Shown here one piece after another: positions 1 to 64,000 of a stretch of 64,000 nucleotides of DNA. The notes under the pieces are model-generated. The model was not told the DNA's origin, did no database searches, and saw nothing but the letters and a program-made list of their open reading frames with translations. Position 1 is the stretch's first letter. Every line of letters starts with the position of its first letter. The stretch comes from Bacteroidales bacterium. Lineage in GTDB: Bacteria > Bacteroidota > Bacteroidia > Bacteroidales > Marinilabiliaceae. The translations under genes and the position numbers were made by a program. Where the stretch lies: the NCBI GenBank assembly GCA_024401395.1, contig JAKSLD010000005.1:1-64000 (forward strand), in the 5' to 3' direction.

Positions 1-1114
1 GACTTTTCTACCCTATTACATGCAACTTGTTGATAATCAACATGTGCCACAAACTCCTACTTTCGATGGCTGCTCCAGCGACAAGCTGGTGATTAACGTG
101 GCTTGTACTGAATACCTCAATAATGTCACCCCGAAGCAGTGGGGCGATTTTAAGGAGATCAATAGAATACACAACTTCACTGCCGAAGAGGCTAAAGAAG
201 AGGCTTTGAAGAGCGCGGCTACATGTCTTGACAAGGCTGTGTATTACAGAAGCTGCTCAACTTGTGGTCATGTCCATGAGAGCGATGATGATGTGTTTGA
301 ATATGGATCGGCTCTCGGTCATGAATACACTTCCGAAACAGCCACCGCGCCATACCTGAAGAGCAAAGCTACATGTATTGCAGATGCCGTTTACTTCCAC
401 AAGTGCAGCCGTTGCGAGAGCAAGGGTGCCACCACATGGACTAAGGCTGGTTCAGCTCTTGGTCACGACTACGCATCCGAAACAGCCACCGCACCATACA
501 TGAAGAGCGCAGCCACATGTACCGCAGATGCTGTTTACTTCCACAAGTGCAGCCGTTGTGAGAGTAAGGGTGCCACCACATGGACTAAGACAGGAACAGC
601 TCTCGGTCACTCATGGGGCGAATACGCTCTCGACGGCGACCAGACTTGCACAGAGGACGGTCATAAGACTGCACACTGCACTCGTACAGGCTGCACTGAG
701 ACTGACAAGATTGAAGCTACAGGTGCTGCTCTCGGACATGACTGGGAGGACTATTTTACCACAGACATTGCGGCAACATGCACAGAAGCAGGTAGTGAGT
801 CGCGCCACTGCGCACGTTGCTCTGCTACCACAGACGTTGCACCTATAGTTGCTCACGGTCATTCATTCACCGACTACATCTCAAACGGCGACGCAACCAC
901 AGAGGCCGATGGCACCAAGACAGCTGTGTGCGACCACGGCTGCGGCGAGACAGATACCGTCACCGACGAGGGCAGCCGAATTGTCGAGACACCTACAGGC
1001 ATTACAAATGTAGAGTCAGGTCACAGCCACAAGGCAGTGAAGGTAATCGAGAACGGCAGGATTGTGATTATCCGCGACGGTGTGAAATACGACCTTGCGG
1101 GTAGGAAGCTGTAA
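1..1114 (+). CDS. BspA-like surface protein, C-terminal part (5' end outside window)
   Basis: The frame is open to the first base, so the gene probably begins upstream; the ATG at 20 need not be its start. Residues 15-50 counted from that ATG (FDGCSSDKLVINVACTEY, then W-x2-F) look like the last repeat of a BspA-type leucine-rich domain. Residues about 60-310 are a Cys-rich repeat region. Two neighbouring units of 48 residues (from about H101 and H149) are nearly identical and carry a CSRC knuckle; more diverged units of 41-43 residues follow, each ending in G-x-ALGH. The protein ends in IIRDGVKYDLAGRKL, the kind of short C-terminal strand common in exported Bacteroidales proteins. It is likely a cell-surface or secreted adhesin-like protein. 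The paired cysteines could bind zinc or form disulfides; which one cannot be told. A strong terminator follows. Confidence 0.7.
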   Translation, partial: TFLPYYMQLVDNQHVPQTPTFDGCSSDKLVINVACTEYLNNVTPKQWGDFKEINRIHNFTAEEAKEEALKSAATCLDKAVYYRSCSTCGHVHESDDDVFEYGSALGHEYTSETATAPYLKSKATCIADAVYFHKCSRCESKGATTWTKAGSALGHDYASETATAPYMKSAATCTADAVYFHKCSRCESKGATTWTKTGTALGHSWGEYALDGDQTCTEDGHKTAHCTRTGCTETDKIEATGAALGHDWEDYFTTDIAATCTEAGSESRHCARCSATTDVAPIVAHGHSFTDYISNGDATTEADGTKTAVCDHGCGETDTVTDEGSRIVETPTGITNVESGHSHKAVKVIENGRIVIIRDGVKYDLAGRKL

Positions 1115-1170
1115 CTGCATGTAGCGTGGAGAAGTTTTATAAAACGTCTCTACAATAAAATGATATGGGA

Positions 1171-1204
1171 ACGGGCATCTCCGGGGGGGATGTCCGTTTT
1201 TTTG
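1171..1204 (+). terminator. Rho-independent terminator after the surface-protein gene
   Basis: A 9-bp stem (ACGGGCATC with GATGTCCGT, one G-U pair) is followed by a run of eight T. The rest of the stretch 1115-1377 shows nothing else recognisable. Confidence 0.85.
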
Positions 1205-1377
1205 TGGGGTTACAATTCCGTCAATTCATCAAATACAAATTCATTATCTGTTTCACTAGCCTTGTTCTCCAAAAACATGCAGAAATATATTGGCATATAG
1301 ATAATTGTACTAACACCAAAAAGTAGACACTAAAAAACTTGTACTTAGAACAAATTCTGCCCTATGCAGACAAGGAA

Positions 1378-3090
1378 TCAGAGGTTTTCAATTTCTCTCT
1401 CATTGAGATTATTCAAGAATATCTTCTCGAAGTAATCTGTCTGCTGCTTCATATCCTTACTCATAATAGCTATAACGACCAACGCAGTAGCCACGGCAAG
1501 GATAACAATGATAGACCATTGGAAGAACAGCCATACGGCCGACATAGCCAGATACAATGCCAGCATAAAACGTATCAATACAGTAGCCGCCAGCTTCACC
1601 TTATGCAGTCCGCCAACCACCCATAGCGTCAGAAATGCCACCGATCGGTTCTGTGTCATTACTATAGCTCGCAAAAAAGGAGTAATCAGCACCAGCAATA
1701 TCAGTGTACATATCACCTTACCCCATACGCCGGGGATGAACTCATAAAGATAAGGTGCAACGACCTCCGCCATTATAGTATTCGTAGCGACAATGACGAT
1801 GACATATATTACCACCTTAGTACACATACGCTTCAAGAGGTAGTGCCAATGCTGCGTCTCTCTGCTAGTCAGCGCTCTCTCCTTTGGAGCCAGCAACTTA
1901 TTAACCTTCACAGGGAACAACCCATGCAAGAAATCATACGTCGGCAGAGCCAGTCTCATCATATAAGGCGTAATAAACGTTGTAATTACTGATACCGCCA
2001 CCACTACCGGATAGAGGAAGTCGCTAGTCACGCCAAGGCTTGTGCCCAATCCGGCAATGATGAATGCAAATTCGCCTATCTGAGTCAGCGAGAAACTAGA
2101 CTGCAATGCCACCTTCAGACCCTTACCAGTCAGTATAACCCCCAGCGTACCGAAGACCAGCTGACCGACAACGATTCCAGCGATAATAATAAGAATCGGC
2201 AGCCAATACTCCACTATCATCATAGGGTCGACCATCATACCCACAGAGACGAAGAAAATAGCCCCGAACAAATCCTTAACAGGAGTCACCAACTTATGTA
2301 TCCTCTCGGCCTCCAACGTCTCTGCCAAAATACTACCCATCACGAAAGCACCGAAAGCCGGAGAAAAATCCACGCTGGCAGCGGCTACGACCATTGTAAA
2401 GCACAGACCCAACGACACGACGAGCATCGTCTCATCACTCATCAGTTTTCTTACCTTCCTGAGAAGCAGCGGCACTATGAAAATACCGACGATAAACCAG
2501 AGCAAGATGAAGAAAGCCATTTTAGATATAGACCCCACCAACTGCATACCCTCCAGGTCGCCAGACACAGCCACTGTACTCAATATCACCATCAATACGA
2601 TGGCAATAATATCCTCCAATATCAATACAGAAAGAACAAGCTGAGCGAACGGCTGTTCCCTAAGTCCCATATCCGTATAAGCCTTAAAAATGATAGTGGT
2701 ACTTGACATTGCAACCATACCACCCAAGAAAAGGCAGTCCATACGTGACCATCCGCAGATAGAGCCTACCGTCACACCGACAACAATCATACCCATGACT
2801 ATAGTCACTGCCGTAATGATGGTTGCTGAGCCCATCTTGAAAATCTTCTTGAACGAGAACTCCAATCCCAATGCGAAGAGGAGGAAGATGACGCCGATGT
2901 CGGACCACATCTTCACGTTTTCTGTATCTACGACGGTAGGAGTAATAGACAGATGAGGACCTGCGAGGATACCTGCGACGATATATCCGAGCACGAGAGG
3001 CTGCTTCATCCACTTAAAAAGCAGAGTCATTGCTCCGGCGCACATCAGAATCAGCGCCAAGTCCATTATCATAGGTTCCAGATGAGACAT
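1378..3090 (-). CDS. CPA2-type cation:proton antiporter (Na+/H+ or K+/H+ exchanger)
   Basis: A 570-residue, very hydrophobic membrane protein. The N-terminal two thirds match the Na+/H+ exchanger (KefB/CPA2) domain: LGYIVAGILAGPH near residue 40, FALGLEFSFKK near 75, and SSTTIIFKAYTDMG near 130. About 12 membrane segments are expected there. The C-terminal part (from about 410) has further hydrophobic segments and a short charged tail, but no TrkA-N/TrkA-C nucleotide-binding domain as found in KefB/KefC, so gating by NAD or glutathione adducts is unlikely. It exchanges monovalent cations for protons across the inner membrane for pH or ion homeostasis; the ion cannot be assigned. It is divergent from the sirtuin gene. 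Confidence 0.88.
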   Translation of the reverse strand: MSHLEPMIMDLALILMCAGAMTLLFKWMKQPLVLGYIVAGILAGPHLSITPTVVDTENVKMWSDIGVIFLLFALGLEFSFKKIFKMGSATIITAVTIVMGMIVVGVTVGSICGWSRMDCLFLGGMVAMSSTTIIFKAYTDMGLREQPFAQLVLSVLILEDIIAIVLMVILSTVAVSGDLEGMQLVGSISKMAFFILLWFIVGIFIVPLLLRKVRKLMSDETMLVVSLGLCFTMVVAAASVDFSPAFGAFVMGSILAETLEAERIHKLVTPVKDLFGAIFFVSVGMMVDPMMIVEYWLPILIIIAGIVVGQLVFGTLGVILTGKGLKVALQSSFSLTQIGEFAFIIAGLGTSLGVTSDFLYPVVVAVSVITTFITPYMMRLALPTYDFLHGLFPVKVNKLLAPKERALTSRETQHWHYLLKRMCTKVVIYVIVIVATNTIMAEVVAPYLYEFIPGVWGKVICTLILLVLITPFLRAIVMTQNRSVAFLTLWVVGGLHKVKLAATVLIRFMLALYLAMSAVWLFFQWSIIVILAVATALVVIAIMSKDMKQQTDYFEKIFLNNLNEREIENL

Positions 3091-3153
3091 ATTGTATTCT
3101 TACTTGATTGTAAATGCTTTTACGAACATTATATATAAAAGTTGTTAATGCTA

Positions 3154-3185
3154 TTGACAAAGAGGGGCTTGAGATTATATATTTG
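3154..3185 (+). promoter_or_regulatory. Bacteroidota-type promoter for the sirtuin gene
   Basis: TTG at 3154-3156 lies 21 nt upstream of TATATTTG at 3178-3185. This fits the Bacteroidota -33 TTG / -7 TAnnTTTG consensus, 43 nt before the ATG at 3228. Confidence 0.6.
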
Positions 3186-3227
3186 CAATAGGATTAACCA
3201 GTAGAATAATAAAAAACTACAGACGAC

Positions 3228-4010
3228 ATGACGAAATCTCAGGAAACACATACGGCAGCAATCAAGCAAGCAGCAGAAGCCATTAGAAATTCAAAGAACA
3301 TAATGGCCTTCACGGGTGCGGGCATTTCGGTAGAGAGCGGTATACCTCCATTCAGAGGGTCCAAGGACAGTCTATGGGAGAATTATGACCCGCAGATTAT
3401 AGACCTTAACTATTTTCATGCGCGACCAAAAGAGTCGTGGGAATTTATAAGAGACGTATTCTATAAATATATGAGTCGCACGGATATAGTACCCAATGCT
3501 GGGCATAAATTCCTAGCTGCACTTGAGAGAGAAGGGAAGTTAAAAGCCATTGTGACTCAGAATATTGACAATCTGCATCAGATGGCAGGTTCCAAGGTGG
3601 TTTGGGAATTCCATGGCACCACAGCTACCATGTCTTGTGAGCATTGTCATTATTCTGTCCCAGCCAAGGAAGTTGACCTTGAAGAAGAATTTCCACCGAA
3701 ATGTCCAAAGTGCGGTAAGGTACTCAAGCCAGACTTTATCTTTTTCGGCGAAGGCATTCCAAGAGAAGCCTATGAAGGAAGCATAGCAGCCACGGAAGAT
3801 GTAGACGTATGCATAGTAGTGGGGACTTCAGGCTTAGTCATGCCAGCCGATATGATACCAGTAATGGCCAAGAGAAATGGCGCCAAGATAATAGAATTCA
3901 ATACACAGCCATCCAAGTTCACAGAACAAGGAATGACCGACATATTTGTTCAAGGCAAATCGGGAGAAATGATGACAGCCCTGGCCGAAGAACTAGGCAT
4001 GGAGCTATAA
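3228..4010 (+). CDS. cobB: Sir2-family NAD-dependent protein deacylase
   Basis: A 260-residue sirtuin that removes acyl groups from lysines, using NAD and yielding nicotinamide and O-acyl-ADP-ribose; cytosolic. Seen: the NAD-binding GAGIS at 30-34 with PPFRG at 40-44, TQNIDNLHQ near 110-117, the catalytic His 129 in EFHGTTA, a four-Cys zinc site (C137, C140, C159, C162) and GTSGLVMPA near 199. Length is normal for the bacterial class. The bacterial CobB group often also desuccinylates, but the Y/R pair typical of class III is not evident, so a deacetylase is the safer call. Its 3' end overlaps the convergent MFS gene by 6 nt. Confidence 0.92.
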   Translation: MTKSQETHTAAIKQAAEAIRNSKNIMAFTGAGISVESGIPPFRGSKDSLWENYDPQIIDLNYFHARPKESWEFIRDVFYKYMSRTDIVPNAGHKFLAALEREGKLKAIVTQNIDNLHQMAGSKVVWEFHGTTATMSCEHCHYSVPAKEVDLEEEFPPKCPKCGKVLKPDFIFFGEGIPREAYEGSIAATEDVDVCIVVGTSGLVMPADMIPVMAKRNGAKIIEFNTQPSKFTEQGMTDIFVQGKSGEMMTALAEELGMEL

Positions 4011-5198
4011 GTTCTTTTTCCCGAGCGAAGGCGAGAAGGCTGCCACCAAGCCAAGCAGAGGCATATAAGCGCAGAAATCATATACCGGCTTCAAGCCATA
4101 CAAGTCGATATACTGACCCAATATTGCACTGGCTATACCAGCCACGCCGAAAGCGAAACCGTAGAACAAGCCCGATATCAGGCCCAATCTATAAGGCAAC
4201 AACTCCTGAGCATAAAGCAAAATTGCGGGAAAAGCCGATGAAAGCATAAAACCAGCGCAGAAACTGAGGATTATGGTTCCCCATAAACCAGCGTAAGGCA
4301 TGAACAGCGAGAACGGAGCTGTACCAAGTATTGATATCCAAATCACATACTTGCGCCCAATCCTATCGCCAACCGGTCCGCCCACGAATGTACCTATAGC
4401 AGTAGCAGCGAGGAATGTGAACAGGCAAACCTGAGAGAACTGCACACTCACACCAAACTGCTCTATCAGATAGAATGTATAGTAATTATTCAAACTTGCC
4501 ATATAGATATACTTAGAAAAGATGAGGACGGTCAATACCACCAGTGCCCATACCGTCATCCACATCGACAAAGGCCGCTTATTCGACACCGCCATACGGA
4601 TATTTTCCTTACGCGCTTTAGTAAGATATTCGGCGAACCAACGGCTCACAGGGCTTGCCACCATATAAGCCAAAGCGGCGAAGAATAGGAACCACAATAT
4701 GCTTGTCCTTCCATTAGGAGCGACGATGATGGCTACAAGCAACGGACCGAGTGAGCTACCAATATTACCGCCCACCTGGAATATAGCCTGAGCCAGTCCG
4801 CGCTTACCGCCAGAAGCCAATGACGCTATACGAGACGCCTCGGGATGGAGAGTAGACGAACCTACGCCTATTATGAATACGCTAGGCAACATCCAATAGA
4901 TATTAGGAGACAAAGCCAAGCCAATGATACCTACGGTAGTAAGAGTAGTAGCTACCCACAGGCTGCGAGGCATAGGGTGACGGTCGAAAAAAAGACCTAC
5001 CAAAGGCTGAAATACCGATGCCGCAATCTGGTAAACCAATGTTATCAGTCCGATTTCGGCAAAAGACATAGCCAGTTCCTCCTTAATAATAGGATAGCTT
5101 GCTGTCAATACAGCCTGCAAAAGGTCATTCAGCAAATGCGATGCACCCAGGCATATCAGTATCCTGAGCATCGTATTAGAGTTCCTGTGTGTTGTCAT
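4005..5198 (-). CDS. MFS transporter, fosmidomycin-resistance (Fsr)-like
   Basis: A 397-residue major facilitator with about 12 membrane segments. The N-terminal half has SHLLNDLLQAVLTASYPIIKEEL and the motif-A-like loop FFDRHPMP; the second half has the matching loop GGPVGDRIGRKYVIW. The pattern (H-x2-ND in TM1, SSTLHPEASR in TM4) is that of the Fsr subgroup of drug/metabolite exporters. It is probably a proton-driven efflux pump of the inner membrane; the substrate is unknown. It lies 15 nt downstream of the Rid/chorismatase-like gene on the same strand, so the two are probably one transcript, and the pump may export the product of that enzyme (inference). Confidence 0.85.
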   Translation of the reverse strand: MTTHRNSNTMLRILICLGASHLLNDLLQAVLTASYPIIKEELAMSFAEIGLITLVYQIAASVFQPLVGLFFDRHPMPRSLWVATTLTTVGIIGLALSPNIYWMLPSVFIIGVGSSTLHPEASRIASLASGGKRGLAQAIFQVGGNIGSSLGPLLVAIIVAPNGRTSILWFLFFAALAYMVASPVSRWFAEYLTKARKENIRMAVSNKRPLSMWMTVWALVVLTVLIFSKYIYMASLNNYYTFYLIEQFGVSVQFSQVCLFTFLAATAIGTFVGGPVGDRIGRKYVIWISILGTAPFSLFMPYAGLWGTIILSFCAGFMLSSAFPAILLYAQELLPYRLGLISGLFYGFAFGVAGIASAILGQYIDLYGLKPVYDFCAYMPLLGLVAAFSPSLGKKNL

Positions 5199-5213
5199 CT
5201 GTGTTGTAAGATA

Positions 5214-6281
5214 TTATTTCACTGCCACGCACTCCATCTCAACCAGCCATTTTGGTCGGCATACAGGAGCTTGCAGTATTACGAAAGGTATAGTATCCCC
5301 GAATCGCTTAACCAGGATATCACGAACGGCGCTAAAATCGGCTATATCCCTAAGATAGACCAATATATACTGAACATTAGAGAAATCAGCCTCGGCCTCA
5401 GCCAATAATTTCTCGACATTTTCGAGCATTCTGTCAGTCTGCTTATAGATATCACCCTCGTAGAGCACGTTACCCTTATTATCAATAGAAGCGGTACCAG
5501 AGATAAAGACCCTTCTGATGCCAGGATAATCCACATAGGTGCCTCTCTCGAAAGCCACGCCATACTCGGCCGTAGAATTGAGATGAGTTTTAGCATATAA
5601 GAAATGGATATCAGAGACTGGCACGCCATTCACGGCATACGCATCCATTTCGACGAGAGAAGAAGGCTTAGAAGGTTCGCCACCTATTCCAGTAGATGCT
5701 ATGAAATGAGTATCAGTAGTAAGTCCCTGCTCGGCGAACTTAGCATTACGACCCGACACTACGCCGGCGTAGTTATGGTCGACATCGTGAACAAAGAACC
5801 AAGTACGGATACAATTATCCAGAAGAGAAAGATTACAAGAATTCAAGCCTGAAATATACTCATCGAATATAGCGCAAGTCTGTTCGTGAGAAGTTTGGCC
5901 TGAAAATTGTACTTGTGTTGTCCAATAGTGAGTCACATCACCATCCTTAACCTCAATGGTATTCTCGCAGATACGCTTGGTCGTCACACCTTGCATTATG
6001 TACACCAATGCAGCTACCTTAGTACCATCGAGCGGAGCCTGTCCTACAATACTGAGCGCATATTCCGGCTGTTCCGCAGGCAAGTAGCACAACTGATTGG
6101 CTACATCTGAAAGGAAATATCGTACGAAAACGATGGAAGACTGCGATAGGCGTGACATCTGGGACAACATCCTGATCTGGGACAATATCTGATTGAATTG
6201 TTCCGCTACAGTCAGGTTAGACGACGACACACGCAATATGTAATACCTGTCACGAGGTGTTATTGAAGTTGTACTTGACAT
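5214..6281 (-). CDS. Two-domain Rid-fold protein resembling chorismatases (FkbO/Hyg5/XanB2 type)
   Basis: A 355-residue protein made of two Rid/YjgF-like halves. The C-terminal half (about 225-355) is a recognisable Rid domain ending in VCRPKWLVEMECVAVK, which matches the usual end of that fold with its acidic active-site residue. The middle holds SGRNAKFAEQ and FIASTGIGG, a pattern I associate with chorismatases, which hydrolyse chorismate to hydroxybenzoates or dihydroxycyclohexadiene carboxylate. Length fits chorismatases (about 340) and is far above single-domain RidA (about 125). The alternative is a duplicated Rid imine deaminase of unknown substrate. It probably forms an operon with the downstream exporter, led by TAACTTTG at 6305-6312. 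No signal peptide is visible; cytosolic. Confidence 0.6.
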   Translation of the reverse strand: MSSTTSITPRDRYYILRVSSSNLTVAEQFNQILSQIRMLSQMSRLSQSSIVFVRYFLSDVANQLCYLPAEQPEYALSIVGQAPLDGTKVAALVYIMQGVTTKRICENTIEVKDGDVTHYWTTQVQFSGQTSHEQTCAIFDEYISGLNSCNLSLLDNCIRTWFFVHDVDHNYAGVVSGRNAKFAEQGLTTDTHFIASTGIGGEPSKPSSLVEMDAYAVNGVPVSDIHFLYAKTHLNSTAEYGVAFERGTYVDYPGIRRVFISGTASIDNKGNVLYEGDIYKQTDRMLENVEKLLAEAEADFSNVQYILVYLRDIADFSAVRDILVKRFGDTIPFVILQAPVCRPKWLVEMECVAVK

Positions 6282-6304
6282 TACGTTTTTCTTCTAAGCG
6301 GACA

Positions 6305-6312
6305 CAAAGTTA
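6305..6312 (-). promoter_or_regulatory. -7 box for the Rid-like/MFS operon
   Basis: On the minus strand this reads TAACTTTG, a perfect TAnnTTTG box, 24 nt before the start codon. No convincing -33 element was found. Confidence 0.5.
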
Positions 6313-6394
6313 GTAGTTTCCAAAGAAATACGAAACATTACAATAGCCATTGCGTAAAATATTATCCGATTCATTAATAGTATGTTTAAAGCTT

Positions 6395-7990
6395 ATGATC
6401 TCCAGAAAATTACTCCAAGGAACAAGTAAAATCCTTGTCATTGCCATTGCCTTACTGTTCGGCAGTGCTTCAACAATCACTATTAACGCGCAGAAACTTA
6501 AGACCGAAGAGTCTATTACAGGTTGCGTCAAGGGAGATATGTACTATTTCGCAGGCTCCTATACCAAAGCACTTAAAGAATACCTCAAGTTCTATTCCAA
6601 GCCAAAAAACCAGACGAATGTCGAGCTTCTTCTGAAAATTGTGGAGAGTGTAGTTTATGAGGATATGCCTAAGGATACCGCTTGCTACTTCGTTGACAAA
6701 TATATGCAGTTGCAGACAGAGGATGCCAATGCCTATCTTCTTGCAGCTAAAGCCAACTACCATTCCCACCATTTCGACAAGGCAAAGAACTTTCTGAAGG
6801 AATACATGACTATGATTCAGGATGGAGAGGACATGAAAGAGTCACAGCTTCTGATGTCTCAAATCGACATAGCAGCTAAAATGGTAGCAGATTCTGCAAA
6901 AATCCACCTCATCAATATGGGAGAGATGATAAACTCTCCTTACAACGAGATTTATCCTCAGATTTCCGGAGACAACAGCACCCTCTACTTCTCTTGCGAC
7001 GAGAAGTTCAACAGCGGAGCAATGATCAACTACTATAGCATCAAGTATGCAGAGAATCAGGATTTAGGCTGGACCAAGAGCAAACTCGCAGTAGGTCCTA
7101 TTAACACACTATTTGACGACTACGTAACCAGCGTATTCGATGGCGGTGTCTACATCACAAGTAACCGTGCTGGAGATTTCGGCATCTTCGACTGCCGCAC
7201 AAAAGGTCAGTCTGGCAAATTTGCCACAGCCGATAAATTGATTGAACCTATCGATGCCTTCGGCGACGAGGTAGGCGCATTTATGAGAGGCGACACGATA
7301 ATCTTCTCCGCTACGACAATGAACAGCACACTCGATCTGTACTATTCCATCAAGCTTAGCGGCAAATGGTCTGAACCTCGTCCTCTACCAGGAGAGGTAA
7401 ACACAGAATTGTACGACGAGAACTACCCGATGTGGACCAGCGACGGCAAGCGCCTCTATTTCGCTTCCAACAATCCGACATCTATGGGAGGATACGACCT
7501 CTACTATTCTGAATTAGACAAACACGAGTTCAAGTGGGGCAAGCCAGTCCAACTTCCATACCCTATTAACGATACTTTCGACAATATGTCTATCTCTTTC
7601 ACATCAGATGGCAGATATTCATACATCAGTAGTGTAAGAAAAGACAGCTACGGCTGCCGCGATATTTATTGCATCATCAACGACGAAAAGATGGCTACCA
7701 GTGCTATCATGAAGTGTTTCGTCGGGCTTGCTCAGAAACCTAAACCACGTCCTCTCTCCAAAATGCCTATAATTCAAGTATTCGACGAGGACGAGGAAGT
7801 AGTAGCTACAGCACGACTCAATCTTGAGACATCTACTTTCATCCTCGCTCTGGAACCTGGTACTTACACTATCAGAATTACCTCCCCAGAAGCTGAGGAC
7901 TACGAATCGGTGCTTAAAGTTGAAGAAAAAGTATACAGTCAGGACGTAATTCAAAAAATGTTCCTACTTTCGGGACTTCAACAACAATAA
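6395..7990 (+). CDS. Secreted TPR/WD40-like protein, PorE-like but without OmpA domain
   Basis: The frame extends to a TTG at 6350, but ATG 6395 gives a typical signal peptide (MISRKLLQGTSKILVIAIAL, then cleavage near INAQ), so that start is chosen: 531 residues. About 30-170 is a TPR-like helical region. About 180-430 holds PD40/WD40-type beta-propeller repeats (ISGDNSTLYFSCDE, VFDGGVYITSNRAGDFGIFD, DGKRLYFASNNPTSMGGYDL, SDGRYSYISSVRKD). About 450-520 resembles a carboxypeptidase-regulatory-like beta domain. This order is that of PorE, the peptidoglycan-anchoring part of the type IX secretion system, but the C-terminal OmpA domain is absent: the chain stops at LLSGLQQQ. It is probably a periplasmic envelope scaffold. 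Six nt separate it from menB. Confidence 0.72.
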   Translation: MISRKLLQGTSKILVIAIALLFGSASTITINAQKLKTEESITGCVKGDMYYFAGSYTKALKEYLKFYSKPKNQTNVELLLKIVESVVYEDMPKDTACYFVDKYMQLQTEDANAYLLAAKANYHSHHFDKAKNFLKEYMTMIQDGEDMKESQLLMSQIDIAAKMVADSAKIHLINMGEMINSPYNEIYPQISGDNSTLYFSCDEKFNSGAMINYYSIKYAENQDLGWTKSKLAVGPINTLFDDYVTSVFDGGVYITSNRAGDFGIFDCRTKGQSGKFATADKLIEPIDAFGDEVGAFMRGDTIIFSATTMNSTLDLYYSIKLSGKWSEPRPLPGEVNTELYDENYPMWTSDGKRLYFASNNPTSMGGYDLYYSELDKHEFKWGKPVQLPYPINDTFDNMSISFTSDGRYSYISSVRKDSYGCRDIYCIINDEKMATSAIMKCFVGLAQKPKPRPLSKMPIIQVFDEDEEVVATARLNLETSTFILALEPGTYTIRITSPEAEDYESVLKVEEKVYSQDVIQKMFLLSGLQQQ

Positions 7991-7996
7991 TACATT

Positions 7997-8797
7997 ATGT
8001 GGACTAAAATAAAAGAATACCAAGAGATACTCTTCGATGAGTATAACCATATAGCACGTATTACTATCAACCGCGAACGATATCGCAACGCTTTCACCCC
8101 TCTAACTGTCGAGGAGATGATAGATGCACTCAATTATTGCGAACGTTGCTCAGATATCCGCGTAGTCGTCCTCACAGGTGCCGGAGACAAGGCATTCTGT
8201 GCAGGTGGCGACATGCACGTAAAGGGGTTCGGAGGTTACATGGACAAGGATGGTGCACCTCACCTCAATATCCTCCATGTGCAAAAACAGATCCGCAGCA
8301 TCCCTAAACCCGTAATCGCTATGGTCAACGGCTTCGCTATCGGTGGCGGTCACGTTCTCCATGTGGTATGCGACCTCAGCATCGCCTCAGACAATGCACG
8401 TTTTGGACAGACTGGTCCTCGCGTCGGCAGTTTCGACGCAGGTTTTGGCGCATCATACCTTGCTCGTGTCGTAGGCCAAAAAAAGGCTCGCGAGATATGG
8501 TTCCTATGCCGTCAATATACTGCTCAAGAGGCTCTCGAAATGGGTCTCGTAAATAAGGTTGTTCCTCAAGACCAACTGGAAGCCGAGGTTATCTCTTGGG
8601 CCGAGGAGATGATGCAGCTCTCCCCTCTCGCCTTGCGCATGATAAAAGTCGGACTCAATGCCGAACTCGACGGTCAGGCTGGCATACAAGAGTTGGCTGG
8701 AGATGCAACTATGCTCTATTATATGACAGAAGAGGCCCAGGAGGGCGGCAAGGCATTCCTTGAGAAGAGAAAGCCTAACTTCAAATTTAAATTCTAA
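7997..8797 (+). CDS. menB: 1,4-dihydroxy-2-naphthoyl-CoA synthase
   Basis: A crotonase-superfamily enzyme of 266 residues that closes the second ring of the naphthoquinone head group (o-succinylbenzoyl-CoA to 1,4-dihydroxy-2-naphthoyl-CoA) in menaquinone synthesis. Seen: [14 protein letters not shown] near the N-terminus, the CoA/oxyanion segments [12 protein letters not shown] and [16 protein letters not shown], the MenB signature [21 protein letters not shown], and the C-terminal [13 protein letters not shown]. The SFDAG segment separates MenB from ordinary enoyl-CoA hydratases. The other men genes are not in the window, so menB stands apart from the usual cluster. It lies 6 nt after the PorE-like gene and is probably co-transcribed with it. 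Confidence 0.93.
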
Positions 8798-8821
8798 AGA
8801 CAAAATATACACGTAATATTT

Positions 8822-9988
8822 ATGAAAAGTCTAAAACATACAACTTTGGGTCTCGTAGCTTTGGCTTGCACATCAGCTTTTGCTCAGGAAAACTACAAGG
8901 ACCTCATCAATAAGGTAGAGATATCAGAATACTCTGACAGATATACACCAGTACAATACATCACGCCTGCGACCAAATTCTCCAAGAAGCCTAAGAATGT
9001 CATCTTCTTCATCGGTGACGGCATGGGACAGGCTCAGGTTTATGCAGCACTGACAGCCAACGGCGGACAGATGTATATGTCTCAGCTGAATCTTTGCGGT
9101 TACAGCCAGACCCAGTCGTGGAGCGATTACGTAACAGACTCTGCTGCTGGTGGTACTGCTTTGGCTTGCGGACAGAAGACCCGCAACTATATGGTCGGTA
9201 TGTCACCCGACAGCGTAGCCATCCCTTCTATGCTTGAGTTGGCAGAAAAGGCAGGCAAGGCTACAGGTGTTGTAGTGACTGTTGCCGTAACACACGCTAC
9301 TCCAGCTTCGTTCGTAGCTCACGTGAACGACCGTCACAAATACGAGGAAATAGCTTCTTTCTACCCTAATTCAGGCATCGACGTATTCATCGGTGGCGGT
9401 ATGAAGCATTTTACTGAACGTAAGGACGGTCGAAACCTTGTAAAGGAAATGACCGAAAAAGAGGGCTACAGATTCTATGAGGATCTGAACTCTGCTAAAA
9501 ACGACAATAAGAGCAAACTCGCAGTCCTAGCCTACCCTGAGCACATGCCTGATGTAACATCCGACCGCAAGTTCTCTTTGGCCGAATCGACAAAGAAGGC
9601 TATTGATATCCTCCGTCAGGACAAGAATGGTTTCTTCTTGATGGTAGAGGGTTCTCAAATCGACTGGGGTGGCCACCACAACGTAATCAGCGAAGTGGTA
9701 AATGAGGTAATTGACATGGATAAAGCTGTGGGCGAGGCTCTCAAATTCGCTGCTGAAGATGGAGAGACCCTCATCGTGATTACAGCCGACCATGAGACTG
9801 GCGGTTTGTCTATCATCAATGGCGATTACAAGACTGGTGCAGTAAAAGCCAATTTCTCATCAGGCAACCATACCGGCATAATGGTTCCTGTATACGCTGT
9901 AGGTCCTGGTGCAGAGGAATTCCACGGCTGGTATCAAAATACAGAGGTATTCGACCGCATCGTTAAGCAATTGAATATTAAGAAGTAA
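8822..9988 (+). CDS. Alkaline phosphatase (PhoA family), secreted
   Basis: A 388-residue phosphomonoesterase. A signal peptide (MKSLKHTTLGLVALACTSAF, AQ) directs it to the periplasm. The alkaline-phosphatase domain has the metal-binding IGDGMG at 64-69, the nucleophile region DSAAGGTALACG (S107), VTHATPASFVAHV with two metal-site residues, EGSQIDWGGHHN near 280 and TADHETGG near 325. It frees phosphate from organic monoesters. Length is slightly below the E. coli enzyme (about 450 after cleavage), normal for Bacteroidales. No pho-box type regulator site was recognised upstream. Confidence 0.92.
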   Translation: MKSLKHTTLGLVALACTSAFAQENYKDLINKVEISEYSDRYTPVQYITPATKFSKKPKNVIFFIGDGMGQAQVYAALTANGGQMYMSQLNLCGYSQTQSWSDYVTDSAAGGTALACGQKTRNYMVGMSPDSVAIPSMLELAEKAGKATGVVVTVAVTHATPASFVAHVNDRHKYEEIASFYPNSGIDVFIGGGMKHFTERKDGRNLVKEMTEKEGYRFYEDLNSAKNDNKSKLAVLAYPEHMPDVTSDRKFSLAESTKKAIDILRQDKNGFFLMVEGSQIDWGGHHNVISEVVNEVIDMDKAVGEALKFAAEDGETLIVITADHETGGLSIINGDYKTGAVKANFSSGNHTGIMVPVYAVGPGAEEFHGWYQNTEVFDRIVKQLNIKK

Positions 9989-10043
9989 AATATTGCTCAA
10001 CAAAAAAAGAATTAACGAGTGTATGTAGTATCAAAAACATTAC

Positions 10044-10051
10044 TACCTTTG
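10044..10051 (+). promoter_or_regulatory. -7 box of the tRNA-Thr promoter
   Basis: TACCTTTG matches TAnnTTTG, 12 nt before the mature tRNA 5' end, so transcription would begin just upstream of the tRNA. Confidence 0.6.
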
Positions 10052-10062
10052 CACTCGGTTTT

Positions 10063-10135
<73 letters not shown>

Positions 10136-10237
10136 CAAGACTACAAGCCTGTAGGGTCTATACCTTATAGGCTTTCTTATTTGTATGATAGACCCAAATA
10201 TATTATATTCGCGCTCATATTATCGCATCAATTATTT

Positions 10238-11029
10238 ATGAAGAGAATATCCACGCTCATATTAGTCTTTGCCGCATTGTATATGCTTTGCTGCAATGTT
10301 GCTGTCGCTCAAATCGAGACTTGTAACGACGTCGCTCCTATTGGTATGAGTGACTCTGACAATGCCCAGCTGTACGGTAAAGTTCACACTGTCAAAGAAT
10401 CTGTCTTCACAGTCGACTACTCTCGCAATGTCATAGACAAGGGCGAATTTATCAATAGCCATATTACAACATACAATTCCTTCGGAAACGAAGAGTCTGT
10501 AGTCAAGCTTGATGCCGAAGGAGCCGAAGTAGGAAAATCCATTACACAATACAATGAGGACCGTTTCAAACGAGTTACCACGGAGTATAATGAATTGGGA
10601 GAACGTATCATGCAGACACTCTACTCATTCACTGCCGATGGTGTATGCGCCCAAATGCGACTCACAGATGCAATGGCGATTACTATGGCTACTGCCGAGG
10701 TAAGTCACGGCGACAATTGGGCCAGCATCGGTATAACATACGTCGGTCCATTTGGAGATGAGTCTTCCGAGAGTAGGTTTGAATACAATTCTTTAGGTCG
10801 TATCGAAAAATCAACTATAAAAGCCGAGGGTAGCATTGCTGTCAAACTGGCTAAGTTGGATTCTAACGGATACCCTAAGATTATCGTTACCACAGTCAAT
10901 GGCAAAACCGAATCTAAACGCTCCTACAAATACGTACTGGACAGCAACAATAACTGGACAGAACGTATAGAGTACGCTGATAACAAACCTGTAGAGATAC
11001 GCTACCGCACTATTGAATATTTCAAATGA
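10238..11029 (+). CDS. Secreted protein with YD-like repeats, function unknown
   Basis: The open frame reaches back into the tRNA at 10100, but ATG 10238 gives a clean signal peptide (MKRISTLILVFAALYMLCC, then NVAVAQ), so 263 residues are annotated. The mature part contains short repeats of the form YNSFGNEE, YNELGERI and YNSLGRIE, each on an amphipathic strand; these resemble the YD/RHS-type beta repeats of small Bacteroidales exported proteins. No catalytic motif is visible. Its stop overlaps the next ATG (ATGA), which suggests translational coupling with the C_GCAxxG_C_C gene. Function not assigned; periplasmic or outer-membrane location is inferred from the signal peptide alone. Confidence 0.75.
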   Translation: MKRISTLILVFAALYMLCCNVAVAQIETCNDVAPIGMSDSDNAQLYGKVHTVKESVFTVDYSRNVIDKGEFINSHITTYNSFGNEESVVKLDAEGAEVGKSITQYNEDRFKRVTTEYNELGERIMQTLYSFTADGVCAQMRLTDAMAITMATAEVSHGDNWASIGITYVGPFGDESSESRFEYNSLGRIEKSTIKAEGSIAVKLAKLDSNGYPKIIVTTVNGKTESKRSYKYVLDSNNNWTERIEYADNKPVEIRYRTIEYFK

Positions 11030-11514
11030 CAATGGAGAAGTTTTCTGAAGATAGAATAGCTCTCGCTGTACAGAATTTCTACAAGGGCTACAATTGCTCT
11101 CAGGCAATATGCACCGCTTGGGCCGATGCCTATGGCTTCTCTGAGGAGCAAATGGCTAAATTGTCTTCTTGCTTCGGTGGCGGTATAGGTCGCATGAGAA
11201 AAACCTGCGGCGCCGCTTGTGGAATGTTCCTTTTGCTTGGCCTAGAGGAGGGCAACACTAATGCTGGCGACAAAGAGGCTAAAGCAGAGAACTACAGAGT
11301 CGTGCAAGAACTCGCCCATAGATTTGCCGAGAGAAATGGTGGGAGCATAGAGTGCGCAGAATTACTGAAGATGGCAAAGGTGGAACCTACCACGCATTTC
11401 ACACCCGACGAACGTTCTGCTCAGTATTTCGCGAAACGCCCTTGCCCTAAAATTATCGAGGAGGCTGCCAAAATATGGAAAGAATACCTCGAAGAAAAAT
11501 CCAATAACAAATAA
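11026..11514 (+). CDS. C_GCAxxG_C_C family protein (putative redox/metal protein)
   Basis: A 162-residue cytosolic protein matching the C_GCAxxG_C_C family: YNCSQAICTAWADAYGF near residue 25, the invariant SSCFGGGIGRMRKTCGAACG near 50-70, and a late KRPCPKI cysteine. Family members are small, often found near radical or electron-transfer genes; the conserved cysteines are thought to bind a cofactor or form a redox site, but no activity is established. The start at 11026 overlaps the stop of the preceding gene; a second ATG two codons later is equally possible. Confidence 0.85.
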   Translation: MTMEKFSEDRIALAVQNFYKGYNCSQAICTAWADAYGFSEEQMAKLSSCFGGGIGRMRKTCGAACGMFLLLGLEEGNTNAGDKEAKAENYRVVQELAHRFAERNGGSIECAELLKMAKVEPTTHFTPDERSAQYFAKRPCPKIIEEAAKIWKEYLEEKSNNK

Positions 11515-11535
11515 CGCAGACAACAGATCTTTTAT

Positions 11536-12054
11536 ATGAAACGTAATTTCAAGGAAGAATTATCAGATATTAAGGCCTTCGCTTTTGATGTGGATGGCGT
11601 ATTGAGCATGACTCAGGTGCCTATGTTCCCTAACGGAGAACCTATGCGCACAGCCAACATCAAGGATGGTTACGCTATACAACTTGCCGTAAAACTTGGC
11701 TATCAGGTGGCTATCATAACTGGTGGCAACACAGAGGCTATCCGCGTCCGCTACACCAACTTGGGCGTTCAGGATGTCTTTATGGGACAATCGAACAAGA
11801 TAGCTGCTTACGAAGGATGGAAGGCTAAGTACGGGCTGACAGATAACCAGATATTGTATATGGGCGATGATATGCCCGACCTCCCTCTTCTAACTCGCGC
11901 AGGCGTACCTACTTGCCCAGCAGATGCAGTGCGCGATGTTCAGGAGGTCTGTCACTATATCTCACCTTTCAATGGTGGTCAGTGCTGCGTACGCGACGTC
12001 ATCGAACAGGTAATCCGCGTCAACGGACAGTGGGGTTCTGACCTCGATTGGTAA
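11536..12054 (+). CDS. kdsC: KDO-8-phosphate phosphatase (HAD family)
   Basis: A 172-residue HAD hydrolase of the short C0 type. Motif I is FDVDGVLS (D18 nucleophile, D20), motif II/III falls in ITGGNTEAIRVR, and motif IV is GDDMPDLPLL. This pattern and length are those of KdsC, which releases phosphate from 3-deoxy-D-manno-octulosonate 8-phosphate, a step in making lipid A core sugar. Neighbouring UbiA-type prenyltransferase genes often follow kdsC in Bacteroidales, which supports the call. The maf gene I would expect nearby is absent. Confidence 0.9.
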   Translation: MKRNFKEELSDIKAFAFDVDGVLSMTQVPMFPNGEPMRTANIKDGYAIQLAVKLGYQVAIITGGNTEAIRVRYTNLGVQDVFMGQSNKIAAYEGWKAKYGLTDNQILYMGDDMPDLPLLTRAGVPTCPADAVRDVQEVCHYISPFNGGQCCVRDVIEQVIRVNGQWGSDLDW

Positions 12055-12089
12055 TACTCTGCCATTGGTTCGCAATTATTTTTTTTGCG

Positions 12090-12155
12090 ATGAACGACTA
12101 CGCTGCCTTATATCAGGAAATACTTACAGAATATATTCCATATCACGATGCTTAG
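12090..12155 (+). CDS. Possible 21-residue leader ORF overlapping the UbiA-type gene
   Basis: ATG at 12090 opens MNDYAALYQEILTEYIPYHDA, whose TAG stop lies inside the next gene's first codons (the ATG of the prenyltransferase is 12148). The overlap and ordinary codon use suggest a coupled leader peptide, but an ORF this short can occur by chance. No terminator-antiterminator pair was found with it. Confidence 0.3.
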   Translation: MNDYAALYQEILTEYIPYHDA

Positions 12156-13077
12156 ACTAATAAGAATTGAAAATCTGCTCTTCATAGCACTGTTTCAATA
12201 CCTCCTCAGGTATTGTATAATCATTCCTGTGCTCTCTAGTTATGGCATCGAACCTGTAATGACCCATTGGCAGTTTACTATCCTGGTCCTTACCACCGTA
12301 TGTATGGCAGCTAGCGGCAATGTCATCAACGATTACTTCGACATATATATAGATCGCAAGAATCGTCCATCTACCATTGTCCTCGATCGTGTCATACCAC
12401 GTAAGCAGGCTATTCTGATTCACGTAATACTGACCCTCTTAGGCATATTCCTCGGTCTCTACATCGCATTCGCCACACGACGTTCCGCATACGTATGGCT
12501 GTTCCTCGGCATCCCAGCTCTGCTTTGGCTATACTCGACACGCTATAAGCGCCAATTGCTTATCGGTAATCTTGTGGTGGCGTTCCTTACCGCAGCGATG
12601 GTCTATGTGGTCATATCTGTCGAGCATACTTTCATCCGTAATACAGGCATAGACACAACACATACCGAGGGGTGCATCCACGCCTGGATGTATTGCGTCG
12701 GCTACTCTTTCTTCGCTTTCCTATGCAATCTGTCTAGAGAGATCATCAAGGATATCGAGGATATTGAGGGCGATAGCGAATTCGGTTGCCATACAATGCC
12801 TGTAATATTGGGGATCCCTTATACCAAGGGTATAGTATCTTTCCTCAACGCATTGACAATCATAATGCTTTGGGCAATATACTACGTGTCCACAACCGTC
12901 CAGTCTCAACCATATAGTGAGATTTACATACTGGTGGGACTCACTATACCTATTATTGTAAACACATTATTACTATACAAAGCCCAGAAGAAATCCGACT
13001 TCCACCGCTGCAGTACTTTCAGTAAGTACATTATGCTCATAGGAGTACTGTCTATGGTATACTTCTGGCTTGCTTAA
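12148..13077 (+). CDS. UbiA-family prenyltransferase
   Basis: A 309-residue inner-membrane protein with about eight or nine hydrophobic segments. The first Asp-rich motif is NDYFDIYIDRKNRP (N61, D62, D65, D69); the second is KDIEDIEGDSEFGCHT near 205-218. These bind Mg2+-prenyl diphosphate in the UbiA superfamily. Bacteroidales genes in this place after kdsC are usually labelled geranylgeranylglycerol-phosphate geranylgeranyltransferase; MenA and heme O synthase are alternatives, since the acceptor cannot be read from sequence. Nine nt separate it from mutS2. Confidence 0.82.
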   Translation: MLRLIRIENLLFIALFQYLLRYCIIIPVLSSYGIEPVMTHWQFTILVLTTVCMAASGNVINDYFDIYIDRKNRPSTIVLDRVIPRKQAILIHVILTLLGIFLGLYIAFATRRSAYVWLFLGIPALLWLYSTRYKRQLLIGNLVVAFLTAAMVYVVISVEHTFIRNTGIDTTHTEGCIHAWMYCVGYSFFAFLCNLSREIIKDIEDIEGDSEFGCHTMPVILGIPYTKGIVSFLNALTIIMLWAIYYVSTTVQSQPYSEIYILVGLTIPIIVNTLLLYKAQKKSDFHRCSTFSKYIMLIGVLSMVYFWLA

Positions 13078-13085
13078 CTCAGACA

Positions 13086-15635
13086 ATGCTTTATCCAGAT
13101 AATATTGAAGATAAACTACATTTCGGCACCATACGCGACAGTATACGACTGAGATGTAAAAGCGCAATGGGCCGCGAACTCGTAACCAGTATGGAAATGC
13201 TGGTCGATTACGACCCAATAATGCAAAGACTCCATGAGGTCAACGAGATGTTGGCTCTCATCAATTCTGCAGACAATGACCTACTCCCTTCAGATGAGTT
13301 CAATGACCCTAGGGAGATGTTCAACCGCATACGTATCATCGGACTTCACCTCGAGGAGGATGAACTGGCCGATTTGCATACTATCCTTACCCTTATCCGT
13401 CAGACAGTGAATTTCTTCAACCGCAATCAGGTTGAATCTGTAGGCGAGGGCAACTATCCATACCCTTCTCTCCGTTTGCTGACTGATGACATCCAGACTT
13501 TCCCGCTCCTGATACAGACGATCGACAAGGTAGTGGACAAATACGGACGTATCAAGGATAGCGCTTCTCCCGAGCTGGCACAGACGCGCCGCGATATCCG
13601 TGAAAAGGAGAGCCAGATCACTCGCCGTCTGAATCAGATACTGAAACAGGCTCAGACCGATGGAATAGTCGAGGCTGACGCTTCTGTAAGTATACGCGAT
13701 GGACGCGCCGTTATTCCTGTAGCCGCAGCTAATAAGAGAAAACTGCAGGGTATAGTGATGGACGAGTCTGCTTCTGGTCGCACTTCGTATATCGAACCGG
13801 CTGAAATCGTCTCTATGAATAACGACCTGCGCGAATTGCAATACGCTGAGCGAAGGGAGATTATTCGCATACTGACTTCCCTGACTGATAATATCCGTCC
13901 TTATTCTGAGGATATCCTAGATGGCGTGGATATGCTCGCCAAACTGGACTTCATCCGCGGCAAAGCTATATATGCTCGTGACATCGACGCCGTCATGCCA
14001 GAGGTCGACAAAAAGGCTGGCACATATATATATGGTGGTCGACACCCACTACTTCACGTCCAGCTGAAGTCTCAGGGCAAGAGCGTAGTCCCTTTGGATA
14101 TAGAACTCAAATGGCCTAATGCTCGCATTGCTATCATATCCGGACCAAATGCGGGTGGTAAATCAGTATGCTTGCAGACTGTCGGAATATTGCACTATAT
14201 GCTCCAGTGCGGTCTCCTCGTTCCGGTTAAGGAGGGGTCTAAAATGGGTATCTTCCGCGATATACTTATTGATATGGGCGACGAACAGAGTATCGAAAAC
14301 GACCTTTCGACCTACTCTTCTCACCTCACAAATATGAAAATGTTCGTAAGGGCTTGCTCAAAATCGTCTCTTATCCTTATCGATGAGTTTGGTACCGGTA
14401 CAGAACCAGCCATCGGCGGAGCTATAGCTGAGAGCGTACTAGACGAACTGAACCGCCTAAAGGCTTGGGGTGTGATTACAACGCACTACACGAACCTCAA
14501 ACACTTTGCAGCCCAGACTGATGGTCTGGTCAACGCAGCTATGCTCTTTGACACGCACAAAATTGAACCTCTGTTCAAATTGCGTATGGGGCAACCTGGT
14601 TCTTCTTTCGCTTTCGAAATAGCCCGTAAAATCGGACTCCCTGAGAGTATTCTGGCTGCCGCTAAAGAGAAAATCGGACAGGAGCACCTTGATTTCGACA
14701 AGCACCTTCGCGAGATTATCCGCGATAAGAACTACTACGAGCAACGTCGCGAACAGATCCGCCAACGCGAAAAACGTGTCGAGGAATTGGAATCTCAATA
14801 CGACCAAGGCCTCCAGAATATCAAGAAGGAACGCCGCGAAATCCTCGACAAAGCTAAAGCAGAGGCGCAACAGCTTCTATCAGAAACTAACCGTAGAATA
14901 GAGAATACTATCCGTGAAATCAAGGAGAGTCAGGCAGAGAAGCAGAAGACTAAAGAGGCTCGCGAAGCCCTCAACGCTTTCGAACAATCTGTAGAGGAAT
15001 CCGATGCCGACAAGGAACGCGAAGCTAGTATCAACCGCAAGATCGAGAAAATCAAGCGTCAACAGGAACAGCGCGAGAAACGTAAGGCTCAGCAACAGGG
15101 GAACACTACAGAATCAGCCGAAGTGAAAAAAGCTCCTGAACTTGCTCTGGAAGTTGGTGCTATGGTACAGATTGATGGTAAATCCGACCATATCGGCGAA
15201 ATCCTCAAGATGGGCAAGAACGAAGCTCTTATCGCTATCGGTGGTATGCAGAGCAACATAAAGCTGAATAGACTTAAGGCTATCAGTAAATCAGCTGCCA
15301 AGAAGAGCGTCGGTTCGGCAGCGGCTAATATGGCATTGGCTCGTTCATATTCCAATGTCATGGAGGCTGTCCGAGAAAAGAAGCTCAACTTCAAACCAGA
15401 GATAGATATTCGCGGTATGCGTACCGACGAGGCTATCGAACAGGTTGCAACTTTCATCGATGAGGCTATCATTTGTGAACAGTCACAAGTCCGCATACTG
15501 CACGGCAAGGGTAATGGTATCCTTCGCCAACAGATTCGTATCTTTCTCCGTAGCATAGATGGTGTCAACCATATAGCAGATGAAGATATCCGTATGGGTG
15601 GAGCTGGAATTACTGTCGTGACACTTAATTCCTGA
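13086..15635 (+). CDS. mutS2: Endonuclease MutS2
   Basis: An 849-residue MutS2. The core and lever region (about 1-310) lacks the mismatch-reading N-terminal domain of MutS1. The ATPase has Walker A GPNAGGKSVCLQ near 353, the D-D-E strand LILIDEFGTGTEP near 430, and THYTNLK near 466. A long charged coiled coil follows (about 530-680). The C-terminal Smr nuclease domain has IDIRGMR near 775 and ILHGKGNGILR near 805. MutS2 acts on recombination intermediates and, in some bacteria, on collided ribosomes, where its Smr domain helps split them. Full length and intact. Confidence 0.95.
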   Translation: MLYPDNIEDKLHFGTIRDSIRLRCKSAMGRELVTSMEMLVDYDPIMQRLHEVNEMLALINSADNDLLPSDEFNDPREMFNRIRIIGLHLEEDELADLHTILTLIRQTVNFFNRNQVESVGEGNYPYPSLRLLTDDIQTFPLLIQTIDKVVDKYGRIKDSASPELAQTRRDIREKESQITRRLNQILKQAQTDGIVEADASVSIRDGRAVIPVAAANKRKLQGIVMDESASGRTSYIEPAEIVSMNNDLRELQYAERREIIRILTSLTDNIRPYSEDILDGVDMLAKLDFIRGKAIYARDIDAVMPEVDKKAGTYIYGGRHPLLHVQLKSQGKSVVPLDIELKWPNARIAIISGPNAGGKSVCLQTVGILHYMLQCGLLVPVKEGSKMGIFRDILIDMGDEQSIENDLSTYSSHLTNMKMFVRACSKSSLILIDEFGTGTEPAIGGAIAESVLDELNRLKAWGVITTHYTNLKHFAAQTDGLVNAAMLFDTHKIEPLFKLRMGQPGSSFAFEIARKIGLPESILAAAKEKIGQEHLDFDKHLREIIRDKNYYEQRREQIRQREKRVEELESQYDQGLQNIKKERREILDKAKAEAQQLLSETNRRIENTIREIKESQAEKQKTKEAREALNAFEQSVEESDADKEREASINRKIEKIKRQQEQREKRKAQQQGNTTESAEVKKAPELALEVGAMVQIDGKSDHIGEILKMGKNEALIAIGGMQSNIKLNRLKAISKSAAKKSVGSAAANMALARSYSNVMEAVREKKLNFKPEIDIRGMRTDEAIEQVATFIDEAIICEQSQVRILHGKGNGILRQQIRIFLRSIDGVNHIADEDIRMGGAGITVVTLNS

Positions 15636-15674
15636 TTCACACCTTTATTTTATGAATAATAAATAAGACCATAT

Positions 15675-17660
15675 ATGAAACGACTTTTATTTGTAGCAAT
15701 GTCTCTTTGCTGTGGCTCCGCTATGGCTCAGTTGACTATTGAGAATACTACTTTGGGTACGAAGGAGTATAGGGATATCCACCCTAGAAGTATATACACC
15801 ACATTCAGCCCGACGGGTGATGTCTTGGCCTACGACAAGGAGGCTAAGGATTATTATATTGCCGCATCTGCCGACAAGAAGAAAATCGGGACCCGCATCT
15901 CTGACGAGGAGGTAAACAAGTTCGAGGAGAAGGCTTATAAGGCATACCATAATGGCGACTCTTTGCTCGTTGAAGCCCCAGGCACTAATGGCAAGGCTAT
16001 CCTCATCAACGACTCTTTTGAAAAGGGTATGGTCTACGGCAAATCGGTACACCGTAACGAATTCGGCATTATGGATGGTCGCTTCTGGAACCACGACGGT
16101 TCTCTCCTCGCTTTCTACCGTATGGATGAAAGCATGGTGACTGAATACCCTCTTGTCGATATCCCTGAGATAAACGGCGGAGCTGCTACTGCTCATCCCG
16201 ACCGCTACCCTATGGCTGGCGGCACTAGCCACAAAGTTCGCATAGGCATATTCGATACCAAGACGCTCTCTACCATATACTTGCAGACCGAGGGCTACGA
16301 CGAGAACAGATACCTCACTAATATCTGTTGGTCTACAGATAATAAGACTATCTGCGTTGCTGAAATCAACCGCGAGCAGAATCACATGTGGTTTAATATG
16401 TACGATGCTAATACGGGCAACAAGATTAAGACTCTCTTCGAGGAGGAAAGTAATTCATGGGTAGAACCTTGTACTCCTGCTAAATTCATCGACAACAATA
16501 CTATGCTCTGGCTCTCTGAGCGTGATGGCTTCCTACATATATATAAGTACGACTTGCTGAAAAACACTTGCACTCAAATTACGAAAGGCAACTGGGTCGT
16601 AACTGATTTGCTGGGCTATGACGCTAAGACCAAAAGCATCATCTTCCAGGCTAACAAGGAGAGCTATCTTTGCCGTGATGTCTATTCTGTAAATATCAAT
16701 GGCAAAAAGGAACCTGTACGCTTGACTCAGGGCGAGGGCATCCATAATGCATCCTACGCTGATGACAGCCGTTTTATTGTCGACAGACATTCTGCTTTGA
16801 TGCCTGCCCTTACGACAAACATCATAGACATTACTAATGGTAAGATTGTCAAGGAGCTCAACAGAATAGAGAAGCCTTGGGGCGAAACAGTATTGCCTGA
16901 AATCAAGTTCGTAGATCTGAAGACTGCTGATGGCAAACACGATCTTACTGGTCGTCTCATTCTCCCAACTAATTTCGACCCGTCTAAAAAATATCCTGTA
17001 TTGGTATATCTCTACGGTGGCTCACATACCCACCTCGTAGATAAGGGCTGGAATGGTAGCGCTTCTGCTTGGATGCTCTACTTCGCTCAGGAGGGCTATA
17101 TCGTATGGTCTATGGACAATCGTGGCAGCGAACACCGTGGCGTTGACTACGAACACGCTACTCACCGCCAACTCGGCACTTGCGAAAGCGAAGACCAGAT
17201 GGTGGGAGTAAAGTATCTTCAGTCTCTGCCTTATGTAGATAAAGACCGTATGGCTATCCACGGCTGGAGCTTCGGCGGTTTCATGACATTGACTATGCTG
17301 ACTCGCTACCCTGACGTGTTCAAGGTTGGTATTGCCGGCGGTCCAGTTTGCGACTGGAGCCTCTATGAGGTTATGTACGGCGAGAGATATATGGACACCC
17401 CACAGGAAAACCCAGAGGGCTATGCCAAGAATAATATCTCTAACAACATCGATAAACTCAACGCCAAACTTCTCCTTATCCATGGCTATCAGGATGCAAC
17501 TGTTGTACCTCAAAACGTACTTGGGCTCATCAAGACCGCTGTAGATAAGGATAAGATGATCGACATGGCTTTCTATACTGGTCACGCCCATAATGTAATC
17601 GGCCCAGACCGTGCTCATCTCATCAAACGTATCAAGAGATATCTCGACGACAATCTCTAA
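15675..17660 (+). CDS. Dipeptidyl peptidase IV-like S9 serine peptidase, exported
   Basis: A 661-residue exported peptidase that cuts X-Pro (and X-Ala) dipeptides from peptide N-termini. A signal peptide (MKRLLFVAMSLCCGSAMAQ) is followed by the DPP IV beta-propeller (about 40-420). The alpha/beta-hydrolase domain has the nucleophile elbow GWSFGG (Ser near 531), HGYQDATV (Asp near 606) and GHAHNVIGPDR (His near 638). The residues LYGGSHTHLVDKGW and MDNRGSEHRG are also typical. Slightly shorter than P. gingivalis DPP IV (about 720). It supports growth on peptides in the periplasm or at the surface. Confidence 0.92.
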   Translation: MKRLLFVAMSLCCGSAMAQLTIENTTLGTKEYRDIHPRSIYTTFSPTGDVLAYDKEAKDYYIAASADKKKIGTRISDEEVNKFEEKAYKAYHNGDSLLVEAPGTNGKAILINDSFEKGMVYGKSVHRNEFGIMDGRFWNHDGSLLAFYRMDESMVTEYPLVDIPEINGGAATAHPDRYPMAGGTSHKVRIGIFDTKTLSTIYLQTEGYDENRYLTNICWSTDNKTICVAEINREQNHMWFNMYDANTGNKIKTLFEEESNSWVEPCTPAKFIDNNTMLWLSERDGFLHIYKYDLLKNTCTQITKGNWVVTDLLGYDAKTKSIIFQANKESYLCRDVYSVNINGKKEPVRLTQGEGIHNASYADDSRFIVDRHSALMPALTTNIIDITNGKIVKELNRIEKPWGETVLPEIKFVDLKTADGKHDLTGRLILPTNFDPSKKYPVLVYLYGGSHTHLVDKGWNGSASAWMLYFAQEGYIVWSMDNRGSEHRGVDYEHATHRQLGTCESEDQMVGVKYLQSLPYVDKDRMAIHGWSFGGFMTLTMLTRYPDVFKVGIAGGPVCDWSLYEVMYGERYMDTPQENPEGYAKNNISNNIDKLNAKLLLIHGYQDATVVPQNVLGLIKTAVDKDKMIDMAFYTGHAHNVIGPDRAHLIKRIKRYLDDNL

Positions 17661-17774
17661 AGAACGTTAAAGGTTTGCGTTTGGAAAAATTTATTCATAG
17701 CAACTCTTGCATAAGAAAAAAATATTTCCGAACTTCGCGCCGTGTTTTGAAAAGTATCCGTAAAGGAAAAGAAA

Positions 17775-18017
17775 ATGTCTAAGATTTGTCAAATAACAGG
17801 CATCTCGTATCAGTCGGGAAACAACGTTTCTCACTCGAAGCGTCGTGTCAGAAGAAGATTTGAACCAAATCTCTTCGTTAAGAAGTTTTACATCCCTGAG
17901 CAGGATGCATGGGTGACTCTTAAGGTCTCTTGCGCTGGTCTTCGTCTTATCAACAAGATTGGTATCCATGCTGCACTTAAGCGTGCCGCTGCTGATGGTA
18001 TTATCGCTAACTATTAA
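17775..18017 (+). CDS. rpmB: 50S ribosomal protein L28
   Basis: An 80-residue ribosomal protein bL28, a component of the large subunit near the E site. Seen: [21 protein letters not shown], the basic [11 protein letters not shown] and the C-terminal [19 protein letters not shown]. It is first of three tightly spaced genes (19 nt and 8 nt gaps) with rpmG and a DUF4295 gene, the standard Bacteroidota order. Confidence 0.97.
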
Positions 18018-18036
18018 TCCAGAGGAGGCTTAAAAG

Positions 18037-18225
18037 ATGGCAAAGAAAGCAAAAGGCAATCGTGTTCAGGTAGTGCTTGAGTGCACTGAGCAGAAGGAAA
18101 GCGGTGTTCCAGGTATGTCTCGTTACATTACTGTTAAGAACCGTAAGAACAGCCCAGATCGTTTGGAGCGTCGTAAGTATAACCCTTTCTTGAAGCGTGT
18201 TACACTTCACAGAGAGATTAAATAA
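18037..18225 (+). CDS. rpmG: 50S ribosomal protein L33
   Basis: A 62-residue bL33 of the large subunit. Seen: [35 protein letters not shown] and [10 protein letters not shown]. The zinc-binding CxxC pairs of C+ L33 are missing (only one Cys), so this is the zinc-independent form. The preceding gap carries AGAGGAGG, a rare strong Shine-Dalgarno sequence for this phylum. Confidence 0.96.
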
Positions 18226-18233
18226 TTTGACCT

Positions 18234-18389
18234 ATGGCTAAGAAAGTAGTTGCTACATTGAAAAACAGTGACGGCAAAGGTCACGTTAAGTGTATCAAGA
18301 TGGTGAAGTCTCCAAAGACTGGTGCTTATGTATTCGAGGAGGAGATGGTAACTACAGAGGAGGTTAAGGATTTCTTCGCTAAGAAGTAA
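18234..18389 (+). CDS. DUF4295 small ribosome-associated protein (bL38 candidate)
   Basis: A 51-residue basic protein starting MAKKVVATLKNSDGKGHV and ending EVKDFFAKK, 8 nt after rpmG. It matches the DUF4295 family, which is confined to Bacteroidota and always sits with rpmB-rpmG. From memory, cryo-EM of the Flavobacterium johnsoniae ribosome found an extra large-subunit protein named bL38 in this phylum; I believe it is this family, but I am not certain of the identity. The gene is short but its codon use and position leave little doubt that it is real. Confidence 0.9.
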   Translation: MAKKVVATLKNSDGKGHVKCIKMVKSPKTGAYVFEEEMVTTEEVKDFFAKK

Positions 18390-18416
18390 TTTCTCCTTAG
18401 GCACAATTAAGTTACA

Positions 18417-18450
18417 GCACTCGTTGGACGAAAGTTCAGCGAGTGTTTTT
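18417..18450 (+). terminator. Terminator of the rpmB-rpmG-DUF4295 operon
   Basis: A 12-bp stem with two wobble pairs (CACTCGTTGGAC, loop GAAA, GTTCAGCGAGTG) is followed by five T. The stable GNRA loop is typical of a strong terminator. Confidence 0.85.
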
Positions 18451-18469
18451 ATTTGCTCTTCTGCAAATA

Positions 18470-19222
18470 TCAGCACTCTATAGATTCTCCCTCATTACTG
18501 ATAGACCAATACCTTATACCACACGCCTCACATTCGTCTTTCATCCTCCAGGCACTTTCAAAACCACTCATTACAAAGTGCATCGGCACAAAGAGCCCGA
18601 CTTTGAACCTCTCAATAAACTGACGTGCGCCTAGCGTATACCCGTTTCCGATCCTCCCATCTACAGGAAACATCACAATATCAAACTCACCTGTATACTT
18701 AGCTATATCTTTCAGTTCTCCTAGGAACATCTTTTCTTCTTTCAAAGGATCTATCTCCCCAAACTCATCACTGATTATCTTCTGAGGTATATTTTCTCTA
18801 TCATACAGAAACTTGGCATACCAGTTATTCAAATCCCCGGAATGGAATACCTTTTTCCCATCTACCTCTACTATCCAACTCACCCCGCTGTCGTTACTTC
18901 CCATAGCTACTACCTGAATATTGGCATCTTGCCACGTAGCTCCTTTCCCCATCCAAACGTCAGCTTCTTCTTGTCTCGCCCTACGTCGTCTTAATATATC
19001 CTTGGAAAGGATATAAGTAATATTCTCACTATACTCTTTCCACGAGAATATCTTCTTCGTAAAATGGTCTTCGTGGAAATGACTCGAAAAGACATAAACT
19101 GACTTACCTTTCTTCAGAATAGCTCGCACAACGTTCGCAGGGTCCATCCAATAGTCAAAAATCAGAACGCACTTCTCTGCTTCTAGCACAAAACCACTAT
19201 GAAAAATGTATGTCAGCGTCAT
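18470..19222 (-). CDS. Metallo-beta-lactamase-fold hydrolase (UlaG-like)
   Basis: A cytosolic MBL-fold protein of about 250 residues. The zinc motif is SSHFHEDHFTKK; SGDLNNWY and MFPVDGRIGNGYTLG supply the later ligands, with a last His in MHFVMSG. The frame reaches back to 19273, but a -7 box TATCTTTG (19242-19249 on this strand) lies inside that extension, so the start MTLTYIFHSGFVLE at 19222 is chosen. The group includes UlaG-type lactonases and RNase Z relatives; the substrate is unknown. It is divergent from the GH2 gene. Confidence 0.82.
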   Translation of the reverse strand: MTLTYIFHSGFVLEAEKCVLIFDYWMDPANVVRAILKKGKSVYVFSSHFHEDHFTKKIFSWKEYSENITYILSKDILRRRRARQEEADVWMGKGATWQDANIQVVAMGSNDSGVSWIVEVDGKKVFHSGDLNNWYAKFLYDRENIPQKIISDEFGEIDPLKEEKMFLGELKDIAKYTGEFDIVMFPVDGRIGNGYTLGARQFIERFKVGLFVPMHFVMSGFESAWRMKDECEACGIRYWSISNEGESIEC

Positions 19223-19241
19223 AATCTGAATAATCTTTGCA

Positions 19242-19249
19242 CAAAGATA
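19242..19249 (-). promoter_or_regulatory. -7 box for the UlaG-like gene within a near-palindrome
   Basis: Minus-strand TATCTTTG, 19 nt before the chosen start. It is half of TAATCTTTGCACAAAGATAA (19231-19250), an imperfect palindrome that could also be an operator. Confidence 0.45.
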
Positions 19250-19287
19250 ATCACAATCAATCTCATACACCATACGAATATTATTAT

Positions 19288-19295
19288 TAACTTTG
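19288..19295 (+). promoter_or_regulatory. -7 box for the GH2 gene
   Basis: TAACTTTG matches TAnnTTTG and lies 23 nt upstream of the ATG at 19319. Confidence 0.5.
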
Positions 19296-19318
19296 AATTA
19301 AAAGAATAATACTTGTAT

Positions 19319-21934
19319 ATGCACAAACTATTTACAACATTGTTGCTCGCAGCCTGTACGCTGACAGCATTCGCACAAAGTCAGGAATCCCTGCTCCTCG
19401 AAGGTTGGAAATTCTTCAAGGGTTCAGCAGATGGTGCCCAAAATACTATATACGACGATTCTAAATGGCAGAATGTGACTATACCTCACGATTGGGCTAT
19501 TGCGGGTCCTTTCGACAAGGAGATCGACAAGCAGGTAGTTGCCATCGTTCAGAATGGAGAACAGGAGGCTACAGAAAAAACTGGTCGTTCTGGTTGTCTG
19601 CCTTGGATTGGCGAGGGCTGGTATCGCACTTCTATTACTATACCTGACGGCTACAAATACGCTGAACTGGTTTTCGATGGAGCTATGGCAGAACCTCATG
19701 TGTGGGTCAATGGCAAGGATGTCGGATATTGGGCCTATGGATACAATGTCTTCAAGCTGGACATAACCGAAGCAACCAATAGTTGCAAGGCTGGTTCTTA
19801 TTCGCTGGCAGTTCACTTGCAGAATATCGAGGAGTCTAGCCGCTGGTACCCTGGAGCCGGCATCATTCGACCTGTCAGACTTATACTCCACAAGGAGAAG
19901 TACCTCTCTACTTGGGGCACTTTCGCACGCACAACAATGCTTGACAAAATAAATGATGACGCGACAATAGCTGGTGAAGCCCGACTGCGCGTGACTGCTG
20001 AAGCGTCTGTATCGGACCATAAGGGGCTCAAAATATACAATTACCTCAAGGACCAGAATGGTGATATAGTTGCCTCTCAGGATGCTTGGGTAAATGAATC
20101 TAAGCAGACTGACAACGTACTTACCATCAAAGATGCTCTTCTCTGGAGCCCCGAACATCCTGTCTTGTATACTCTCGTCACGGAACTGAAGGAGGGCGAT
20201 ACTCTGTGGGATATCAAGGAGATGAAGATCGGCATCCGTGATATTTCTTATAGCGCCGAGGGCTTCAAGCTCAACGGCAAATTGCGTAAGTTCAAGGGGG
20301 TATGCCTGCATCACGACCTTGGTCCTCTTGGCGCCGCATTCAACAAGGCCGCATTCCGTCGCCAGGTCCGTCTCCTTAAGGATATCGGTTGCGATGCCAT
20401 CCGCACTTCCCATAACACTCCTGCCCCTTGGCAAATGGAGATTTGCGACGAAATGGGTATGATGGTTATGGCTGAGTCTTTCGATATGTGGATTTACCCT
20501 AAATGCAAGAATGGATACGCTCGTTTCTTTAACTCTGTCGATGAGAATCACGCTAATAGCAATGGCAAGGCATGGTGGGAACGCGACATCACTAATCTGG
20601 TTTTGCTCAACCGCAACTATGCGTCCAACATAATGTATTCTATAGGCAACGAAATACCGGAGCAAAACGATAAGGTAGGCTTGCAATATACTAAACTTAT
20701 GCAGGAACTTATCCACCGCCTCGATGGTACCCGACCTTGTACTCAGGGTATGGATCGCGGCGACGGACCTATGTTCAGTGGCGTATGGCAGGAAATGGAC
20801 GTACCTGGCTTTAACTATCGCTTGCATGTCTACCAGAAGGGCTATGAGAATTCGCCTAAGGGCTTTGTCCTCGGCTCTGAAACTGCTTCTACAGTCTCTT
20901 CTCGCGGTGTATACAAGTTTCCCGTAACCGAGGAAAGGGGTACTGCCTACGAGGATGGTCAGATTTCTAGCTACGACCTCGAAGCATGTAGCTGGAGTAA
21001 TCTCCCTGATGACGACTGGATGTGGCAGGATAAAATGCCTTGGGTAATAGGTGAGTTCGTATGGACGGGCTTCGATTATCTTGGCGAACCAACTCCTTAT
21101 GATGAATACTGGCCTTCTCGCAGTTCTTATTTCGGCATCTATGACTTGGCTGGACTACCTAAAGACAGGGCTTTTCTATACCGTACTCACTGGAACCGCA
21201 ATGCCAGCACTCTCCATATCTTGCCTCACTGGAACTGGAAGGGACGAGAGGGCGAAATAACTCCTGTTTTCGTATATACTAGCTACCCGGAGGCTGAATT
21301 ATTCGTCAATGGCAAAAGCCAAGGCCGCCTGAAGAAGTACGACTTGTCTATGGATGATTACCTCAATAGCCGCGTCAACGTGACTATGCCTTGGGGTGAT
21401 GTATATCTGGTCCCTGACCCGTCAAAGACTCTCGAGCGTAACCGACTCGATCGCTACCGCTTGAGGTGGAACAATGTATTGTATGAACCGGGCGAGGTGA
21501 AGGTCGTGGCTTATGACGCTGATGGCAATATAGCTGAAACAAAGACTATACGCACCGCAGGCAAACCTCACCACATTGAGTTGTCTGTAGACCGTCCAAC
21601 TATCTCTACTACTCCAGTAGACGCTGACGGCAGGGCTACCGACTGCCCTGATATGGCCTTCGTGACTGTTCGTGTAGTCGATAAAGACGGCAACTTATGC
21701 CCTGATGCGGATAATCTTTTGAAATTCAACGTCAATGGCGCTGCAAAATTCAATTCTTGCTGTAATGGCGACGCTACATCAACAGAGGTTTTCGTCAAAC
21801 CTCAAATGAAAGCTTTCCACGGTGAATTGGTTATCGTAATCGAAGCTGGCAAACAATCTGGCGATGCTACTTTAGTGGTTAGTGGTTCTGGCCTCAAATC
21901 GGCTAAAACATCACTTTCTGTAAGGGCTTTGTAA
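19319..21934 (+). CDS. Glycoside hydrolase family 2, probable beta-galactosidase, exported
   Basis: The frame begins at a TTG (19313), but ATG 19319 gives a normal signal peptide (MHKLFTTLLLAACTLTAFAQ), so 871 residues are annotated. The GH2 N-terminal jelly-roll has the hallmark VTIPHDWAIAGPF and EGWYRTSITIP. The TIM barrel has GVCLHHDLGPLG and IRTSHNTP, the acid/base Glu in MYSIGNEIPEQ (near 445) and the nucleophile Glu in VIGEFVWTGFDYLGE (near 578). A DUF4982-like segment and a C-terminal Ig-like domain with VTVRVVDKDGN follow. It removes terminal beta-linked sugars, most likely galactose, from glycans in the periplasm. No SusC/D pair is adjacent, so it is not in a classic PUL. Confidence 0.9.
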   Translation: MHKLFTTLLLAACTLTAFAQSQESLLLEGWKFFKGSADGAQNTIYDDSKWQNVTIPHDWAIAGPFDKEIDKQVVAIVQNGEQEATEKTGRSGCLPWIGEGWYRTSITIPDGYKYAELVFDGAMAEPHVWVNGKDVGYWAYGYNVFKLDITEATNSCKAGSYSLAVHLQNIEESSRWYPGAGIIRPVRLILHKEKYLSTWGTFARTTMLDKINDDATIAGEARLRVTAEASVSDHKGLKIYNYLKDQNGDIVASQDAWVNESKQTDNVLTIKDALLWSPEHPVLYTLVTELKEGDTLWDIKEMKIGIRDISYSAEGFKLNGKLRKFKGVCLHHDLGPLGAAFNKAAFRRQVRLLKDIGCDAIRTSHNTPAPWQMEICDEMGMMVMAESFDMWIYPKCKNGYARFFNSVDENHANSNGKAWWERDITNLVLLNRNYASNIMYSIGNEIPEQNDKVGLQYTKLMQELIHRLDGTRPCTQGMDRGDGPMFSGVWQEMDVPGFNYRLHVYQKGYENSPKGFVLGSETASTVSSRGVYKFPVTEERGTAYEDGQISSYDLEACSWSNLPDDDWMWQDKMPWVIGEFVWTGFDYLGEPTPYDEYWPSRSSYFGIYDLAGLPKDRAFLYRTHWNRNASTLHILPHWNWKGREGEITPVFVYTSYPEAELFVNGKSQGRLKKYDLSMDDYLNSRVNVTMPWGDVYLVPDPSKTLERNRLDRYRLRWNNVLYEPGEVKVVAYDADGNIAETKTIRTAGKPHHIELSVDRPTISTTPVDADGRATDCPDMAFVTVRVVDKDGNLCPDADNLLKFNVNGAAKFNSCCNGDATSTEVFVKPQMKAFHGELVIVIEAGKQSGDATLVVSGSGLKSAKTSLSVRAL

Positions 21935-21936
21935 GT

Positions 21937-22389
21937 TTACTTTTTCCTGAATAGTAATACTATCTTGACTGCCGCCATGGTAACTACGTTGTTCAATACG
22001 TGGCTCCATGGCACATTCAGGAAATACCACTTCTGTATTCGCCAGAAAATGGACTTCTCCGAGAACGTAATTTTCTTGAAAAGAACAAACTCTACTACCT
22101 TGCACAGATAGTTATTGGCATTTACAACCTCATCTTTTATGCGGCAGGAGTCTCCTTGTGTCCTCACATAATCTTGCCCTGTTTCTACTACCCTATGGGC
22201 AACAAGCCTGTCTCTTCTCTGAAAAATAATTATATCGCCTCTCTTTATTTCTCCTAAAGGTACATATTGTGCCCTCAAAGTACTGTTTGGCCAGATTGTA
22301 GGAAACATACTTATCCCGGAAGATAATGTCTCATAATACTTGACTCTACCTTCTGCTAGAACTTTTCTGACCAAATCGGGATAGTTCAT
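21937..22389 (-). CDS. S24/S26 (signal-peptidase-like) peptidase
   Basis: A protein of 150 residues with the signal peptidase I-like fold: SGISMFPTIWPNS holds the expected catalytic Ser, and the segment GDIIIFQRRDRLVAHRVV follows the usual strand. The conserved Lys of SPase I is not in its classic place; RLVAHRV has Arg and His instead, so the S24/S26 call rests on the fold pattern. One membrane-proximal hydrophobic stretch is near the C-terminus. ATG 22389 overlaps the kinase stop (TGATG), showing coupling. It is third in an operon with PqqD and a HprK-like kinase, and may cleave a peptide substrate handled by them (inference). It ends 3 nt from the convergent GH2 gene. Confidence 0.78.
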   Translation of the reverse strand: MNYPDLVRKVLAEGRVKYYETLSSGISMFPTIWPNSTLRAQYVPLGEIKRGDIIIFQRRDRLVAHRVVETGQDYVRTQGDSCRIKDEVVNANNYLCKVVEFVLFKKITFSEKSIFWRIQKWYFLNVPWSHVLNNVVTMAAVKIVLLFRKK

Positions 22390-23294
22390 CACAAACCTGC
22401 TTTTTGTATCTCTTCCACTATTCGCTCATCGGGTAGGAACCCGCAGTCTGCAAAGCGTATCGACTTTGATATGTCTGTTATCAGTTTGAGATATACCTTG
22501 AGATATTCTGGCTGGAATGTCTGATGCGCTGTATGCGACATGAGTTTCATCGCATACACTGGTCCCTTGAGCTCCCCGACTTCATTTCGCTTGCATTGAC
22601 GGATGAAGAATACGGTGTCGAGACATACCGATTTCTGCTGGTCTACATAATATGGCATAGGTATATTGAATACCCATGTTTTGTTTGTTGGCCTGTGCAG
22701 ACGCATAATGAGCATATCATCATTTATTATCGTTGCTCCACATCTCTCCCATATTCCTGCCATCGTACTCTTGCCTGTACCTGATACCGCCGTAAAGAGT
22801 CTGCCATGATTCTTGTATGATATAGCGGATGAGTGTATAAGTATGGCATCAAATCGCCATAGTATGCGCGACAGGAATAGCATGAATAGTGGCATTATCA
22901 TCAGGTCTTGACACTTTGGCTCTGACAGCAATACCAACGCTACTTCCACTTGCTTGTTCTTGGGATCCAGCCACATTCGCACCATCTTAAGGAAGGGATG
23001 CTTGGCCTGATACTGCACATCTATTACTTCTCTCTCGTCTTCTCCTATGCAGACTTTCCACGTGTAGTCGTATGGCACGTCTTCTACACCTTCACTGCCT
23101 CCATTGCAACACCACTTATAGTCGCTATCTTTTATCTCGTCTATCGTCTCTTCTATCCTGAGACTGGCTCTCAAATCCACTTTTTCTGCAGCTCCATCGT
23201 GCATGAAGCCATGGAAATCCTGACGAAACGCTCCCCAGCACTCGTCTTCTGATAACGTAAACTCGATATTGATTCCTGCTACACTAAGATACAT
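22389..23294 (-). CDS. HPr kinase-like protein (peptide/serine kinase type)
   Basis: A protein of 301 residues. The frame extends three codons to a TTG, but ATG 23294, one nt after the PqqD stop (TGATATG), is the natural start. The C-terminal half resembles the HPr kinase/PEP carboxykinase P-loop fold: HSSAISYKNHGRLF, Walker A AVSGTGKSTM (near 170-177) and NDDMLIMR. The N-terminal half is unfamiliar. True HPr kinase has a longer N-terminal domain and a late KVPVRPGRN-type motif, neither seen. Relatives are found in peptide-modification clusters, where such kinases phosphorylate a serine of a ribosomal peptide. It sits between PqqD and an S26-like peptidase. Confidence 0.75.
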   Translation of the reverse strand: MYLSVAGINIEFTLSEDECWGAFRQDFHGFMHDGAAEKVDLRASLRIEETIDEIKDSDYKWCCNGGSEGVEDVPYDYTWKVCIGEDEREVIDVQYQAKHPFLKMVRMWLDPKNKQVEVALVLLSEPKCQDLMIMPLFMLFLSRILWRFDAILIHSSAISYKNHGRLFTAVSGTGKSTMAGIWERCGATIINDDMLIMRLHRPTNKTWVFNIPMPYYVDQQKSVCLDTVFFIRQCKRNEVGELKGPVYAMKLMSHTAHQTFQPEYLKVYLKLITDISKSIRFADCGFLPDERIVEEIQKAGL

Positions 23295-23295
23295 A

Positions 23296-23580
23296 TCAGC
23301 CAACTATTGTCACATACCCACATTGCGACAGTTGTCCAAGGAACTCGTCTACATCTTTTGTCGCCAAAGTTTCGTCTACCTCAAATTCTTCCATAATATG
23401 CGCCACAATATCTTCTGTCGTATGCTCTGCACCGTCTCCTAGACACTCCAGCATCTTACGACCTGTCTCATTCGTAGCTACCATACTCTTCATCTTCGCA
23501 ATATCTTGTTCCACTGCTATGATAGCCGTATCCCCCATCACATCTTCTAAGATGTAGTTATTATTTGATTTATATATCAT
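23296..23580 (-). CDS. PqqD-family peptide chaperone (RRE domain)
   Basis: A 94-residue protein matching the PqqD fold: YILEDVMGDTAIIAVEQ and a winged helix ending in QLSQCGYVTIVG, with the MLECLGDGAEHTTEDIVAHIMEEF helix pair. PqqD-type RiPP recognition elements bind leader peptides and present them to modifying enzymes. Here the partners are an HprK-like kinase and an S26-like peptidase, both downstream without gaps. No precursor peptide or radical SAM enzyme is visible in the window. A possible promoter box TATATTTA lies 60 nt upstream in the gap to the histidine kinase. Confidence 0.8.
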   Translation of the reverse strand: MIYKSNNNYILEDVMGDTAIIAVEQDIAKMKSMVATNETGRKMLECLGDGAEHTTEDIVAHIMEEFEVDETLATKDVDEFLGQLSQCGYVTIVG

Positions 23581-23640
23581 AATCCCTGTTATATCCTGTT
23601 TGGTGGTGTAAATATACTACGTTTATTCTTTATTTCTATA

Positions 23641-25134
23641 TTATCGTGGCAACCAAACCCAGAAATCACAGCCCTTTCCTTTGTCGGACACGCAGCCTAC
23701 TTTTCCCCCTAGTCCTTTCGCCAACTCTCTGCATATATACAGTCCAAGTCCGGTACCAGGCTCTTCCGATCCTAACATCTCATATCTCTCAAATGCCTTC
23801 TCACAATCTTTTTTCGCTATGCCAACTCCCGTATCTACCACATGGAAATATACTCCGTCACTCTCCACCTTGCCGGCAATCGTCACCGACCCTTCTTTGG
23901 TATATTTAACCGCATTGGATAGATAATTGTTCAATATCTCGACTATCCTGGCCTTATCACTGGAAATCTCTACAGTATCTCCTTCATAGTCAAAGACTAA
24001 CTCTACTGGAATATCTTTGAAAATAGGCTTATGAGCATTGTACACTTCTTTGAGTAGCTCAAATACGTCAAAGGTCGTGATATTGTAGCGTATAGTTCCT
24101 GCATCAAGACGGGTCGACTCTAAGATGCTGTTTACCAGTACCATCATCTGACCAACACTCTTCTGGATGTAGCCGTACATCTCTTCTCGCTCTTCTCTCG
24201 TATCAACATTCACCATCAGCTCACTGAACCCTAGTATGGTACTCAATGGGGAACGTAAATCGTGACCCATTACCGAGAGCATCTGGTCCATGTGCGACTT
24301 CGACTTCTCTACATCTGTCTTCTCTTTCTCTAACTTGTTCAGCCTCAGGTTGGCTTTGTCATCATGTTTCTTGATGAGCTCTATCCTCTCTGAGACATCC
24401 ATCGCAAAACCGGAGAACTTCACAAACGCACCGTCTGGCTTGTATATCGGATTCATCGCTATGGTGTAGTACCTGTAATCCATTATCGCTTGTGAATAGA
24501 TACGCACCATCGTACTGTGCTTTCGCGTCCTGTTCTTTGCTATACGCCTGAAGAATCCTAGACCTTTCTGCATATCGTCAGGATGCAATATCAGACGCAT
24601 CGGATTAGAAAGGCTGATTCCCATCTCGTTGTAATTGTCTCGACCGCCCACTATGTCTAGCTTCATCTCATCAGGATAGAAATCAATGTACGCTACGCCT
24701 ATCGTCTTCATTAATTCGTGAAACTTCGACGAGCATACGTGATTCTCAAAGTTCTGCATCATGAACTCTGTGATGTCTTTCATTATGAAATAATGCAACG
24801 TCCTACCCTCTGCCTCACTGTACACAGGCTCATACTCGGCATAATACGCATAATAGTTGTCTTCATTGTTCAAATGAAGATCTTCTGCAACTGTATGCTC
24901 AAAATTTACAAAAAAAGCATCATAGCATGGGGTACGCGATACCATAGCATCAAGCAGTTTCTTGCTCAATGCGTACTTGAATGGTAATTCTCCAATCTTA
25001 AATTTTGAACGCTCTTCAATGTATTCTCGCGCATACTCATTGTACTTGATGATATTGCATTCATCATCAGTAAATAGTTGTGCTATTCGTATGGCATCAA
25101 AATTATCCGCAAGTATTTCTTCAGCTTTCCTCAT
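23641..25134 (-). CDS. PAS-containing sensor histidine kinase, cytosolic
   Basis: A 497-residue kinase with no membrane segment. The N-terminal 270 residues hold two PAS-like regions (the second ends FSGFAMDVSERIELI). A short coiled coil leads to the H box MSVMGHDLRSPLSTILGFSEL (His near 291). The ATP domain has NYLSNAVKYTKEG (N box), VVDTGVGIAKK (G1) and EPGTGLGLYICRELAKGLGG (G2). It autophosphorylates and must pass phosphate to a response regulator that is not in the window. It is upstream of the PqqD operon on the same strand with a 60-nt gap; a link with that operon is possible but unproven. Confidence 0.9.
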   Translation of the reverse strand: MRKAEEILADNFDAIRIAQLFTDDECNIIKYNEYAREYIEERSKFKIGELPFKYALSKKLLDAMVSRTPCYDAFFVNFEHTVAEDLHLNNEDNYYAYYAEYEPVYSEAEGRTLHYFIMKDITEFMMQNFENHVCSSKFHELMKTIGVAYIDFYPDEMKLDIVGGRDNYNEMGISLSNPMRLILHPDDMQKGLGFFRRIAKNRTRKHSTMVRIYSQAIMDYRYYTIAMNPIYKPDGAFVKFSGFAMDVSERIELIKKHDDKANLRLNKLEKEKTDVEKSKSHMDQMLSVMGHDLRSPLSTILGFSELMVNVDTREEREEMYGYIQKSVGQMMVLVNSILESTRLDAGTIRYNITTFDVFELLKEVYNAHKPIFKDIPVELVFDYEGDTVEISSDKARIVEILNNYLSNAVKYTKEGSVTIAGKVESDGVYFHVVDTGVGIAKKDCEKAFERYEMLGSEEPGTGLGLYICRELAKGLGGKVGCVSDKGKGCDFWVWLPR

Positions 25135-25223
25135 AGTGTAGTGCGTTATGCTTTGCTTTTTATAATACGCAAAACACTATGACAAAGGTTACTAAACCAA
25201 CCTCTTTTATGCAATATCTCTTT

Positions 25224-25511
25224 CTACCTCTCCCTGACTTCTTTCTTCTCCATGTCTACAAACCTCGATATCATTTCCCTATACAACGCCTCTACCATAT
25301 CTGGATTAGCTCCGTTTGTGTCCGCCAACGCCCTTACCTTCGCAATTATCTTCTCTTCCCTGGCTGGATCTCGTACTCCATCTTCCGATTTCTTGAACGT
25401 AGCCGCTTGCGAAACATAGTATGTTCGCTCCGCTATGTACTTGACTATCTCATTGTCGATCCTGTCAATATTTGTACGTACCTCTTCAAGGCTCTTGCAA
25501 ATTGTCTTCAT
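25224..25511 (-). CDS. Chorismate mutase (AroQ fold)
   Basis: A stand-alone 95-residue AroQ-type mutase that turns chorismate into prephenate. Seen: the helix-1 motif LEEVRTNIDRIDNEIVKYIAERTYYVSQAATFK, RDPAREEKIIAKVRALADTNG and a final Leu-rich helix. It lacks a signal peptide, so it is cytosolic. Length matches monofunctional AroQ. It is alone, with AT-rich sequence upstream. It and the chorismatase-like gene at 5.2 kb both use chorismate but are far apart. Confidence 0.87.
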   Translation of the reverse strand: MKTICKSLEEVRTNIDRIDNEIVKYIAERTYYVSQAATFKKSEDGVRDPAREEKIIAKVRALADTNGANPDMVEALYREMISRFVDMEKKEVRER

Positions 25512-25644
25512 AGGTTATTTTCTTGTTATATTTCTACCAGAATTGACGTTGTATCAAGTCAATCGCTTGCAAAAATATTCAAAAATATATTTTAAAAATA
25601 CAAAAACGACCTAATTTTCACTCGTATGCATACATTTTTATTCA

Positions 25645-26136
25645 TCAAACTGCATTTTTAACCCTTTCTCGCGCCCTCATTCTCTCTCCTACACTCTTCC
25701 GTCCCCACATTTCTATACTGCCCCCTTCTGACTTCTTTGCTTGTCTTGTCTTTACCTCTATCTCTCGTACTCTCAGTATCTTTCTTCCTTCTTCGTCCTG
25801 ATATTCTTCTTCTCTATTATACCCTTCTTTCAGCAACTTGTAATAGTATGACACCGCCATCCTGTGCGCTCCTTTTTTCTTATGTTTCTTGGCAAGCCTG
25901 GCCCAGTGTCTCTTCCTGTTCCAGTTCTCCAGATCTTCATGTGCCATCTTTTGCGCTTCTGCAAACATATCTCTGCAACTCCTCTGCCTTTCACTGACCT
26001 CCACTGCCAATAGTTTGTATTTTCCGTAATAACGTTTTATGAACAGTGATACTCCTGTCTCTCTCGCTTTGGAATCTCTCTGAGCCGCTTTCCTCGCTGT
26101 CATAATGCATTTGTGTGTGATTTCTACTCTTGCCAT
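25645..26136 (-). CDS. Basic conserved-looking protein, function unknown
   Basis: A 163-residue, strongly basic protein (many Lys/Arg pairs) with helix-forming sequence, starting MARVEITHKCIMTARKAAQR. A C-terminal tail of about 40 residues is disordered-looking and Arg-rich. I do not recognise the family. Its charge suggests nucleic-acid binding, but no known DNA-binding motif is clear. It has its own promoter (minus-strand TAATTTTG at 26159-26166). Nothing else of a mobile element is nearby. Confidence 0.6.
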   Translation of the reverse strand: MARVEITHKCIMTARKAAQRDSKARETGVSLFIKRYYGKYKLLAVEVSERQRSCRDMFAEAQKMAHEDLENWNRKRHWARLAKKHKKKGAHRMAVSYYYKLLKEGYNREEEYQDEEGRKILRVREIEVKTRQAKKSEGGSIEMWGRKSVGERMRARERVKNAV

Positions 26137-26158
26137 AGTTTGTTTGTTTTTAACGGTA

Positions 26159-26166
26159 CAAAATTA
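26159..26166 (-). promoter_or_regulatory. -7 box of the basic orphan gene
   Basis: Minus-strand TAATTTTG, a perfect TAnnTTTG box, 22 nt before the start codon at 26136. Confidence 0.55.
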
Positions 26167-26254
26167 ATCCGACCCTGTGCCAAACCGTTACCTATTACCG
26201 AAAAATATTCTGCTTTTTTGCATTTTTTCTTCTTCCCGGAAATGCCTCACAAAT

Positions 26255-26340
26255 AAAAAAACTGCGAGCAAACTTATACTTCTCTTGTATTAGCATATAC
26301 CCACATCTATACTTCACCTCTATCTCCTGCTTCTATGAAT
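26255..26340 (+). repeat. Intergenic repeat copy A: ACTGCGAGCAA core plus phased TATAC units
   Basis: AAAAACTGCGAGCAAACTTA is followed by 11-nt units CTTATACTTCT, CTTGTATTAGC, ATATACCCACA, TCTATACTTCA, CCTCTATCTCC and a last degenerate one. The core recurs at 28620 and, inverted, at 48552. It sits in the divergent space before the GH43 gene. Confidence 0.7.
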
Positions 26341-26402
26341 CTCACAATTGAATATTATCGTTTTTTTTCCTAACTTTAACGCCATTATCATTCACATAGA
26401 TT

Positions 26403-27998
26403 ATGAAACATATTTTCCGTACTCTTTTCGTGGGTTGCATCTGCGCTCTTGGCAGTTTGACACAGGCTGCTAACCCTTATCTCCCTCTGTGGGAACATAT
26501 CCCTGATGGTGAACCTTATGTCTTCGAGGACCCAGATAACCCAGGCAAATTCCGCGTATACATATATGGCTCGCACGATTCTCTTATCAAGGCTTATTGT
26601 GGCAAGGAGCAGGTGGTGTGGTCTGCCCCGGTTGACGACCTCAACAATTGGCGCTACGATGGCATAATCCTTGAGCCTGTCAAGGATCCGAACGGTCAGT
26701 TGCTTAACGCTGATGGTAAGGGCGATGTTCTCTTCGCTCCTGATGTAATGGAATATCGTAACCCGGATGGTACCAAGACTTATTACCTCTATCCTAATAA
26801 CCAGGTGGGGGGACGACAGGGTATGGTTGCTAAGTCTAACCGCCCTGATGGTCCGTTTGAGGTGTGTAACTGGAACCCTAAGAATCCTCGCGAGACTGTG
26901 GGCGACCTCCGCTTCGACCCTGCCGTATTCCAGGATGAGGATGGTAAGGTGTATGCCTACTGGGGCTTTGAGTCTTGTACTGGCGCCGAAATCGACCTCA
27001 ATACTATGGCTACCGTGAAGCCGGGCGGTAAAAGGGTGGATAACATGATTTCTGATTGCAAGCACGAGGGTAAATTCCGCTTCTTCGAGGCTTCTTCTAT
27101 GCGCAAAATCAAGGATAAGTATGTATTCATCTATAGCCGCATGACTGAGGAGGGGGAGTTTGGTCTGCCTCAGACTAATTATACTCTCGCGTATGCTTAC
27201 TCTGATTACCCTCTGGGCCCTTTCACATACGGCGGTACTATCATTGATGGTCGCGCTCGTGATAAGGATGAGAATGGTAAGGTCATCCCTACTGGTACTC
27301 CTAATGGTAATACGCACGGCTCTATCTGCGAAATCAATGGCCAGTGGTACGTATTCTACCACCGCCAGACTGGTACTACTGAGTATTCTCGCCAGGCTAT
27401 GGTGGCTCCTATAACTGTCGATGTCCAGACTGGCCTGGGTGGTAAGGTCTCTATCAGTGAGGCTGAATATACTTCTGAGGGCTTCGAACTTAATGGTCTC
27501 GACCCTTATAAGGCTTACCCTGCCGGAATAGCTTGCTACTTCACTGGCAAGGGCATCGCTCATCAGGAGTACCCTAATATGTTCTACACTGGCTCTTATT
27601 TTAAGGCTACTTATGCCGATGAGCCTGACTTCAAGAATCCATACAGGAACAATGATGACTATACGCCTGTCATAAACAATAATGATGGCTCAATAGTTGG
27701 CTACAAGTATTTTAACTTCGACAACTTCGATGCCGCAAAGGCTAAACTGGCTCTCAGAATGACTTCTACTGGCATTTCTGGTAATATCAGGATTATGCTC
27801 GATAGCCCTTGGGAGTCTCAGGGTGGTAAGGTTATCGGCAACATCAAACTGGGTAAGAAGATTTCTAAGCCAACTAACGTGACTGCCAAGCTGAAAATGC
27901 AGAAGCTCTCTGGCAAACACGCTGTGTACTTTGTATTCTCTTCTGCAACTCCTGATAAGGAACTTTGCGAATTGTACACTGTCCAATTCTTGAAGTAG
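26403..27998 (+). CDS. Glycoside hydrolase family 43, exported
   Basis: A 531-residue secreted glycosidase (signal peptide MKHIFRTLFVGCICALGSLTQA). The five-bladed propeller (about 25-345) has VYIYGSHDS, the pKa-tuning Asp in LFAPDVMEYRNPDGTKTY, DPAVFQDEDGKVYAYWG, the acid Glu in FFEASSMRKIKDKYVFIYS and NTHGSICEINGQWYVFYHR. The last 180 residues form an accessory beta domain. GH43 enzymes act on arabinose- or xylose-containing glycans; that fits the arabinose operon at 60.7 kb but the specificity is not readable. The weak box TAACTTTA at 26371 may be its -7 element. Confidence 0.9.
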   Translation: MKHIFRTLFVGCICALGSLTQAANPYLPLWEHIPDGEPYVFEDPDNPGKFRVYIYGSHDSLIKAYCGKEQVVWSAPVDDLNNWRYDGIILEPVKDPNGQLLNADGKGDVLFAPDVMEYRNPDGTKTYYLYPNNQVGGRQGMVAKSNRPDGPFEVCNWNPKNPRETVGDLRFDPAVFQDEDGKVYAYWGFESCTGAEIDLNTMATVKPGGKRVDNMISDCKHEGKFRFFEASSMRKIKDKYVFIYSRMTEEGEFGLPQTNYTLAYAYSDYPLGPFTYGGTIIDGRARDKDENGKVIPTGTPNGNTHGSICEINGQWYVFYHRQTGTTEYSRQAMVAPITVDVQTGLGGKVSISEAEYTSEGFELNGLDPYKAYPAGIACYFTGKGIAHQEYPNMFYTGSYFKATYADEPDFKNPYRNNDDYTPVINNNDGSIVGYKYFNFDNFDAAKAKLALRMTSTGISGNIRIMLDSPWESQGGKVIGNIKLGKKISKPTNVTAKLKMQKLSGKHAVYFVFSSATPDKELCELYTVQFLK

Positions 27999-28069
27999 CC
28001 TGATCTATACTAAAGTTTAAGCCGCACCGGTCCTCCCGATGCGGCTTAATCTTTTATGTTTCAAGTTCT

Positions 28070-28588
28070 TTACTCTATTACTCTCACATAATCTGCTTTC
28101 CTTGGCTTTGCCTCTTTTGGCTCTACCGCTGGATATCCCACCACTACGTGCCCTATTCCTTCATAGTCTCCTTCTATCCCCCACTGCTTCAACATCTGCT
28201 TGCCTCGCTCTGTGGCAAATACTTCTTTCGCTCTGTGTATCCAACACGCTCCTAGTCCTACCGCATGGGCTGCATTGAGCATATTGCCCATCACTAGCGA
28301 ACCGTCATATAGATATGTATTCCTGCTCTTGTCTGCTAATACTATTATTACTACTGGCGCCCCATAGAATGGATCTGCATTCGCTCCCAGCACTTCTGCA
28401 TTCATTTTCGAAAGCTCATCTCTAAGCTCTTTGTTCTTTACTACCACAATAAGGGGACTTTGCATTCCCATGCCTGTGGGCGCAGCCATTCCTGCCTTGG
28501 TTATCTCTTCTATCTGCTGCTGCGATGGCATGTCTGACTTGTACCCTTTTATGCTTCGCCTTGTATTCAGTGCTTCTAATGCGTCCAT
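28070..28588 (-). CDS. Nitroreductase-family flavoprotein
   Basis: A cytosolic FMN oxidoreductase of about 172 residues. The frame goes back to 28621, but ATG 28588 begins the conserved MDALEALNTRRSIKGY, so that start is preferred. Other family marks: AAPTGMGMQSPLIVVV, DGSLVMGNMLNAAHAVGLGACWIHR and the C-terminal GHVVVGYPAVEPKEA. It likely reduces quinones or nitroaromatics using NAD(P)H. The upstream region holds repeat copy B and the divergent FAD-oxidoreductase gene. Confidence 0.88.
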   Translation of the reverse strand: MDALEALNTRRSIKGYKSDMPSQQQIEEITKAGMAAPTGMGMQSPLIVVVKNKELRDELSKMNAEVLGANADPFYGAPVVIIVLADKSRNTYLYDGSLVMGNMLNAAHAVGLGACWIHRAKEVFATERGKQMLKQWGIEGDYEGIGHVVVGYPAVEPKEAKPRKADYVRVIE

Positions 28589-28619
28589 ATCTCTTTTTTT
28601 CGCAAATATACATCTTTTC

Positions 28620-28691
28620 AAAAAACTGCGAGCAACCTTAATGCTCTCTATACTCTCTCTATACTCTCACAATACCCGGTCGCTACCCTAT
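28620..28691 (+). repeat. Intergenic repeat copy B: ACTGCGAGCAA core plus phased CTATACT units
   Basis: AAAAACTGCGAGCAACCTTA leads into 11-nt units CTTAATGCTCT, CTATACTCTCT, CTATACTCTCA, CAATACCCGGT and CGCTACCCTAT. The first unit starts at the same distance from the core as in copy A. It lies between two divergent genes. Confidence 0.72.
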
Positions 28692-28726
28692 TTATTTACT
28701 TATTATGGGATTTGAAACTAAAACTT

Positions 28727-28734
28727 TATCTTTG
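28727..28734 (+). promoter_or_regulatory. -7 box of the FAD-oxidoreductase/LolA operon
   Basis: TATCTTTG matches TAnnTTTG, 12 nt before the ATG at 28746, giving a very short leader. Confidence 0.55.
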
Positions 28735-28745
28735 CCATCTCAATT

Positions 28746-30242
28746 ATGGAAAAATTCGACATCGTAATAATAGGCGCTGGCCTTGGTGGTCTCCAATGTG
28801 GCTATATTCTTGCCGACAATGGATTGCGCGTCTGCATACTGGAACAAGATGCCCTAATCGGTGGTTGCTTGCAGACTTACCGTCGCGCTGGCTTGCCTCT
28901 GGATACTGGTTTCCACTATATAGGTGGATTGGATGAAGGCCAGATTCTTCATCGCTTGTTCAAATACTATAACCTCCTCGACCTCCCTTGGGTAAGAATG
29001 GATGATAATTGCGTCGACCGCGTTATCATCAAGGGTAAGTCTTACGATATCCCTCAGGGGTACGACAACTACGCTAATGCCCTGAAAGGCTACTTCCCTG
29101 ACCAGGCTGCTGGTATCGACGAATGGGTCAATATGATGAAACAGGTGGGTGATGGCATTTTCCATAGCCTCCAACCTCGATCTGCCGAGAGTGTATTCAG
29201 CCAGTCTCTCTTCGCACGTGGCGCCTACGAATACCTCAATAGCATCATCAGCGACCCTCTCCTCATAGATGTAATATCTGGTCCAGCCCTTAAAATGGAA
29301 CTGAACGCAGAGAAATTGCCTTTGTATACTTTCGCCCAGATTAATTCTTCTTTCGTACAGAGCGCTTACCGTATCCGTGGCGGCGGCATGCAAATCGCCG
29401 AACAGCTCCGTAAGGGTATTGAGTCTAAGGGGGGCATCGTAAAACGTAATGCTAAGGTAACTCAGATATTGGGCTCTGAAGGTCACGCGACTTCTGTTGA
29501 GGTCAATAATGGTGAATATATCGTCGAGGCTGATAAGTTTATTAGTGACATCCACCCTGCCGCTACTATGAACCTCATGGAACAGAGTGGTTTGGTTCGC
29601 AAGATTTACCGTAAACGAATCAATGGCCTCCAGAATACTTATGGTATGTTCACCACTAGCCTCATCTTGAAGGAGAATTGTGTGAAGTACCAGAATAATA
29701 ATATCTATGTCTACCGTCAGGATAATCTCTGGCACGTAGCCGATAATCTGGAACCTGATAAAATTGTCAACTCTGCCCTCATCTCTTTTGTCCCTGCAGA
29801 TAAGGGGGATAGCACCTATACCCGTAACATCGATATCCTGACTCCTATGAATTGGTCTATGGTCGATAGATGGTTTGGCACAAAAATTGCATCTAGAGGT
29901 GTAGAGTACGAGGAGCTGAAGCGCATTGTAGCCCAGAATAGCATAGAGCTGGCGGCTGAATATCTCCCCGAACTGAAGGATGCTATCCAGGAGGTCTATA
30001 CTTCTTCACCGCTGACCTACACGGATTACACCGCCACAGCTCAGGGTTCGGCATATGGTATCCAGAAGGATTACAATAACCTGATGTTTACGCTTCTAAC
30101 CCCAAGAACTCCAGTGGATAACTTGCTCCTGACTGGTCAGAGCCTCAACCTCCACGGTATCTTGGGTACTAGCATGACATCGCTCTTCACTTGCGCCGAA
30201 TTGGTTGATATCAACTATTTGGCAACCTTTATTGAAAAATAA
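28746..30242 (+). CDS. NAD(P)/FAD-dependent oxidoreductase, phytoene desaturase/CrtI-like
   Basis: A 498-residue flavoprotein. The dinucleotide-binding GAGLGGLQCGYIL is at the N-terminus, followed by EQDALIGGCLQTY and the substrate-domain RIRGGGMQIAEQLRKGIESKGG near 212. The C-terminal FAD motif LLLTGQSLNLHGILGTSMTS near 472 is of the carotenoid-desaturase / all-trans-retinol 13,14-reductase group. The natural substrate is unknown. A LolA-like carrier gene follows after 27 nt, a pairing seen in aryl polyene-type clusters, but no ketosynthase or acyl carrier gene is present here. Confidence 0.83.
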   Translation: MEKFDIVIIGAGLGGLQCGYILADNGLRVCILEQDALIGGCLQTYRRAGLPLDTGFHYIGGLDEGQILHRLFKYYNLLDLPWVRMDDNCVDRVIIKGKSYDIPQGYDNYANALKGYFPDQAAGIDEWVNMMKQVGDGIFHSLQPRSAESVFSQSLFARGAYEYLNSIISDPLLIDVISGPALKMELNAEKLPLYTFAQINSSFVQSAYRIRGGGMQIAEQLRKGIESKGGIVKRNAKVTQILGSEGHATSVEVNNGEYIVEADKFISDIHPAATMNLMEQSGLVRKIYRKRINGLQNTYGMFTTSLILKENCVKYQNNNIYVYRQDNLWHVADNLEPDKIVNSALISFVPADKGDSTYTRNIDILTPMNWSMVDRWFGTKIASRGVEYEELKRIVAQNSIELAAEYLPELKDAIQEVYTSSPLTYTDYTATAQGSAYGIQKDYNNLMFTLLTPRTPVDNLLLTGQSLNLHGILGTSMTSLFTCAELVDINYLATFIEK

Positions 30243-30269
30243 AGTATAAAGCATAAAATATTTTTTACG

Positions 30270-30902
30270 ATGAAACGCTTTCTAACAATAGCAACAGCTC
30301 TCTTCTGTAGCTTATCAGCTATGGCGCAGCTTCAAAATGCTAACGACGCATCTCTCAACGAGATCGCTAAGGCTAACGAAAAAGTAACTACCATTCAGTG
30401 CGATTTCAGCCGCACTCAGAAAATGGAGGGCATGACTAAAGCTTCTACTTCTGACGGTAAGTTCTGCTACACTAAGCCTAAACAACTCTCAATGGTCTAT
30501 AACGACGGTGAGACTTTTGTAATCAATAACGACCAAGTAGCTGTAGGTAAGACTGGTAAGACTCGTAACCTCAAGGCTACTAACAAGCACGTAGAGGATT
30601 TGGCAACAACTCTCTTGGCTTGCATGAGCGGTAAGGTCAATACTCTCGAGGGTACTCTCAAAAAGACTGATAACTCTGGCAAGCAGATCGTATATACTAT
30701 CGCTGTCGATTACAAGATGGGTAGAAGCAAGGTTAAGGAACTCGAGCTTAAATACGACAAGAGCGACCTTACTCTCGCATCCCTCAAACTTACAGAGGAT
30801 GATGGCAGCTTTACAACCTACGAACTGAAAACCAAGACTATCAACAAGGATATTCCTGCTGAGACTTACGCTATTAAAAAGAATAAGAAGAATCAGGAGT
30901 GA
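30270..30902 (+). CDS. LolA-like outer-membrane lipoprotein carrier protein
   Basis: A 210-residue periplasmic protein with signal peptide MKRFLTIATALFCSLSAMAQ. The core fits the LolA fold: a long N-terminal helix (ANDASLNEIAKANEKVTTIQCDFSRT), the strand pair GKFCYTKPKQLSMVYNDGETFVINND, and late strands DYKMGRSKVKELELKYDKSDL and TTYELKTKTINKDIP. LolA carries lipoproteins or lipids across the periplasm; LolA-like proteins paired with oxidoreductases often carry a special lipid or polyene. Co-transcribed with the CrtI-like gene. Confidence 0.82.
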   Translation: MKRFLTIATALFCSLSAMAQLQNANDASLNEIAKANEKVTTIQCDFSRTQKMEGMTKASTSDGKFCYTKPKQLSMVYNDGETFVINNDQVAVGKTGKTRNLKATNKHVEDLATTLLACMSGKVNTLEGTLKKTDNSGKQIVYTIAVDYKMGRSKVKELELKYDKSDLTLASLKLTEDDGSFTTYELKTKTINKDIPAETYAIKKNKKNQE

Positions 30903-30954
30903 CAATTAACGTTTTTTAAGCAACCTTTTAAAGGGTTCTTACATAAAAAAATAC

Positions 30955-31027
30955 GAGTTACGGGTGAGTTACACTAAGCGACGTGATGTCGTGTAACATA
31001 GGAGAGGACGCCCGTGACTCTTTTTTT
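30955..31027 (+). terminator. Branched-stem terminator or structured RNA after the LolA-like gene
   Basis: An outer 10-bp helix (GAGTTACGGG at 30955-30964 with CCCGTGACTC at 31011-31020) encloses an inner hairpin (GTTACAC 30968-30974 with GTGTAAC 30991-30997, itself topped by CGAC/GTCG) and a purine-rich segment ATAGGAGAGGACG, then seven T. It works as a terminator on inspection, but the nested helices are unusual. Confidence 0.7.
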
Positions 31028-31062
31028 ATTTGAACAACTACTCATTATGTGAAATATTTTGT

Positions 31063-31070
31063 TAAATTTG
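31063..31070 (+). promoter_or_regulatory. -7 box of the chemoreceptor gene
   Basis: TAAATTTG matches TAnnTTTG, 61 nt before the ATG at 31132. Confidence 0.5.
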
Positions 31071-31131
31071 TGCGTTTCCTAATAACAAATCTTAATTGCA
31101 AACCTAAAAACGCACAAATACCGTTAGCCTT

Positions 31132-32949
31132 ATGTCATCCTCTAAAGACAACTCTTCTTTCATTTCTCGCTTGTTTGAACACCTGAGAGACAAAAGTATT
31201 CGCTATATACTTTTGGTTCCTTGGATCATCGTTATAGTCTATTTCATCATCACTAGCCAGGGCGTTGCTTCCATCGTCAGACATCACCTCTCTGATTATG
31301 CCGAAAACCTCGCATCTCAAAAGATGGAGGCTTTTGATGCCACCTTGCAGGCTTTTGCCGCAAATCTTAGACAGGCTTGCGATTATCAGAGTAACTCTGA
31401 CTATTTCACAGGGCTGACTAAAGATATGGACTTCCATTCGCTCAACTATAGCATGAAACGTACTGCCGATGGTTTCAATATCCCTGGATATGTATTCACG
31501 GACACAAAGGGCAACTTGAAATGCTATCACGATAAGGATGTATGGGACACTAAGGAACTCAACCGTCTGGTGGAATACATCAATAATGACGAGAATGAAC
31601 ATACCGAGGGCTTTGCTCATCTCTATAAGAATTCGTTTTGCCAGTTTTCTGGTTGCAAGATATTACTGAATGGCCAACAGACTGGTGTGGCTATATTCGT
31701 AGGGTATATTTCTAATAATCTTGCATATCTCGAGAACAACAAGAAACAGCATCAGGTGGAATTTCTCACCTATGATATGGGCAAATTCATCTGCACCACA
31801 GACACTTTGGTTACTTCTGCCCCTCTGAGCGAAGAGATTCTCGATACCATAAATGTCGCCAAGAATCCATGGATAGGTAATTTTCAGACCGAAGAAGTAG
31901 GCTACGTGGCTGCTGCAATACCTTTCTTTTCTTACGATAATCACGAGACTGTCAGTACCCTTCTCATAGGTATCAATGACGAACTCATAAATTCCCCTCT
32001 GAGCAGGATTCGTACCCTACTAGCTTTCAGCATATTTGGTGCAGCCGTGCTGATTATCCTCGTGATCTGGATTACTAATACCTACATCACACGCCCTATC
32101 AAGTATCTGACTCAGACTGCCAAGGTCCTCGCAACTGGCGACCTCGGCCACCATATCGAAGATAAGACTTCTGCATTGGAAATCGTGACGCTCAATAGAA
32201 GTATCAATGACATGAAACGCCAGATTCATGACGTGGTAGTGCCTATCGTGACTTACAACGAGACTATGGTAAACACCATCAACCAGTTGTCTGCCTCTTC
32301 TGCCGAAATATCTGACTCTGCCAACCGTCAGGCTGCTTCTCTCGAGGAGATCTCTTCTTCTATGGAGGAAATGGGCGCTAATATCCAGAATAATATGAAC
32401 CACGCAGTAGAGACTAATAAGATTTCCGACAATATGCAGGGTCTTATCAAGGAACTGGGCGGCTCAAGTAAGAAGAGCTACGAGGCTATCAATAATATCG
32501 CAGAAAATATCGAGGCTATTAATGGTCTTGTTAAGCAGACTAATATATTGGCCCTAAACGCTTCTATCGAGGCTGCACGCGCTGGCGAGCATGGTAAGGG
32601 CTTTGCCGTAGTAGCTAAGGAGGTAGGTCACCTCGCTGGAGAAACCCACGACACTGCCGATGCTATCTCTATTACGGCTAACCAGTCTGTTACCGAAGCT
32701 GATATAGCCTACAAGAACGTAGTCGACCTCCTCCCTAAAATCGAACAGGTCACTGCTCTCATTAAGGAGATCGCTACAGCTTCTGTCGAACAGAATGCAG
32801 GCGTTAACCAAGTAAATTCTGCTATCAATGAGCTTAACAATGTGACTCAGAGTAATGCTGCTTCTGCTGAGGAACTGGCCGCTAATGCTCACGAACTGCA
32901 GAAAATATTGCATATCATCGCCGATTCTGTACGGGTATTCAAAATATAA
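31132..32949 (+). CDS. Methyl-accepting chemotaxis-type receptor
   Basis: A 605-residue transmembrane receptor. TM1 is near 24-41 and TM2 near 294-318, with a periplasmic sensor of about 250 residues of double-Cache-like size between them. A HAMP ([21 protein letters not shown]) follows. The cytoplasmic coiled coil holds the signalling tip [39 protein letters not shown], which agrees well with the MCP hairpin consensus. No cheA, cheW, cheR, cheB or flagellar gene lies in the window, and most gut Bacteroidales do not swim. The output may be something other than taxis, or its partners are elsewhere. It ends before a strong terminator. Confidence 0.9.
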
Positions 32950-32972
32950 TAATATTTCTCACTGCATACCTC

Positions 32973-33010
32973 AAAGAGACGTGGCATAACCTCGTCTCTT
33001 TTCTTTTTTC
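32973..33010 (+). terminator. Terminator of the chemoreceptor gene
   Basis: A 9-bp perfect stem (AAAGAGACG with CGTCTCTTT) followed by a T-rich tail. Confidence 0.85.
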
Positions 33011-33056
33011 TAACCTTCACCGTCTTATTACGTATACGCTCGAAAATATTTTGCTG

Positions 33057-35171
33057 ATGAAGAAAATCATACTACTAATAGTGTCTCTTTTGACTGTCGC
33101 GTCATACTCAACTTTCGCCCAAAAGAAGGGTACTCAAAAAAACTACGAAACATATCTTGTTTCTAAGGCTAAGGAGGAATATGACAAGGGCAACATCAAT
33201 AACGCCCTCGAACTGATAAATGCAGAACTCCAGTCCGACCAGACTAATTGCTATGCACACTACTTAGCGTCTCTCTGTCTTATTCAGTTGAACGACTTGT
33301 CTGGTTCTTTGTCTAGTATCAATAAGTGCCTTGAAAATATCGACAAGAAGGATAACTCTAGACAAGCTAAGGCTCACGCTTGGCGAGGTCACCTGTACAC
33401 TATTATGGGAGACACTGCCAAGGCTATGACAGATTTGTCAAAATCTATCAGCATTACCCCTACTCAGGAGGCTTACTATGAGCGTACTAACATCTACCTC
33501 AATCAGGGAAAACATTCTCTCGCTCAGGCTGATGCCGAAAAAACGATCGAAATCGACCCTGCTGATAGCGACAACTATTCTTCTCTCGCCAAGTGCCTCT
33601 ACAACCAAGACAACTTGGACGAAGCAGTTAAATATATCAATTACGCTATCAGACTTAATGAGAATAATGACGAACATTTCCTTACTCGTGCTATATTCTA
33701 CAAGAAACAGAAGAAATATACCGAGGCTGCTAGAGATATTCTCACTGCCATGGTTGTCTCTACTCAACAGAGTCCTCGCTTCTTTCCTATACTGACTGAT
33801 GCCGCTCAGTCTTTCTTACCTCAACTGGAAAAGGAATTTAAGCGAATGATATACATTGCTTCTAGCGAGAATAAGTATTTGTTCCAATATTATCTCGCCG
33901 AGGCTTATCGCTCTGCTGATTTGTACGAAAAGGCTATACCATACTATAGTGAGGTATTCAAAACCAGACCTCACTCTAGCATTCTGGGACGGATGGCGTC
34001 TTGCTTCGACCAAATTGGTCTGTACGACAAAGCTCTGGATGTTACCGAACAGTTCTTGCAACAGGTAAAGGAGGAGAATCCGGATGACGATAATTATGAA
34101 AAGTGGTATGCAAATCTCAAGGTGTCTATACTCGACGATGCTGGCCGTAGCAAAGAGGCTATCGAGGTCTTGAACAACTATATTGAAAAATATTCCGACG
34201 ATGCTTCGTTGTTCTACCGTCGCGCTTGGATACGCCAATACGAGGGCGATCTCAAGGGTGCTATAGACGATTTTTCTCAGTCTATCGCTCTAGATCCCGA
34301 AGGTCAGCCCCATAGCCTCCTTACTCGTGGTAACTTGCGCCGCCTGACTGGTGACGAGGAGGGAGCAAGGGAGGATTTCGAAACTCTGATTGAAATTAGT
34401 ACGGATGATAATGAGGATACGAACGTAATGTTCGCATATCACTACCTTGGCAATAATGACAAGGCGCGCTCTATTTTGAGTTCCTCACTGAAACAGGATC
34501 CTTCTAAAGGCAATTTCTACAACGCAGCTTGCCTGGAATCGCTGATAGACAATAAGGAACTGGCTGTCGCTTATATGGATTCTGCCTTCTCTAAAGGATA
34601 TATCGATTTTGCTCATATCAATCGCGACCGTGACCTCGATAATATCCGCGAGACAGAGGAATTCAAGAATTTAGTTGCTTCGTACAAGGATAAATTCGAC
34701 AAAAAGAGTAGTCAGAAGGGGCTTATGTTCATAGCTCAGGACACGAAATCTTCTGATTCTGAAATGGTAGTGGAAATTCCGTTTACTAAGGATGGTAATA
34801 TGTGTAAGGTAAAATGTACCATAAATGGACTTCCTCTGCATTTTATCTTCGATACCGGAGCTTCTGATGTCTCTATCTCTAGCGTGGAGGCTTCATTTAT
34901 GATTAAGAACGATTTCTTGCAACGCTCGGATATCCGTGGCGCTCAGAATTATATGAATGCCAGTGGCGAAATATCAACTGGTACTATAATAAATCTTCGC
35001 GAGGTAAAACTGAACGACGTTTTGTCTTTGACCGATATTCGTGCTTCTGTGGCGCACAATCAGTCTGCCCCTCTCCTTTTGGGCCAGTCTGTCTTGGAAC
35101 GCCTCGGTAAAATTGAAATCGACAACGAGAAGAGGGTACTCCGAATTACATATACCCCAAAGAGTAAATAA
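33057..35171 (+). CDS. Secreted TPR protein with C-terminal retropepsin-like aspartic protease domain
   Basis: The frame has an earlier TTG, but ATG 33057 gives the signal peptide MKKIILLIVSLLTVASYSTFAQ; 704 residues. About 30-520 is a stack of TPR-type helices (for example YAHYLASLCLIQLND, YERTNIYLNQGKHSLAQAD, DASLFYRRAWIRQYEGDLKG). About 570-700 is a clan AA domain: FIFDTGASDVSIS (catalytic Asp near 599), with SAPLLLGQSVLERLGKIEID near the end. Only one D-T-G is present, so it must act as a dimer, as retropepsins do. Periplasmic; target unknown. It leads an operon with the next two genes (18-nt gap, then overlap). Confidence 0.85.
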   Translation: MKKIILLIVSLLTVASYSTFAQKKGTQKNYETYLVSKAKEEYDKGNINNALELINAELQSDQTNCYAHYLASLCLIQLNDLSGSLSSINKCLENIDKKDNSRQAKAHAWRGHLYTIMGDTAKAMTDLSKSISITPTQEAYYERTNIYLNQGKHSLAQADAEKTIEIDPADSDNYSSLAKCLYNQDNLDEAVKYINYAIRLNENNDEHFLTRAIFYKKQKKYTEAARDILTAMVVSTQQSPRFFPILTDAAQSFLPQLEKEFKRMIYIASSENKYLFQYYLAEAYRSADLYEKAIPYYSEVFKTRPHSSILGRMASCFDQIGLYDKALDVTEQFLQQVKEENPDDDNYEKWYANLKVSILDDAGRSKEAIEVLNNYIEKYSDDASLFYRRAWIRQYEGDLKGAIDDFSQSIALDPEGQPHSLLTRGNLRRLTGDEEGAREDFETLIEISTDDNEDTNVMFAYHYLGNNDKARSILSSSLKQDPSKGNFYNAACLESLIDNKELAVAYMDSAFSKGYIDFAHINRDRDLDNIRETEEFKNLVASYKDKFDKKSSQKGLMFIAQDTKSSDSEMVVEIPFTKDGNMCKVKCTINGLPLHFIFDTGASDVSISSVEASFMIKNDFLQRSDIRGAQNYMNASGEISTGTIINLREVKLNDVLSLTDIRASVAHNQSAPLLLGQSVLERLGKIEIDNEKRVLRITYTPKSK

Positions 35172-35189
35172 CCAATATCGTAATGCACT

Positions 35190-36896
35190 ATGAAAAAGTC
35201 GTTTACTCTGAAATTATTTTTCTTCGCTTGCCTCGTTCTCAATACTGGCATATCTTACGGACAGGTCGATCTTATGCAGATGGCCAAAGGAGCATACGAA
35301 GCTGACGATTACGAACAGGCTGCATCTTATCTGGATCAGGAGATTAAAAATAACCCTTCTTCTCCTGAACCTTATCTGCTGTACGACAAGATATGGAACG
35401 CCGTAGGCAATTACTCGGCAGCCGCTCAGTATTGCTCGTGGGGACTGCAACATATGACAGACAAAGACTCTCGCGAGAAACTTACCGTCGCTAGAGCTTC
35501 TGATTTGTTCGAATTGGAGATCTTCCCAGCTACTATTGAGCAATGTCTGAAAGTGATTGCTGACAACCCGAAATGTGCAGAGGCTCACAATCTGTTGGCA
35601 CTCTCATACCTTTCCCAGAATGACACTACCAGCGCGCTCTCTTCTCTGCGCACAGCCCAGAAACTATGCAAAGACGACCTGCGCATCCAGTCTCTGCTGA
35701 CCGAGGTTTTGTCCTTCTTTGGCAATAAGTCTGAAATCACTAAAGAGCTTAAGCGGGTAAAATCTCTTCTTGCTAAGATTGAAGCAAAAGAAAATACCAA
35801 GATTTCTCCCAATCTGAATCAAAACGGTATTCTTGACGCATACCACGCCTTGATTATTTGTGGTATTTCTTTGAAAAATTACGATGAAGCCGCAGGATAT
35901 ATTGTCGATTGCTATACTAAGTTCAATACGTCTATTAAGAACAATAAGACTCTGGCTGACCGTTCTATTATCGAAGCTGTCGCAAGAAATGTCGAATCTC
36001 GTAAAAATGTCATCATTAATCAGCCTAATGGCGATTTTACATATAGCGACCTCAATCGGTATATAGCTGAGTTGTATGATAATATCAGCGATAATGCAAT
36101 GACAATTAAATACCTCTTGCAGGCTCAACACGAGGATGTTGATTTCAACTACCGTTTCATCGGTCTCTCTAAACTGCTTATCTACGCCCGCCATATGGAC
36201 AAGGTACAGGAACTCATCAAAATTGAGGAGGATCGCATCAACGCTATTCCTGATATGTCTTCCCGACTGAATGCTCAGCGAATGATGAAGGGCACTTGTT
36301 CTGCTCTGCTGGCTTTGAATGAGGATTATGAAGCAGCAGCTGATGCCGCTAACGAGGCTGGAGATAAGGTTGCCGACACAAATACAAGTCTGATCTTCTA
36401 TGGCTTGGGCAAATACGAAAAGGCTCTCGAGTTTGTTGAATCGGCTCTGGCCGAAGAAATCAATACTGTCTCTTTGATGGATAAGGCTGGATTGCTTCTC
36501 TCTCTCGGACGCGACGAAGAGGCTTATGAGGCTTTTGAAACTATAGTAACTCTGAGCGATGAAAACGATCGTGAACAATATGTCGGTTACGCTGGTCTTG
36601 GCTTAGTCGAAAAATCTCGCGAAGCAATAAAGTCTTATATCGAAAAACACAAGGAGTATAGTATGTCTTACCGCGCTGCAGCTATTGCCGAGATCCTTAA
36701 CAAGGACTACGCCAAGGCAGCAGATTACCTGAAAGAGTCTTTGAAAATCGACTACTATAGTACCTTCGAGGTCGTCAACTACAACTTCTTGATCTCTCAG
36801 GCGTTTAAGGAGAGTGCAGAATACAAGGAGGTAGCAGATATGATAGCCAAAAATCGAGACCTTCTTAACGAACAATTAAAAGATATATTGCAATAA
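35190..36896 (+). CDS. Secreted TPR-repeat protein
   Basis: A 568-residue protein with signal peptide MKKSFTLKLFFFACLVLNTGISYG and helical repeats throughout (for instance AKGAYEADDYEQAASYLDQ, AHNLLALSYLSQNDTTSALSSL, YGLGKYEKALEFVESALAE). No enzymatic motif. Second gene of the TPR-retropepsin operon; it may act as a periplasmic scaffold with its neighbour. The final 22 nt overlap the likely start of the GIN-domain gene. Confidence 0.8.
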   Translation: MKKSFTLKLFFFACLVLNTGISYGQVDLMQMAKGAYEADDYEQAASYLDQEIKNNPSSPEPYLLYDKIWNAVGNYSAAAQYCSWGLQHMTDKDSREKLTVARASDLFELEIFPATIEQCLKVIADNPKCAEAHNLLALSYLSQNDTTSALSSLRTAQKLCKDDLRIQSLLTEVLSFFGNKSEITKELKRVKSLLAKIEAKENTKISPNLNQNGILDAYHALIICGISLKNYDEAAGYIVDCYTKFNTSIKNNKTLADRSIIEAVARNVESRKNVIINQPNGDFTYSDLNRYIAELYDNISDNAMTIKYLLQAQHEDVDFNYRFIGLSKLLIYARHMDKVQELIKIEEDRINAIPDMSSRLNAQRMMKGTCSALLALNEDYEAAADAANEAGDKVADTNTSLIFYGLGKYEKALEFVESALAEEINTVSLMDKAGLLLSLGRDEEAYEAFETIVTLSDENDREQYVGYAGLGLVEKSREAIKSYIEKHKEYSMSYRAAAIAEILNKDYAKAADYLKESLKIDYYSTFEVVNYNFLISQAFKESAEYKEVADMIAKNRDLLNEQLKDILQ

Positions 36897-37594
36897 GACT
36901 GTTTCTGACCATACTTCTTCTGCTTTTCATTTCTTCTGCCGTCTGGGCTGTAAAGCCTGTCAAGAGAGAAATCAGAAATGTAGAACGTTTCCAGGACATA
37001 ACCGTCGCTGGGGGAATTGATATCGTCCTGAAGTATGGCGATAAACGTGAGTGCTTCATTGAGGCGGAAAGCACTATCATCCCTCACGTAAAACTGGATT
37101 TCAAGGATAATAATCTCTGTATATCTACCTCAAGGTTCAAATACAAGACTAGCAAGAAAATCACGGTTTACCTTACGACAGACACCACTATACATTGTAT
37201 CACAACGAATAAGGGCAATCATGTAAACTCTCAGGGACTGCTGCAGGCCGACCGCCTCATAGTCAATGCCCGTCAGGCGTCTAACATCAACCTCAATGTG
37301 GAGGCTCAGCAAATCGACCTCCGCATTTCTGGCAGTTCTGCCGTATCTATTATGGGCACATGCCAGAATACATACGTTGATATCAGTGACACTTCGCTCC
37401 TGTGGACACATTTCCTGAAAAGCCAGATGTTGGATATATCTGCCGATTATTACTGCCACTGCAAGGTTTTCGCAGCAGAAAGCATATCTATCAAGGCTCT
37501 CAATGGCTCGAATATCGAGTACATCACGGCACGTGGTGCAGAGCGAAACATCTCCTCGGACAATACTACTCGTGTCGTAAAAGTCGACGAATAA
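36875..37594 (+). CDS. Secreted GIN-domain (DUF2807) protein with a non-ATG start
   Basis: The frame is open from 36869 to the stop at 37594 and has no ATG before residue 140 or so. Read from ATT 36875 it gives a textbook signal peptide (residues KRYIAIRLFLTILLLLFISS, then AVWA) and then VERFQDITVAGGIDIVLKYGD, the hallmark opening of the GIN/DUF2807 head domain, followed by its beta-helix strands (QIDLRISGSSAVSIMG, SISIKALNGSNIEYITARG). A GTG at 37298 would leave half a domain, so it is not the start. ATT 36875, ATT 36887, ATA 36893 and CTG 36899 are candidates; ATT 36875 gives the best leader. It overlaps the preceding TPR gene by 22 nt. Likely a periplasmic or surface protein; function unknown. 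Confidence 0.72.
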   Translation: MKRYIAIRLFLTILLLLFISSAVWAVKPVKREIRNVERFQDITVAGGIDIVLKYGDKRECFIEAESTIIPHVKLDFKDNNLCISTSRFKYKTSKKITVYLTTDTTIHCITTNKGNHVNSQGLLQADRLIVNARQASNINLNVEAQQIDLRISGSSAVSIMGTCQNTYVDISDTSLLWTHFLKSQMLDISADYYCHCKVFAAESISIKALNGSNIEYITARGAERNISSDNTTRVVKVDE

Positions 37595-37647
37595 CGCTTT
37601 TGTAAGTCTCTTATAGTAAGTGTTTCACTGAATTTAACGCGACTTTA

Positions 37648-37678
37648 TTGTTACAACATTAGAAAATACCTAACTTTG
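37648..37678 (+). promoter_or_regulatory. Promoter of the aspartate aminotransferase gene
   Basis: TTG at 37648-37650 and TAACTTTG at 37671-37678, 20 nt apart, 56 nt before the ATG: a good match to the Bacteroidota consensus. Confidence 0.6.
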
Positions 37679-37733
37679 CCTCGCCTAAAAAAGAAAGGCA
37701 TACTTCCTACAAGATAATTACACAATAACAGAA

Positions 37734-38927
37734 ATGAGTCAGATTTCAAATCGTTTGCTTTCACTCTCAGAGTCAGCAACACTCGCAATGTCTCAGAAGA
37801 GCCGCGAATTGCAGGCTCAGGGCCTCGACATCATCAACCTCAGCGTAGGTGAGCCAGATTTCAATACTCCAGACCATATCAAGGAGGCTGCTATCAAGGC
37901 TATCAACGACAACCAGACTCACTATCCTCCAGTACCTGGTTACCCAGAACTTCGCAAGGCTGTATGCAATCGCCTCAAGCGTGCCCTCGACCTCGATTAC
38001 GATTTCAATCAGGTAATCATCTCTGCAGGTGGTAAGCACTCCCTCGCTAATGTTATCATGGCAGTTATCAACCCAGGCGACGAGGTTATCCTCCCTGCTC
38101 CTTATTGGGTTTCTTACGCCGAACTTGTTAAACTCGCTGAGGGTAAAAACGTTATCATCGAGGCAGGTATCGAGCAAGACTTCAAGATTACTCCTGCTCA
38201 GCTCGAAGCAGCTATCACTGACAAGACACGTATGTTCATCATCAACTCGCCTTCAAACCCTACTGGTTCTATGTACTCGAAGGCTGAACTCCGTGCTCTC
38301 GCCGACGTCCTCGTTAAATATCCTAACATCATCGTTCTCTCTGATGAGATCTACGAGATGATTTCATACGAAGAGAAGCACGCTTCAATGGCTCAGTTCG
38401 CAGACCTTAAGGATCGCGTTGTTCTCTGCAACGGTCTCTCTAAGGGCTATGCCATGACTGGCTGGCGTCTCGGCTATATCGCAGCTCCTCTCGACATTGC
38501 TAAGGCTTGCAACAAGCTTCAGGGTCAGATGACTTCTGGTATCACTTCTATCACACAGGCTGCTGGTATCGCTGCTCTCAATGGTTCCGACGAGCCTTCT
38601 ATGAAGATGACAGCCGAGTTCAAGAACCGCCGCGATATGCTCTTCGATCTCCTCAAGCAGATCCCAGGCCTTAAGCTCAATAAGCCTACAGGAGCATTCT
38701 ACTTCTTCCCTGACGTTACTGCCTACATCGGCAAGTCTTACAACGGCAAGAAGATGGAGAACTCTATGGACCTCGCTATGTACCTCCTCGAGGTTGGTCA
38801 CGTTGCCACAGTAGCTGGTTCAGCATTCGGTATCGAGGGCTATATCCGCCTCTCTTACGCCGCATCTACAGAAAAACTTAAGGCAGCAGCAGAGCGCATC
38901 AAGAACGCCCTTGCAGAGCTCAAGTAA
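37734..38927 (+). CDS. aspC: Aspartate aminotransferase (class I PLP enzyme)
   Basis: A 397-residue fold-type I aminotransferase interconverting aspartate/2-oxoglutarate and oxaloacetate/glutamate. Seen: INLSVGEPDFNTP near 35, YPPVPGYPELR, the PLP-phosphate and Asn contacts INSPSNPTGSMYSK, SDEIYEMISY, the Schiff-base Lys 237 in GLSKGYAMTGWRLGY, and a C-terminal Arg in GYIRLSYAAS. Cytosolic; the subgroup is Ib (AspAT of thermophile type). Expressed from its own promoter and closed by a strong terminator. Confidence 0.93.
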   Translation: MSQISNRLLSLSESATLAMSQKSRELQAQGLDIINLSVGEPDFNTPDHIKEAAIKAINDNQTHYPPVPGYPELRKAVCNRLKRALDLDYDFNQVIISAGGKHSLANVIMAVINPGDEVILPAPYWVSYAELVKLAEGKNVIIEAGIEQDFKITPAQLEAAITDKTRMFIINSPSNPTGSMYSKAELRALADVLVKYPNIIVLSDEIYEMISYEEKHASMAQFADLKDRVVLCNGLSKGYAMTGWRLGYIAAPLDIAKACNKLQGQMTSGITSITQAAGIAALNGSDEPSMKMTAEFKNRRDMLFDLLKQIPGLKLNKPTGAFYFFPDVTAYIGKSYNGKKMENSMDLAMYLLEVGHVATVAGSAFGIEGYIRLSYAASTEKLKAAAERIKNALAELK

Positions 38928-38950
38928 TCTACAGAACAATTATCATAACA

Positions 38951-38990
38951 AGAGGCTGTGTCAAAATACGGGCACAACCTCTTTTTTTTT
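38951..38990 (+). terminator. Terminator of aspC
   Basis: A 10-bp stem (AGAGGCTGTG with CACAACCTCT, one wobble) ending in nine T. Confidence 0.9.
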
Positions 38991-39010
38991 ACGCCCCCAA
39001 AGGAGACAAA

Positions 39011-39040
39011 AAAAGGCGTTGCTGATGAGCAACGCCTTTT
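39011..39040. terminator. Bidirectional terminator
   Basis: A 13-bp perfect hairpin with A and T runs at its foot (AAAAGGCGTTGCT, loop GATG, matching arm). It could stop transcription from both sides and is the second of two hairpins after aspC. Confidence 0.8.
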
Positions 39041-39071
39041 AGTATTTTAATTATCATGATGGAGACGCGAT

Positions 39072-39218
39072 TTGGGGGCATACCACAAACCATTGAGAGA
39101 GAGCGAATTGTGCGACATGAAAGAATGGGAAGAGATGGACAAGGCCTCGCCATTTTACTACAAGAAATTCGGGAACGAAGAAGAGTACTTTGCGGCGATA
39201 GGGAATATAGCAGCATAA
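39072..39218 (+). pseudogene. Small ORF or gene remnant, uncertain
   Basis: In the 384-nt gap between aspC and the TPR gene there is an open stretch (TTG 39072, ATG 39117) reading LGAYHKPLRESELCDMKEWE, then EMDKASPFYYKKFGNEEEYF and AAIGNIAA before TAA. Its composition is protein-like rather than random, but only 33 residues follow the ATG, and no promoter box or strong ribosome site was seen. It may be the tail of a decayed gene or a very small protein. Confidence 0.35.
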
Positions 39219-39277
39219 AGGCTATATATTTGCCCACTGCCTCCCCTCCCGAGGAGATAGAAAAACAAAAAAAATAT

Positions 39278-39285
39278 TACCTTTG
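39278..39285 (+). promoter_or_regulatory. -7 box of the TPR/beta-barrel operon
   Basis: TACCTTTG matches TAnnTTTG, 27 nt before the ATG at 39312. Confidence 0.55.
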
Positions 39286-39311
39286 CACAAAACAGAAATG
39301 ACTGAAAAAGA

Positions 39312-42300
39312 ATGAAACGTCTACTGATGTCAATATACTGCGTCGCTTGTGCCATAAGTACCACATTCGCACAGGACGCATTGAAACACTCTATTCCTGA
39401 ACAGCATTACGATGACGCTCAGCTTTTGCTCGACGCGACTCTCAATGGCTCTGTCCGTTCCGAGAGTAAATATTTCATCGAAGATTTCAAACGTACCGAG
39501 GGGCTTCTTAGCGAGGAGAGCGCTTTCAATCAGGCTGTCGCTGCCAAGAAGGCTTGGCATAATGATGCCATAGGCTTGATGAAGAACTTCATCGAAGATT
39601 ACCCACAGAGTAATCGCCGCGATGATATGCTATACCATATCGGTGACTTGAAGTTGTCTGAAGGCTCTGTCAGCGAGGCACTCCGCTGGTTCGAGAAGGC
39701 TAAGGACAAACGCATAAGCAACGACTTGCGCGATGAGTTGTTCTTCAAACGTGGCTATTGCCTCTTCATCCGCGGCAAGCACAAGCAGGGTCTGGCACAG
39801 TTCGACAAGCTATCGTCCTCGTCTCAATACGACTCTTCGGTTAAGTATTACCGCGCTCACGTCGATTATGAGAATGGCAACCTCAACGAAGCACTCAAGT
39901 CGTTCGCGGCTCTCGAGAAGGATCCCGCTTTCGCTTCTGTAGCGCCTTACTATATCGCACATATCCTCTACCTTCAGGGTAACTATAACGAAGCTATCAG
40001 ATATGCTGAGCCTCTCACCAAGAAGGGTTCGTCTGCAAAGAATCTTGGCATGACACGTATCGTGGCCGATAGCCATTTCAATTTGGGTGAGTATTCCAAG
40101 GCTGAGAATCAATATTCCGATCTCCTTAAAGGGAACAGCAAGGCTCTCCGCGCCGATTACTACCATCAGGGTATAGCTCAGTACAAGAATGGCCATTATG
40201 AGGAAGCTATCGAGAATCTCAGCAAGTGTACCAAGGAGAAGGATAATATCGCTCAGAATGCGTATTACCACTTGGCCGATAGCTATCTGCGCATCGGCAA
40301 TAAGACTAAGGCCCGCAACGCTTTCGAGTCCGCTTCTAATATGTCTTTCGACCGTTCTATCAAGGAGGATGCTCATTTCAATAAACTGAAACTGGGCTAC
40401 GAACTCAACTATGCTCCTTTTAATGATATCATCTCAGAGTTCCTGGACTTCATCGAGGAGTACCCAAATAGCGATAAGCGCGATGAGTGCTACGACTTCG
40501 TAAGTAAGGCTTTCGTAACCTCCAAGAAGTATGAGCAGGCACTTGCTACTCTGGAGAAAATCCAGCACAAGAATCTCGCCGTATATACCGCTATGCAGCG
40601 CCTGGCGTTCTACCGTGGTCTGGAACTCTACACCGACGGCAAATATGAGGATGCCGTGGCAATGTTCGACCGCAGCATAGATTTCGGTCAGTATGATGCT
40701 AAAATAAAGGCTCGCTCTTATTACTGGAAGGGCGAGTGCCTCTATCGTTCAAATAAGACCAATGAGGCTTATTCAGAATACCTCACTTTCGTAAATGCCT
40801 ATTCCGCTGCAGAACTAGATGAGTTCACAACAGCCCACTATAATATCGCATATACTCGTTTCAATAAGAAATTGTACAACGAGGCTAAGTCCTGGTTCAT
40901 CAAGTATGTTTCTCTTAACGTAAAGGATACCCGACTCCTCGCTGATGCCTATAACCGTCTGGGCGACTGTATGTATGTCGACCGCAACTTTAAGATGGCG
41001 ATCGAGAACTACGACAAGGCACTCGCTACATCTGATGCTCAGGGCGATTATGCTATGCTCCAACGTGCTATATGCCTGGGCCTCAGTCAGAGCAACGAGG
41101 TAAAGGTGGCGGAACTCAAGAAGCTCATAGAGCGTTACCCTAAATCGCACCTGTGTGGCTATGCCTACTACGAGACAGCTCGCGCATACGTGGCTCTGGA
41201 AAAGATTCCTGATGCCATATATAATTTCAAGATTGTCAAGGAACGTTACCCTAAGAGTAGCCTTGCCAGCAAGTCTATGCTCCAGCTCGGTCTGCTCTAC
41301 TACAACAATTCTGAATACGACAATTCCAAAGCATTCTATAAGCGCGTAATCAATGAGTACCCTTCTACCCCTGAGGCAGCTGATGCTCTAGCTGGATTGC
41401 GTAACGTATATATGGAATCTGGCGATTTCGAGGGTTATATGGCTTATACTAAGACTCTCGGCTCATTCGCTCGCGTCGACCTCCAAGAGCAAGATTCTCT
41501 GATGTTCGTATCTGCAACTCGTCTCTACTTCAAGAACGACGTCCCTGGCGCTCAAGTGGCATTGCAGAAGTACCTCAGTCAGTTCCCTGATGGCCGTAAC
41601 GCTATAGGCGCTAATTTCTATATCGCCGACTGCTTCTACCGTCAGGGTGATAAGGATAAGGCACTGGAGTCATACCAGTATGTAGCTGATAAGCCTCGCT
41701 CTGCCTTCACAGAGGATGCTCTCTACCGTCTGGGGGAACTGCTATACCAGACAGAGTCTTACAAGGATGCTCTCGCAGCGTTCCGCCGTCTCGAAGAGGA
41801 AGCCGAAGTCGAGGGTAATAAGATTGAGGCTATCATCGGTCAGATGCGTTGCGCACAGAAGGTAGATGATACGGAGCTTTGTATCTTGGGTGCCGATAAG
41901 GTTCTCGAAATCGAGGACGCAGCACCTGAAATAGTTCGTGAGGCAAAATATCTCAAGGCAAAGACCCTTATCTACCTGAAGCGCTCTGCTGAGGCTCTTC
42001 CTATCTTGAGAGAGCTTAGTCAGAATACCGTAAGCGCCGAGGGTTCTGAGGCAAAATATCTCGTTGCTCAGTATCACTACGATAATAATGATACCGCATC
42101 TGCCGAGAAGGAGATATTCGACTACATCGAGAAGGGTACCCAGCATCAGTATTGGCTGGCGCGTAGCTTTGTACTCCTCGCTGATATATACCATACTCGT
42201 GGCGATGATTATCAGGCTCAGCAATACCTCGAGACTCTCAAGGAGAGCTATCAGGCTGATGATGATATCAATGATATGATTGCTCACCGCCTCGAATTGT

Positions 42301-42329
42301 GGCACGCAGGTTCTTCATCACTCGAATAA
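39312..42329 (+). CDS. Large exported TPR protein
   Basis: A 1005-residue protein made almost wholly of TPR-type repeats after signal peptide MKRLLMSIYCVACAISTTFAQ. Clear units include YHIGDLKLSEGSVSEALRW, YHQGIAQYKNGHYEEAIEN, YYHLADSYLRIGNKTKARN, YNRLGDCMYVDRNFKMAIEN and YLVAQYHYDNNDTASAEKE. It probably lies in the periplasm or on the inner face of the outer membrane and works with the beta-barrel protein encoded 20 nt downstream, a pairing usual in Bacteroidales. Function not known. Confidence 0.85.
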   Translation: MKRLLMSIYCVACAISTTFAQDALKHSIPEQHYDDAQLLLDATLNGSVRSESKYFIEDFKRTEGLLSEESAFNQAVAAKKAWHNDAIGLMKNFIEDYPQSNRRDDMLYHIGDLKLSEGSVSEALRWFEKAKDKRISNDLRDELFFKRGYCLFIRGKHKQGLAQFDKLSSSSQYDSSVKYYRAHVDYENGNLNEALKSFAALEKDPAFASVAPYYIAHILYLQGNYNEAIRYAEPLTKKGSSAKNLGMTRIVADSHFNLGEYSKAENQYSDLLKGNSKALRADYYHQGIAQYKNGHYEEAIENLSKCTKEKDNIAQNAYYHLADSYLRIGNKTKARNAFESASNMSFDRSIKEDAHFNKLKLGYELNYAPFNDIISEFLDFIEEYPNSDKRDECYDFVSKAFVTSKKYEQALATLEKIQHKNLAVYTAMQRLAFYRGLELYTDGKYEDAVAMFDRSIDFGQYDAKIKARSYYWKGECLYRSNKTNEAYSEYLTFVNAYSAAELDEFTTAHYNIAYTRFNKKLYNEAKSWFIKYVSLNVKDTRLLADAYNRLGDCMYVDRNFKMAIENYDKALATSDAQGDYAMLQRAICLGLSQSNEVKVAELKKLIERYPKSHLCGYAYYETARAYVALEKIPDAIYNFKIVKERYPKSSLASKSMLQLGLLYYNNSEYDNSKAFYKRVINEYPSTPEAADALAGLRNVYMESGDFEGYMAYTKTLGSFARVDLQEQDSLMFVSATRLYFKNDVPGAQVALQKYLSQFPDGRNAIGANFYIADCFYRQGDKDKALESYQYVADKPRSAFTEDALYRLGELLYQTESYKDALAAFRRLEEEAEVEGNKIEAIIGQMRCAQKVDDTELCILGADKVLEIEDAAPEIVREAKYLKAKTLIYLKRSAEALPILRELSQNTVSAEGSEAKYLVAQYHYDNNDTASAEKEIFDYIEKGTQHQYWLARSFVLLADIYHTRGDDYQAQQYLETLKESYQADDDINDMIAHRLELWHAGSSSLE

Positions 42330-42349
42330 CAGTCTAACATCGGAAAACA

Positions 42350-44173
42350 ATGGTTAATAAGCATATAATACTTTCTTTCGCTGCCTTCCTTGCTGGTACC
42401 GCAGCATTGGCTCAAGAGGAGACTCAGGTTATTGAGCGCGACGTGGACGTAGTCAACACTTGGCTCCCTACCCTGCGAAACCCTCATAAGTTGCAGGTGG
42501 AGCCTGTAATGGACGACACTATGTCGTATAGTCCCTCTTTTAAGTATAATGTCTTGGGGCGTGTTGAGCATGTAAGAACAACTCCCGACAGTATCAAGGC
42601 GGCTTCAATGAACTTCCCAAAGGAGGAGAGCCTCTACAACGCTCTCGTCAAAGTGGGTGCCGGCAATAGTGATGCTGTGGGTGAATTGTGGTACAATATT
42701 CCTCAAAACGAGGATTACCATCTCGCCCTCAACCTTGGTCACCATTCTGCTTATGGCAAGGTAAAAATGGAGAATGGCGATAAGATAAGTGCCCCTAACC
42801 ATAACACTTGGGCTAATGTAAACTTCGCCCGCTTCCTCGAGAAATTGCGCTTCGAGGGTCAACTGAACTTCAAGAACAAAATATACAATTACTATGGAAG
42901 CCATATAACAGGTGTAACACCTTTGCATTATTTGGCCTATGACAATTCAGTAATTTCTGACCCGTCATTCGTCAGCGAAATTACCAACGACGATAAGCAG
43001 CGTAACACTGAAGTCGATGCTACCTTAAGCCTGGCTAACCCTAACACTGGCCGCCGCGAAAAGGTAACTTTCAATGCTGTGACACACTATGGCTTCTTCG
43101 CTAACAAGACTGGCGTCCACCAGAATGACATCAACGTAGGTGGTTACCTTCGTTTCCCTATCAAGGAAAATTATCTCTTCGACGTAAATGTCAATGTCAA
43201 TAATTTCAGCGTCTCTGTTCCCGACGATGCTTCTGGAATATACAAGTTCGACGAAAGAAAACACACTGATGTGCCAGTAAACCCTCACTTCGGTGTAGAT
43301 TTTGATGCAATCAAGCTCAAGCTGGGTATCAATATGATTCTCGAATTCGGTGGCGAAAAGGATAATATCTATATGCAGCCTGATATCCGTGCGGATTTCA
43401 ATATCGCCGATGGCTTGGTACGACTTAATCTGGGTATAGTCGGTGATTATAAAGCTAACTCCTACCGCGACCTTGTAAATGAGTGCCCTTATCTGGCTCC
43501 TGACGTTACTAATTTTATCTGGAGTAGTCTCTATGGCACTTTTGGAGCTAAGACTGAGATAAAGACTACCCAACAGCCTTTCAAGTTTGATGCTGGTCTT
43601 CGCGTAGCTTTCTCTCGTAGTGTAGAAATGCACCTCGGCATGGAGTATGGTACTTTCGATGATGAACTTTTCTTCGTAAATAATGCATACAAGGGTGTAG
43701 ACAGCTTCCAAGATACTATAGTTGCTGTCCAGAGCAATCGATTCGGTATCATTACGGATAATGGCAAGCATTTCAAGGGCAAGGGCGAACTCCAGATCGA
43801 ACCTAATAGTAAGTTCCGTATGCTCCTCAAGGCTGCATATAACAACTGGAAGGTGGATTACCTCGAGGAGGCATGGAACAAACCTACCTACGAAATGGGA
43901 CTGGATCTCTTCGTAAAGCCTATCTCTCCTCTTACCATCAAATTCAATGCTAACCTCATTGGCGACCGCTACGCTTTGAATCAGGTGGATAATAATAAGA
44001 AGATTAAACTTGACCCGATATTTGATGTCAACCTAGGTGCTGTATATGCACTTACCGATAGATTCAATATCTTCCTCGATGCAAATAATATAGCAGCACG
44101 TGACGAGCAGTTGTGGCTTGGCTACTCCTCTCGCCGCGTAGGTGTCATTGCTGGTATAACATATAAGTTCTAA
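42350..44173 (+). CDS. Predicted outer-membrane beta-barrel protein
   Basis: A 607-residue exported protein (signal peptide MVNKHIILSFAAFLAGTAALAQ). After a short periplasmic start (ERDVDVVNTWLPTLRNPHKLQ) the chain alternates polar and hydrophobic residues in many strands, such as YHLALNLGHHSAYGKVKM and RFNIFLDANNIAARDEQLWLGY, and ends in a C-terminal aromatic signal GVIAGITYKF. That final Phe is typical for barrels inserted by BamA. No TonB box or plug domain was seen, so TonB-dependent transport is not claimed. It shares the operon with the large TPR protein. Confidence 0.72.
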   Translation: MVNKHIILSFAAFLAGTAALAQEETQVIERDVDVVNTWLPTLRNPHKLQVEPVMDDTMSYSPSFKYNVLGRVEHVRTTPDSIKAASMNFPKEESLYNALVKVGAGNSDAVGELWYNIPQNEDYHLALNLGHHSAYGKVKMENGDKISAPNHNTWANVNFARFLEKLRFEGQLNFKNKIYNYYGSHITGVTPLHYLAYDNSVISDPSFVSEITNDDKQRNTEVDATLSLANPNTGRREKVTFNAVTHYGFFANKTGVHQNDINVGGYLRFPIKENYLFDVNVNVNNFSVSVPDDASGIYKFDERKHTDVPVNPHFGVDFDAIKLKLGINMILEFGGEKDNIYMQPDIRADFNIADGLVRLNLGIVGDYKANSYRDLVNECPYLAPDVTNFIWSSLYGTFGAKTEIKTTQQPFKFDAGLRVAFSRSVEMHLGMEYGTFDDELFFVNNAYKGVDSFQDTIVAVQSNRFGIITDNGKHFKGKGELQIEPNSKFRMLLKAAYNNWKVDYLEEAWNKPTYEMGLDLFVKPISPLTIKFNANLIGDRYALNQVDNNKKIKLDPIFDVNLGAVYALTDRFNIFLDANNIAARDEQLWLGYSSRRVGVIAGITYKF

Positions 44174-44204
44174 AACATTTTCTCTAATTACTCTTATTTA
44201 CCTG

Positions 44205-45839
44205 ATGAGACAACTTATCAATACAGCTCTTCTCTCGTCTTTGCTCGCTCTTGCGGCAGCACCGGAGGCAGATGCTTGTACTAATTTTCTTATTACTCCT
44301 GGAGCGTCAGCAGATGGCTCGACTATGGTGACTTATGCTGCGGATTCGCATGTGCTTTTCGGCGAACTTTATTTCTGGCCCGAGGCTGATCACCGTGCCG
44401 GTTCGATGCTTGAGGTTCGTGAGTGGGATACTAATCGCTTACTCTCGCCTATCGCTCAGGTGGCTCATACTTGGCGCGTAATAGGAAATATCAATCAGCA
44501 TCAGGTGACTATCGCTGAAACTACTTTTGGCGGTAAGGAGGAACTGACTAACCCTAATGCGGGTATAGATTATGGTTCGCTGATATATATTGCACTCCAG
44601 CGTAGTTCTACCGCTCGTGAGGCAGTATCTGTCATGACGTCCTTGGCAGAGGAGTATGGCTTTTGTTCTGCTGGCGAATCGTTTTCTATCGCCGACCCAA
44701 AGGAGGCGTGGATATTGGAGATGGTTGGTGCCGGTAAGGATAAGAAAGGTGCTACTTGGGTAGCTCGCCGTATTCCTGACGGTTATGTGTCTGGTCATGC
44801 TAATCAGGCTCGAATCACTACCTTCCCAAAGAACGACCCTGCTAATTGCATCTACTCTAAGAATGTTGTATCTACAGCACGCGAACTGGGACTATACAAT
44901 GGTAAGGACGAGGATTTCTCTTTCGCTGATACTTATGCACCTCTCGATTTCGGTGCTGTGCGTTTCTGCGAGGCTCGCGTATTCAGCGGTTTCCGTATCA
45001 TGAATAAGGAGATGATGAAATATGAGGCTTGGGCAATGGGTGACCTCTCTAAGGAGCGACTGCCATTGTGGATAAAGCCTGACCATAAGATTACAAAGCA
45101 GGAGCTTGCTGATATAATGCGCGACCATTACGAGGGTACTGAGATGGATATGTCTCAGGACGTAGGTGCGGGTCCTTTCCACTGCCCATACCGTTGGAGG
45201 CCTATGGAGTGGGAGGTCGACGGACAGACATATGTACACGAGCGTGCCATTGCTACTCAGCAGACTGGCTTCTGGTTTGTCTCTCAGATGAGAACGAACA
45301 ATCCTGATGGCATACTTTGGTTTGGCTGTGATGATGCTAACACATCGGTATTGATGCCTATGCACACTTCTCTTACAGTGGTACCAGAGCAGGTTCGCGT
45401 GGGCAATGGCGACTTGCTGTCGTTCTCTTGGACTTCTGCTTTCTGGCTTATGAACTGGGTGGCTAACATGACGTACTCTAAGTACGACGGCATGATAGTG
45501 GATGTAAGAGCAGCACAGCAGTCGCTCGAGAGCCGTATGGATGCAGCCGTTGCAGAATTCGATAAGGTTCTTGCCAATATCCCAGACCCAGAACGCCGTA
45601 GTCAGCGTGTAAATACTTTTGCTCAACAATGGGCTAAGACAGTATGTGATGAATGGAAGGCTCTCGGCGAACATCAGATAGTAAAGTATATCGATGGTAA
45701 CGTCAAGCAAGAAAAGGATGGCAAGTTCCTTCGCACAGAGGACAATTATCCTGAAAATCCTGCTCATCCAAAATATGACGATAAGTATTACCGCAATATC
45801 GTAAATGAGACTGGCGACAAGCTCAAGGAGCGTAAATAG
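44205..45839 (+). CDS. Exported C69-family dipeptidase
   Basis: A 544-residue peptidase. The signal sequence (MRQLINTALLSSLLALAAAP, EADA) is cut before C25, which would become the N-terminal nucleophile of this Ntn-hydrolase family: CTNFLITPGASADGSTMVTYAADSH. Other C69 marks are RVIGNINQHQVTIAETTFGG and DPKEAWILEMVG, and FWFVSQMRTNNP in the second half. It splits dipeptides after export. Gap to DUF1599 is 23 nt. Confidence 0.9.
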   Translation: MRQLINTALLSSLLALAAAPEADACTNFLITPGASADGSTMVTYAADSHVLFGELYFWPEADHRAGSMLEVREWDTNRLLSPIAQVAHTWRVIGNINQHQVTIAETTFGGKEELTNPNAGIDYGSLIYIALQRSSTAREAVSVMTSLAEEYGFCSAGESFSIADPKEAWILEMVGAGKDKKGATWVARRIPDGYVSGHANQARITTFPKNDPANCIYSKNVVSTARELGLYNGKDEDFSFADTYAPLDFGAVRFCEARVFSGFRIMNKEMMKYEAWAMGDLSKERLPLWIKPDHKITKQELADIMRDHYEGTEMDMSQDVGAGPFHCPYRWRPMEWEVDGQTYVHERAIATQQTGFWFVSQMRTNNPDGILWFGCDDANTSVLMPMHTSLTVVPEQVRVGNGDLLSFSWTSAFWLMNWVANMTYSKYDGMIVDVRAAQQSLESRMDAAVAEFDKVLANIPDPERRSQRVNTFAQQWAKTVCDEWKALGEHQIVKYIDGNVKQEKDGKFLRTEDNYPENPAHPKYDDKYYRNIVNETGDKLKERK

Positions 45840-45862
45840 AATATCAGAATAAGCGATAAGAT

Positions 45863-46414
45863 ATGTCAAATACCGAGCTACAGTATAAGGAGGTAATAGC
45901 GCAGTGCAAGAATGTCTTCATCAAGAAGATGCAGGACTATGGTACTGCATGGCGCATAATGCGTCCATCATCTATTACAGATCAGATATATATAAAGGCT
46001 AAGCGCATCCGTACTCTTCAGACTACCGAGGTAAATAAGGTCGGCGAGAGCCAGGAGTCGGAGTTCATAGGTATCATCAACTATGCAGCAATGGCTCTCA
46101 TTCAGCTGGAATTGGGCTACGCTGATGATCCTGCTATGGATTATGCTCAGACCGAGGCTTTGTACGATGAGAAACTACAGACGGCTTTCAACCTTATGAT
46201 GGATAAGAACCATGATTACGGCGAGGCTTGGAGAGAGATGCGGGTGGAGAGTATCACTGATCTTATCCTTATGAAGATTCACCGTACCAAGGAGATTGAG
46301 GACCATAACGGCAAGACCATCATATCTGAGGGCATCGATGCCAACTACAACGATATGATTAACTATGCTGTCTTTGCAATGATACTACTTTCAGAGAGTA
46401 ATACTAAAGCATAA
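45863..46414 (+). CDS. DUF1599 domain protein
   Basis: A 183-residue cytosolic protein with two similar halves: FIKKMQDYGTAWRIMRPSSITDQIYIKAKRI and LMMDKNHDYGEAWREMRVESITDLILMKIHRTKEI. The internal duplication is the mark of DUF1599, whose role is unknown; the all-helical repeat with K-x-DYG-AWR-MR is reminiscent of nucleotide-handling MazG folds, which is only a guess. It is always close to the DoxX and tpiA genes in Bacteroides, as here (gap 6 nt). Confidence 0.88.
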   Translation: MSNTELQYKEVIAQCKNVFIKKMQDYGTAWRIMRPSSITDQIYIKAKRIRTLQTTEVNKVGESQESEFIGIINYAAMALIQLELGYADDPAMDYAQTEALYDEKLQTAFNLMMDKNHDYGEAWREMRVESITDLILMKIHRTKEIEDHNGKTIISEGIDANYNDMINYAVFAMILLSESNTKA

Positions 46415-46420
46415 AGTAAT

Positions 46421-47683
46421 ATGAATACAAGGATTGTCAATGCAAACTTCCAGATGATACTGAACATTATCCGCGTTATAGTGGGTGTATTGTTCGTCTT
46501 CTCTGGCGTGGTAAAATGTATAGACCCATTAGGAGGCGCCATAAAGATAGAGGACTATTTTGTGGCATGGGGTCTGACGGAAATACCTATGGCAGTATGC
46601 ATTACTCTCAGTGTCATTCAGAATATTCTTGAATTTATAGTAGGCTATTCTCTGTTGTTCAAGATATATGTGCCTCTGGCAACTATCGGCGCTCTTTTGT
46701 TTATGTTGATATTCACGCCCTTGACGCTCTATATCGCTATTGCTAATCCTGTATCGGATTGTGGGTGCTTCGGAGATGCAGTGAAGATTTCAAACTGGCA
46801 GACATTCTATAAGAACCTCTTGTTTCTGCCTATGACCGTATTGTTGGTCATATATCGAAACAACTTCAATATCAACATCAGAAGCTGGAAGAAGGCTATA
46901 ATTCTTATGTGTGGTCTGGTCATCGGATTCCTCTTTATGGTAAAGGGTCTGACAGATGAGCCTGTCATCGACTTCCGCCCATATAGTATAGGTACCAATA
47001 TCCGTGAGGCAATGAGCACACCAGAAGATGCGCCTCAAGCTGAATACAAGACTACTTTCATACTTCAGAAAGACGGCATATATCAGGAGTTCGACGAGAA
47101 CAATTACCCTTATAATGACTCGACCTGGGTCTATGTTGATACTCATACCGAGGTAATAGACGAAGGGTATGTGCCACCTATCAAGGATTTTACCCTCATA
47201 GACAGATATGGAGAGGTTGTTACCGACGACCTTTTGAACACGGAGGAACAGATAGTGCTTGTAGTCTCTCCTAAACTCAATGAGGTGGACGAGAAAGAAG
47301 CAGAGAAGGTAGCTCATCTGAAGGATGTATGCGACAATAATGATTTGCGATTCTACATCCTTACGGCTTCTACATTCGAGAATCAGCAGGCATTCTCAGT
47401 AGGCACGAAACACGATTTCGACTATCTGCAGGGAGATGAGACTATGCTGAAGACCATAGTCAGGGCTAAAGCCGGCGTGATAGTGATGCAAAAGGGCAAT
47501 ATCGTGGCCAAATATCACATCAACCACATTCCTCTCGACAAAGAGTGGAAGAACCCTGCAGCCACCTATTTAAGAAATATTAATCGTAGTTACGAGCAAT
47601 ACTTGATTATTTGTATTATTTTTGCCCTTGCATTGATAATATCCAACATCAAGGTTAAGTTTACAATACATAAAACATTATAG
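46421..47683 (+). CDS. DoxX/MauE-like membrane protein with a thioredoxin-like tail (BT_3928 type)
   Basis: A 420-residue protein. The N-terminal third has four membrane segments of the DoxX/MauE type ([25 protein letters not shown], the Cys-Gly-Cys of [14 protein letters not shown]). The C-terminal half (about 240-385) resembles a thioredoxin fold ([41 protein letters not shown]) but has no CxxC. It may serve a redox or electron-transport task at the inner membrane; no experimental role is known. It ends 5 nt before tpiA and is in the conserved DUF1599-DoxX-tpiA order. Confidence 0.83.
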
Positions 47684-47688
47684 TTCAA

Positions 47689-48447
47689 ATGAGAAAGAAA
47701 ATCGTTGCAGGCAACTGGAAGATGAATAAGACCCTCCAAGAGGGCATCGAGCTTGCTAAGGGCGTTAACGACATCGTTAAGAAGAACGGTGCAAAGTGCA
47801 CAGTAGTACTTGGTACTCCATTTATCCACCTTACAGAGGTAGTTAAGACAGTAGACGCTAACCTTATCAAGGTTTCAGCTGAGAACTGCGCAGACAAGGC
47901 TTCTGGTGCATACACAGGTGAGGTTTCAGCAGCTATGGTTAAGTCTACAGGTGCTGAGTACGTTATCCTCGGTCACTCAGAGCGTCGTCAGTACTACGGT
48001 GAGACAGATGCTATCCTCAAGGAGAAGGTAGATTTGGCTCTTGCTAACGGTTTGAAGGTTATCTTCTGCATCGGTGAGGTTCTCGCTGAGCGTGAGGCTG
48101 GCAAGCAGAACGAGGTTGTAACAAGCCAGGTTAAGAACGCTCTCTTCCACCTTTCTGCAGAGCAGTTCGCAAACATCGTACTCGCTTACGAGCCAGTATG
48201 GGCTATCGGTACAGGTAAGACAGCTACTTCTGAGCAGGCTCAGGACGTTCACGCTGTTATCCGTGCTTGTGTTGCTGCTCAGTATGGTGCTGCAGTAGCT
48301 GAGGACACAACAATCCTTTACGGTGGTTCTTGCAAGGCTTCTAACGCTAAGGAGCTCTTCGCTCAGAAGGATATCGACGGTGGTCTCATCGGCGGTGCTT
48401 CTCTCAAGCCAGAGGATTTCTACGGTATCATCGAGGCTTACAACTAA
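47689..48447 (+). CDS. tpiA: Triosephosphate isomerase
   Basis: A 252-residue TIM barrel converting dihydroxyacetone phosphate and glyceraldehyde 3-phosphate. Catalytic parts are clear: NWKMNK (Lys near 12), ILGHSERR (His near 97), [13 protein letters not shown] (Glu near 168) and GGLIGGASL at the phosphate site. Codon choice is clearly stronger than in neighbours (few rare codons), as for a highly expressed glycolytic gene. Followed by a terminator. Confidence 0.97.
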
Positions 48448-48470
48448 TAGTTGTACCTTACAGATATTAT

Positions 48471-48499
48471 CCCGATCAGTTCTCTGGTCGGGATTTTTT
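48471..48499 (+). terminator. Terminator of tpiA
   Basis: An 8-bp stem (CCCGATCA with TGGTCGGG, one wobble) followed by six T. Confidence 0.85.
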
Positions 48500-48502
48500 A
48501 TG

Positions 48503-48578
48503 CCTATATGTATATAAACAAGGTCATTGGAAAGTCCTTTCTGTATACGGGGAAGTATAAGTTTGCTCGCAGTTTTTT
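48503..48578 (-). repeat. Intergenic repeat copy C (inverted)
   Basis: On the minus strand AAAAACTGCGAGCAAACTTA is followed by units CTTATACTTCC and CCGTATACAGA, less regular ones, and TTATATACATA. The core and first unit are almost the same as copy A, 22 kb away. Confidence 0.65.
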
Positions 48579-48842
48579 ATTTTACATACCATTGGATGAT
48601 ATATACAGAGGTGATGAAATTCTGGTTCTGAGAAGTGAGATTTCAATTTTTCCGTAACACAAAATACGTGAAAAGCGTATATTAAGGGAAAAGAGGGACA
48701 GACTGAGTATTAAGAGGAAAACAAGAGGAAGTAAAAGGGCAGATAGAGATTCGTCATAAAAACGCATAAAATCTGCCTTGACAATATTGATATCCCATAA
48801 ATAATAAGTACATCTTTTATGGGGAGTTATCAATAAAGTTAC

Positions 48843-48850
48843 TAACTTTG
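48843..48850 (+). promoter_or_regulatory. -7 box of the upxY operon
   Basis: TAACTTTG matches TAnnTTTG. It contains the TTG at 48848 that would start the longest upxY frame, which argues for a later start. Confidence 0.55.
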
Positions 48851-48892
48851 CACCCTCGGGTAATACCTCTTCATACAAAAAAACGACAAAAA

Positions 48893-49435
48893 GTGATACT
48901 AAGCTCAGCTGATTGCAAAAACGAAGAACATTGGTTCGCTATGCGAGTAGTCGGTTATCGTGTTGATAACGTGGTTCGCAAGCGGCTCGATGAGGTTGGA
49001 ATAAGATACTTCCAGCCTATGCACGAGGTAATAAGACGCCGAGGTGAAAAAGTCAAGAAAGAGCTGGTGCCTGTAGTCGGAGGACTGTTCTTCACATACG
49101 GTCTTGAACCAGATATCTTGCAGCAATGTGCAAAATGCGATGGAAAATTACAATTCATTTATCCTCGCGGATATAAGATTACTGACCGAATAATAATCCC
49201 AAACGTGGAAATGGAAAACTTCATTCGCGTAGCCGGTGCTAACGGCTCGGCCTACCTCACTGCAGAGGAAGCCGACAGAGCTATTGGCAAGAAGGTCCGC
49301 ATACATGGCGGTACTTTTGACGGCGTTGAAGGAAAACTAGTTTCTAAAGGAAGAGGAAAAACACTTATTGTCGAAATCGGTGTGATGGCCGTATCAGCCA
49401 AAGTAGCACCAGAAGTAATCGAATTGATCGAATGA
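48893..49435 (+). CDS. UpxY-family transcription antiterminator
   Basis: A NusG-like protein of about 180 residues. The NGN domain begins HWFAMRVVGYRVDNVVRKRL and contains YFQPMHEVIRRRGEKVKKELVPVVGGLFF; the KOW domain near the C-terminus has GKKVRIHGGTFDGVEGKLVSKGRGKTLIVEIGVM. The longest frame begins with a TTG inside the -7 box, so GTG 48893 is preferred; the first Trp then sits at the usual place. UpxY proteins bind the leader of their own polysaccharide operon and let RNA polymerase read through. The stop overlaps the next ATG (ATGA). Confidence 0.85.
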   Translation: MILSSADCKNEEHWFAMRVVGYRVDNVVRKRLDEVGIRYFQPMHEVIRRRGEKVKKELVPVVGGLFFTYGLEPDILQQCAKCDGKLQFIYPRGYKITDRIIIPNVEMENFIRVAGANGSAYLTAEEADRAIGKKVRIHGGTFDGVEGKLVSKGRGKTLIVEIGVMAVSAKVAPEVIELIE

Positions 49436-51339
49436 AAAGTTTTATCAGCAAAATAACCAGTTGGTATTTTACCAAGAATGCGTTTCCTTATTGGGTTATC
49501 TTGACGTATGACTGTATCATAGTTATCTGTTCGGGGTTACTCGCCCATGCATTAAATTCCAGTGGAGCACACACAATACGCATCTTCTGGCAGTTGGTCG
49601 GTACGCTTTGTTGCTATCTCGTATTCTACCTGGTCGGTTTCAGAATCACACATTCGTACAGTGGAGTAATGAGATACTCGTCGTTTGTAGACTTGACACG
49701 TGTGGCCTACTCTAACCTTATTGCGATAACGTTAATTTTCATCACAAGAAAATTCTTCCCTATAGATACATACTTGGTTCCTCTGGCGTGGAAAGAGCTG
49801 CTGATAACATTCATTGTTGCAACCACGTTTATGTGGACATCACGAATATTGGTAAAGTACCTGTATGATATCTACTTTGTAAGTTCATCGGCTCAGCGTG
49901 TATTCATATATGGTGCTGCTGAAGGCGGTATTGCATTGGCAAAAAGCATTCGTTCGACAGAATCTCAATACATAGTTGCTGGTTTCGTTTCGGACAATCC
50001 AAAAGACTGGAGCCATCTTCTTATGGGTGTGAAGATATACCCTAACAATGAGAATATTGTCGAAAAGATGAGGCAGAAGTCGGCTCACGTCCTAATGGTT
50101 TCACCTAATAAGACGGAAGACCTCAGAAACAATCAGGATATGATTGACCGTCTTGCCAATGCCGGCATCAAGATGCTGGTACACTCCAAGCAAGAGTGGG
50201 ATGGCAAGAGCGACCTCAGGCATACACAATTGAAGGAGGTAGATATTGAAGACCTTCTCCCACGAAATCAGATAGAAGTTGACCTTGGCGCGATACGTTC
50301 GATATTGGAGAACAAGTGCATACTCATTACAGGTGCTGCTGGAAGTATCGGAAGCGAGATTACCAGACAAGTTGCCTCATTCAAGCCAAGTCAGCTCGTA
50401 TTGATAGATCAGGCAGAGACACCATTACATGGCATACGACTTATGATGGCGCGTGAGTTTCCAGATATACCAGCAGTCACACTCACGGCAAGCATTTGTC
50501 ATTCCATACACATGGAGGTCATATTTCAGAAATATAAGCCAGAATATGTATTCCATGCTGCAGCATACAAGCACGTACCTATGATGGAAGACAACCCTGG
50601 TGAGGCAGTAGCGAATAATATTGACGGCACTAGAGTAATGGCAGACCTCGCTGTGAAATACGGCACAAAGAAATTTGTGATGGTTTCGACAGACAAGGCA
50701 GTGAACCCGACTAACGTAATGGGATGCTCGAAGAGAATCTGCGAAATGTACTGCCAGTCACTTGACAAAGCAATTAAGGATGGTCAAGTTAAGGGCGAGA
50801 CGAGATTTGTGACTACACGTTTCGGCAATGTTCTAGGTTCCAATGGTTCAGTAATCCCGCTATTCAAGGAACAGATAAAGACAGGTGGACCGTTGACAGT
50901 AACTCACCCTGACATTATACGTTATTTTATGCTTATCCCAGAGGCTTGTAAGTTGGTACTTCAAGCAGGAACTATGGGTAATGGCAGCGAGATATTCGTA
51001 TTCGACATGGGCAAGCCAGTACGTATATCAGATCTTGCAAAGCGTATGATAACCCTTTCTGGTGCTTCAAACATAGAGATTAAATATACAGGATTGCGAG
51101 ATGGAGAGAAGCTATATGAGGAATTGCTCAACACAGAAGAGAACACCGTACCTTCATCTCATCCTAAGATTAAGATTGCCACAGTACGTGAGCTTGGGTA
51201 TAGCGAAGTCCAGAAGCAGATCGAAGAGCTCGCCGCAATTACCAAGGCAGGGTATGATGATATGGCAATAGTCAAGAAGATGAAAGAACTGGTGCCAGAA
51301 TTCAAGAGCAAGCACTCTAAGTACGAGGCACTGGATTAA
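49432..51339 (+). CDS. CapD/FlaA1-type nucleotide-sugar 4,6-dehydratase
   Basis: A 635-residue membrane-bound dehydratase. Four membrane helices lie in about 15-140. A first Rossmann-like segment has YGAAEGGIALAKS (near 160), then the SDR catalytic domain has GAAGSIGSEITRQVA (near 304), the modified active site MVSTDKAVNPTNVMGCSKRICE (near 420) and RFGNVLGSNGSVIPLF (near 463). This is the WbpM/PglF/CapD type, which makes UDP-4-keto-6-deoxy sugars for capsule or O-antigen. It is the only sugar gene after upxY; a terminator follows. Confidence 0.9.
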   Translation: MKSFISKITSWYFTKNAFPYWVILTYDCIIVICSGLLAHALNSSGAHTIRIFWQLVGTLCCYLVFYLVGFRITHSYSGVMRYSSFVDLTRVAYSNLIAITLIFITRKFFPIDTYLVPLAWKELLITFIVATTFMWTSRILVKYLYDIYFVSSSAQRVFIYGAAEGGIALAKSIRSTESQYIVAGFVSDNPKDWSHLLMGVKIYPNNENIVEKMRQKSAHVLMVSPNKTEDLRNNQDMIDRLANAGIKMLVHSKQEWDGKSDLRHTQLKEVDIEDLLPRNQIEVDLGAIRSILENKCILITGAAGSIGSEITRQVASFKPSQLVLIDQAETPLHGIRLMMAREFPDIPAVTLTASICHSIHMEVIFQKYKPEYVFHAAAYKHVPMMEDNPGEAVANNIDGTRVMADLAVKYGTKKFVMVSTDKAVNPTNVMGCSKRICEMYCQSLDKAIKDGQVKGETRFVTTRFGNVLGSNGSVIPLFKEQIKTGGPLTVTHPDIIRYFMLIPEACKLVLQAGTMGNGSEIFVFDMGKPVRISDLAKRMITLSGASNIEIKYTGLRDGEKLYEELLNTEENTVPSSHPKIKIATVRELGYSEVQKQIEELAAITKAGYDDMAIVKKMKELVPEFKSKHSKYEALD

Positions 51340-51371
51340 GTAGTAACAAAAAAGCGATAATTATAAAGAAT

Positions 51372-51403
51372 AAACGGACAGGCTGATGCTTGTCCGTTTT
51401 TTT
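51372..51403. terminator. Bidirectional terminator between capD-like and rluA-like genes
   Basis: A 9-bp stem (AAACGGACA with TGTCCGTTT) with A and T tracts; it serves both converging genes. Confidence 0.85.
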
Positions 51404-52946
51404 ATATTACTATGTGTCTGCCATCGACCAACAACTCTACAGCACGTAGTTGGAGACCCTCTTCAGCAGGGGTCCCATACAGTTCATCGCCAAGTATCGG
51501 ACAATTAAGCCCTTGAGGGTGGGCAGAATGGACACGCAGCTGATGTGTACGTCCTGTATGAGGATAGAAATTAACCTTAGTCGTATTATTAGTATAGTCA
51601 CGCTCAATAACTTCGTATTCTGTTATTGCGCGACTACCAGAAGGCGCCACACGCTGTCTAGGTCTGTTTTCGTAATCAGGTTCCAGAGGCAAATCGACAA
51701 TACCCTTATTCTGAGGTACGATACCAGACAATGTTGCTACATAACGCTTCTTGACCTGACGAGTAGCGAATGCTTCCTGAAGTCGCTTGAAGACAAGCAG
51801 TTTTTTTGCAAATAGCAATAACCCAGAAGTAGCAAGGTCAAGACGATGAACAGCTAAGATACACTCCTCATTGGGGTATAACTTCTGGAGACGCGACTGA
51901 GCATTATCATCAGAAGCGACACCTGGTACGCTCAAAAGACCTGAAGGTTTGTCAACCACCACAATATCATCATCCTCATATACTATCCTGAGAGGAGCAT
52001 CAGAGGCACTAAACACCTGAGGCGGGTCGACTTGCACCCCCTTCAACATCCAGGAAAGAATAGGAGCGCACTTAGATTGGCAAGCACCATAGAAAACTCC
52101 GTCGCGTCGCAACTCATTTTTTGGACTAGCCCCCCACCAGAATTCTCCTATATATAAAGGAGTCAGATTATGTGTCAAGGCATAATAGAGAAGTTTAGGT
52201 GCTGCACATTCACCAGTACCCGAAGGAGGGAGCCCCCGCTGTGCGGCTGAAAATATATCGCCCACAGAACGTATATTACCTTCAGCATTGGGAAGACGAA
52301 AATTCATAAATAGCCACCTTTGAAGGATAGCAGAACGAGATTTACGCTCAGAGTCCATACTCTTCAGTTGAGATTCAAGGTCGTCTACCCTATCCTTAGC
52401 TATATCAACTTCAGATTGCAGTCGTTGCTTGAGTCGTTTAAGTTCTGCTTTTTCAAATTGACTCTCGGCCTGCAATTTCTTCAAGATTCCAGGATCGGCA
52501 TTCTTATCATTACGCAAGCGGTGACGCTCCTCCTTGTGTTCGTCAAATAATCTTTTTGTTTCAGACAAAGAAGAATCCATATTCTGCCTTGCCCGTTCAA
52601 GGTCATATTTAGCAGAGAGCATATCAGAGGAAGACCATAATGCCTCTATCTGGTGGTTGATATCAGAGATATTAGCCTCCTCGCGCTTAAAAATACCATC
52701 AGGTTGGAGGTAGTCAAAAATAGCAGGAACGAATCCATCGTGATCGGACTTCCCAGCTATCTGACCGGAATAGGCATACAAAGGCGCTACCCTTCCATCT
52801 GGATGACGGACAATGAGAACGCCCATCATTTTTCCATTTTCCAACTCAGGCAGCCATTCTGGATAGTGAGAGCGGACAAAGGCACGCAACTCATCAGCTG
52901 CTTTCTGCACTGATGGATGAGGAATATATGAAAACGGGGAATTCAA
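51402..52946 (-). CDS. RluA-family pseudouridine synthase with long N-terminal extension
   Basis: A 514-residue enzyme with a TTG start; no ATG lies upstream before a stop, and homologs begin with the same NSPFSYIPHP motif. The N-terminal 280 residues are unlike RluA proper: a conserved region rich in aromatic residues and a coiled coil (about 115-205). The C-terminal 210 residues are the synthase: VDKPSGLLSVPG, the catalytic Asp in AVHRLDLATSGLLLFAKK, and TGRTHQLRVHSA. The extended form is usual in Bacteroidales. It isomerises uridine in rRNA or tRNA; the target site is unknown. Confidence 0.88.
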   Translation of the reverse strand: MNSPFSYIPHPSVQKAADELRAFVRSHYPEWLPELENGKMMGVLIVRHPDGRVAPLYAYSGQIAGKSDHDGFVPAIFDYLQPDGIFKREEANISDINHQIEALWSSSDMLSAKYDLERARQNMDSSLSETKRLFDEHKEERHRLRNDKNADPGILKKLQAESQFEKAELKRLKQRLQSEVDIAKDRVDDLESQLKSMDSERKSRSAILQRWLFMNFRLPNAEGNIRSVGDIFSAAQRGLPPSGTGECAAPKLLYYALTHNLTPLYIGEFWWGASPKNELRRDGVFYGACQSKCAPILSWMLKGVQVDPPQVFSASDAPLRIVYEDDDIVVVDKPSGLLSVPGVASDDNAQSRLQKLYPNEECILAVHRLDLATSGLLLFAKKLLVFKRLQEAFATRQVKKRYVATLSGIVPQNKGIVDLPLEPDYENRPRQRVAPSGSRAITEYEVIERDYTNNTTKVNFYPHTGRTHQLRVHSAHPQGLNCPILGDELYGTPAEEGLQLRAVELLVDGRHIVI

Positions 52947-52981
52947 TTGTAAGTTCTAATGCCTTATTCCCGAAATAACTA

Positions 52982-53806
52982 TTAATCTAAGAAGATTTCT
53001 TCTAGATCGTCTGGGACTATACTTTCGCCCGAGAATATAGCCTGAGCTTCGGCAGTATATCGCTGACGACGGGTATCTATCGTACGTCCCTCTGTATGGA
53101 AAAGAATCTGACGTTTTACGCCCAGGCGTTCTGCATTTTCAGAAGAATCCTTTACAGTGCCATGATGCTTTGGGTAAGGATTAAACACCTCAACATCCTC
53201 ATAAGAACAATATGCCTCCTGCATAAGGATGTCAACTCCACGAAGGATATCCTCATTACAAGGTTGAAGAGGTTCATCACCGCAAAATCCAAGACGCTTG
53301 CCATTATGGAGAGTACACACGAAGCCATGCTGTAGCTCCTTGGTACTTTGGATATCGAAGAACTGGAAATGGCGACCCATTATATCAGCCTCGTAGCCAT
53401 CAGATATTGGGTGAAGAATTACGCGGTCACCGAAATGCTTATTCAGTTTAGGCTGCATCACGAATCCACAGATAGTCTTGAGAGCCTCAAGAGAACGAGG
53501 ATGAGCGTAGACAGTCAGATTGCCAAGATAGCGCCCTTTGTTGATTTCCTGCGTGATTGCACGTACCACCCATACTACGCCTAGAATATGGTCGGAATGA
53601 TTATGGGAAATAAAGATATTACGGACACAAGATGCCTTACGGCCCAGTTTTTCGAACTGATAAAGAATCTGGTTGCCGCCACCGCCATCGACAAGCATAC
53701 ATTCAGCGCCTGCTGTTTCGTCGGCATCATCCGTAATCATAAAACACGTATTATAGCACCGCGTAACCATAGCTGCGCCAGTGCCTAGCATAGTTATCTT
53801 CTCCAT
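52982..53806 (-). CDS. MBL-fold hydrolase, RNase Z-like
   Basis: A 274-residue metallo-beta-lactamase-fold protein. The zinc motif is IFISHNHSDHILGVV (near 70); further ligands lie in LGFCGDEPL and the late His of ILFHTEGRT. MEKITMLGTGAAMVTRCYNTC at the start is like RNase Z and related cyclic phosphodiesterases, but the exosite arm is missing. The substrate cannot be named. Minus-strand TATTTTTG at 53815-53822 would place its promoter right before the ATG. Confidence 0.8.
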   Translation of the reverse strand: MEKITMLGTGAAMVTRCYNTCFMITDDADETAGAECMLVDGGGGNQILYQFEKLGRKASCVRNIFISHNHSDHILGVVWVVRAITQEINKGRYLGNLTVYAHPRSLEALKTICGFVMQPKLNKHFGDRVILHPISDGYEADIMGRHFQFFDIQSTKELQHGFVCTLHNGKRLGFCGDEPLQPCNEDILRGVDILMQEAYCSYEDVEVFNPYPKHHGTVKDSSENAERLGVKRQILFHTEGRTIDTRRQRYTAEAQAIFSGESIVPDDLEEIFLD

Positions 53807-53814
53807 AATGTTTG

Positions 53815-53822
53815 CAAAAATA
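53815..53822 (-). promoter_or_regulatory. -7 box of the RNase Z-like gene
   Basis: Minus-strand TATTTTTG, TAnnTTTG type, 8 nt from the start codon, so the leader would be nearly absent. Confidence 0.45.
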
Positions 53823-53860
53823 AGAAATTCTAGCTAGCTTGCGGCAAAAGAGGCGTACAA

Positions 53861-55270
53861 ATGAATAGGTATTTTAGTCTCATAGTCTGTATTCTTGTGG
53901 TCATATCCACAGGGTGTCGCCGTTCGCCGAACATTCCAAATGTATCGGGAATGGTAGAATATGACCTTGATTCAATTAAGGCAAGGGGAGTTATACGAGT
54001 CATCAGCGACTACAACTCTGTGGATTATATGATGCATAAAGGTCAGCCTGTAGGGTATCAATATGAGTTAACCAAAGTATACGCAGAAGAACGAGGACTC
54101 AAGCTGGAGATAGATGCGTGCAATGACCCGAAAGAAGCCAGATTAAGACTAGCTGAAGGTAAGGCTGACATCTGGGCGGCATCGCTATTAGTAGATACAC
54201 TATCAGAATGGTCGCAAGATCTGAGTTATACAGTAGCATATGCACAGAGTTGTATGGTCTTGGTTTCCAATGAGAAACCGAATAAAGACGAAGTATTGCC
54301 AGACAGTGTATGGGTACAGGAAGGGACATTTGAAGAAGAGATAGCCATGAGTCTGGCTGACTCGTGCGGTTGGACTGTCATTTCAGTGCCTCACTACAGT
54401 GTAGAACAGATAGTACAATTGGTTGGCGAACGGGATATACCTCGGACTATAGCCCCTGAAACTATAGCTAGAGCCAATGCCTGGTACTACCCTACTTTGG
54501 ACTGTTCCATAAAACTGACGAAAAATATGGATATGTCGTGGGCGACAAGGAGCACCTCTGTAGACCTTGCCAATGATTTGACAAACTGGATAAAAGCATT
54601 CAGAAATACGCCAAAATTCCGTCAAATATACCGCAAGTATATGGTTGACGAGCGCAGTGAGCAGATATCATCCAAGAATATCAGCGAAGATACATACTCA
54701 GACACATTTGAAGCATTAGTAAATCAATACCTTCCCGAAGATGACAACAGATGGGATCTTGCGATGATACAATCTATAATATATCAAGAATCTCATTTCA
54801 ACCCTAAAGCAAGAAGCTGGGTCGGTGCGCGAGGGTTGATGCAATTGATGCCTGAGACAGGTACGCGATTTGGGGCAAGAGATTTATCAGACCCCGAAGA
54901 GAACATAAAGGCAGGCATAGAATATATGCTTTGGCTTGACAAGAGATTAATAAGATATGTCCCGAACAAGAGGGACAGGATGTCATTTACTTTAGCAGCA
55001 TATAATGTAGGCTTAGGTCACGTAATGGACGCCATACGTCTTGCAAGAAAATTTGACAGGGACACGGCGAAATGGGAAGGGCAAGTAGAGCAAGCGTTAT
55101 TAATGAAGGCTAATCCTACCATAATAACGGATAAAGAAAATGTGAAGCACGGATATTGCAGAGGTACGGAGACTGTCAGTTACGTAAGACACATTATGCA
55201 AAGGGCTAAGAACTACAGGCGCTATATAAAGAAAAGAGATTCTGAATCCGAAAAAAGAGCCAATTCATAG
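53861..55270 (+). CDS. mltF: Membrane-bound lytic transglycosylase F-like protein
   Basis: A 469-residue envelope enzyme. The start MNRYFSLIVCILVVISTGC has a lipobox-like end, so a lipoprotein is likely. About 35-260 is a solute-binding protein type 3 domain (ARGVIRVISDYNSVDYMMHKG, GYQYELTKVYAEERGL). About 290-440 is a lysozyme-like SLT domain: IQSIIYQESHFNPKARSWVG with the catalytic Glu near 310, GARGLMQLMPETGTRFG and FTLAAYNVGLGHV. It cuts glycan strands of peptidoglycan with formation of 1,6-anhydro ends; the SBP domain senses muropeptides in the E. coli homolog. The two-domain order is intact. Confidence 0.9.
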   Translation: MNRYFSLIVCILVVISTGCRRSPNIPNVSGMVEYDLDSIKARGVIRVISDYNSVDYMMHKGQPVGYQYELTKVYAEERGLKLEIDACNDPKEARLRLAEGKADIWAASLLVDTLSEWSQDLSYTVAYAQSCMVLVSNEKPNKDEVLPDSVWVQEGTFEEEIAMSLADSCGWTVISVPHYSVEQIVQLVGERDIPRTIAPETIARANAWYYPTLDCSIKLTKNMDMSWATRSTSVDLANDLTNWIKAFRNTPKFRQIYRKYMVDERSEQISSKNISEDTYSDTFEALVNQYLPEDDNRWDLAMIQSIIYQESHFNPKARSWVGARGLMQLMPETGTRFGARDLSDPEENIKAGIEYMLWLDKRLIRYVPNKRDRMSFTLAAYNVGLGHVMDAIRLARKFDRDTAKWEGQVEQALLMKANPTIITDKENVKHGYCRGTETVSYVRHIMQRAKNYRRYIKKRDSESEKRANS

Positions 55271-55283
55271 GGATAGAATTGGC
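55253..55283 (-). terminator. Terminator of the flavodoxin-like gene (minus strand)
   Basis: A perfect 8-bp stem (GCCAATTC with GAATTGGC) with six T on the minus-strand side. It overlaps the last codons of mltF. Confidence 0.7.
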
Positions 55284-55298
55284 ACATTATGACTTTAT

Positions 55299-55922
55299 TT
55301 ATCGGATATAATGCGTTTCAACCAGGTCTTCCTGGATCTTTGGAGAACCGAATTGCTGAATACCCAGACAGAAGGACTTGATCATGAAAGCCATATTCAA
55401 CCCCAACTGACGCATAGTCTGCATACCTTCCAAGTCCTGCGTTACCTCCCCAGGCTCGGTACCGTGCGCAATGCTCCAATATTGAGATGGAACGACAGGC
55501 ATATTCGTCTTTAGAAAGTATTTGTTGAGGACATCCATAGTTGCTGTAGCGCCACCTCTTCTGGCTACGGCTACCGAAGCACCGACTTTCATCATCCAGT
55601 TCTTATGGAGAGATGAATAGAAAAGACGGTCGAGCAGAGAAAGCAAAGTACCTGAGGCAGAAGCGAAGTAAACAGGAGAGCCGATAAGTAGCCCATCAGC
55701 CTTATCGAGCTTCTCAGATATTTCATTTACAATATCACCGAAGGCACATACATTGGTATCCCAGCATTTATTACAAGCTATACAACCATGAATCTGACGA
55801 TGGCCAACATGTATCCATTCTGTCTCTATACCCTGCTGATTGAGGGTGCGTTCTACCTCATGGAGAGCTGTAGCTGTATTGCCCTCTGATTTCGGACTGC
55901 CATTTAGGATTATTACCTTCAT
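55299..55922 (-). CDS. Flavodoxin-fold NAD(P)H-dependent FMN reductase
   Basis: A 207-residue flavoprotein of the iron-sulfur flavoprotein/NADPH-FMN reductase group. ATG 55922 gives MKVIILNGSPKSEGNTA, the FMN phosphate loop, so it is preferred to the longer frame. Further marks: GCIACNKCWDTNVCAF (a C-x2-C-x2-C-like cluster near 46-56), GLLIGSPVYFASASGTLLSLLDR. The Cys set may bind a 4Fe-4S cluster as in Isf proteins. Cytosolic electron-transfer protein; partner unknown. Confidence 0.85.
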   Translation of the reverse strand: MKVIILNGSPKSEGNTATALHEVERTLNQQGIETEWIHVGHRQIHGCIACNKCWDTNVCAFGDIVNEISEKLDKADGLLIGSPVYFASASGTLLSLLDRLFYSSLHKNWMMKVGASVAVARRGGATATMDVLNKYFLKTNMPVVPSQYWSIAHGTEPGEVTQDLEGMQTMRQLGLNMAFMIKSFCLGIQQFGSPKIQEDLVETHYIR

Positions 55923-55961
55923 ATCTCGCGTTTTATATCTTGCTATAAAAAATCGCACTAC

Positions 55962-56195
55962 TTATCTCATAGCACAACCAGAAGATGGTCTGTTGTCGTT
56001 TCCTGAAACTATAGTACCTGCGTGCTTCTGGCTGAACTCGCGATGAATATCGGCTAATTCTTTCTTGCCGTCGATATAATCGTCGTACATATCTGAAAAA
56101 TCGATACCCTCACAGTCGCAGTCATTACCGAGCGCTTCGCGTACTATTTCAAAACGCTCATCCCTTGTTGTATCTTTAATGAGAAGTGATTTCAT
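55962..56195 (-). CDS. Small acidic conserved protein, function unknown
   Basis: A 77-residue protein beginning MKSLLIKDTTRDERFEIVRE (the longer frame is rejected). It has DCDCEGIDFSDMYDDYIDGK in the middle and ends SSGCAMR; three cysteines suggest a metal or redox role, but no family function is known to me. I recall like-sized proteins of this opening motif in other Bacteroidales, so it is probably real. It sits between the HD-MsrA fusion (20 nt upstream) and the flavodoxin-like gene, which makes a redox theme possible. Confidence 0.6.
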   Translation of the reverse strand: MKSLLIKDTTRDERFEIVREALGNDCDCEGIDFSDMYDDYIDGKKELADIHREFSQKHAGTIVSGNDNRPSSGCAMR

Positions 56196-56215
56196 GTTTC
56201 TTTTTTTATAATAGG

Positions 56216-57157
56216 TCAGAATTTCTTTATGCGGACATGACAATACGGTTCACCACCTGTCATTTCGTAGTAACGCTGATGGTATTTCTCACCGATATAG
56301 AACTTATCAGCTGGGAGTATGAGGGTATTTACCTCGGCTCCCTTATCGCGTAGGATAGATACTACTCTATCTATTGCCGACTTCTGCTTTTCATCACGGA
56401 AGAAGATACAGCTACGGTATTGAGGACCGAGATCAGGACCGACTCCATCGGTCTGTGCAGGGTCGTGGATTTCGAAGAATACCTTACAAAGCTGCTCATA
56501 GGAAGTAATCGTTGGATCATACTCAACAATAACAGCCTCTACGTGATGTGTTTTATGGTCGCGCACATCAGCATAAGAAGGGAACTCCTCATCGCCACCA
56601 GTATAACCAGCAAGGGTACTGACTACGCCGGGCTCCTTTTCAAACTGATATTGGGCGCCCCAAAAGCAACCACAGGCGAAAATACCTATTTCGTGAGTAG
56701 ATGGCACAGCATTGAAATCGTACAAATCAACTTTTGAGCACTCCTCAATAGCTGCCTCTATTTTTGTCAGGGCAGGGCGATGTTTTGCCAATCGGTCTGT
56801 ATCTGTGACCTCTCGTCGGCAATTATGGTCGAGGTCGTTTCGTTTAACCTGGAGAGCAATAGGATTATTGGATGTGATGATTCTGTCAATATAAGAAAGA
56901 TAATCCTCAGAAGGATTGCGATGAAGAACGCGCAGTGCGTTGACAATACCTGTTGGAATGCCTTCTTCTGTCAGATAGTCGAAAGAGAGATTGCCTACTG
57001 CCACGGCATCGTGGAGGAATCCTGTCATCTTCTCCTCATCGGTGTGGCCCATAAGTCCCACGGAAAGGGCATGGAGAATAGTTGGGTAGCCATCGAAGTC
57101 TATTCTGCCTGCATGAACTTTAGTAGCGATGCTAAGGGCTATGTCTATTGGGTGCAT
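56216..57157 (-). CDS. msrA: HD-domain (RelA/SpoT-like) fused to peptide methionine sulfoxide reductase A
   Basis: A 313-residue two-part protein. Start MHPIDIALSIATKVHAG at 57157 is chosen over a frame 19 codons longer. Residues 1-115 look like the HD hydrolase fold of RelA/SpoT or (p)ppGpp hydrolases: HAG near 15, DGYPTILHALSVG near 25, FLHDAVAVG near 46. Residues about 155-313 are MsrA: IGIFACGCFWGAQYQFEKEPGVV with catalytic Cys, GDEEFPSYADVRDHKTHHVEAVIVEYDP, DGVGPDLGPQYRSCIFF. MsrA reduces methionine-S-sulfoxide in proteins. The HD part could hydrolyse a nucleotide alarmone; this is inference. Both parts appear intact. Confidence 0.85.
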   Translation of the reverse strand: MHPIDIALSIATKVHAGRIDFDGYPTILHALSVGLMGHTDEEKMTGFLHDAVAVGNLSFDYLTEEGIPTGIVNALRVLHRNPSEDYLSYIDRIITSNNPIALQVKRNDLDHNCRREVTDTDRLAKHRPALTKIEAAIEECSKVDLYDFNAVPSTHEIGIFACGCFWGAQYQFEKEPGVVSTLAGYTGGDEEFPSYADVRDHKTHHVEAVIVEYDPTITSYEQLCKVFFEIHDPAQTDGVGPDLGPQYRSCIFFRDEKQKSAIDRVVSILRDKGAEVNTLILPADKFYIGEKYHQRYYEMTGGEPYCHVRIKKF

Positions 57158-57240
57158 ATTTGACGATAGTATAAGTTGATTACGTGAATGCGAATATATA
57201 TATATTTGTACCAAAATAAAAGAGCTCTACTACCTCCTTG

Positions 57241-57300
57241 CCGTCTTCTGCCGTTTTCTGCCGTTTTTTGCCGTTTTTTTCCTTTTTCTTCCGTTATTAT
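57241..57300 (+). repeat. Six 10-nt tandem units with T-tracts
   Basis: Units CCGTCTTCTG, CCGTTTTCTG, CCGTTTTTTG, CCGTTTTTTT, CCTTTTTCTT, CCGTTATTAT have an exact period of 10 nt. T-tracts in phase with the helix should bend DNA. Confidence 0.85.
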
Positions 57301-57352
57301 AGGTCTTGTATAGGTCTAGTATAGGTCTAGTATTGTATTAGTATAGGTGTAG
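57298..57352 (+). repeat. Five 11-nt phased TATAGG units
   Basis: TATAGG-type starts at 57298, 57309, 57320, 57331 (TATTG) and 57342 are spaced exactly 11 nt. On the minus strand they read CCTATACTAGA, like the CTATACT units of the intergenic repeats. Confidence 0.85.
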
Positions 57353-57381
57353 AGTGGTCTTTCTGCGATGCTGAAAACACG

Positions 57382-57656
57382 TTCTGGCATTCTGGCGCTC
57401 TGGCATTGATATCTTTTTCTTCGCACGCGTGCGAGTCTTAATTTTATTTCATATCTACAAGTTAAAAATTCTTAAATCTTGCTCCTTGCTGTATTTGGAT
57501 ACTCATAGGTGTCGACGCCTTTTCATTGGTTAGCCAGTGAGGCGAACCTACCAAATTTAACACTATTTAATCTTTCGACTATTGTAGAACTCTAGCCGTT
57601 TTATATCGTGCGCGCGAAAAATTTACTATCATTGCCAGAGCGCCAGAATGCCAGAA
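57382..57656. repeat. 24-bp inverted repeat enclosing 227 nt
   Basis: The left arm 57382-57405 and right arm 57633-57656 are perfect reverse complements. Each arm contains 8-nt units CTGGCATT, CTGGCGCT, CTGGCATT. The enclosed part has the 14-nt palindrome TCGCACGCGTGCGA (57421-57434). No target-site duplication flanks the arms and no recombinase gene is near. It could be an invertible segment, a MITE-like element or a long hairpin. Confidence 0.85.
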
Positions 57657-57696
57657 GGATTTAACTTACTGAACCCTAGATTATAGCTCGCGTCGA

Positions 57697-60555
57697 TTAT
57701 CTGGCAAGCTCTTCCGCAATGAAACGTGCAGTGTGACTTTCTTTGCTTTGTGCTACTTCTTCTGGAGTGCCTTGGGCTACAATTATTCCTCCGCCACGAC
57801 CTCCTTCTGGACCCATATCGATAATATAGTCAGCTAACTTGATGACGTCAAGGTTATGCTCAATGACAATAACTGTATTACCCTTATCAACAAGACGGTT
57901 GACTACTTCCATAAGGATACGGATATCCTCAAAATGGAGTCCCGTAGTTGGCTCATCGAGCAAGTAGACAGTCTTACCCGTGTCGCGCTTGCTAAGCTCT
58001 GTAGCAAGTTTTACGCGCTGACTCTCGCCTCCGGACAATGTGGTAGAAGGCTGACCTAGCTTGATATAGCCGAGACCAACGCTTTGGAGTGTGCGCAGCT
58101 TCTGCGCGATATTTGGTATGGCATCGAAAAATTCAACTGCCATATTAATGGTCATTTGAAGAATATCTCCAATGCTCTTTCCTTTGTAACGTACCTCTAG
58201 TGTCTCACGATTATAGCGTTTGCCATGGCAATCTGGACATTCTACATAGACATCTGGAAGGAGCGCCATCTCGATAACCTGGATGCCAGCGCCACGACAG
58301 GTCTCACAACGACCTCCTGTCACGTTGAAGGAGAAGCGCCCTTGCTTATATCCACGGATCTTGCTCTCTGGCAGCTCGCCGAATAGCTTACGGATATCAT
58401 CAAAGAGTCCGGTATATGTTGCTGGATTGGAACGTGGTGTACGACCAAGAGGCGACTGATCTACAGCCACTACCTTATCAATATACTCCAGCCCTTCTAT
58501 TGACTCATAATGCATAGGCTCCTTGAGAGCACGATAGATATGCTTATTGAGAATAGGATATAGTGTTTCGTTTATGAGGGTAGACTTGCCTGAACCGGAA
58601 ACGCCTGTCATGCAGATAAGTGTGCCTAATGGGAAATGGGCAGTAACATTCTTAAGGTTGTTGCCTGTACAACCTGAAAGAACTAGCTCATGCCCATTGC
58701 CTTTGCGGCGTTCCTTAGGAACCTCTATCTTCATCTCATTGCGGAGATACCTGGCAGTGAGCGAGTCTGTTTTAAGGACATCTGCAGGTATACCCTGAGC
58801 TACAATATTACCACCATGCCTACCTGCTCCTGGCCCGACATCAATGAGCCAATCTGCCTGTAGCATCATATCGCGGTCATGCTCGACAACTATCACGCTG
58901 TTTCCTGTATCTCGTAGTTGGTGGAGTGACGAGATGAGTCGCTCATTATCTCTCTGATGAAGACCGATACTAGGCTCGTCCAAAATATAAAGAACATTTA
59001 CCAACTGCGAGCCAATCTGGGTTGCAAGACGGATACGCTGACTCTCGCCTCCGGAAAGAGACGATGCTGGTCGGTCTAAGGTAAGGTAATCCAACCCGAC
59101 ATCGAGCATAAAGCCTAGGCGGGAGCGAATCTCCTTAAGGATTTCTACAGCTATAGTACGCTGGCGGTCATCCAATTTATCCTCGATACCCGAAAGCCAA
59201 TCCCTAAGTTGAAGTAAATCCATCTGTGCCAGTTCGGCTATATTCTTATCGAGAATACGGAAATGCAAGGCAATATTGTTAAGTCGGGCTCCTCCACAAA
59301 GAGGACAAGGCTTGACTGAAGCGAACTGATCTGCCCACTTCTTCTCCTTAACGCTGGTGGTAGTGTCCTGAATCGACTTGATATAATTCACAATACCCTC
59401 ATATTTGGGAATAAAGCCAGAACCAAGACCTGGATCGTCTTTCAAGACAAGTTGCTCTGCGCTACCGTTGAGGATAGCATCGACCGCTCCCTCAGGAAGT
59501 TCAGAGAATGGTGTATCAAGATCACAACCAAATTTATCAACGATAGCCTCTAGTTGAGAAAATATCAGCGAGGCTTTTTTCTTGCCGATAGGCTCTATAG
59601 CACCTTGGGCTATAGACAATGAAGGGTTAGGAACGATGAGATCTATCTGTATGTCAGATAGTGTGCCCATACCATTACACTTGGGACAAGCACCTTGTGG
59701 GGAGTTGAAAGAGAAATTGTGAGGCGCTGGTTCTTCGTATGATATACCTGTTGTAGGGCACATCAGATGTCGACTGAAATAGCGAAGATGCTTGCTTTGT
59801 TTGTCATCAACTGCATTTTCAGCATCTTTATCCATCACCATCATTACACCCTTACCCATAGAGAGTGTCAGATCTACACCCTCACGGAGTCGCTTTGTCA
59901 AATCCTCTGAATCATCTACTACCATTTTATCGACCACCAGCTCCACAAAATGGATCTTATAGCGGTCTAGGCGCATACCATGTGTTATCTCCTTTATCTC
60001 ACCATCTACTCGAGCATATAGGAATCCACGTTTACGTATCTGCTCAAACAACTCTTTGTAGTGACCCTTACGGCCTTTAACCAGAGGTGCCAAAAGATAA
60101 ATGCGCTTACCGTTGAATGTCTCCTTGATGAGATCCAGAATCTGCTGGTCTGTATATCGTATCATCTTTTCGCCTGTGTTATACGAGTATGCTATACCAG
60201 CACGGGCAAAAAGAAGTCGGAGGAAATCGTACACTTCGGTAACAGTACCTACAGTAGAGCGTGGATTTTTGTTGGTGGTCTTCTGCTCAATACTGATAAC
60301 AGGGGAAAGACCGGATATCATATCAACGTCAGGGCGCTGTGAGCCACCAAGAAACTGACGAGCGTATGCTGAGAATGTCTCGATATATCGGCGTTGCCCC
60401 TCAGCATAGATTGTATCAAAAGCCAAAGAAGACTTACCGCTACCCGAGAGACCGGTAATGACAACAAGCTTGTTGCGAGGTATAGTTACGTCGATATTCT
60501 TAAGATTATGCTGGCGCGCGCCAAGCACTACGATTTGTGATTCTTCAGTATTCAC
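57697..60555 (-). CDS. uvrA: Excinuclease ABC subunit A
   Basis: A 952-residue UvrA, the damage-binding ATPase of nucleotide excision repair. Two ABC modules are complete: Walker A GLSGSGKSSLAF near 35 and GVSGSGKSTLIN near 645, signature motifs SSLSGGESQRIRLA and TTLSGGESQRVKLA, and two zinc sites (CPKCNGMG with CPLCGGA, and CETCRGAGIQV with CPDCHGKRY). The start codon is GTG (MNTEESQIVVLGARQHNLKN); no upstream ATG is in frame. It faces the symporter gene across a short promoter region. Confidence 0.97.
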   Translation of the reverse strand: MNTEESQIVVLGARQHNLKNIDVTIPRNKLVVITGLSGSGKSSLAFDTIYAEGQRRYIETFSAYARQFLGGSQRPDVDMISGLSPVISIEQKTTNKNPRSTVGTVTEVYDFLRLLFARAGIAYSYNTGEKMIRYTDQQILDLIKETFNGKRIYLLAPLVKGRKGHYKELFEQIRKRGFLYARVDGEIKEITHGMRLDRYKIHFVELVVDKMVVDDSEDLTKRLREGVDLTLSMGKGVMMVMDKDAENAVDDKQSKHLRYFSRHLMCPTTGISYEEPAPHNFSFNSPQGACPKCNGMGTLSDIQIDLIVPNPSLSIAQGAIEPIGKKKASLIFSQLEAIVDKFGCDLDTPFSELPEGAVDAILNGSAEQLVLKDDPGLGSGFIPKYEGIVNYIKSIQDTTTSVKEKKWADQFASVKPCPLCGGARLNNIALHFRILDKNIAELAQMDLLQLRDWLSGIEDKLDDRQRTIAVEILKEIRSRLGFMLDVGLDYLTLDRPASSLSGGESQRIRLATQIGSQLVNVLYILDEPSIGLHQRDNERLISSLHQLRDTGNSVIVVEHDRDMMLQADWLIDVGPGAGRHGGNIVAQGIPADVLKTDSLTARYLRNEMKIEVPKERRKGNGHELVLSGCTGNNLKNVTAHFPLGTLICMTGVSGSGKSTLINETLYPILNKHIYRALKEPMHYESIEGLEYIDKVVAVDQSPLGRTPRSNPATYTGLFDDIRKLFGELPESKIRGYKQGRFSFNVTGGRCETCRGAGIQVIEMALLPDVYVECPDCHGKRYNRETLEVRYKGKSIGDILQMTINMAVEFFDAIPNIAQKLRTLQSVGLGYIKLGQPSTTLSGGESQRVKLATELSKRDTGKTVYLLDEPTTGLHFEDIRILMEVVNRLVDKGNTVIVIEHNLDVIKLADYIIDMGPEGGRGGGIIVAQGTPEEVAQSKESHTARFIAEELAR

Positions 60556-60681
60556 GCTCTTTTCTAGTGTACTTTTTTATTACGTTGCGAAAATACGAAA
60601 AAAAGTGCCTGACTAATACACAATTGTACTTTTGTCCACTACTTATGTACTTTTTTTGCGTTACGTTTCATCCATTTAACT

Positions 60682-60689
60682 TATCTTTG
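60682..60689 (+). promoter_or_regulatory. -7 box of the arabinose operon
   Basis: TATCTTTG matches TAnnTTTG, 61 nt before the symporter ATG. Upstream are three GTACTTTT direct repeats (60569, 60627 and 60648 region), which may be regulator or promoter elements. Confidence 0.55.
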
Positions 60690-60750
60690 CACTTACCAAA
60701 TACAGAGGTACAAAAACACATAGTATTTAACATAAACAAAAAAGAAAATA

Positions 60751-62475
60751 ATGAATTGGTCTTCTACAGAATTTGTTTGGCTTGACTGGGCAATTCTCGT
60801 CGCAGGTGTACTCGGCGTCGTTTGGGCAGTTTGGCGCGCCGTAGTAAAAGATAAAAAGGCACAGGAGGGTGAAGACTCTTCTGCTTACCTATTTGGTAAG
60901 GGTGAGCCTTGGTATGTAATAGGTATGGCAATTTTTGCTGCTAATATTGGTTCAGAGCACTTGGTCGGTCTTGCCGGTACTGGTGCAAAGAGCGGTGTCG
61001 GTATGGCACACTGGGAGATGCAGGGTTGGATGATCCTTATCCTTGGTTGGTTGTTCGTACCTTTCTATCAGCTTCTCATCAATAAGATGGGGAAGATTAT
61101 TACAATGCCTGACTTCCTCAAGTTCCGTTACACAAAGGCTACAGGTTCTTGGTTGTCTATCATCACTCTCGTCGCTTACGTACTTACTAAGGTATCTGTA
61201 ACAGCATTTACAGGTGGTATCTTCTTTGAGTACCTCCTCAACATCCCATTCTGGTATGGCGCTGTAGGTCTTATCCTTATTACTTGTATATTCACAGTAT
61301 TCGGTGGTATGAAGGGCGTAATGACTCTTTCTGCTATCCAGACTCCAATCCTTATCATAGGTTCTTTCCTCGTTCTCTTCCTCGGCCTCGCAACTCTCGG
61401 TGGCGGTAGCATCACTGAGGGATGGACTTCGATGATGAATTATTGCGAGCAGTTGAACAACGGACACGGTACTACTCATATGTTCCACTGGTGTAAGAAC
61501 GATGGTATGTATCAGGATTACCCAGGCTTCGTAGTATTCATCGGTGCTTCTATCATCGGTTTCTGGTACTGGTGTACCGACCAGCATATCGTACAACGTG
61601 TACTCGGTCAGACTCCAGGTGAGGATAATAAGGCTGTTATCGCACGCGCTCGTCGTGGTACAATCGCTGCTGGTTTCTTCAAGATCCTCCCTTGCTTCAT
61701 GTTCCTTATCCCTGGTATGATCTGCGCAGCTCTCGCAGCTAAGGGTGATATCGTAATGGATGAGACAGATGCAGCATTCGCTATCATGGTTAAGAATATC
61801 CTCCCAGCTGGTATCAAGGGTATCGTTACTATCGGCTTCGTTTGCGCTCTCGTAGCTTCTCTCGCAGCATTCTTTAACTCTTGCGCTACCCTCTTCACAG
61901 AGGACTTCTACAAACCAATGAAACCTGGTAAGACTGAAGAGCACTACGTATTCATCGGCCGTGTAGCTACAGTAGTTGTCGTAATCCTCGGCTTCGCTTG
62001 GATTCCAGTCATGATGAGCCTCGGTTCTTTGTACGACTACCTACAGGGTATCCAGTCTCTCCTCGCTCCAGCAATGTGCGCCGTATTTGCTATGGGTATC
62101 TTCTTCAAGTGGATTACTCCTAAGGCTGGCGAGTGGACAATGATCCTCGGATTCCTCATCGGTATGGTTCGCCTCCTTACTAACGTACTCACTGATACAG
62201 GTCACGCTACAATGGATGGCGCATTCTGGGATTGCACAGCTTGGTTCTGGCAGACTAACTGGCTCGTATTCGAGTGCTGGTTGCTCGTATTCCTCCTCGT
62301 TTTCATGTGTGTCGTATCAATGTTCACACCTAAGCCTTCTGCTGCTCAGATAGATGCTATCACTTTGACAGCCGATTTCAAGAAGACTATCAAGGAGAGC
62401 TACAATGTATGGGATTACGTTGGCACATTCGGCGTAATCGCTCTTTGCGGAGCATTCTACTGGTACTTCTTCTAA
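60751..62475 (+). CDS. Sodium:solute symporter (SSS family), probable arabinose or sugar transporter
   Basis: A 574-residue inner-membrane protein with about 14 hydrophobic segments, of the SglT/SSS type: AIFAANIGSEHLVGLAGTGAKSG near 60, the WMILILGWLFVPFYQLL core, GFWYWCTDQHIVQRVLG near 275 and CALVASLAAFFNSCATLFTEDFY near 370. The Ser/Gln of TM8 and the S-E-x-L in TM1 fit sugar carriers. It brings sugar in with Na+. The next genes are araD and araA, so arabinose is the most likely substrate (inference). Confidence 0.9.
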   Translation: MNWSSTEFVWLDWAILVAGVLGVVWAVWRAVVKDKKAQEGEDSSAYLFGKGEPWYVIGMAIFAANIGSEHLVGLAGTGAKSGVGMAHWEMQGWMILILGWLFVPFYQLLINKMGKIITMPDFLKFRYTKATGSWLSIITLVAYVLTKVSVTAFTGGIFFEYLLNIPFWYGAVGLILITCIFTVFGGMKGVMTLSAIQTPILIIGSFLVLFLGLATLGGGSITEGWTSMMNYCEQLNNGHGTTHMFHWCKNDGMYQDYPGFVVFIGASIIGFWYWCTDQHIVQRVLGQTPGEDNKAVIARARRGTIAAGFFKILPCFMFLIPGMICAALAAKGDIVMDETDAAFAIMVKNILPAGIKGIVTIGFVCALVASLAAFFNSCATLFTEDFYKPMKPGKTEEHYVFIGRVATVVVVILGFAWIPVMMSLGSLYDYLQGIQSLLAPAMCAVFAMGIFFKWITPKAGEWTMILGFLIGMVRLLTNVLTDTGHATMDGAFWDCTAWFWQTNWLVFECWLLVFLLVFMCVVSMFTPKPSAAQIDAITLTADFKKTIKESYNVWDYVGTFGVIALCGAFYWYFF

Positions 62476-62492
62476 AAACAACAATATTAGAG

Positions 62493-62525
62493 AGTGGTGT
62501 GTGACCAAGAGTGTTGCACACCACT
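62493..62525 (+). terminator. Intergenic hairpin between symporter and araD
   Basis: A 9-bp perfect stem (AGTGGTGTG with CACACCACT) without a T-run. It is not a strong terminator; it may be a stability or processing element. Confidence 0.5.
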
Positions 62526-62560
62526 TACTCTTATACACAACAATAACAGACAATTAACTT

Positions 62561-63271
62561 ATGCTTGAAGAATTGAAGGAAAAAGTCTTTAAAGCTAACC
62601 TAGATCTGGTTAAGCAAGGACTTGTTATTTTTACATGGGGCAATGTCTCAGGTATCGACCGCGAGAAGGGCCTCGTAGTAATCAAGCCATCGGGCGTCAG
62701 CTACGACGATATGAAGGCTTCGGATATGGTCGTTGTCGACCTCAATACTGGTAAGGTTGTGGAGGGCGACTTGAACCCTTCTTCTGATACTCCTACTCAC
62801 CTTGTACTTTACAGAGCGTTCCCTAATATCCAAGGTGTTGTTCATACTCACTCTACTTACGCTACAGCATTTGCTCAGGCTGGTCAGGATATCCCAAATA
62901 TCGGTACTACTCACGCCGACTACTTCTATAAGGCTATCCCATGTACTCGCGACATGACTAAGGAGGAGGTAGAGGGTCAGTACGAACTCGAGACAGGTAA
63001 TGTAATCGTAGACGAGATATTGAATATCCGTAAGATTAATCCTGACCATACTCCAGCAGTTCTTGTCAAGAACCATGGTCCATTCTCGTGGGGTACTTCT
63101 CCAGACAACGCTGTCTACAATGCTAAGGTTATGGAGCAGTGCGCTAAGATGGCTTTCATCAGCTTCTCTATCAACCCTATGACTACCATGAACCCTCTCC
63201 TCGTGGAGAAGCACTACAACCGTAAGCACGGTCCTAATGCTTACTACGGCCAGAAGGGTCAGAAGCACTAA
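62561..63271 (+). CDS. araD: L-ribulose-5-phosphate 4-epimerase
   Basis: A 236-residue class II aldolase-like enzyme that makes D-xylulose 5-phosphate from L-ribulose 5-phosphate in arabinose breakdown. Seen: [38 protein letters not shown], the zinc ligands in [19 protein letters not shown] and NHGPFSWG, and the closing [16 protein letters not shown]. These motifs and length (E. coli AraD 231) point to AraD rather than fuculose-phosphate aldolase. It sits between the symporter and araA. Confidence 0.93.
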
Positions 63272-63280
63272 TGTTTCTTT

Positions 63281-63332
63281 CTATATAGCTCTGACTATAC
63301 TCTCTATAGGCTCTCTATAGACACTCTATAGG
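63281..63332 (+). repeat. Phased CTATA units between araD and araA
   Basis: CTATA occurs at 63281, 63295, 63304, 63315 and 63326; the last three are exactly 11 nt apart (units CTATAGGCTCT and CTATAGACACT). It lacks the ACTGCGAGCAA core. Confidence 0.7.
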
Positions 63333-63399
63333 CAGAGATATTTTAGTCGGGTAATTATAATTTAGAATAAACAATAAAACAATATAATACACAGAATAC

Positions 63400-64000
63400 A
63401 TGGCAAACGTATTTGATAATCTGGAGATTTGGTGGCTTTCTGGTACTCAGTTGCTCTATGGAGAGCAGGTACTCGGCCAAGTTGACGCTCACTCTAATGA
63501 GATGATCGCAGGTCTTAATGCTAGCGGCAATATCCCTGTTAAGATAGTATATAAAGGTACTGTTAAGTCGGCTCAGGAGGCTGAGAACCTCATGAAGGCT
63601 GCTAACAGCGATGATAAGTGCGCAGGTGTAATCACTTGGATGCACACTTTCTCACCAGCTAAAATGTGGATCAAGGGCCTTCAGGCTTTGCAGAAGCCTC
63701 TCTGCCACTTCCACACTCAGTTTAATGCTGAAATTCCTTGGAATGAGATCGACATGGATTTCATGAACCTCAACCAGTCGGCTCACGGCGATATCGAGTT
63801 CGGCCATGCTTGTACTCGTATGCGCGTAGCTCGCAAGGTGGTTGTCGGTTTCTGGAAGGATGTCAACGCTCAGAAGCAGATTGGCGTATGGGCTCGCGTA
63901 GCAGCAGCTGTTGCTGATGCTAAGAAGACTCGCTGCCTCATGTTCGGTATGAATATGAACAACGTATCTGTAACTGATGGCGACCGCGTAGAGTTTGAGC
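63400..64000 (+). CDS. araA: L-arabinose isomerase, N-terminal part (runs past window end)
   Basis: ATG at 63400 opens a frame still open at the window end; 200 residues are seen. MANVFDNLEIWWLSGTQLLY, then GVITWMHTFSPAKMWIKGL, HFHTQFNAEIPWNEIDMDFM and NLNQSAHGDIEFGHA follow AraA of E. coli closely. The enzyme converts L-arabinose to L-ribulose. It completes, with araD and the symporter, an arabinose operon; araB is not seen and may lie downstream. Confidence 0.94.
   Translation, partial: MANVFDNLEIWWLSGTQLLYGEQVLGQVDAHSNEMIAGLNASGNIPVKIVYKGTVKSAQEAENLMKAANSDDKCAGVITWMHTFSPAKMWIKGLQALQKPLCHFHTQFNAEIPWNEIDMDFMNLNQSAHGDIEFGHACTRMRVARKVVVGFWKDVNAQKQIGVWARVAAAVADAKKTRCLMFGMNMNNVSVTDGDRVEFE

Follow-up and report, generated by a model that had tools for sequence, protein, structure and literature searches.

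A strand-polar core-plus-array repeat with an 11-nt period dispersed through a Bacteroidales genome

According to PMC1626085, USS, the DNA uptake signal of the Pasteurellaceae, has a short core and, to one side of it, segments spaced by roughly a turn of the helix, with dialects that distinguish the subclades; both USS and DUS occur at near one copy per kb, with no orientation bias. The 8-bp words known as AIMS favour leading strands, and their abundance and bias increase towards the terminus, according to PMC5993296. Within the Bacteroidales, the BrickBuilt MITE of Porphyromonas gingivalis is a repeat with a minisatellite (PMC4596501) and is built as an inverted-repeat element.

Here we analyze a repeat from a 64-kb stretch of Bacteroidales DNA, referred to as the window. 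Its core, the helically spaced segments behind it and its dialects resemble those of USS (PMC1626085). Unlike USS, it forms open-ended tandem 11-nt arrays in which cores repeat on the same grid, and it is about ten times rarer, strongly strand-polar and mainly intergenic. Two traits of USS/DUS were not found here: a density near one copy per kb with unbiased orientation (the present repeat has 330 copies in 3.30 Mb, and 101/114 clusters are polar), and type IV pilus uptake machinery, judged on the PF00437 ATPase. Like AIMS and KOPS, the repeat consists of strand-biased DNA words spread genome-wide; unlike AIMS, it is composite and about 50 nt long, sits on the pyrimidine-rich strand and is largely intergenic. 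Its polarity is to strand composition; at dnaA, core orientation changes and GC skew does not. With BrickBuilt it shares the presence of a minisatellite in a Bacteroidales repeat (PMC4596501). It differs in its 11-nt unit, in having some in-gene copies without length change, and in that a scan of the three window copies gave no inverted repeats (0 pairs), the terminal ones of a MITE included. The BrickBuilt unit is longer than 11 nt, and REPs are palindromic. REP/REPIN sequences are likewise short dispersed repeats with hundreds of copies, but in the present repeat six arrays gave no strong hairpin fold (z -1.9 to +0.6) and the window copies lack inverted repeats. Searches of the literature upheld the initial annotation's remark that the element matches nothing known by name: of 14 papers matching the core string none concerns bacterial repeats, judged by title, and no description of the present repeat was found in work on uptake sequences, intergenic or 11-bp repeats, polar motifs and MITEs.

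Core and unit architecture

The 15-nt core first reported at three intergenic sites was located at all three (Table 1), and the gene context given for them is correct by flanking protein families: copy C lies between genes of the TIM and UpxY families, and copies A and B adjoin genes for a nitroreductase, a GH43/CBM6 protein and a member of the amine-oxidoreductase family. The 11-mer core has 3 exact matches in the window and 6 with at most one mismatch, compared to 1.19 expected. The gene orthologous to the copy-B neighbour has arrays upstream in genomes G012 and G013, with different cores and words, and no core upstream in G011 and G006. The 700 nt that follow tpiA contain no core in G012, whose tpiA protein is 100% identical, nor in G011, G006 or G013. 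Another window core, at 35878, lies inside a gene and has no array.

Table 1. Positions of the three intergenic copies in the 64-kb window
Feature	Position	Strand	Remark
Copy A, A-run and core	26257..26271 (core ACTGCGAGCAA at 26261-26271)	+	exact match
Copy A, four 11-nt units: acttatacttc tcttgtattag catatacccac atctatacttc	26272..26315	+	register as genome-wide
Copy B, A-run and core	28621..28635 (core 28625-28635)	+	exact match
Copy B, four 11-nt units: ccttaatgctc tctatactctc tctatactctc acaatacccgg	28636..28679	+	
Copy C, inverted core and A-run	48563..48577 (core 48563-48573)	-	exact match
Copy C, four 11-nt units (minus-strand reading): acttatacttc cccgtatacag aaaggactttc caatgaccttg	48519..48562	-	

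Across the 3.30-Mb genome (an assembly of 47 contigs), the exact 11-nt core ACTGCGAGCAA occurs 82 times, compared to 0 for a reversed-pattern control, and the wider core pattern AAAAWYTRCGANVAA occurs 330 times, with 3 for its control. The density of cores is about one copy per 10-20 kb. High copy number is found in only 4 of the 71 genomes of the family, and cores and unit words differ as species-specific dialects. The original observation is thereby confirmed as real, and it is larger than first noted; strand polarity, in-gene copies, in-frame growth by 33 nt and breakpoint enrichment had been missed because genome-scale data were needed.

Periodicity was measured behind 76 of the 82 exact copies, chosen for an AAA preceding the core and for 150 nt or more of downstream sequence: identity at lag 11 was 0.409, compared to 0.271 after shuffling. 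Values were raised at lags 22 (0.367) and 33 (0.330) as well, and none of the remaining lags from 1 to 35 rose above 0.301. Neighbouring core pairs are spaced at multiples of 11 nt in 28 of 30 cases, and the core is itself one cell of the 11-nt grid. Fifty G000 copies with other cores keep both period and register, with a lag-11 identity of 0.423. These values bear out the description of a conserved core followed by units phased at 11 nt, in many intergenic copies. The proposed TATAC-like character of the units stands only as far as the 11-nt series is concerned, as TATAC is merely one of several words and it is the unit end that recurs. Unit 1 ends in TTC/CTC and units 2 and 3 mostly in YAG or YAC, in register; YAG ends unit 2 in 66/93 G000 copies (93 of 95 cores were scored) and in 35/54 G011 copies. 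Further common unit words, read by eye, are AAGGGACT, CCGAGACT and TTAATGCT, and core variants include ATTACGATGAA, ACTGCGATGAA and ATTGCGAGCAA. Together with its A-run (AAAAACTGCGAGCAA), the core is purine-rich (11/15 letters). Units are more alike within G000 arrays (0.460) than between them (0.312), a likeness scarcely seen in G011 (0.343 versus 0.329, sd 0.011).

Strand polarity and gene context

After correction for gene direction, the core lies on the pyrimidine-rich strand in 101 of 114 clusters; half of the neighbouring genes (0.50) lie on the same strand as the element. The same polarity was seen in contigs added later (29/33) and in G011 (41/47). In a first set of clusters with the element masked, 76/81 were polar by purine skew when the most favourable of seven window sizes was used and 60-73/81 with the others; the core at 35878 is left out of this set and counted in the 114-cluster and gene-strand totals. 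As a control, intergenic A-runs lay on the pyrimidine-rich strand in 294/585 cases. Because the core is purine-rich, composition alone would predict the opposite strand. Around dnaA, cores are on the plus strand in 4/5 cases to the left and on the minus strand in 4/4 to the right. Polarity may be linked to replication direction, but its tie to the direction of the fork is weak, because strand asymmetry flips repeatedly along contigs and only purine skew changes sign at dnaA (-0.015 to +0.080), GC skew being positive on both sides (0.060 and 0.105). Arrays were also considered as borders of strand-asymmetry domains, an idea rejected because the correlation between neighbours is 0.66 with and without an element.

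The tie to divergent promoters suggested by copies A and B is not supported by the flanking arrangements of 77 copies, which occur at similar frequencies (-E+ 17, +E- 15, +E+ 14, -E- 13), with 8 more inside a predicted gene and 10 having one flank without a predicted gene. These 77 remained from the 82 exact copies after exclusions for contig ends and the A-run condition, and genes came from our own simple codon-usage caller, which missed some (e.g. 25645-26136 in the window). This caller also supplied the genes, where any were needed, for the gene-strand, polarity, dnaA, matrix, gain-and-loss and breakpoint analyses. Core strand and gene strand are unrelated (44/82 clusters). With no bias in arrangement or gene strand, we rejected the promoter/operator idea. 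An RNA element was rejected as well: the six folded arrays gave no strong fold, the strongest being equalled by 11/200 shuffles, and Rfam matched only a tRNA in the window and only 16S rRNA near the L040 arrays. Neither the hairpin of an intrinsic terminator nor a known RNA family was thus found. Of the proposed protein- or RNA-level element, the RNA part is unlikely given these weak folds, and the exclusion of a terminator or IS holds, the latter with the lack of inverted repeats at the window copies.

Copies within genes, gain and loss, and breakpoints

Cores are present without length change in polA (G000, G011 and G012), pbpC (G000 and G011) and queF (G011). A matrix built on 86 non-coding copies, with a random 99th percentile of -9.6, was used to score the 33 nt behind each core. 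Scores were -2.9, -2.9 and -1.6 for polA, +9.4 and -7.5 for pbpC and -4.1 for queF, compared to -14 to -46 for 15 core-less orthologs. The contrast is modest for queF and for a LolC/E-type permease, because the core-less G000 queF scores -14.1 in true register and the G000 permease copy only -12.5, under the random 99th percentile. The polA text under the element is the conserved NxEQxxLSxxLATI. In hrpB, G000 and G011 gained a net 11 codons (33 nt, or three units) relative to five species without them, and G013 hrpB has an alternative core at the identical codon. USS copies also occur inside genes, a further likeness to the present repeat. The in-gene copies may have been made by selection or drive and not by insertion.

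In 14/15 measurable cases of a copy absent from one genome, the bearer has the longer gap. Most copies are intergenic, and with these longer gaps the intergenic ones seem to have come in together with additional DNA and not to have evolved in place. By the script's count, 12/15 G000 clusters lack a counterpart in G011 at colinear sites, one of the absent clusters being a core pair (C46, 110842/111403) of which 110842 itself has a G011 counterpart. At one site, two cores of G000 are separated by 67 bp, and in G011 cores flank a 7.2-kb segment. G000/G011 sites, compared at moderate identity, showed no clear target duplication.

Intergenic intervals at G000/G011 rearrangement breakpoints are enriched for cores. 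A core is present in 16/37 such intervals of G000 (length-matched expectation 8.2, sd 2.3) and in 12/32 of G011 (expectation 5.0, sd 1.9), based on the 45 (G000) and 43 (G011) of 59 block ends that touch an intergenic interval. Mean identity near cores (0.766, n=107) is scarcely above that of far windows (0.757, n=350). A core lies within 900 bp of 5/14 windows of at least 93% identity versus 11.5% of 443 others, these windows making up merely about 7 islands. Comparing G000 with G011 or G012 in 150-nt windows gives 90-99% identity for core-bearing polA; pbpC, hrpB and the copy-B gene are mostly 55-80% identical per window, and identity is not raised at the pbpC and hrpB loci. High identity of a single gene may have other causes, because tpiA is also 92-100% identical. 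An earlier breakpoint count of 39 ends, with a core at 12 (G000) and 14 (G011) and an intergenic background of 33/176 and 39/310, was weaker for G000 and is superseded by the larger, length-matched one.

Possible functions and origins of the repeat

Our tentative preference is for a DNA signal that a protein recognises along a single helix face, as part of a strand-specific process on DNA, perhaps recombination. Such a signal would comprise the 11-nt core behind its A-run and a few downstream units of 11 bp. Because these units are exactly one helical turn, conserved positions line up on a single side of the duplex, and a protein or protein filament would bind the core and run along that face. 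The core strand, pyrimidine-rich overall, would near dnaA be the lagging-sense strand; as the core strand is polar, the signal would therefore serve a strand-specific process. The element could arise in place wherever local sequence allows, conserved genes included, with its array growing by whole 11-nt units and its core and words drifting as species-specific dialects. From this design we infer a binding protein and a process, for which DNA recombination, sister-species DNA included, would be the first choice and the guiding of a DNA motor or segregation machinery the second. Period and register, copy number, polarity, the in-gene copies, the three-unit gain in hrpB and the breakpoint enrichment speak for this reading. 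Against it weigh the insertion-like intergenic copies, the weak tie to fork direction, the lack of asymmetry borders at elements, the modest permease and queF contrast, the PF00437 result and, for recombination, identity near cores that scarcely exceeds that of far windows, the few islands of high identity and the unraised identity at pbpC and hrpB. A bolder version, which we regard as doubtful, is a self-propagating, strand-polar chromosomal signal that writes itself into intergenic DNA and permissive codons (polA, pbpC, queF, the LolC/E-type permease), grows turn by turn, diverges into dialects and channels recombination or gene exchange between sister species.

A serious rival to the protein-recognised signal is a non-autonomous mobile repeat that enters via single-stranded DNA on the lagging-strand template by annealing to similar sequence, sometimes replacing DNA without length change and sometimes adding units. 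Polarity would then mark where insertion is possible, and spread by copying would produce dialects. The pyrimidine-rich, probably lagging-sense core strand, the colinear gain and loss, the longer bearer gaps and the 7.2-kb G011 segment flanked by cores argue for such a repeat, which we nonetheless consider somewhat unlikely: inverted repeats are lacking at the three window copies, the right end is not constant by eye, target duplication is not clear at the G000/G011 sites examined, and a donor overwriting about 45 nt of polA must keep its conserved motif. Nor are reverse transcriptase genes common to all four bearers, as RVT_1 matches occur in 7/15 genomes (3/4 bearers, not G013, and 4/11 others). 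The four RT loci examined (two in G000, one each in G011 and G012) contain no core; with G013 lacking RVT_1, the reverse transcriptase link was rejected. From neighbouring ORFs, both G000 loci and that of G011 look like diversity-generating retroelements and that of G012 does not. Viral carriage was rejected too, the sole exact 18-mer match in a viral collection having no array after it.

Import of marked DNA, which would enrich the signal and exchange surrounding genes, could explain why high-identity windows tend to adjoin cores and why core-bearing polA is so similar between genomes when pbpC, hrpB and the copy-B gene are not; helical-turn segments and clade dialects also recall USS, but the sparse, strongly oriented copies do not fit USS/DUS (PMC1626085). 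Moreover, tpiA is equally similar, and PF00437 exceeded the cut-off in 0/15 genomes, with weak sub-threshold matches in 9. This result speaks against pilus-borne uptake and led us to reject a type IV pilus link; an uptake signal is improbable. Lagging-strand primer length matches the 11-nt unit, and CTR is a primase start triplet in some bacteria. The arrays could be a by-product of replication, that is, minisatellites with a unit of primer length that grow through primer-length slippage. The exact 11-nt unit, strand polarity, the likeness of units within G000 arrays and the frequent YAG unit ends, which read CTR on the template, agree with this origin, but within-array likeness is slight in G011, and the conserved core and restriction to 4/71 genomes are left unexplained, making it quite improbable. 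Least credible is that the repeat serves as an array of operators for a single transcription regulator, or is transcribed as an RNA element. Copies A and B do lie between divergent genes, but gene arrangement and gene strand are unrelated to the repeat, copies occur within genes, folds are not strong and a tRNA is the only Rfam match in the window.

If the protein-recognised signal is real, it would be the Bacteroidales analogue of signals for uptake or chromosome architecture, unusual in its open-ended, turn-by-turn design and marked polarity. Its sequence would give a direct handle on a DNA-binding protein, and it could explain gene exchange or gene-order rearrangement at defined places in these Bacteroidales.

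Architecture and range of the repeat

The initial annotation described a core present three times in the window, once inverted, and followed by 11-nt units; we located all three copies (see table). The predicted dispersal and period also held across the genome. In G000, the genome containing the window (3,303,652 bases in 47 contigs), the exact 11-mer core occurs 82 times (37 forward, 45 reverse) and its reversed pattern 0 times. Identity at lag 11 was 0.409 over the 77 nt downstream of 76 copies, compared to 0.271 for shuffled sequence (z 21), and these copies gave 0.367 at lag 22 and 0.330 at lag 33. Lag-11 identity upstream of the core (0.291) and further downstream (0.296) showed traces at most.

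Side-by-side reading showed that most G000 copies run from an A-run through the core into an array of 11-nt units. Each unit contains about 8 variable bases and a recurrent end: unit 1 closes with TTC or CTC, whereas for units 2 and 3 YAG or YAC is most common. Where same-strand cores lie less than 300 nt apart, their distance is divisible by 11 for 21 of 23 pairs from 872 kb of G000 and 7 of 7 from its congener G011, indicating that the core itself occupies a cell of the 11-nt grid. The few copies that have neither A-run nor units, including those in stretches L017, L036 and L038, look like chance matches. A single variant core within a gene at window position 35878 (+) has no array and is also probably due to chance. 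By eye, parts of the arrays in L071 and L079 (genus members) and L117 (JAUNDI) seem to change over to CTAG units that recur every 9-10 nt.

Locations of the core 15-mer in the window and of a neighbouring palindromic repeat
Feature	Location	Strand
Copy A, 15-mer AAAAACTGCGAGCAA	window 26257-26271	+
Copy B, 15-mer AAAAACTGCGAGCAA	window 28621-28635	+
Copy C, 15-mer AAAAACTGCGAGCAA	window 48563-48577	-
Palindromic repeat	L029:1360-1465	-
Palindromic repeat	L039:1835-1955	-
Palindromic repeat	L030	
Palindromic repeat	G000:C20 near 1.76 kb	

This second dispersed repeat, a near-perfect palindrome of about 95 nt (GAGTAATTGAGG...CCTCAATTACTC), adjoins arrays, and two of the three copies analysed have strong folds (z -8.2 and -8.7; -2.1 for L030). 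Elsewhere in G000 and G011, stretches L310, L304 and L305 contain reverse transcriptase matches; the adjacent ORFs look like candidate parts of diversity-generating retroelements, and one in L304 may encode a variable protein.

We counted 330 occurrences of a wider core, AAAAWYTRCGANVAA, in G000 and 194, 152 and 156 in the congeners G011, G012 and G013, compared to 0 to 5 in each of the 11 remaining genomes of the genus (backward control, 0 to 3). In a family-wide survey of 71 genomes from 21 genera, no further genome carried more than 15 wider cores, and the backward control reached 21. An 18-nt match was found in 34 named stretches. Three MAGs account for 28 of them; two of these MAGs are from horse faeces and the third is a Bacteroidia whose source is not stated. 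The remaining six stretches belong to scattered species, and no array was seen downstream by eye. The genomes also differ in usage: ACTGCGAGCAA accounts for 47 of 54 scored copies in 800 kb of G011 and 43 of 93 in 872 kb of G000, where the remaining cores are ATTACGATGAA, ATTGCGATGAA, TTTACGATGAA, ACTGCGATGAA and a few others. The G012 and G013 arrays upstream of the gene at 28746 use other cores and words, and G011 and G006 (same genus) have no core there; different dialects can thus be found at one place. In G019, from another genus of the family, AAAATCTGCGAGAAA accounts for 10 of the 15 matches and some copies lie 128-145 nt apart, perhaps representing an unrelated repeat of that genome.

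Gene context and copies within genes

The proposed tie to divergent promoter regions was not sustained, because only 17 of 77 copies lie between divergent genes, with 15 convergent, 27 codirectional, 8 inside predicted genes and 10 with one flank lacking a predicted gene. This mixed arrangement, together with the absence of strong RNA folds in six arrays (z -1.9 to +0.6), the lack of inverted repeats at the three window copies and an Rfam search of the window that matched only a tRNA, speaks against a gene-tied or RNA element.

Several copies are accommodated within conserved codons. The element encodes KNCEQVRLSKVLATI in polA of G000, G011 and G012 with no gap in alignment with eight other species, and KNCEQ in pbpC of G000 and G011, where eight aligned genomes likewise show no gap at the element. 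In G011 queF, core AAAAATTTGCGAGCAA covers codons that give other residues in G000, and length is unchanged. We scored the 33 nt after each core with a matrix built from 86 non-coding copies, on which random 33-mers average -37 (99th percentile, -9.6). Scores were -2.9, -2.9 and -1.6 for polA, +9.4 and -7.5 for pbpC, -4.1 for queF, -12.5 and -5.5 for a LolC/E-type permease and +4.6 for a peptidase M64, compared to -14 to -46 for 15 core-less orthologs, which covered polA, pbpC and queF. The element-like character of in-gene copies therefore extends beyond the core. In hrpB, the element contributed a net 11 codons (33 nt) in G000 and G011, compared to five species that lack it, and three units (33 nt) are the fewest whole units that preserve the reading frame; G013 hrpB has another core at the same codon, followed by a run of N. 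In a predicted lipoprotein (L032:1945-2355), the signal-peptide region (..LSGCSQFFNK) is coded by the element's reverse strand, which likely supplies the residues around the likely lipobox cysteine.

Strand polarity

Neighbouring clusters share a strand in 54 of 73 pairs, and the strand bearing the core is the pyrimidine-rich strand. With the element masked, purine skew within 3 kb was negative on the core strand at 76 of 81 clusters, 3 kb being the best-scoring of seven window sizes (60 to 73 of 81 with the remaining six); raw skew agreed in 25 of 34 on a second, later contig set. Genes in the vicinity of elements share the element's strand half of the time, and third codon positions corrected for the all-gene sense average agreed in 101 of 114 clusters (later set, 29 of 33; G011, 41 of 47). 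Control intergenic A-runs without a core showed no strand preference (294 of 585). All 12 cores scanned inside predicted genes agreed, including the array-less one at window 35878 and four antisense ones that may be in false gene calls.

Around dnaA (G000:C5, 34.1 kb), four cores on the left are + and one is -, and all four on the right are -. Purine skew of the + strand is 0.080 to the right and slightly pyrimidine-rich to the left (-0.015). The core probably lies on the lagging-sense strand, judging from this one region, although GC skew there does not change sign at dnaA (0.060 and 0.105, positive to either side). Independent of gene direction, the asymmetry flips every few tens of kb (C1, C12 and C46 of G000; C1 of G011), which is odd for two replichores and could be caused by inversions or assembly joins.

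Gain, probable exchange and possible function

By script count, 3 of 15 G000 clusters at colinear sites have a G011 counterpart, and 4 of 8 G011 clusters have one in G000. Where one genome lacks the copy, the bearer has the longer gap at 14 of 15 measurable sites. Intergenic copies thus come with extra DNA or grow, which counts against pure in-place evolution. Because they are gained and lost together with extra DNA, a repeat that moves by way of lagging-strand single-stranded DNA is a serious rival to a protein-recognised DNA signal. Cores are also concentrated at rearrangements: 16 of 37 G000 intergenic intervals at the ends of blocks non-colinear with G011 contain one (length-matched, 8.2, sd 2.3), as do 12 of 32 in the reciprocal G011 comparison (5.0, sd 1.9). 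A 7.2-kb G011 segment that includes an ORF read as a glycosyltransferase lies between cores, and at that place in G000 two cores are separated by 67 bp (region 90-95% identical). The polA DNA of G000 (L160) is 90-99% identical to that of G011 (L159) or G012 (L158) per 150-nt window, which suggests recent exchange among the three. Identity is mostly 55-80% for pbpC, hrpB and the gene next to copy B; tpiA is also high (92-100%). Windows of at least 93% identity lay near a core in 5 of 14 cases, compared to 11.5% of 443 others, the 14 forming about seven islands; mean identity near cores (0.766) scarcely differed from that far away (0.757).

We also considered an uptake signal. The architecture resembles that of the uptake signal sequences of Pasteurellaceae as outlined in PMC1626085, but density and orientation differ from those described there, and no PF00437 ATPase scored over the cut-off. 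Given the strict grid, the attachment of the element to strand asymmetry rather than to genes and its tolerance in conserved codons, our preferred interpretation is a double-strand DNA signal whose core and one-turn units would be read by a putative protein along one helix face. Its polarity suggests a strand-specific process. Recombination would be our first choice because of the breakpoints, the exchanged polA and the core-flanked segment, and DNA motors may be the second.
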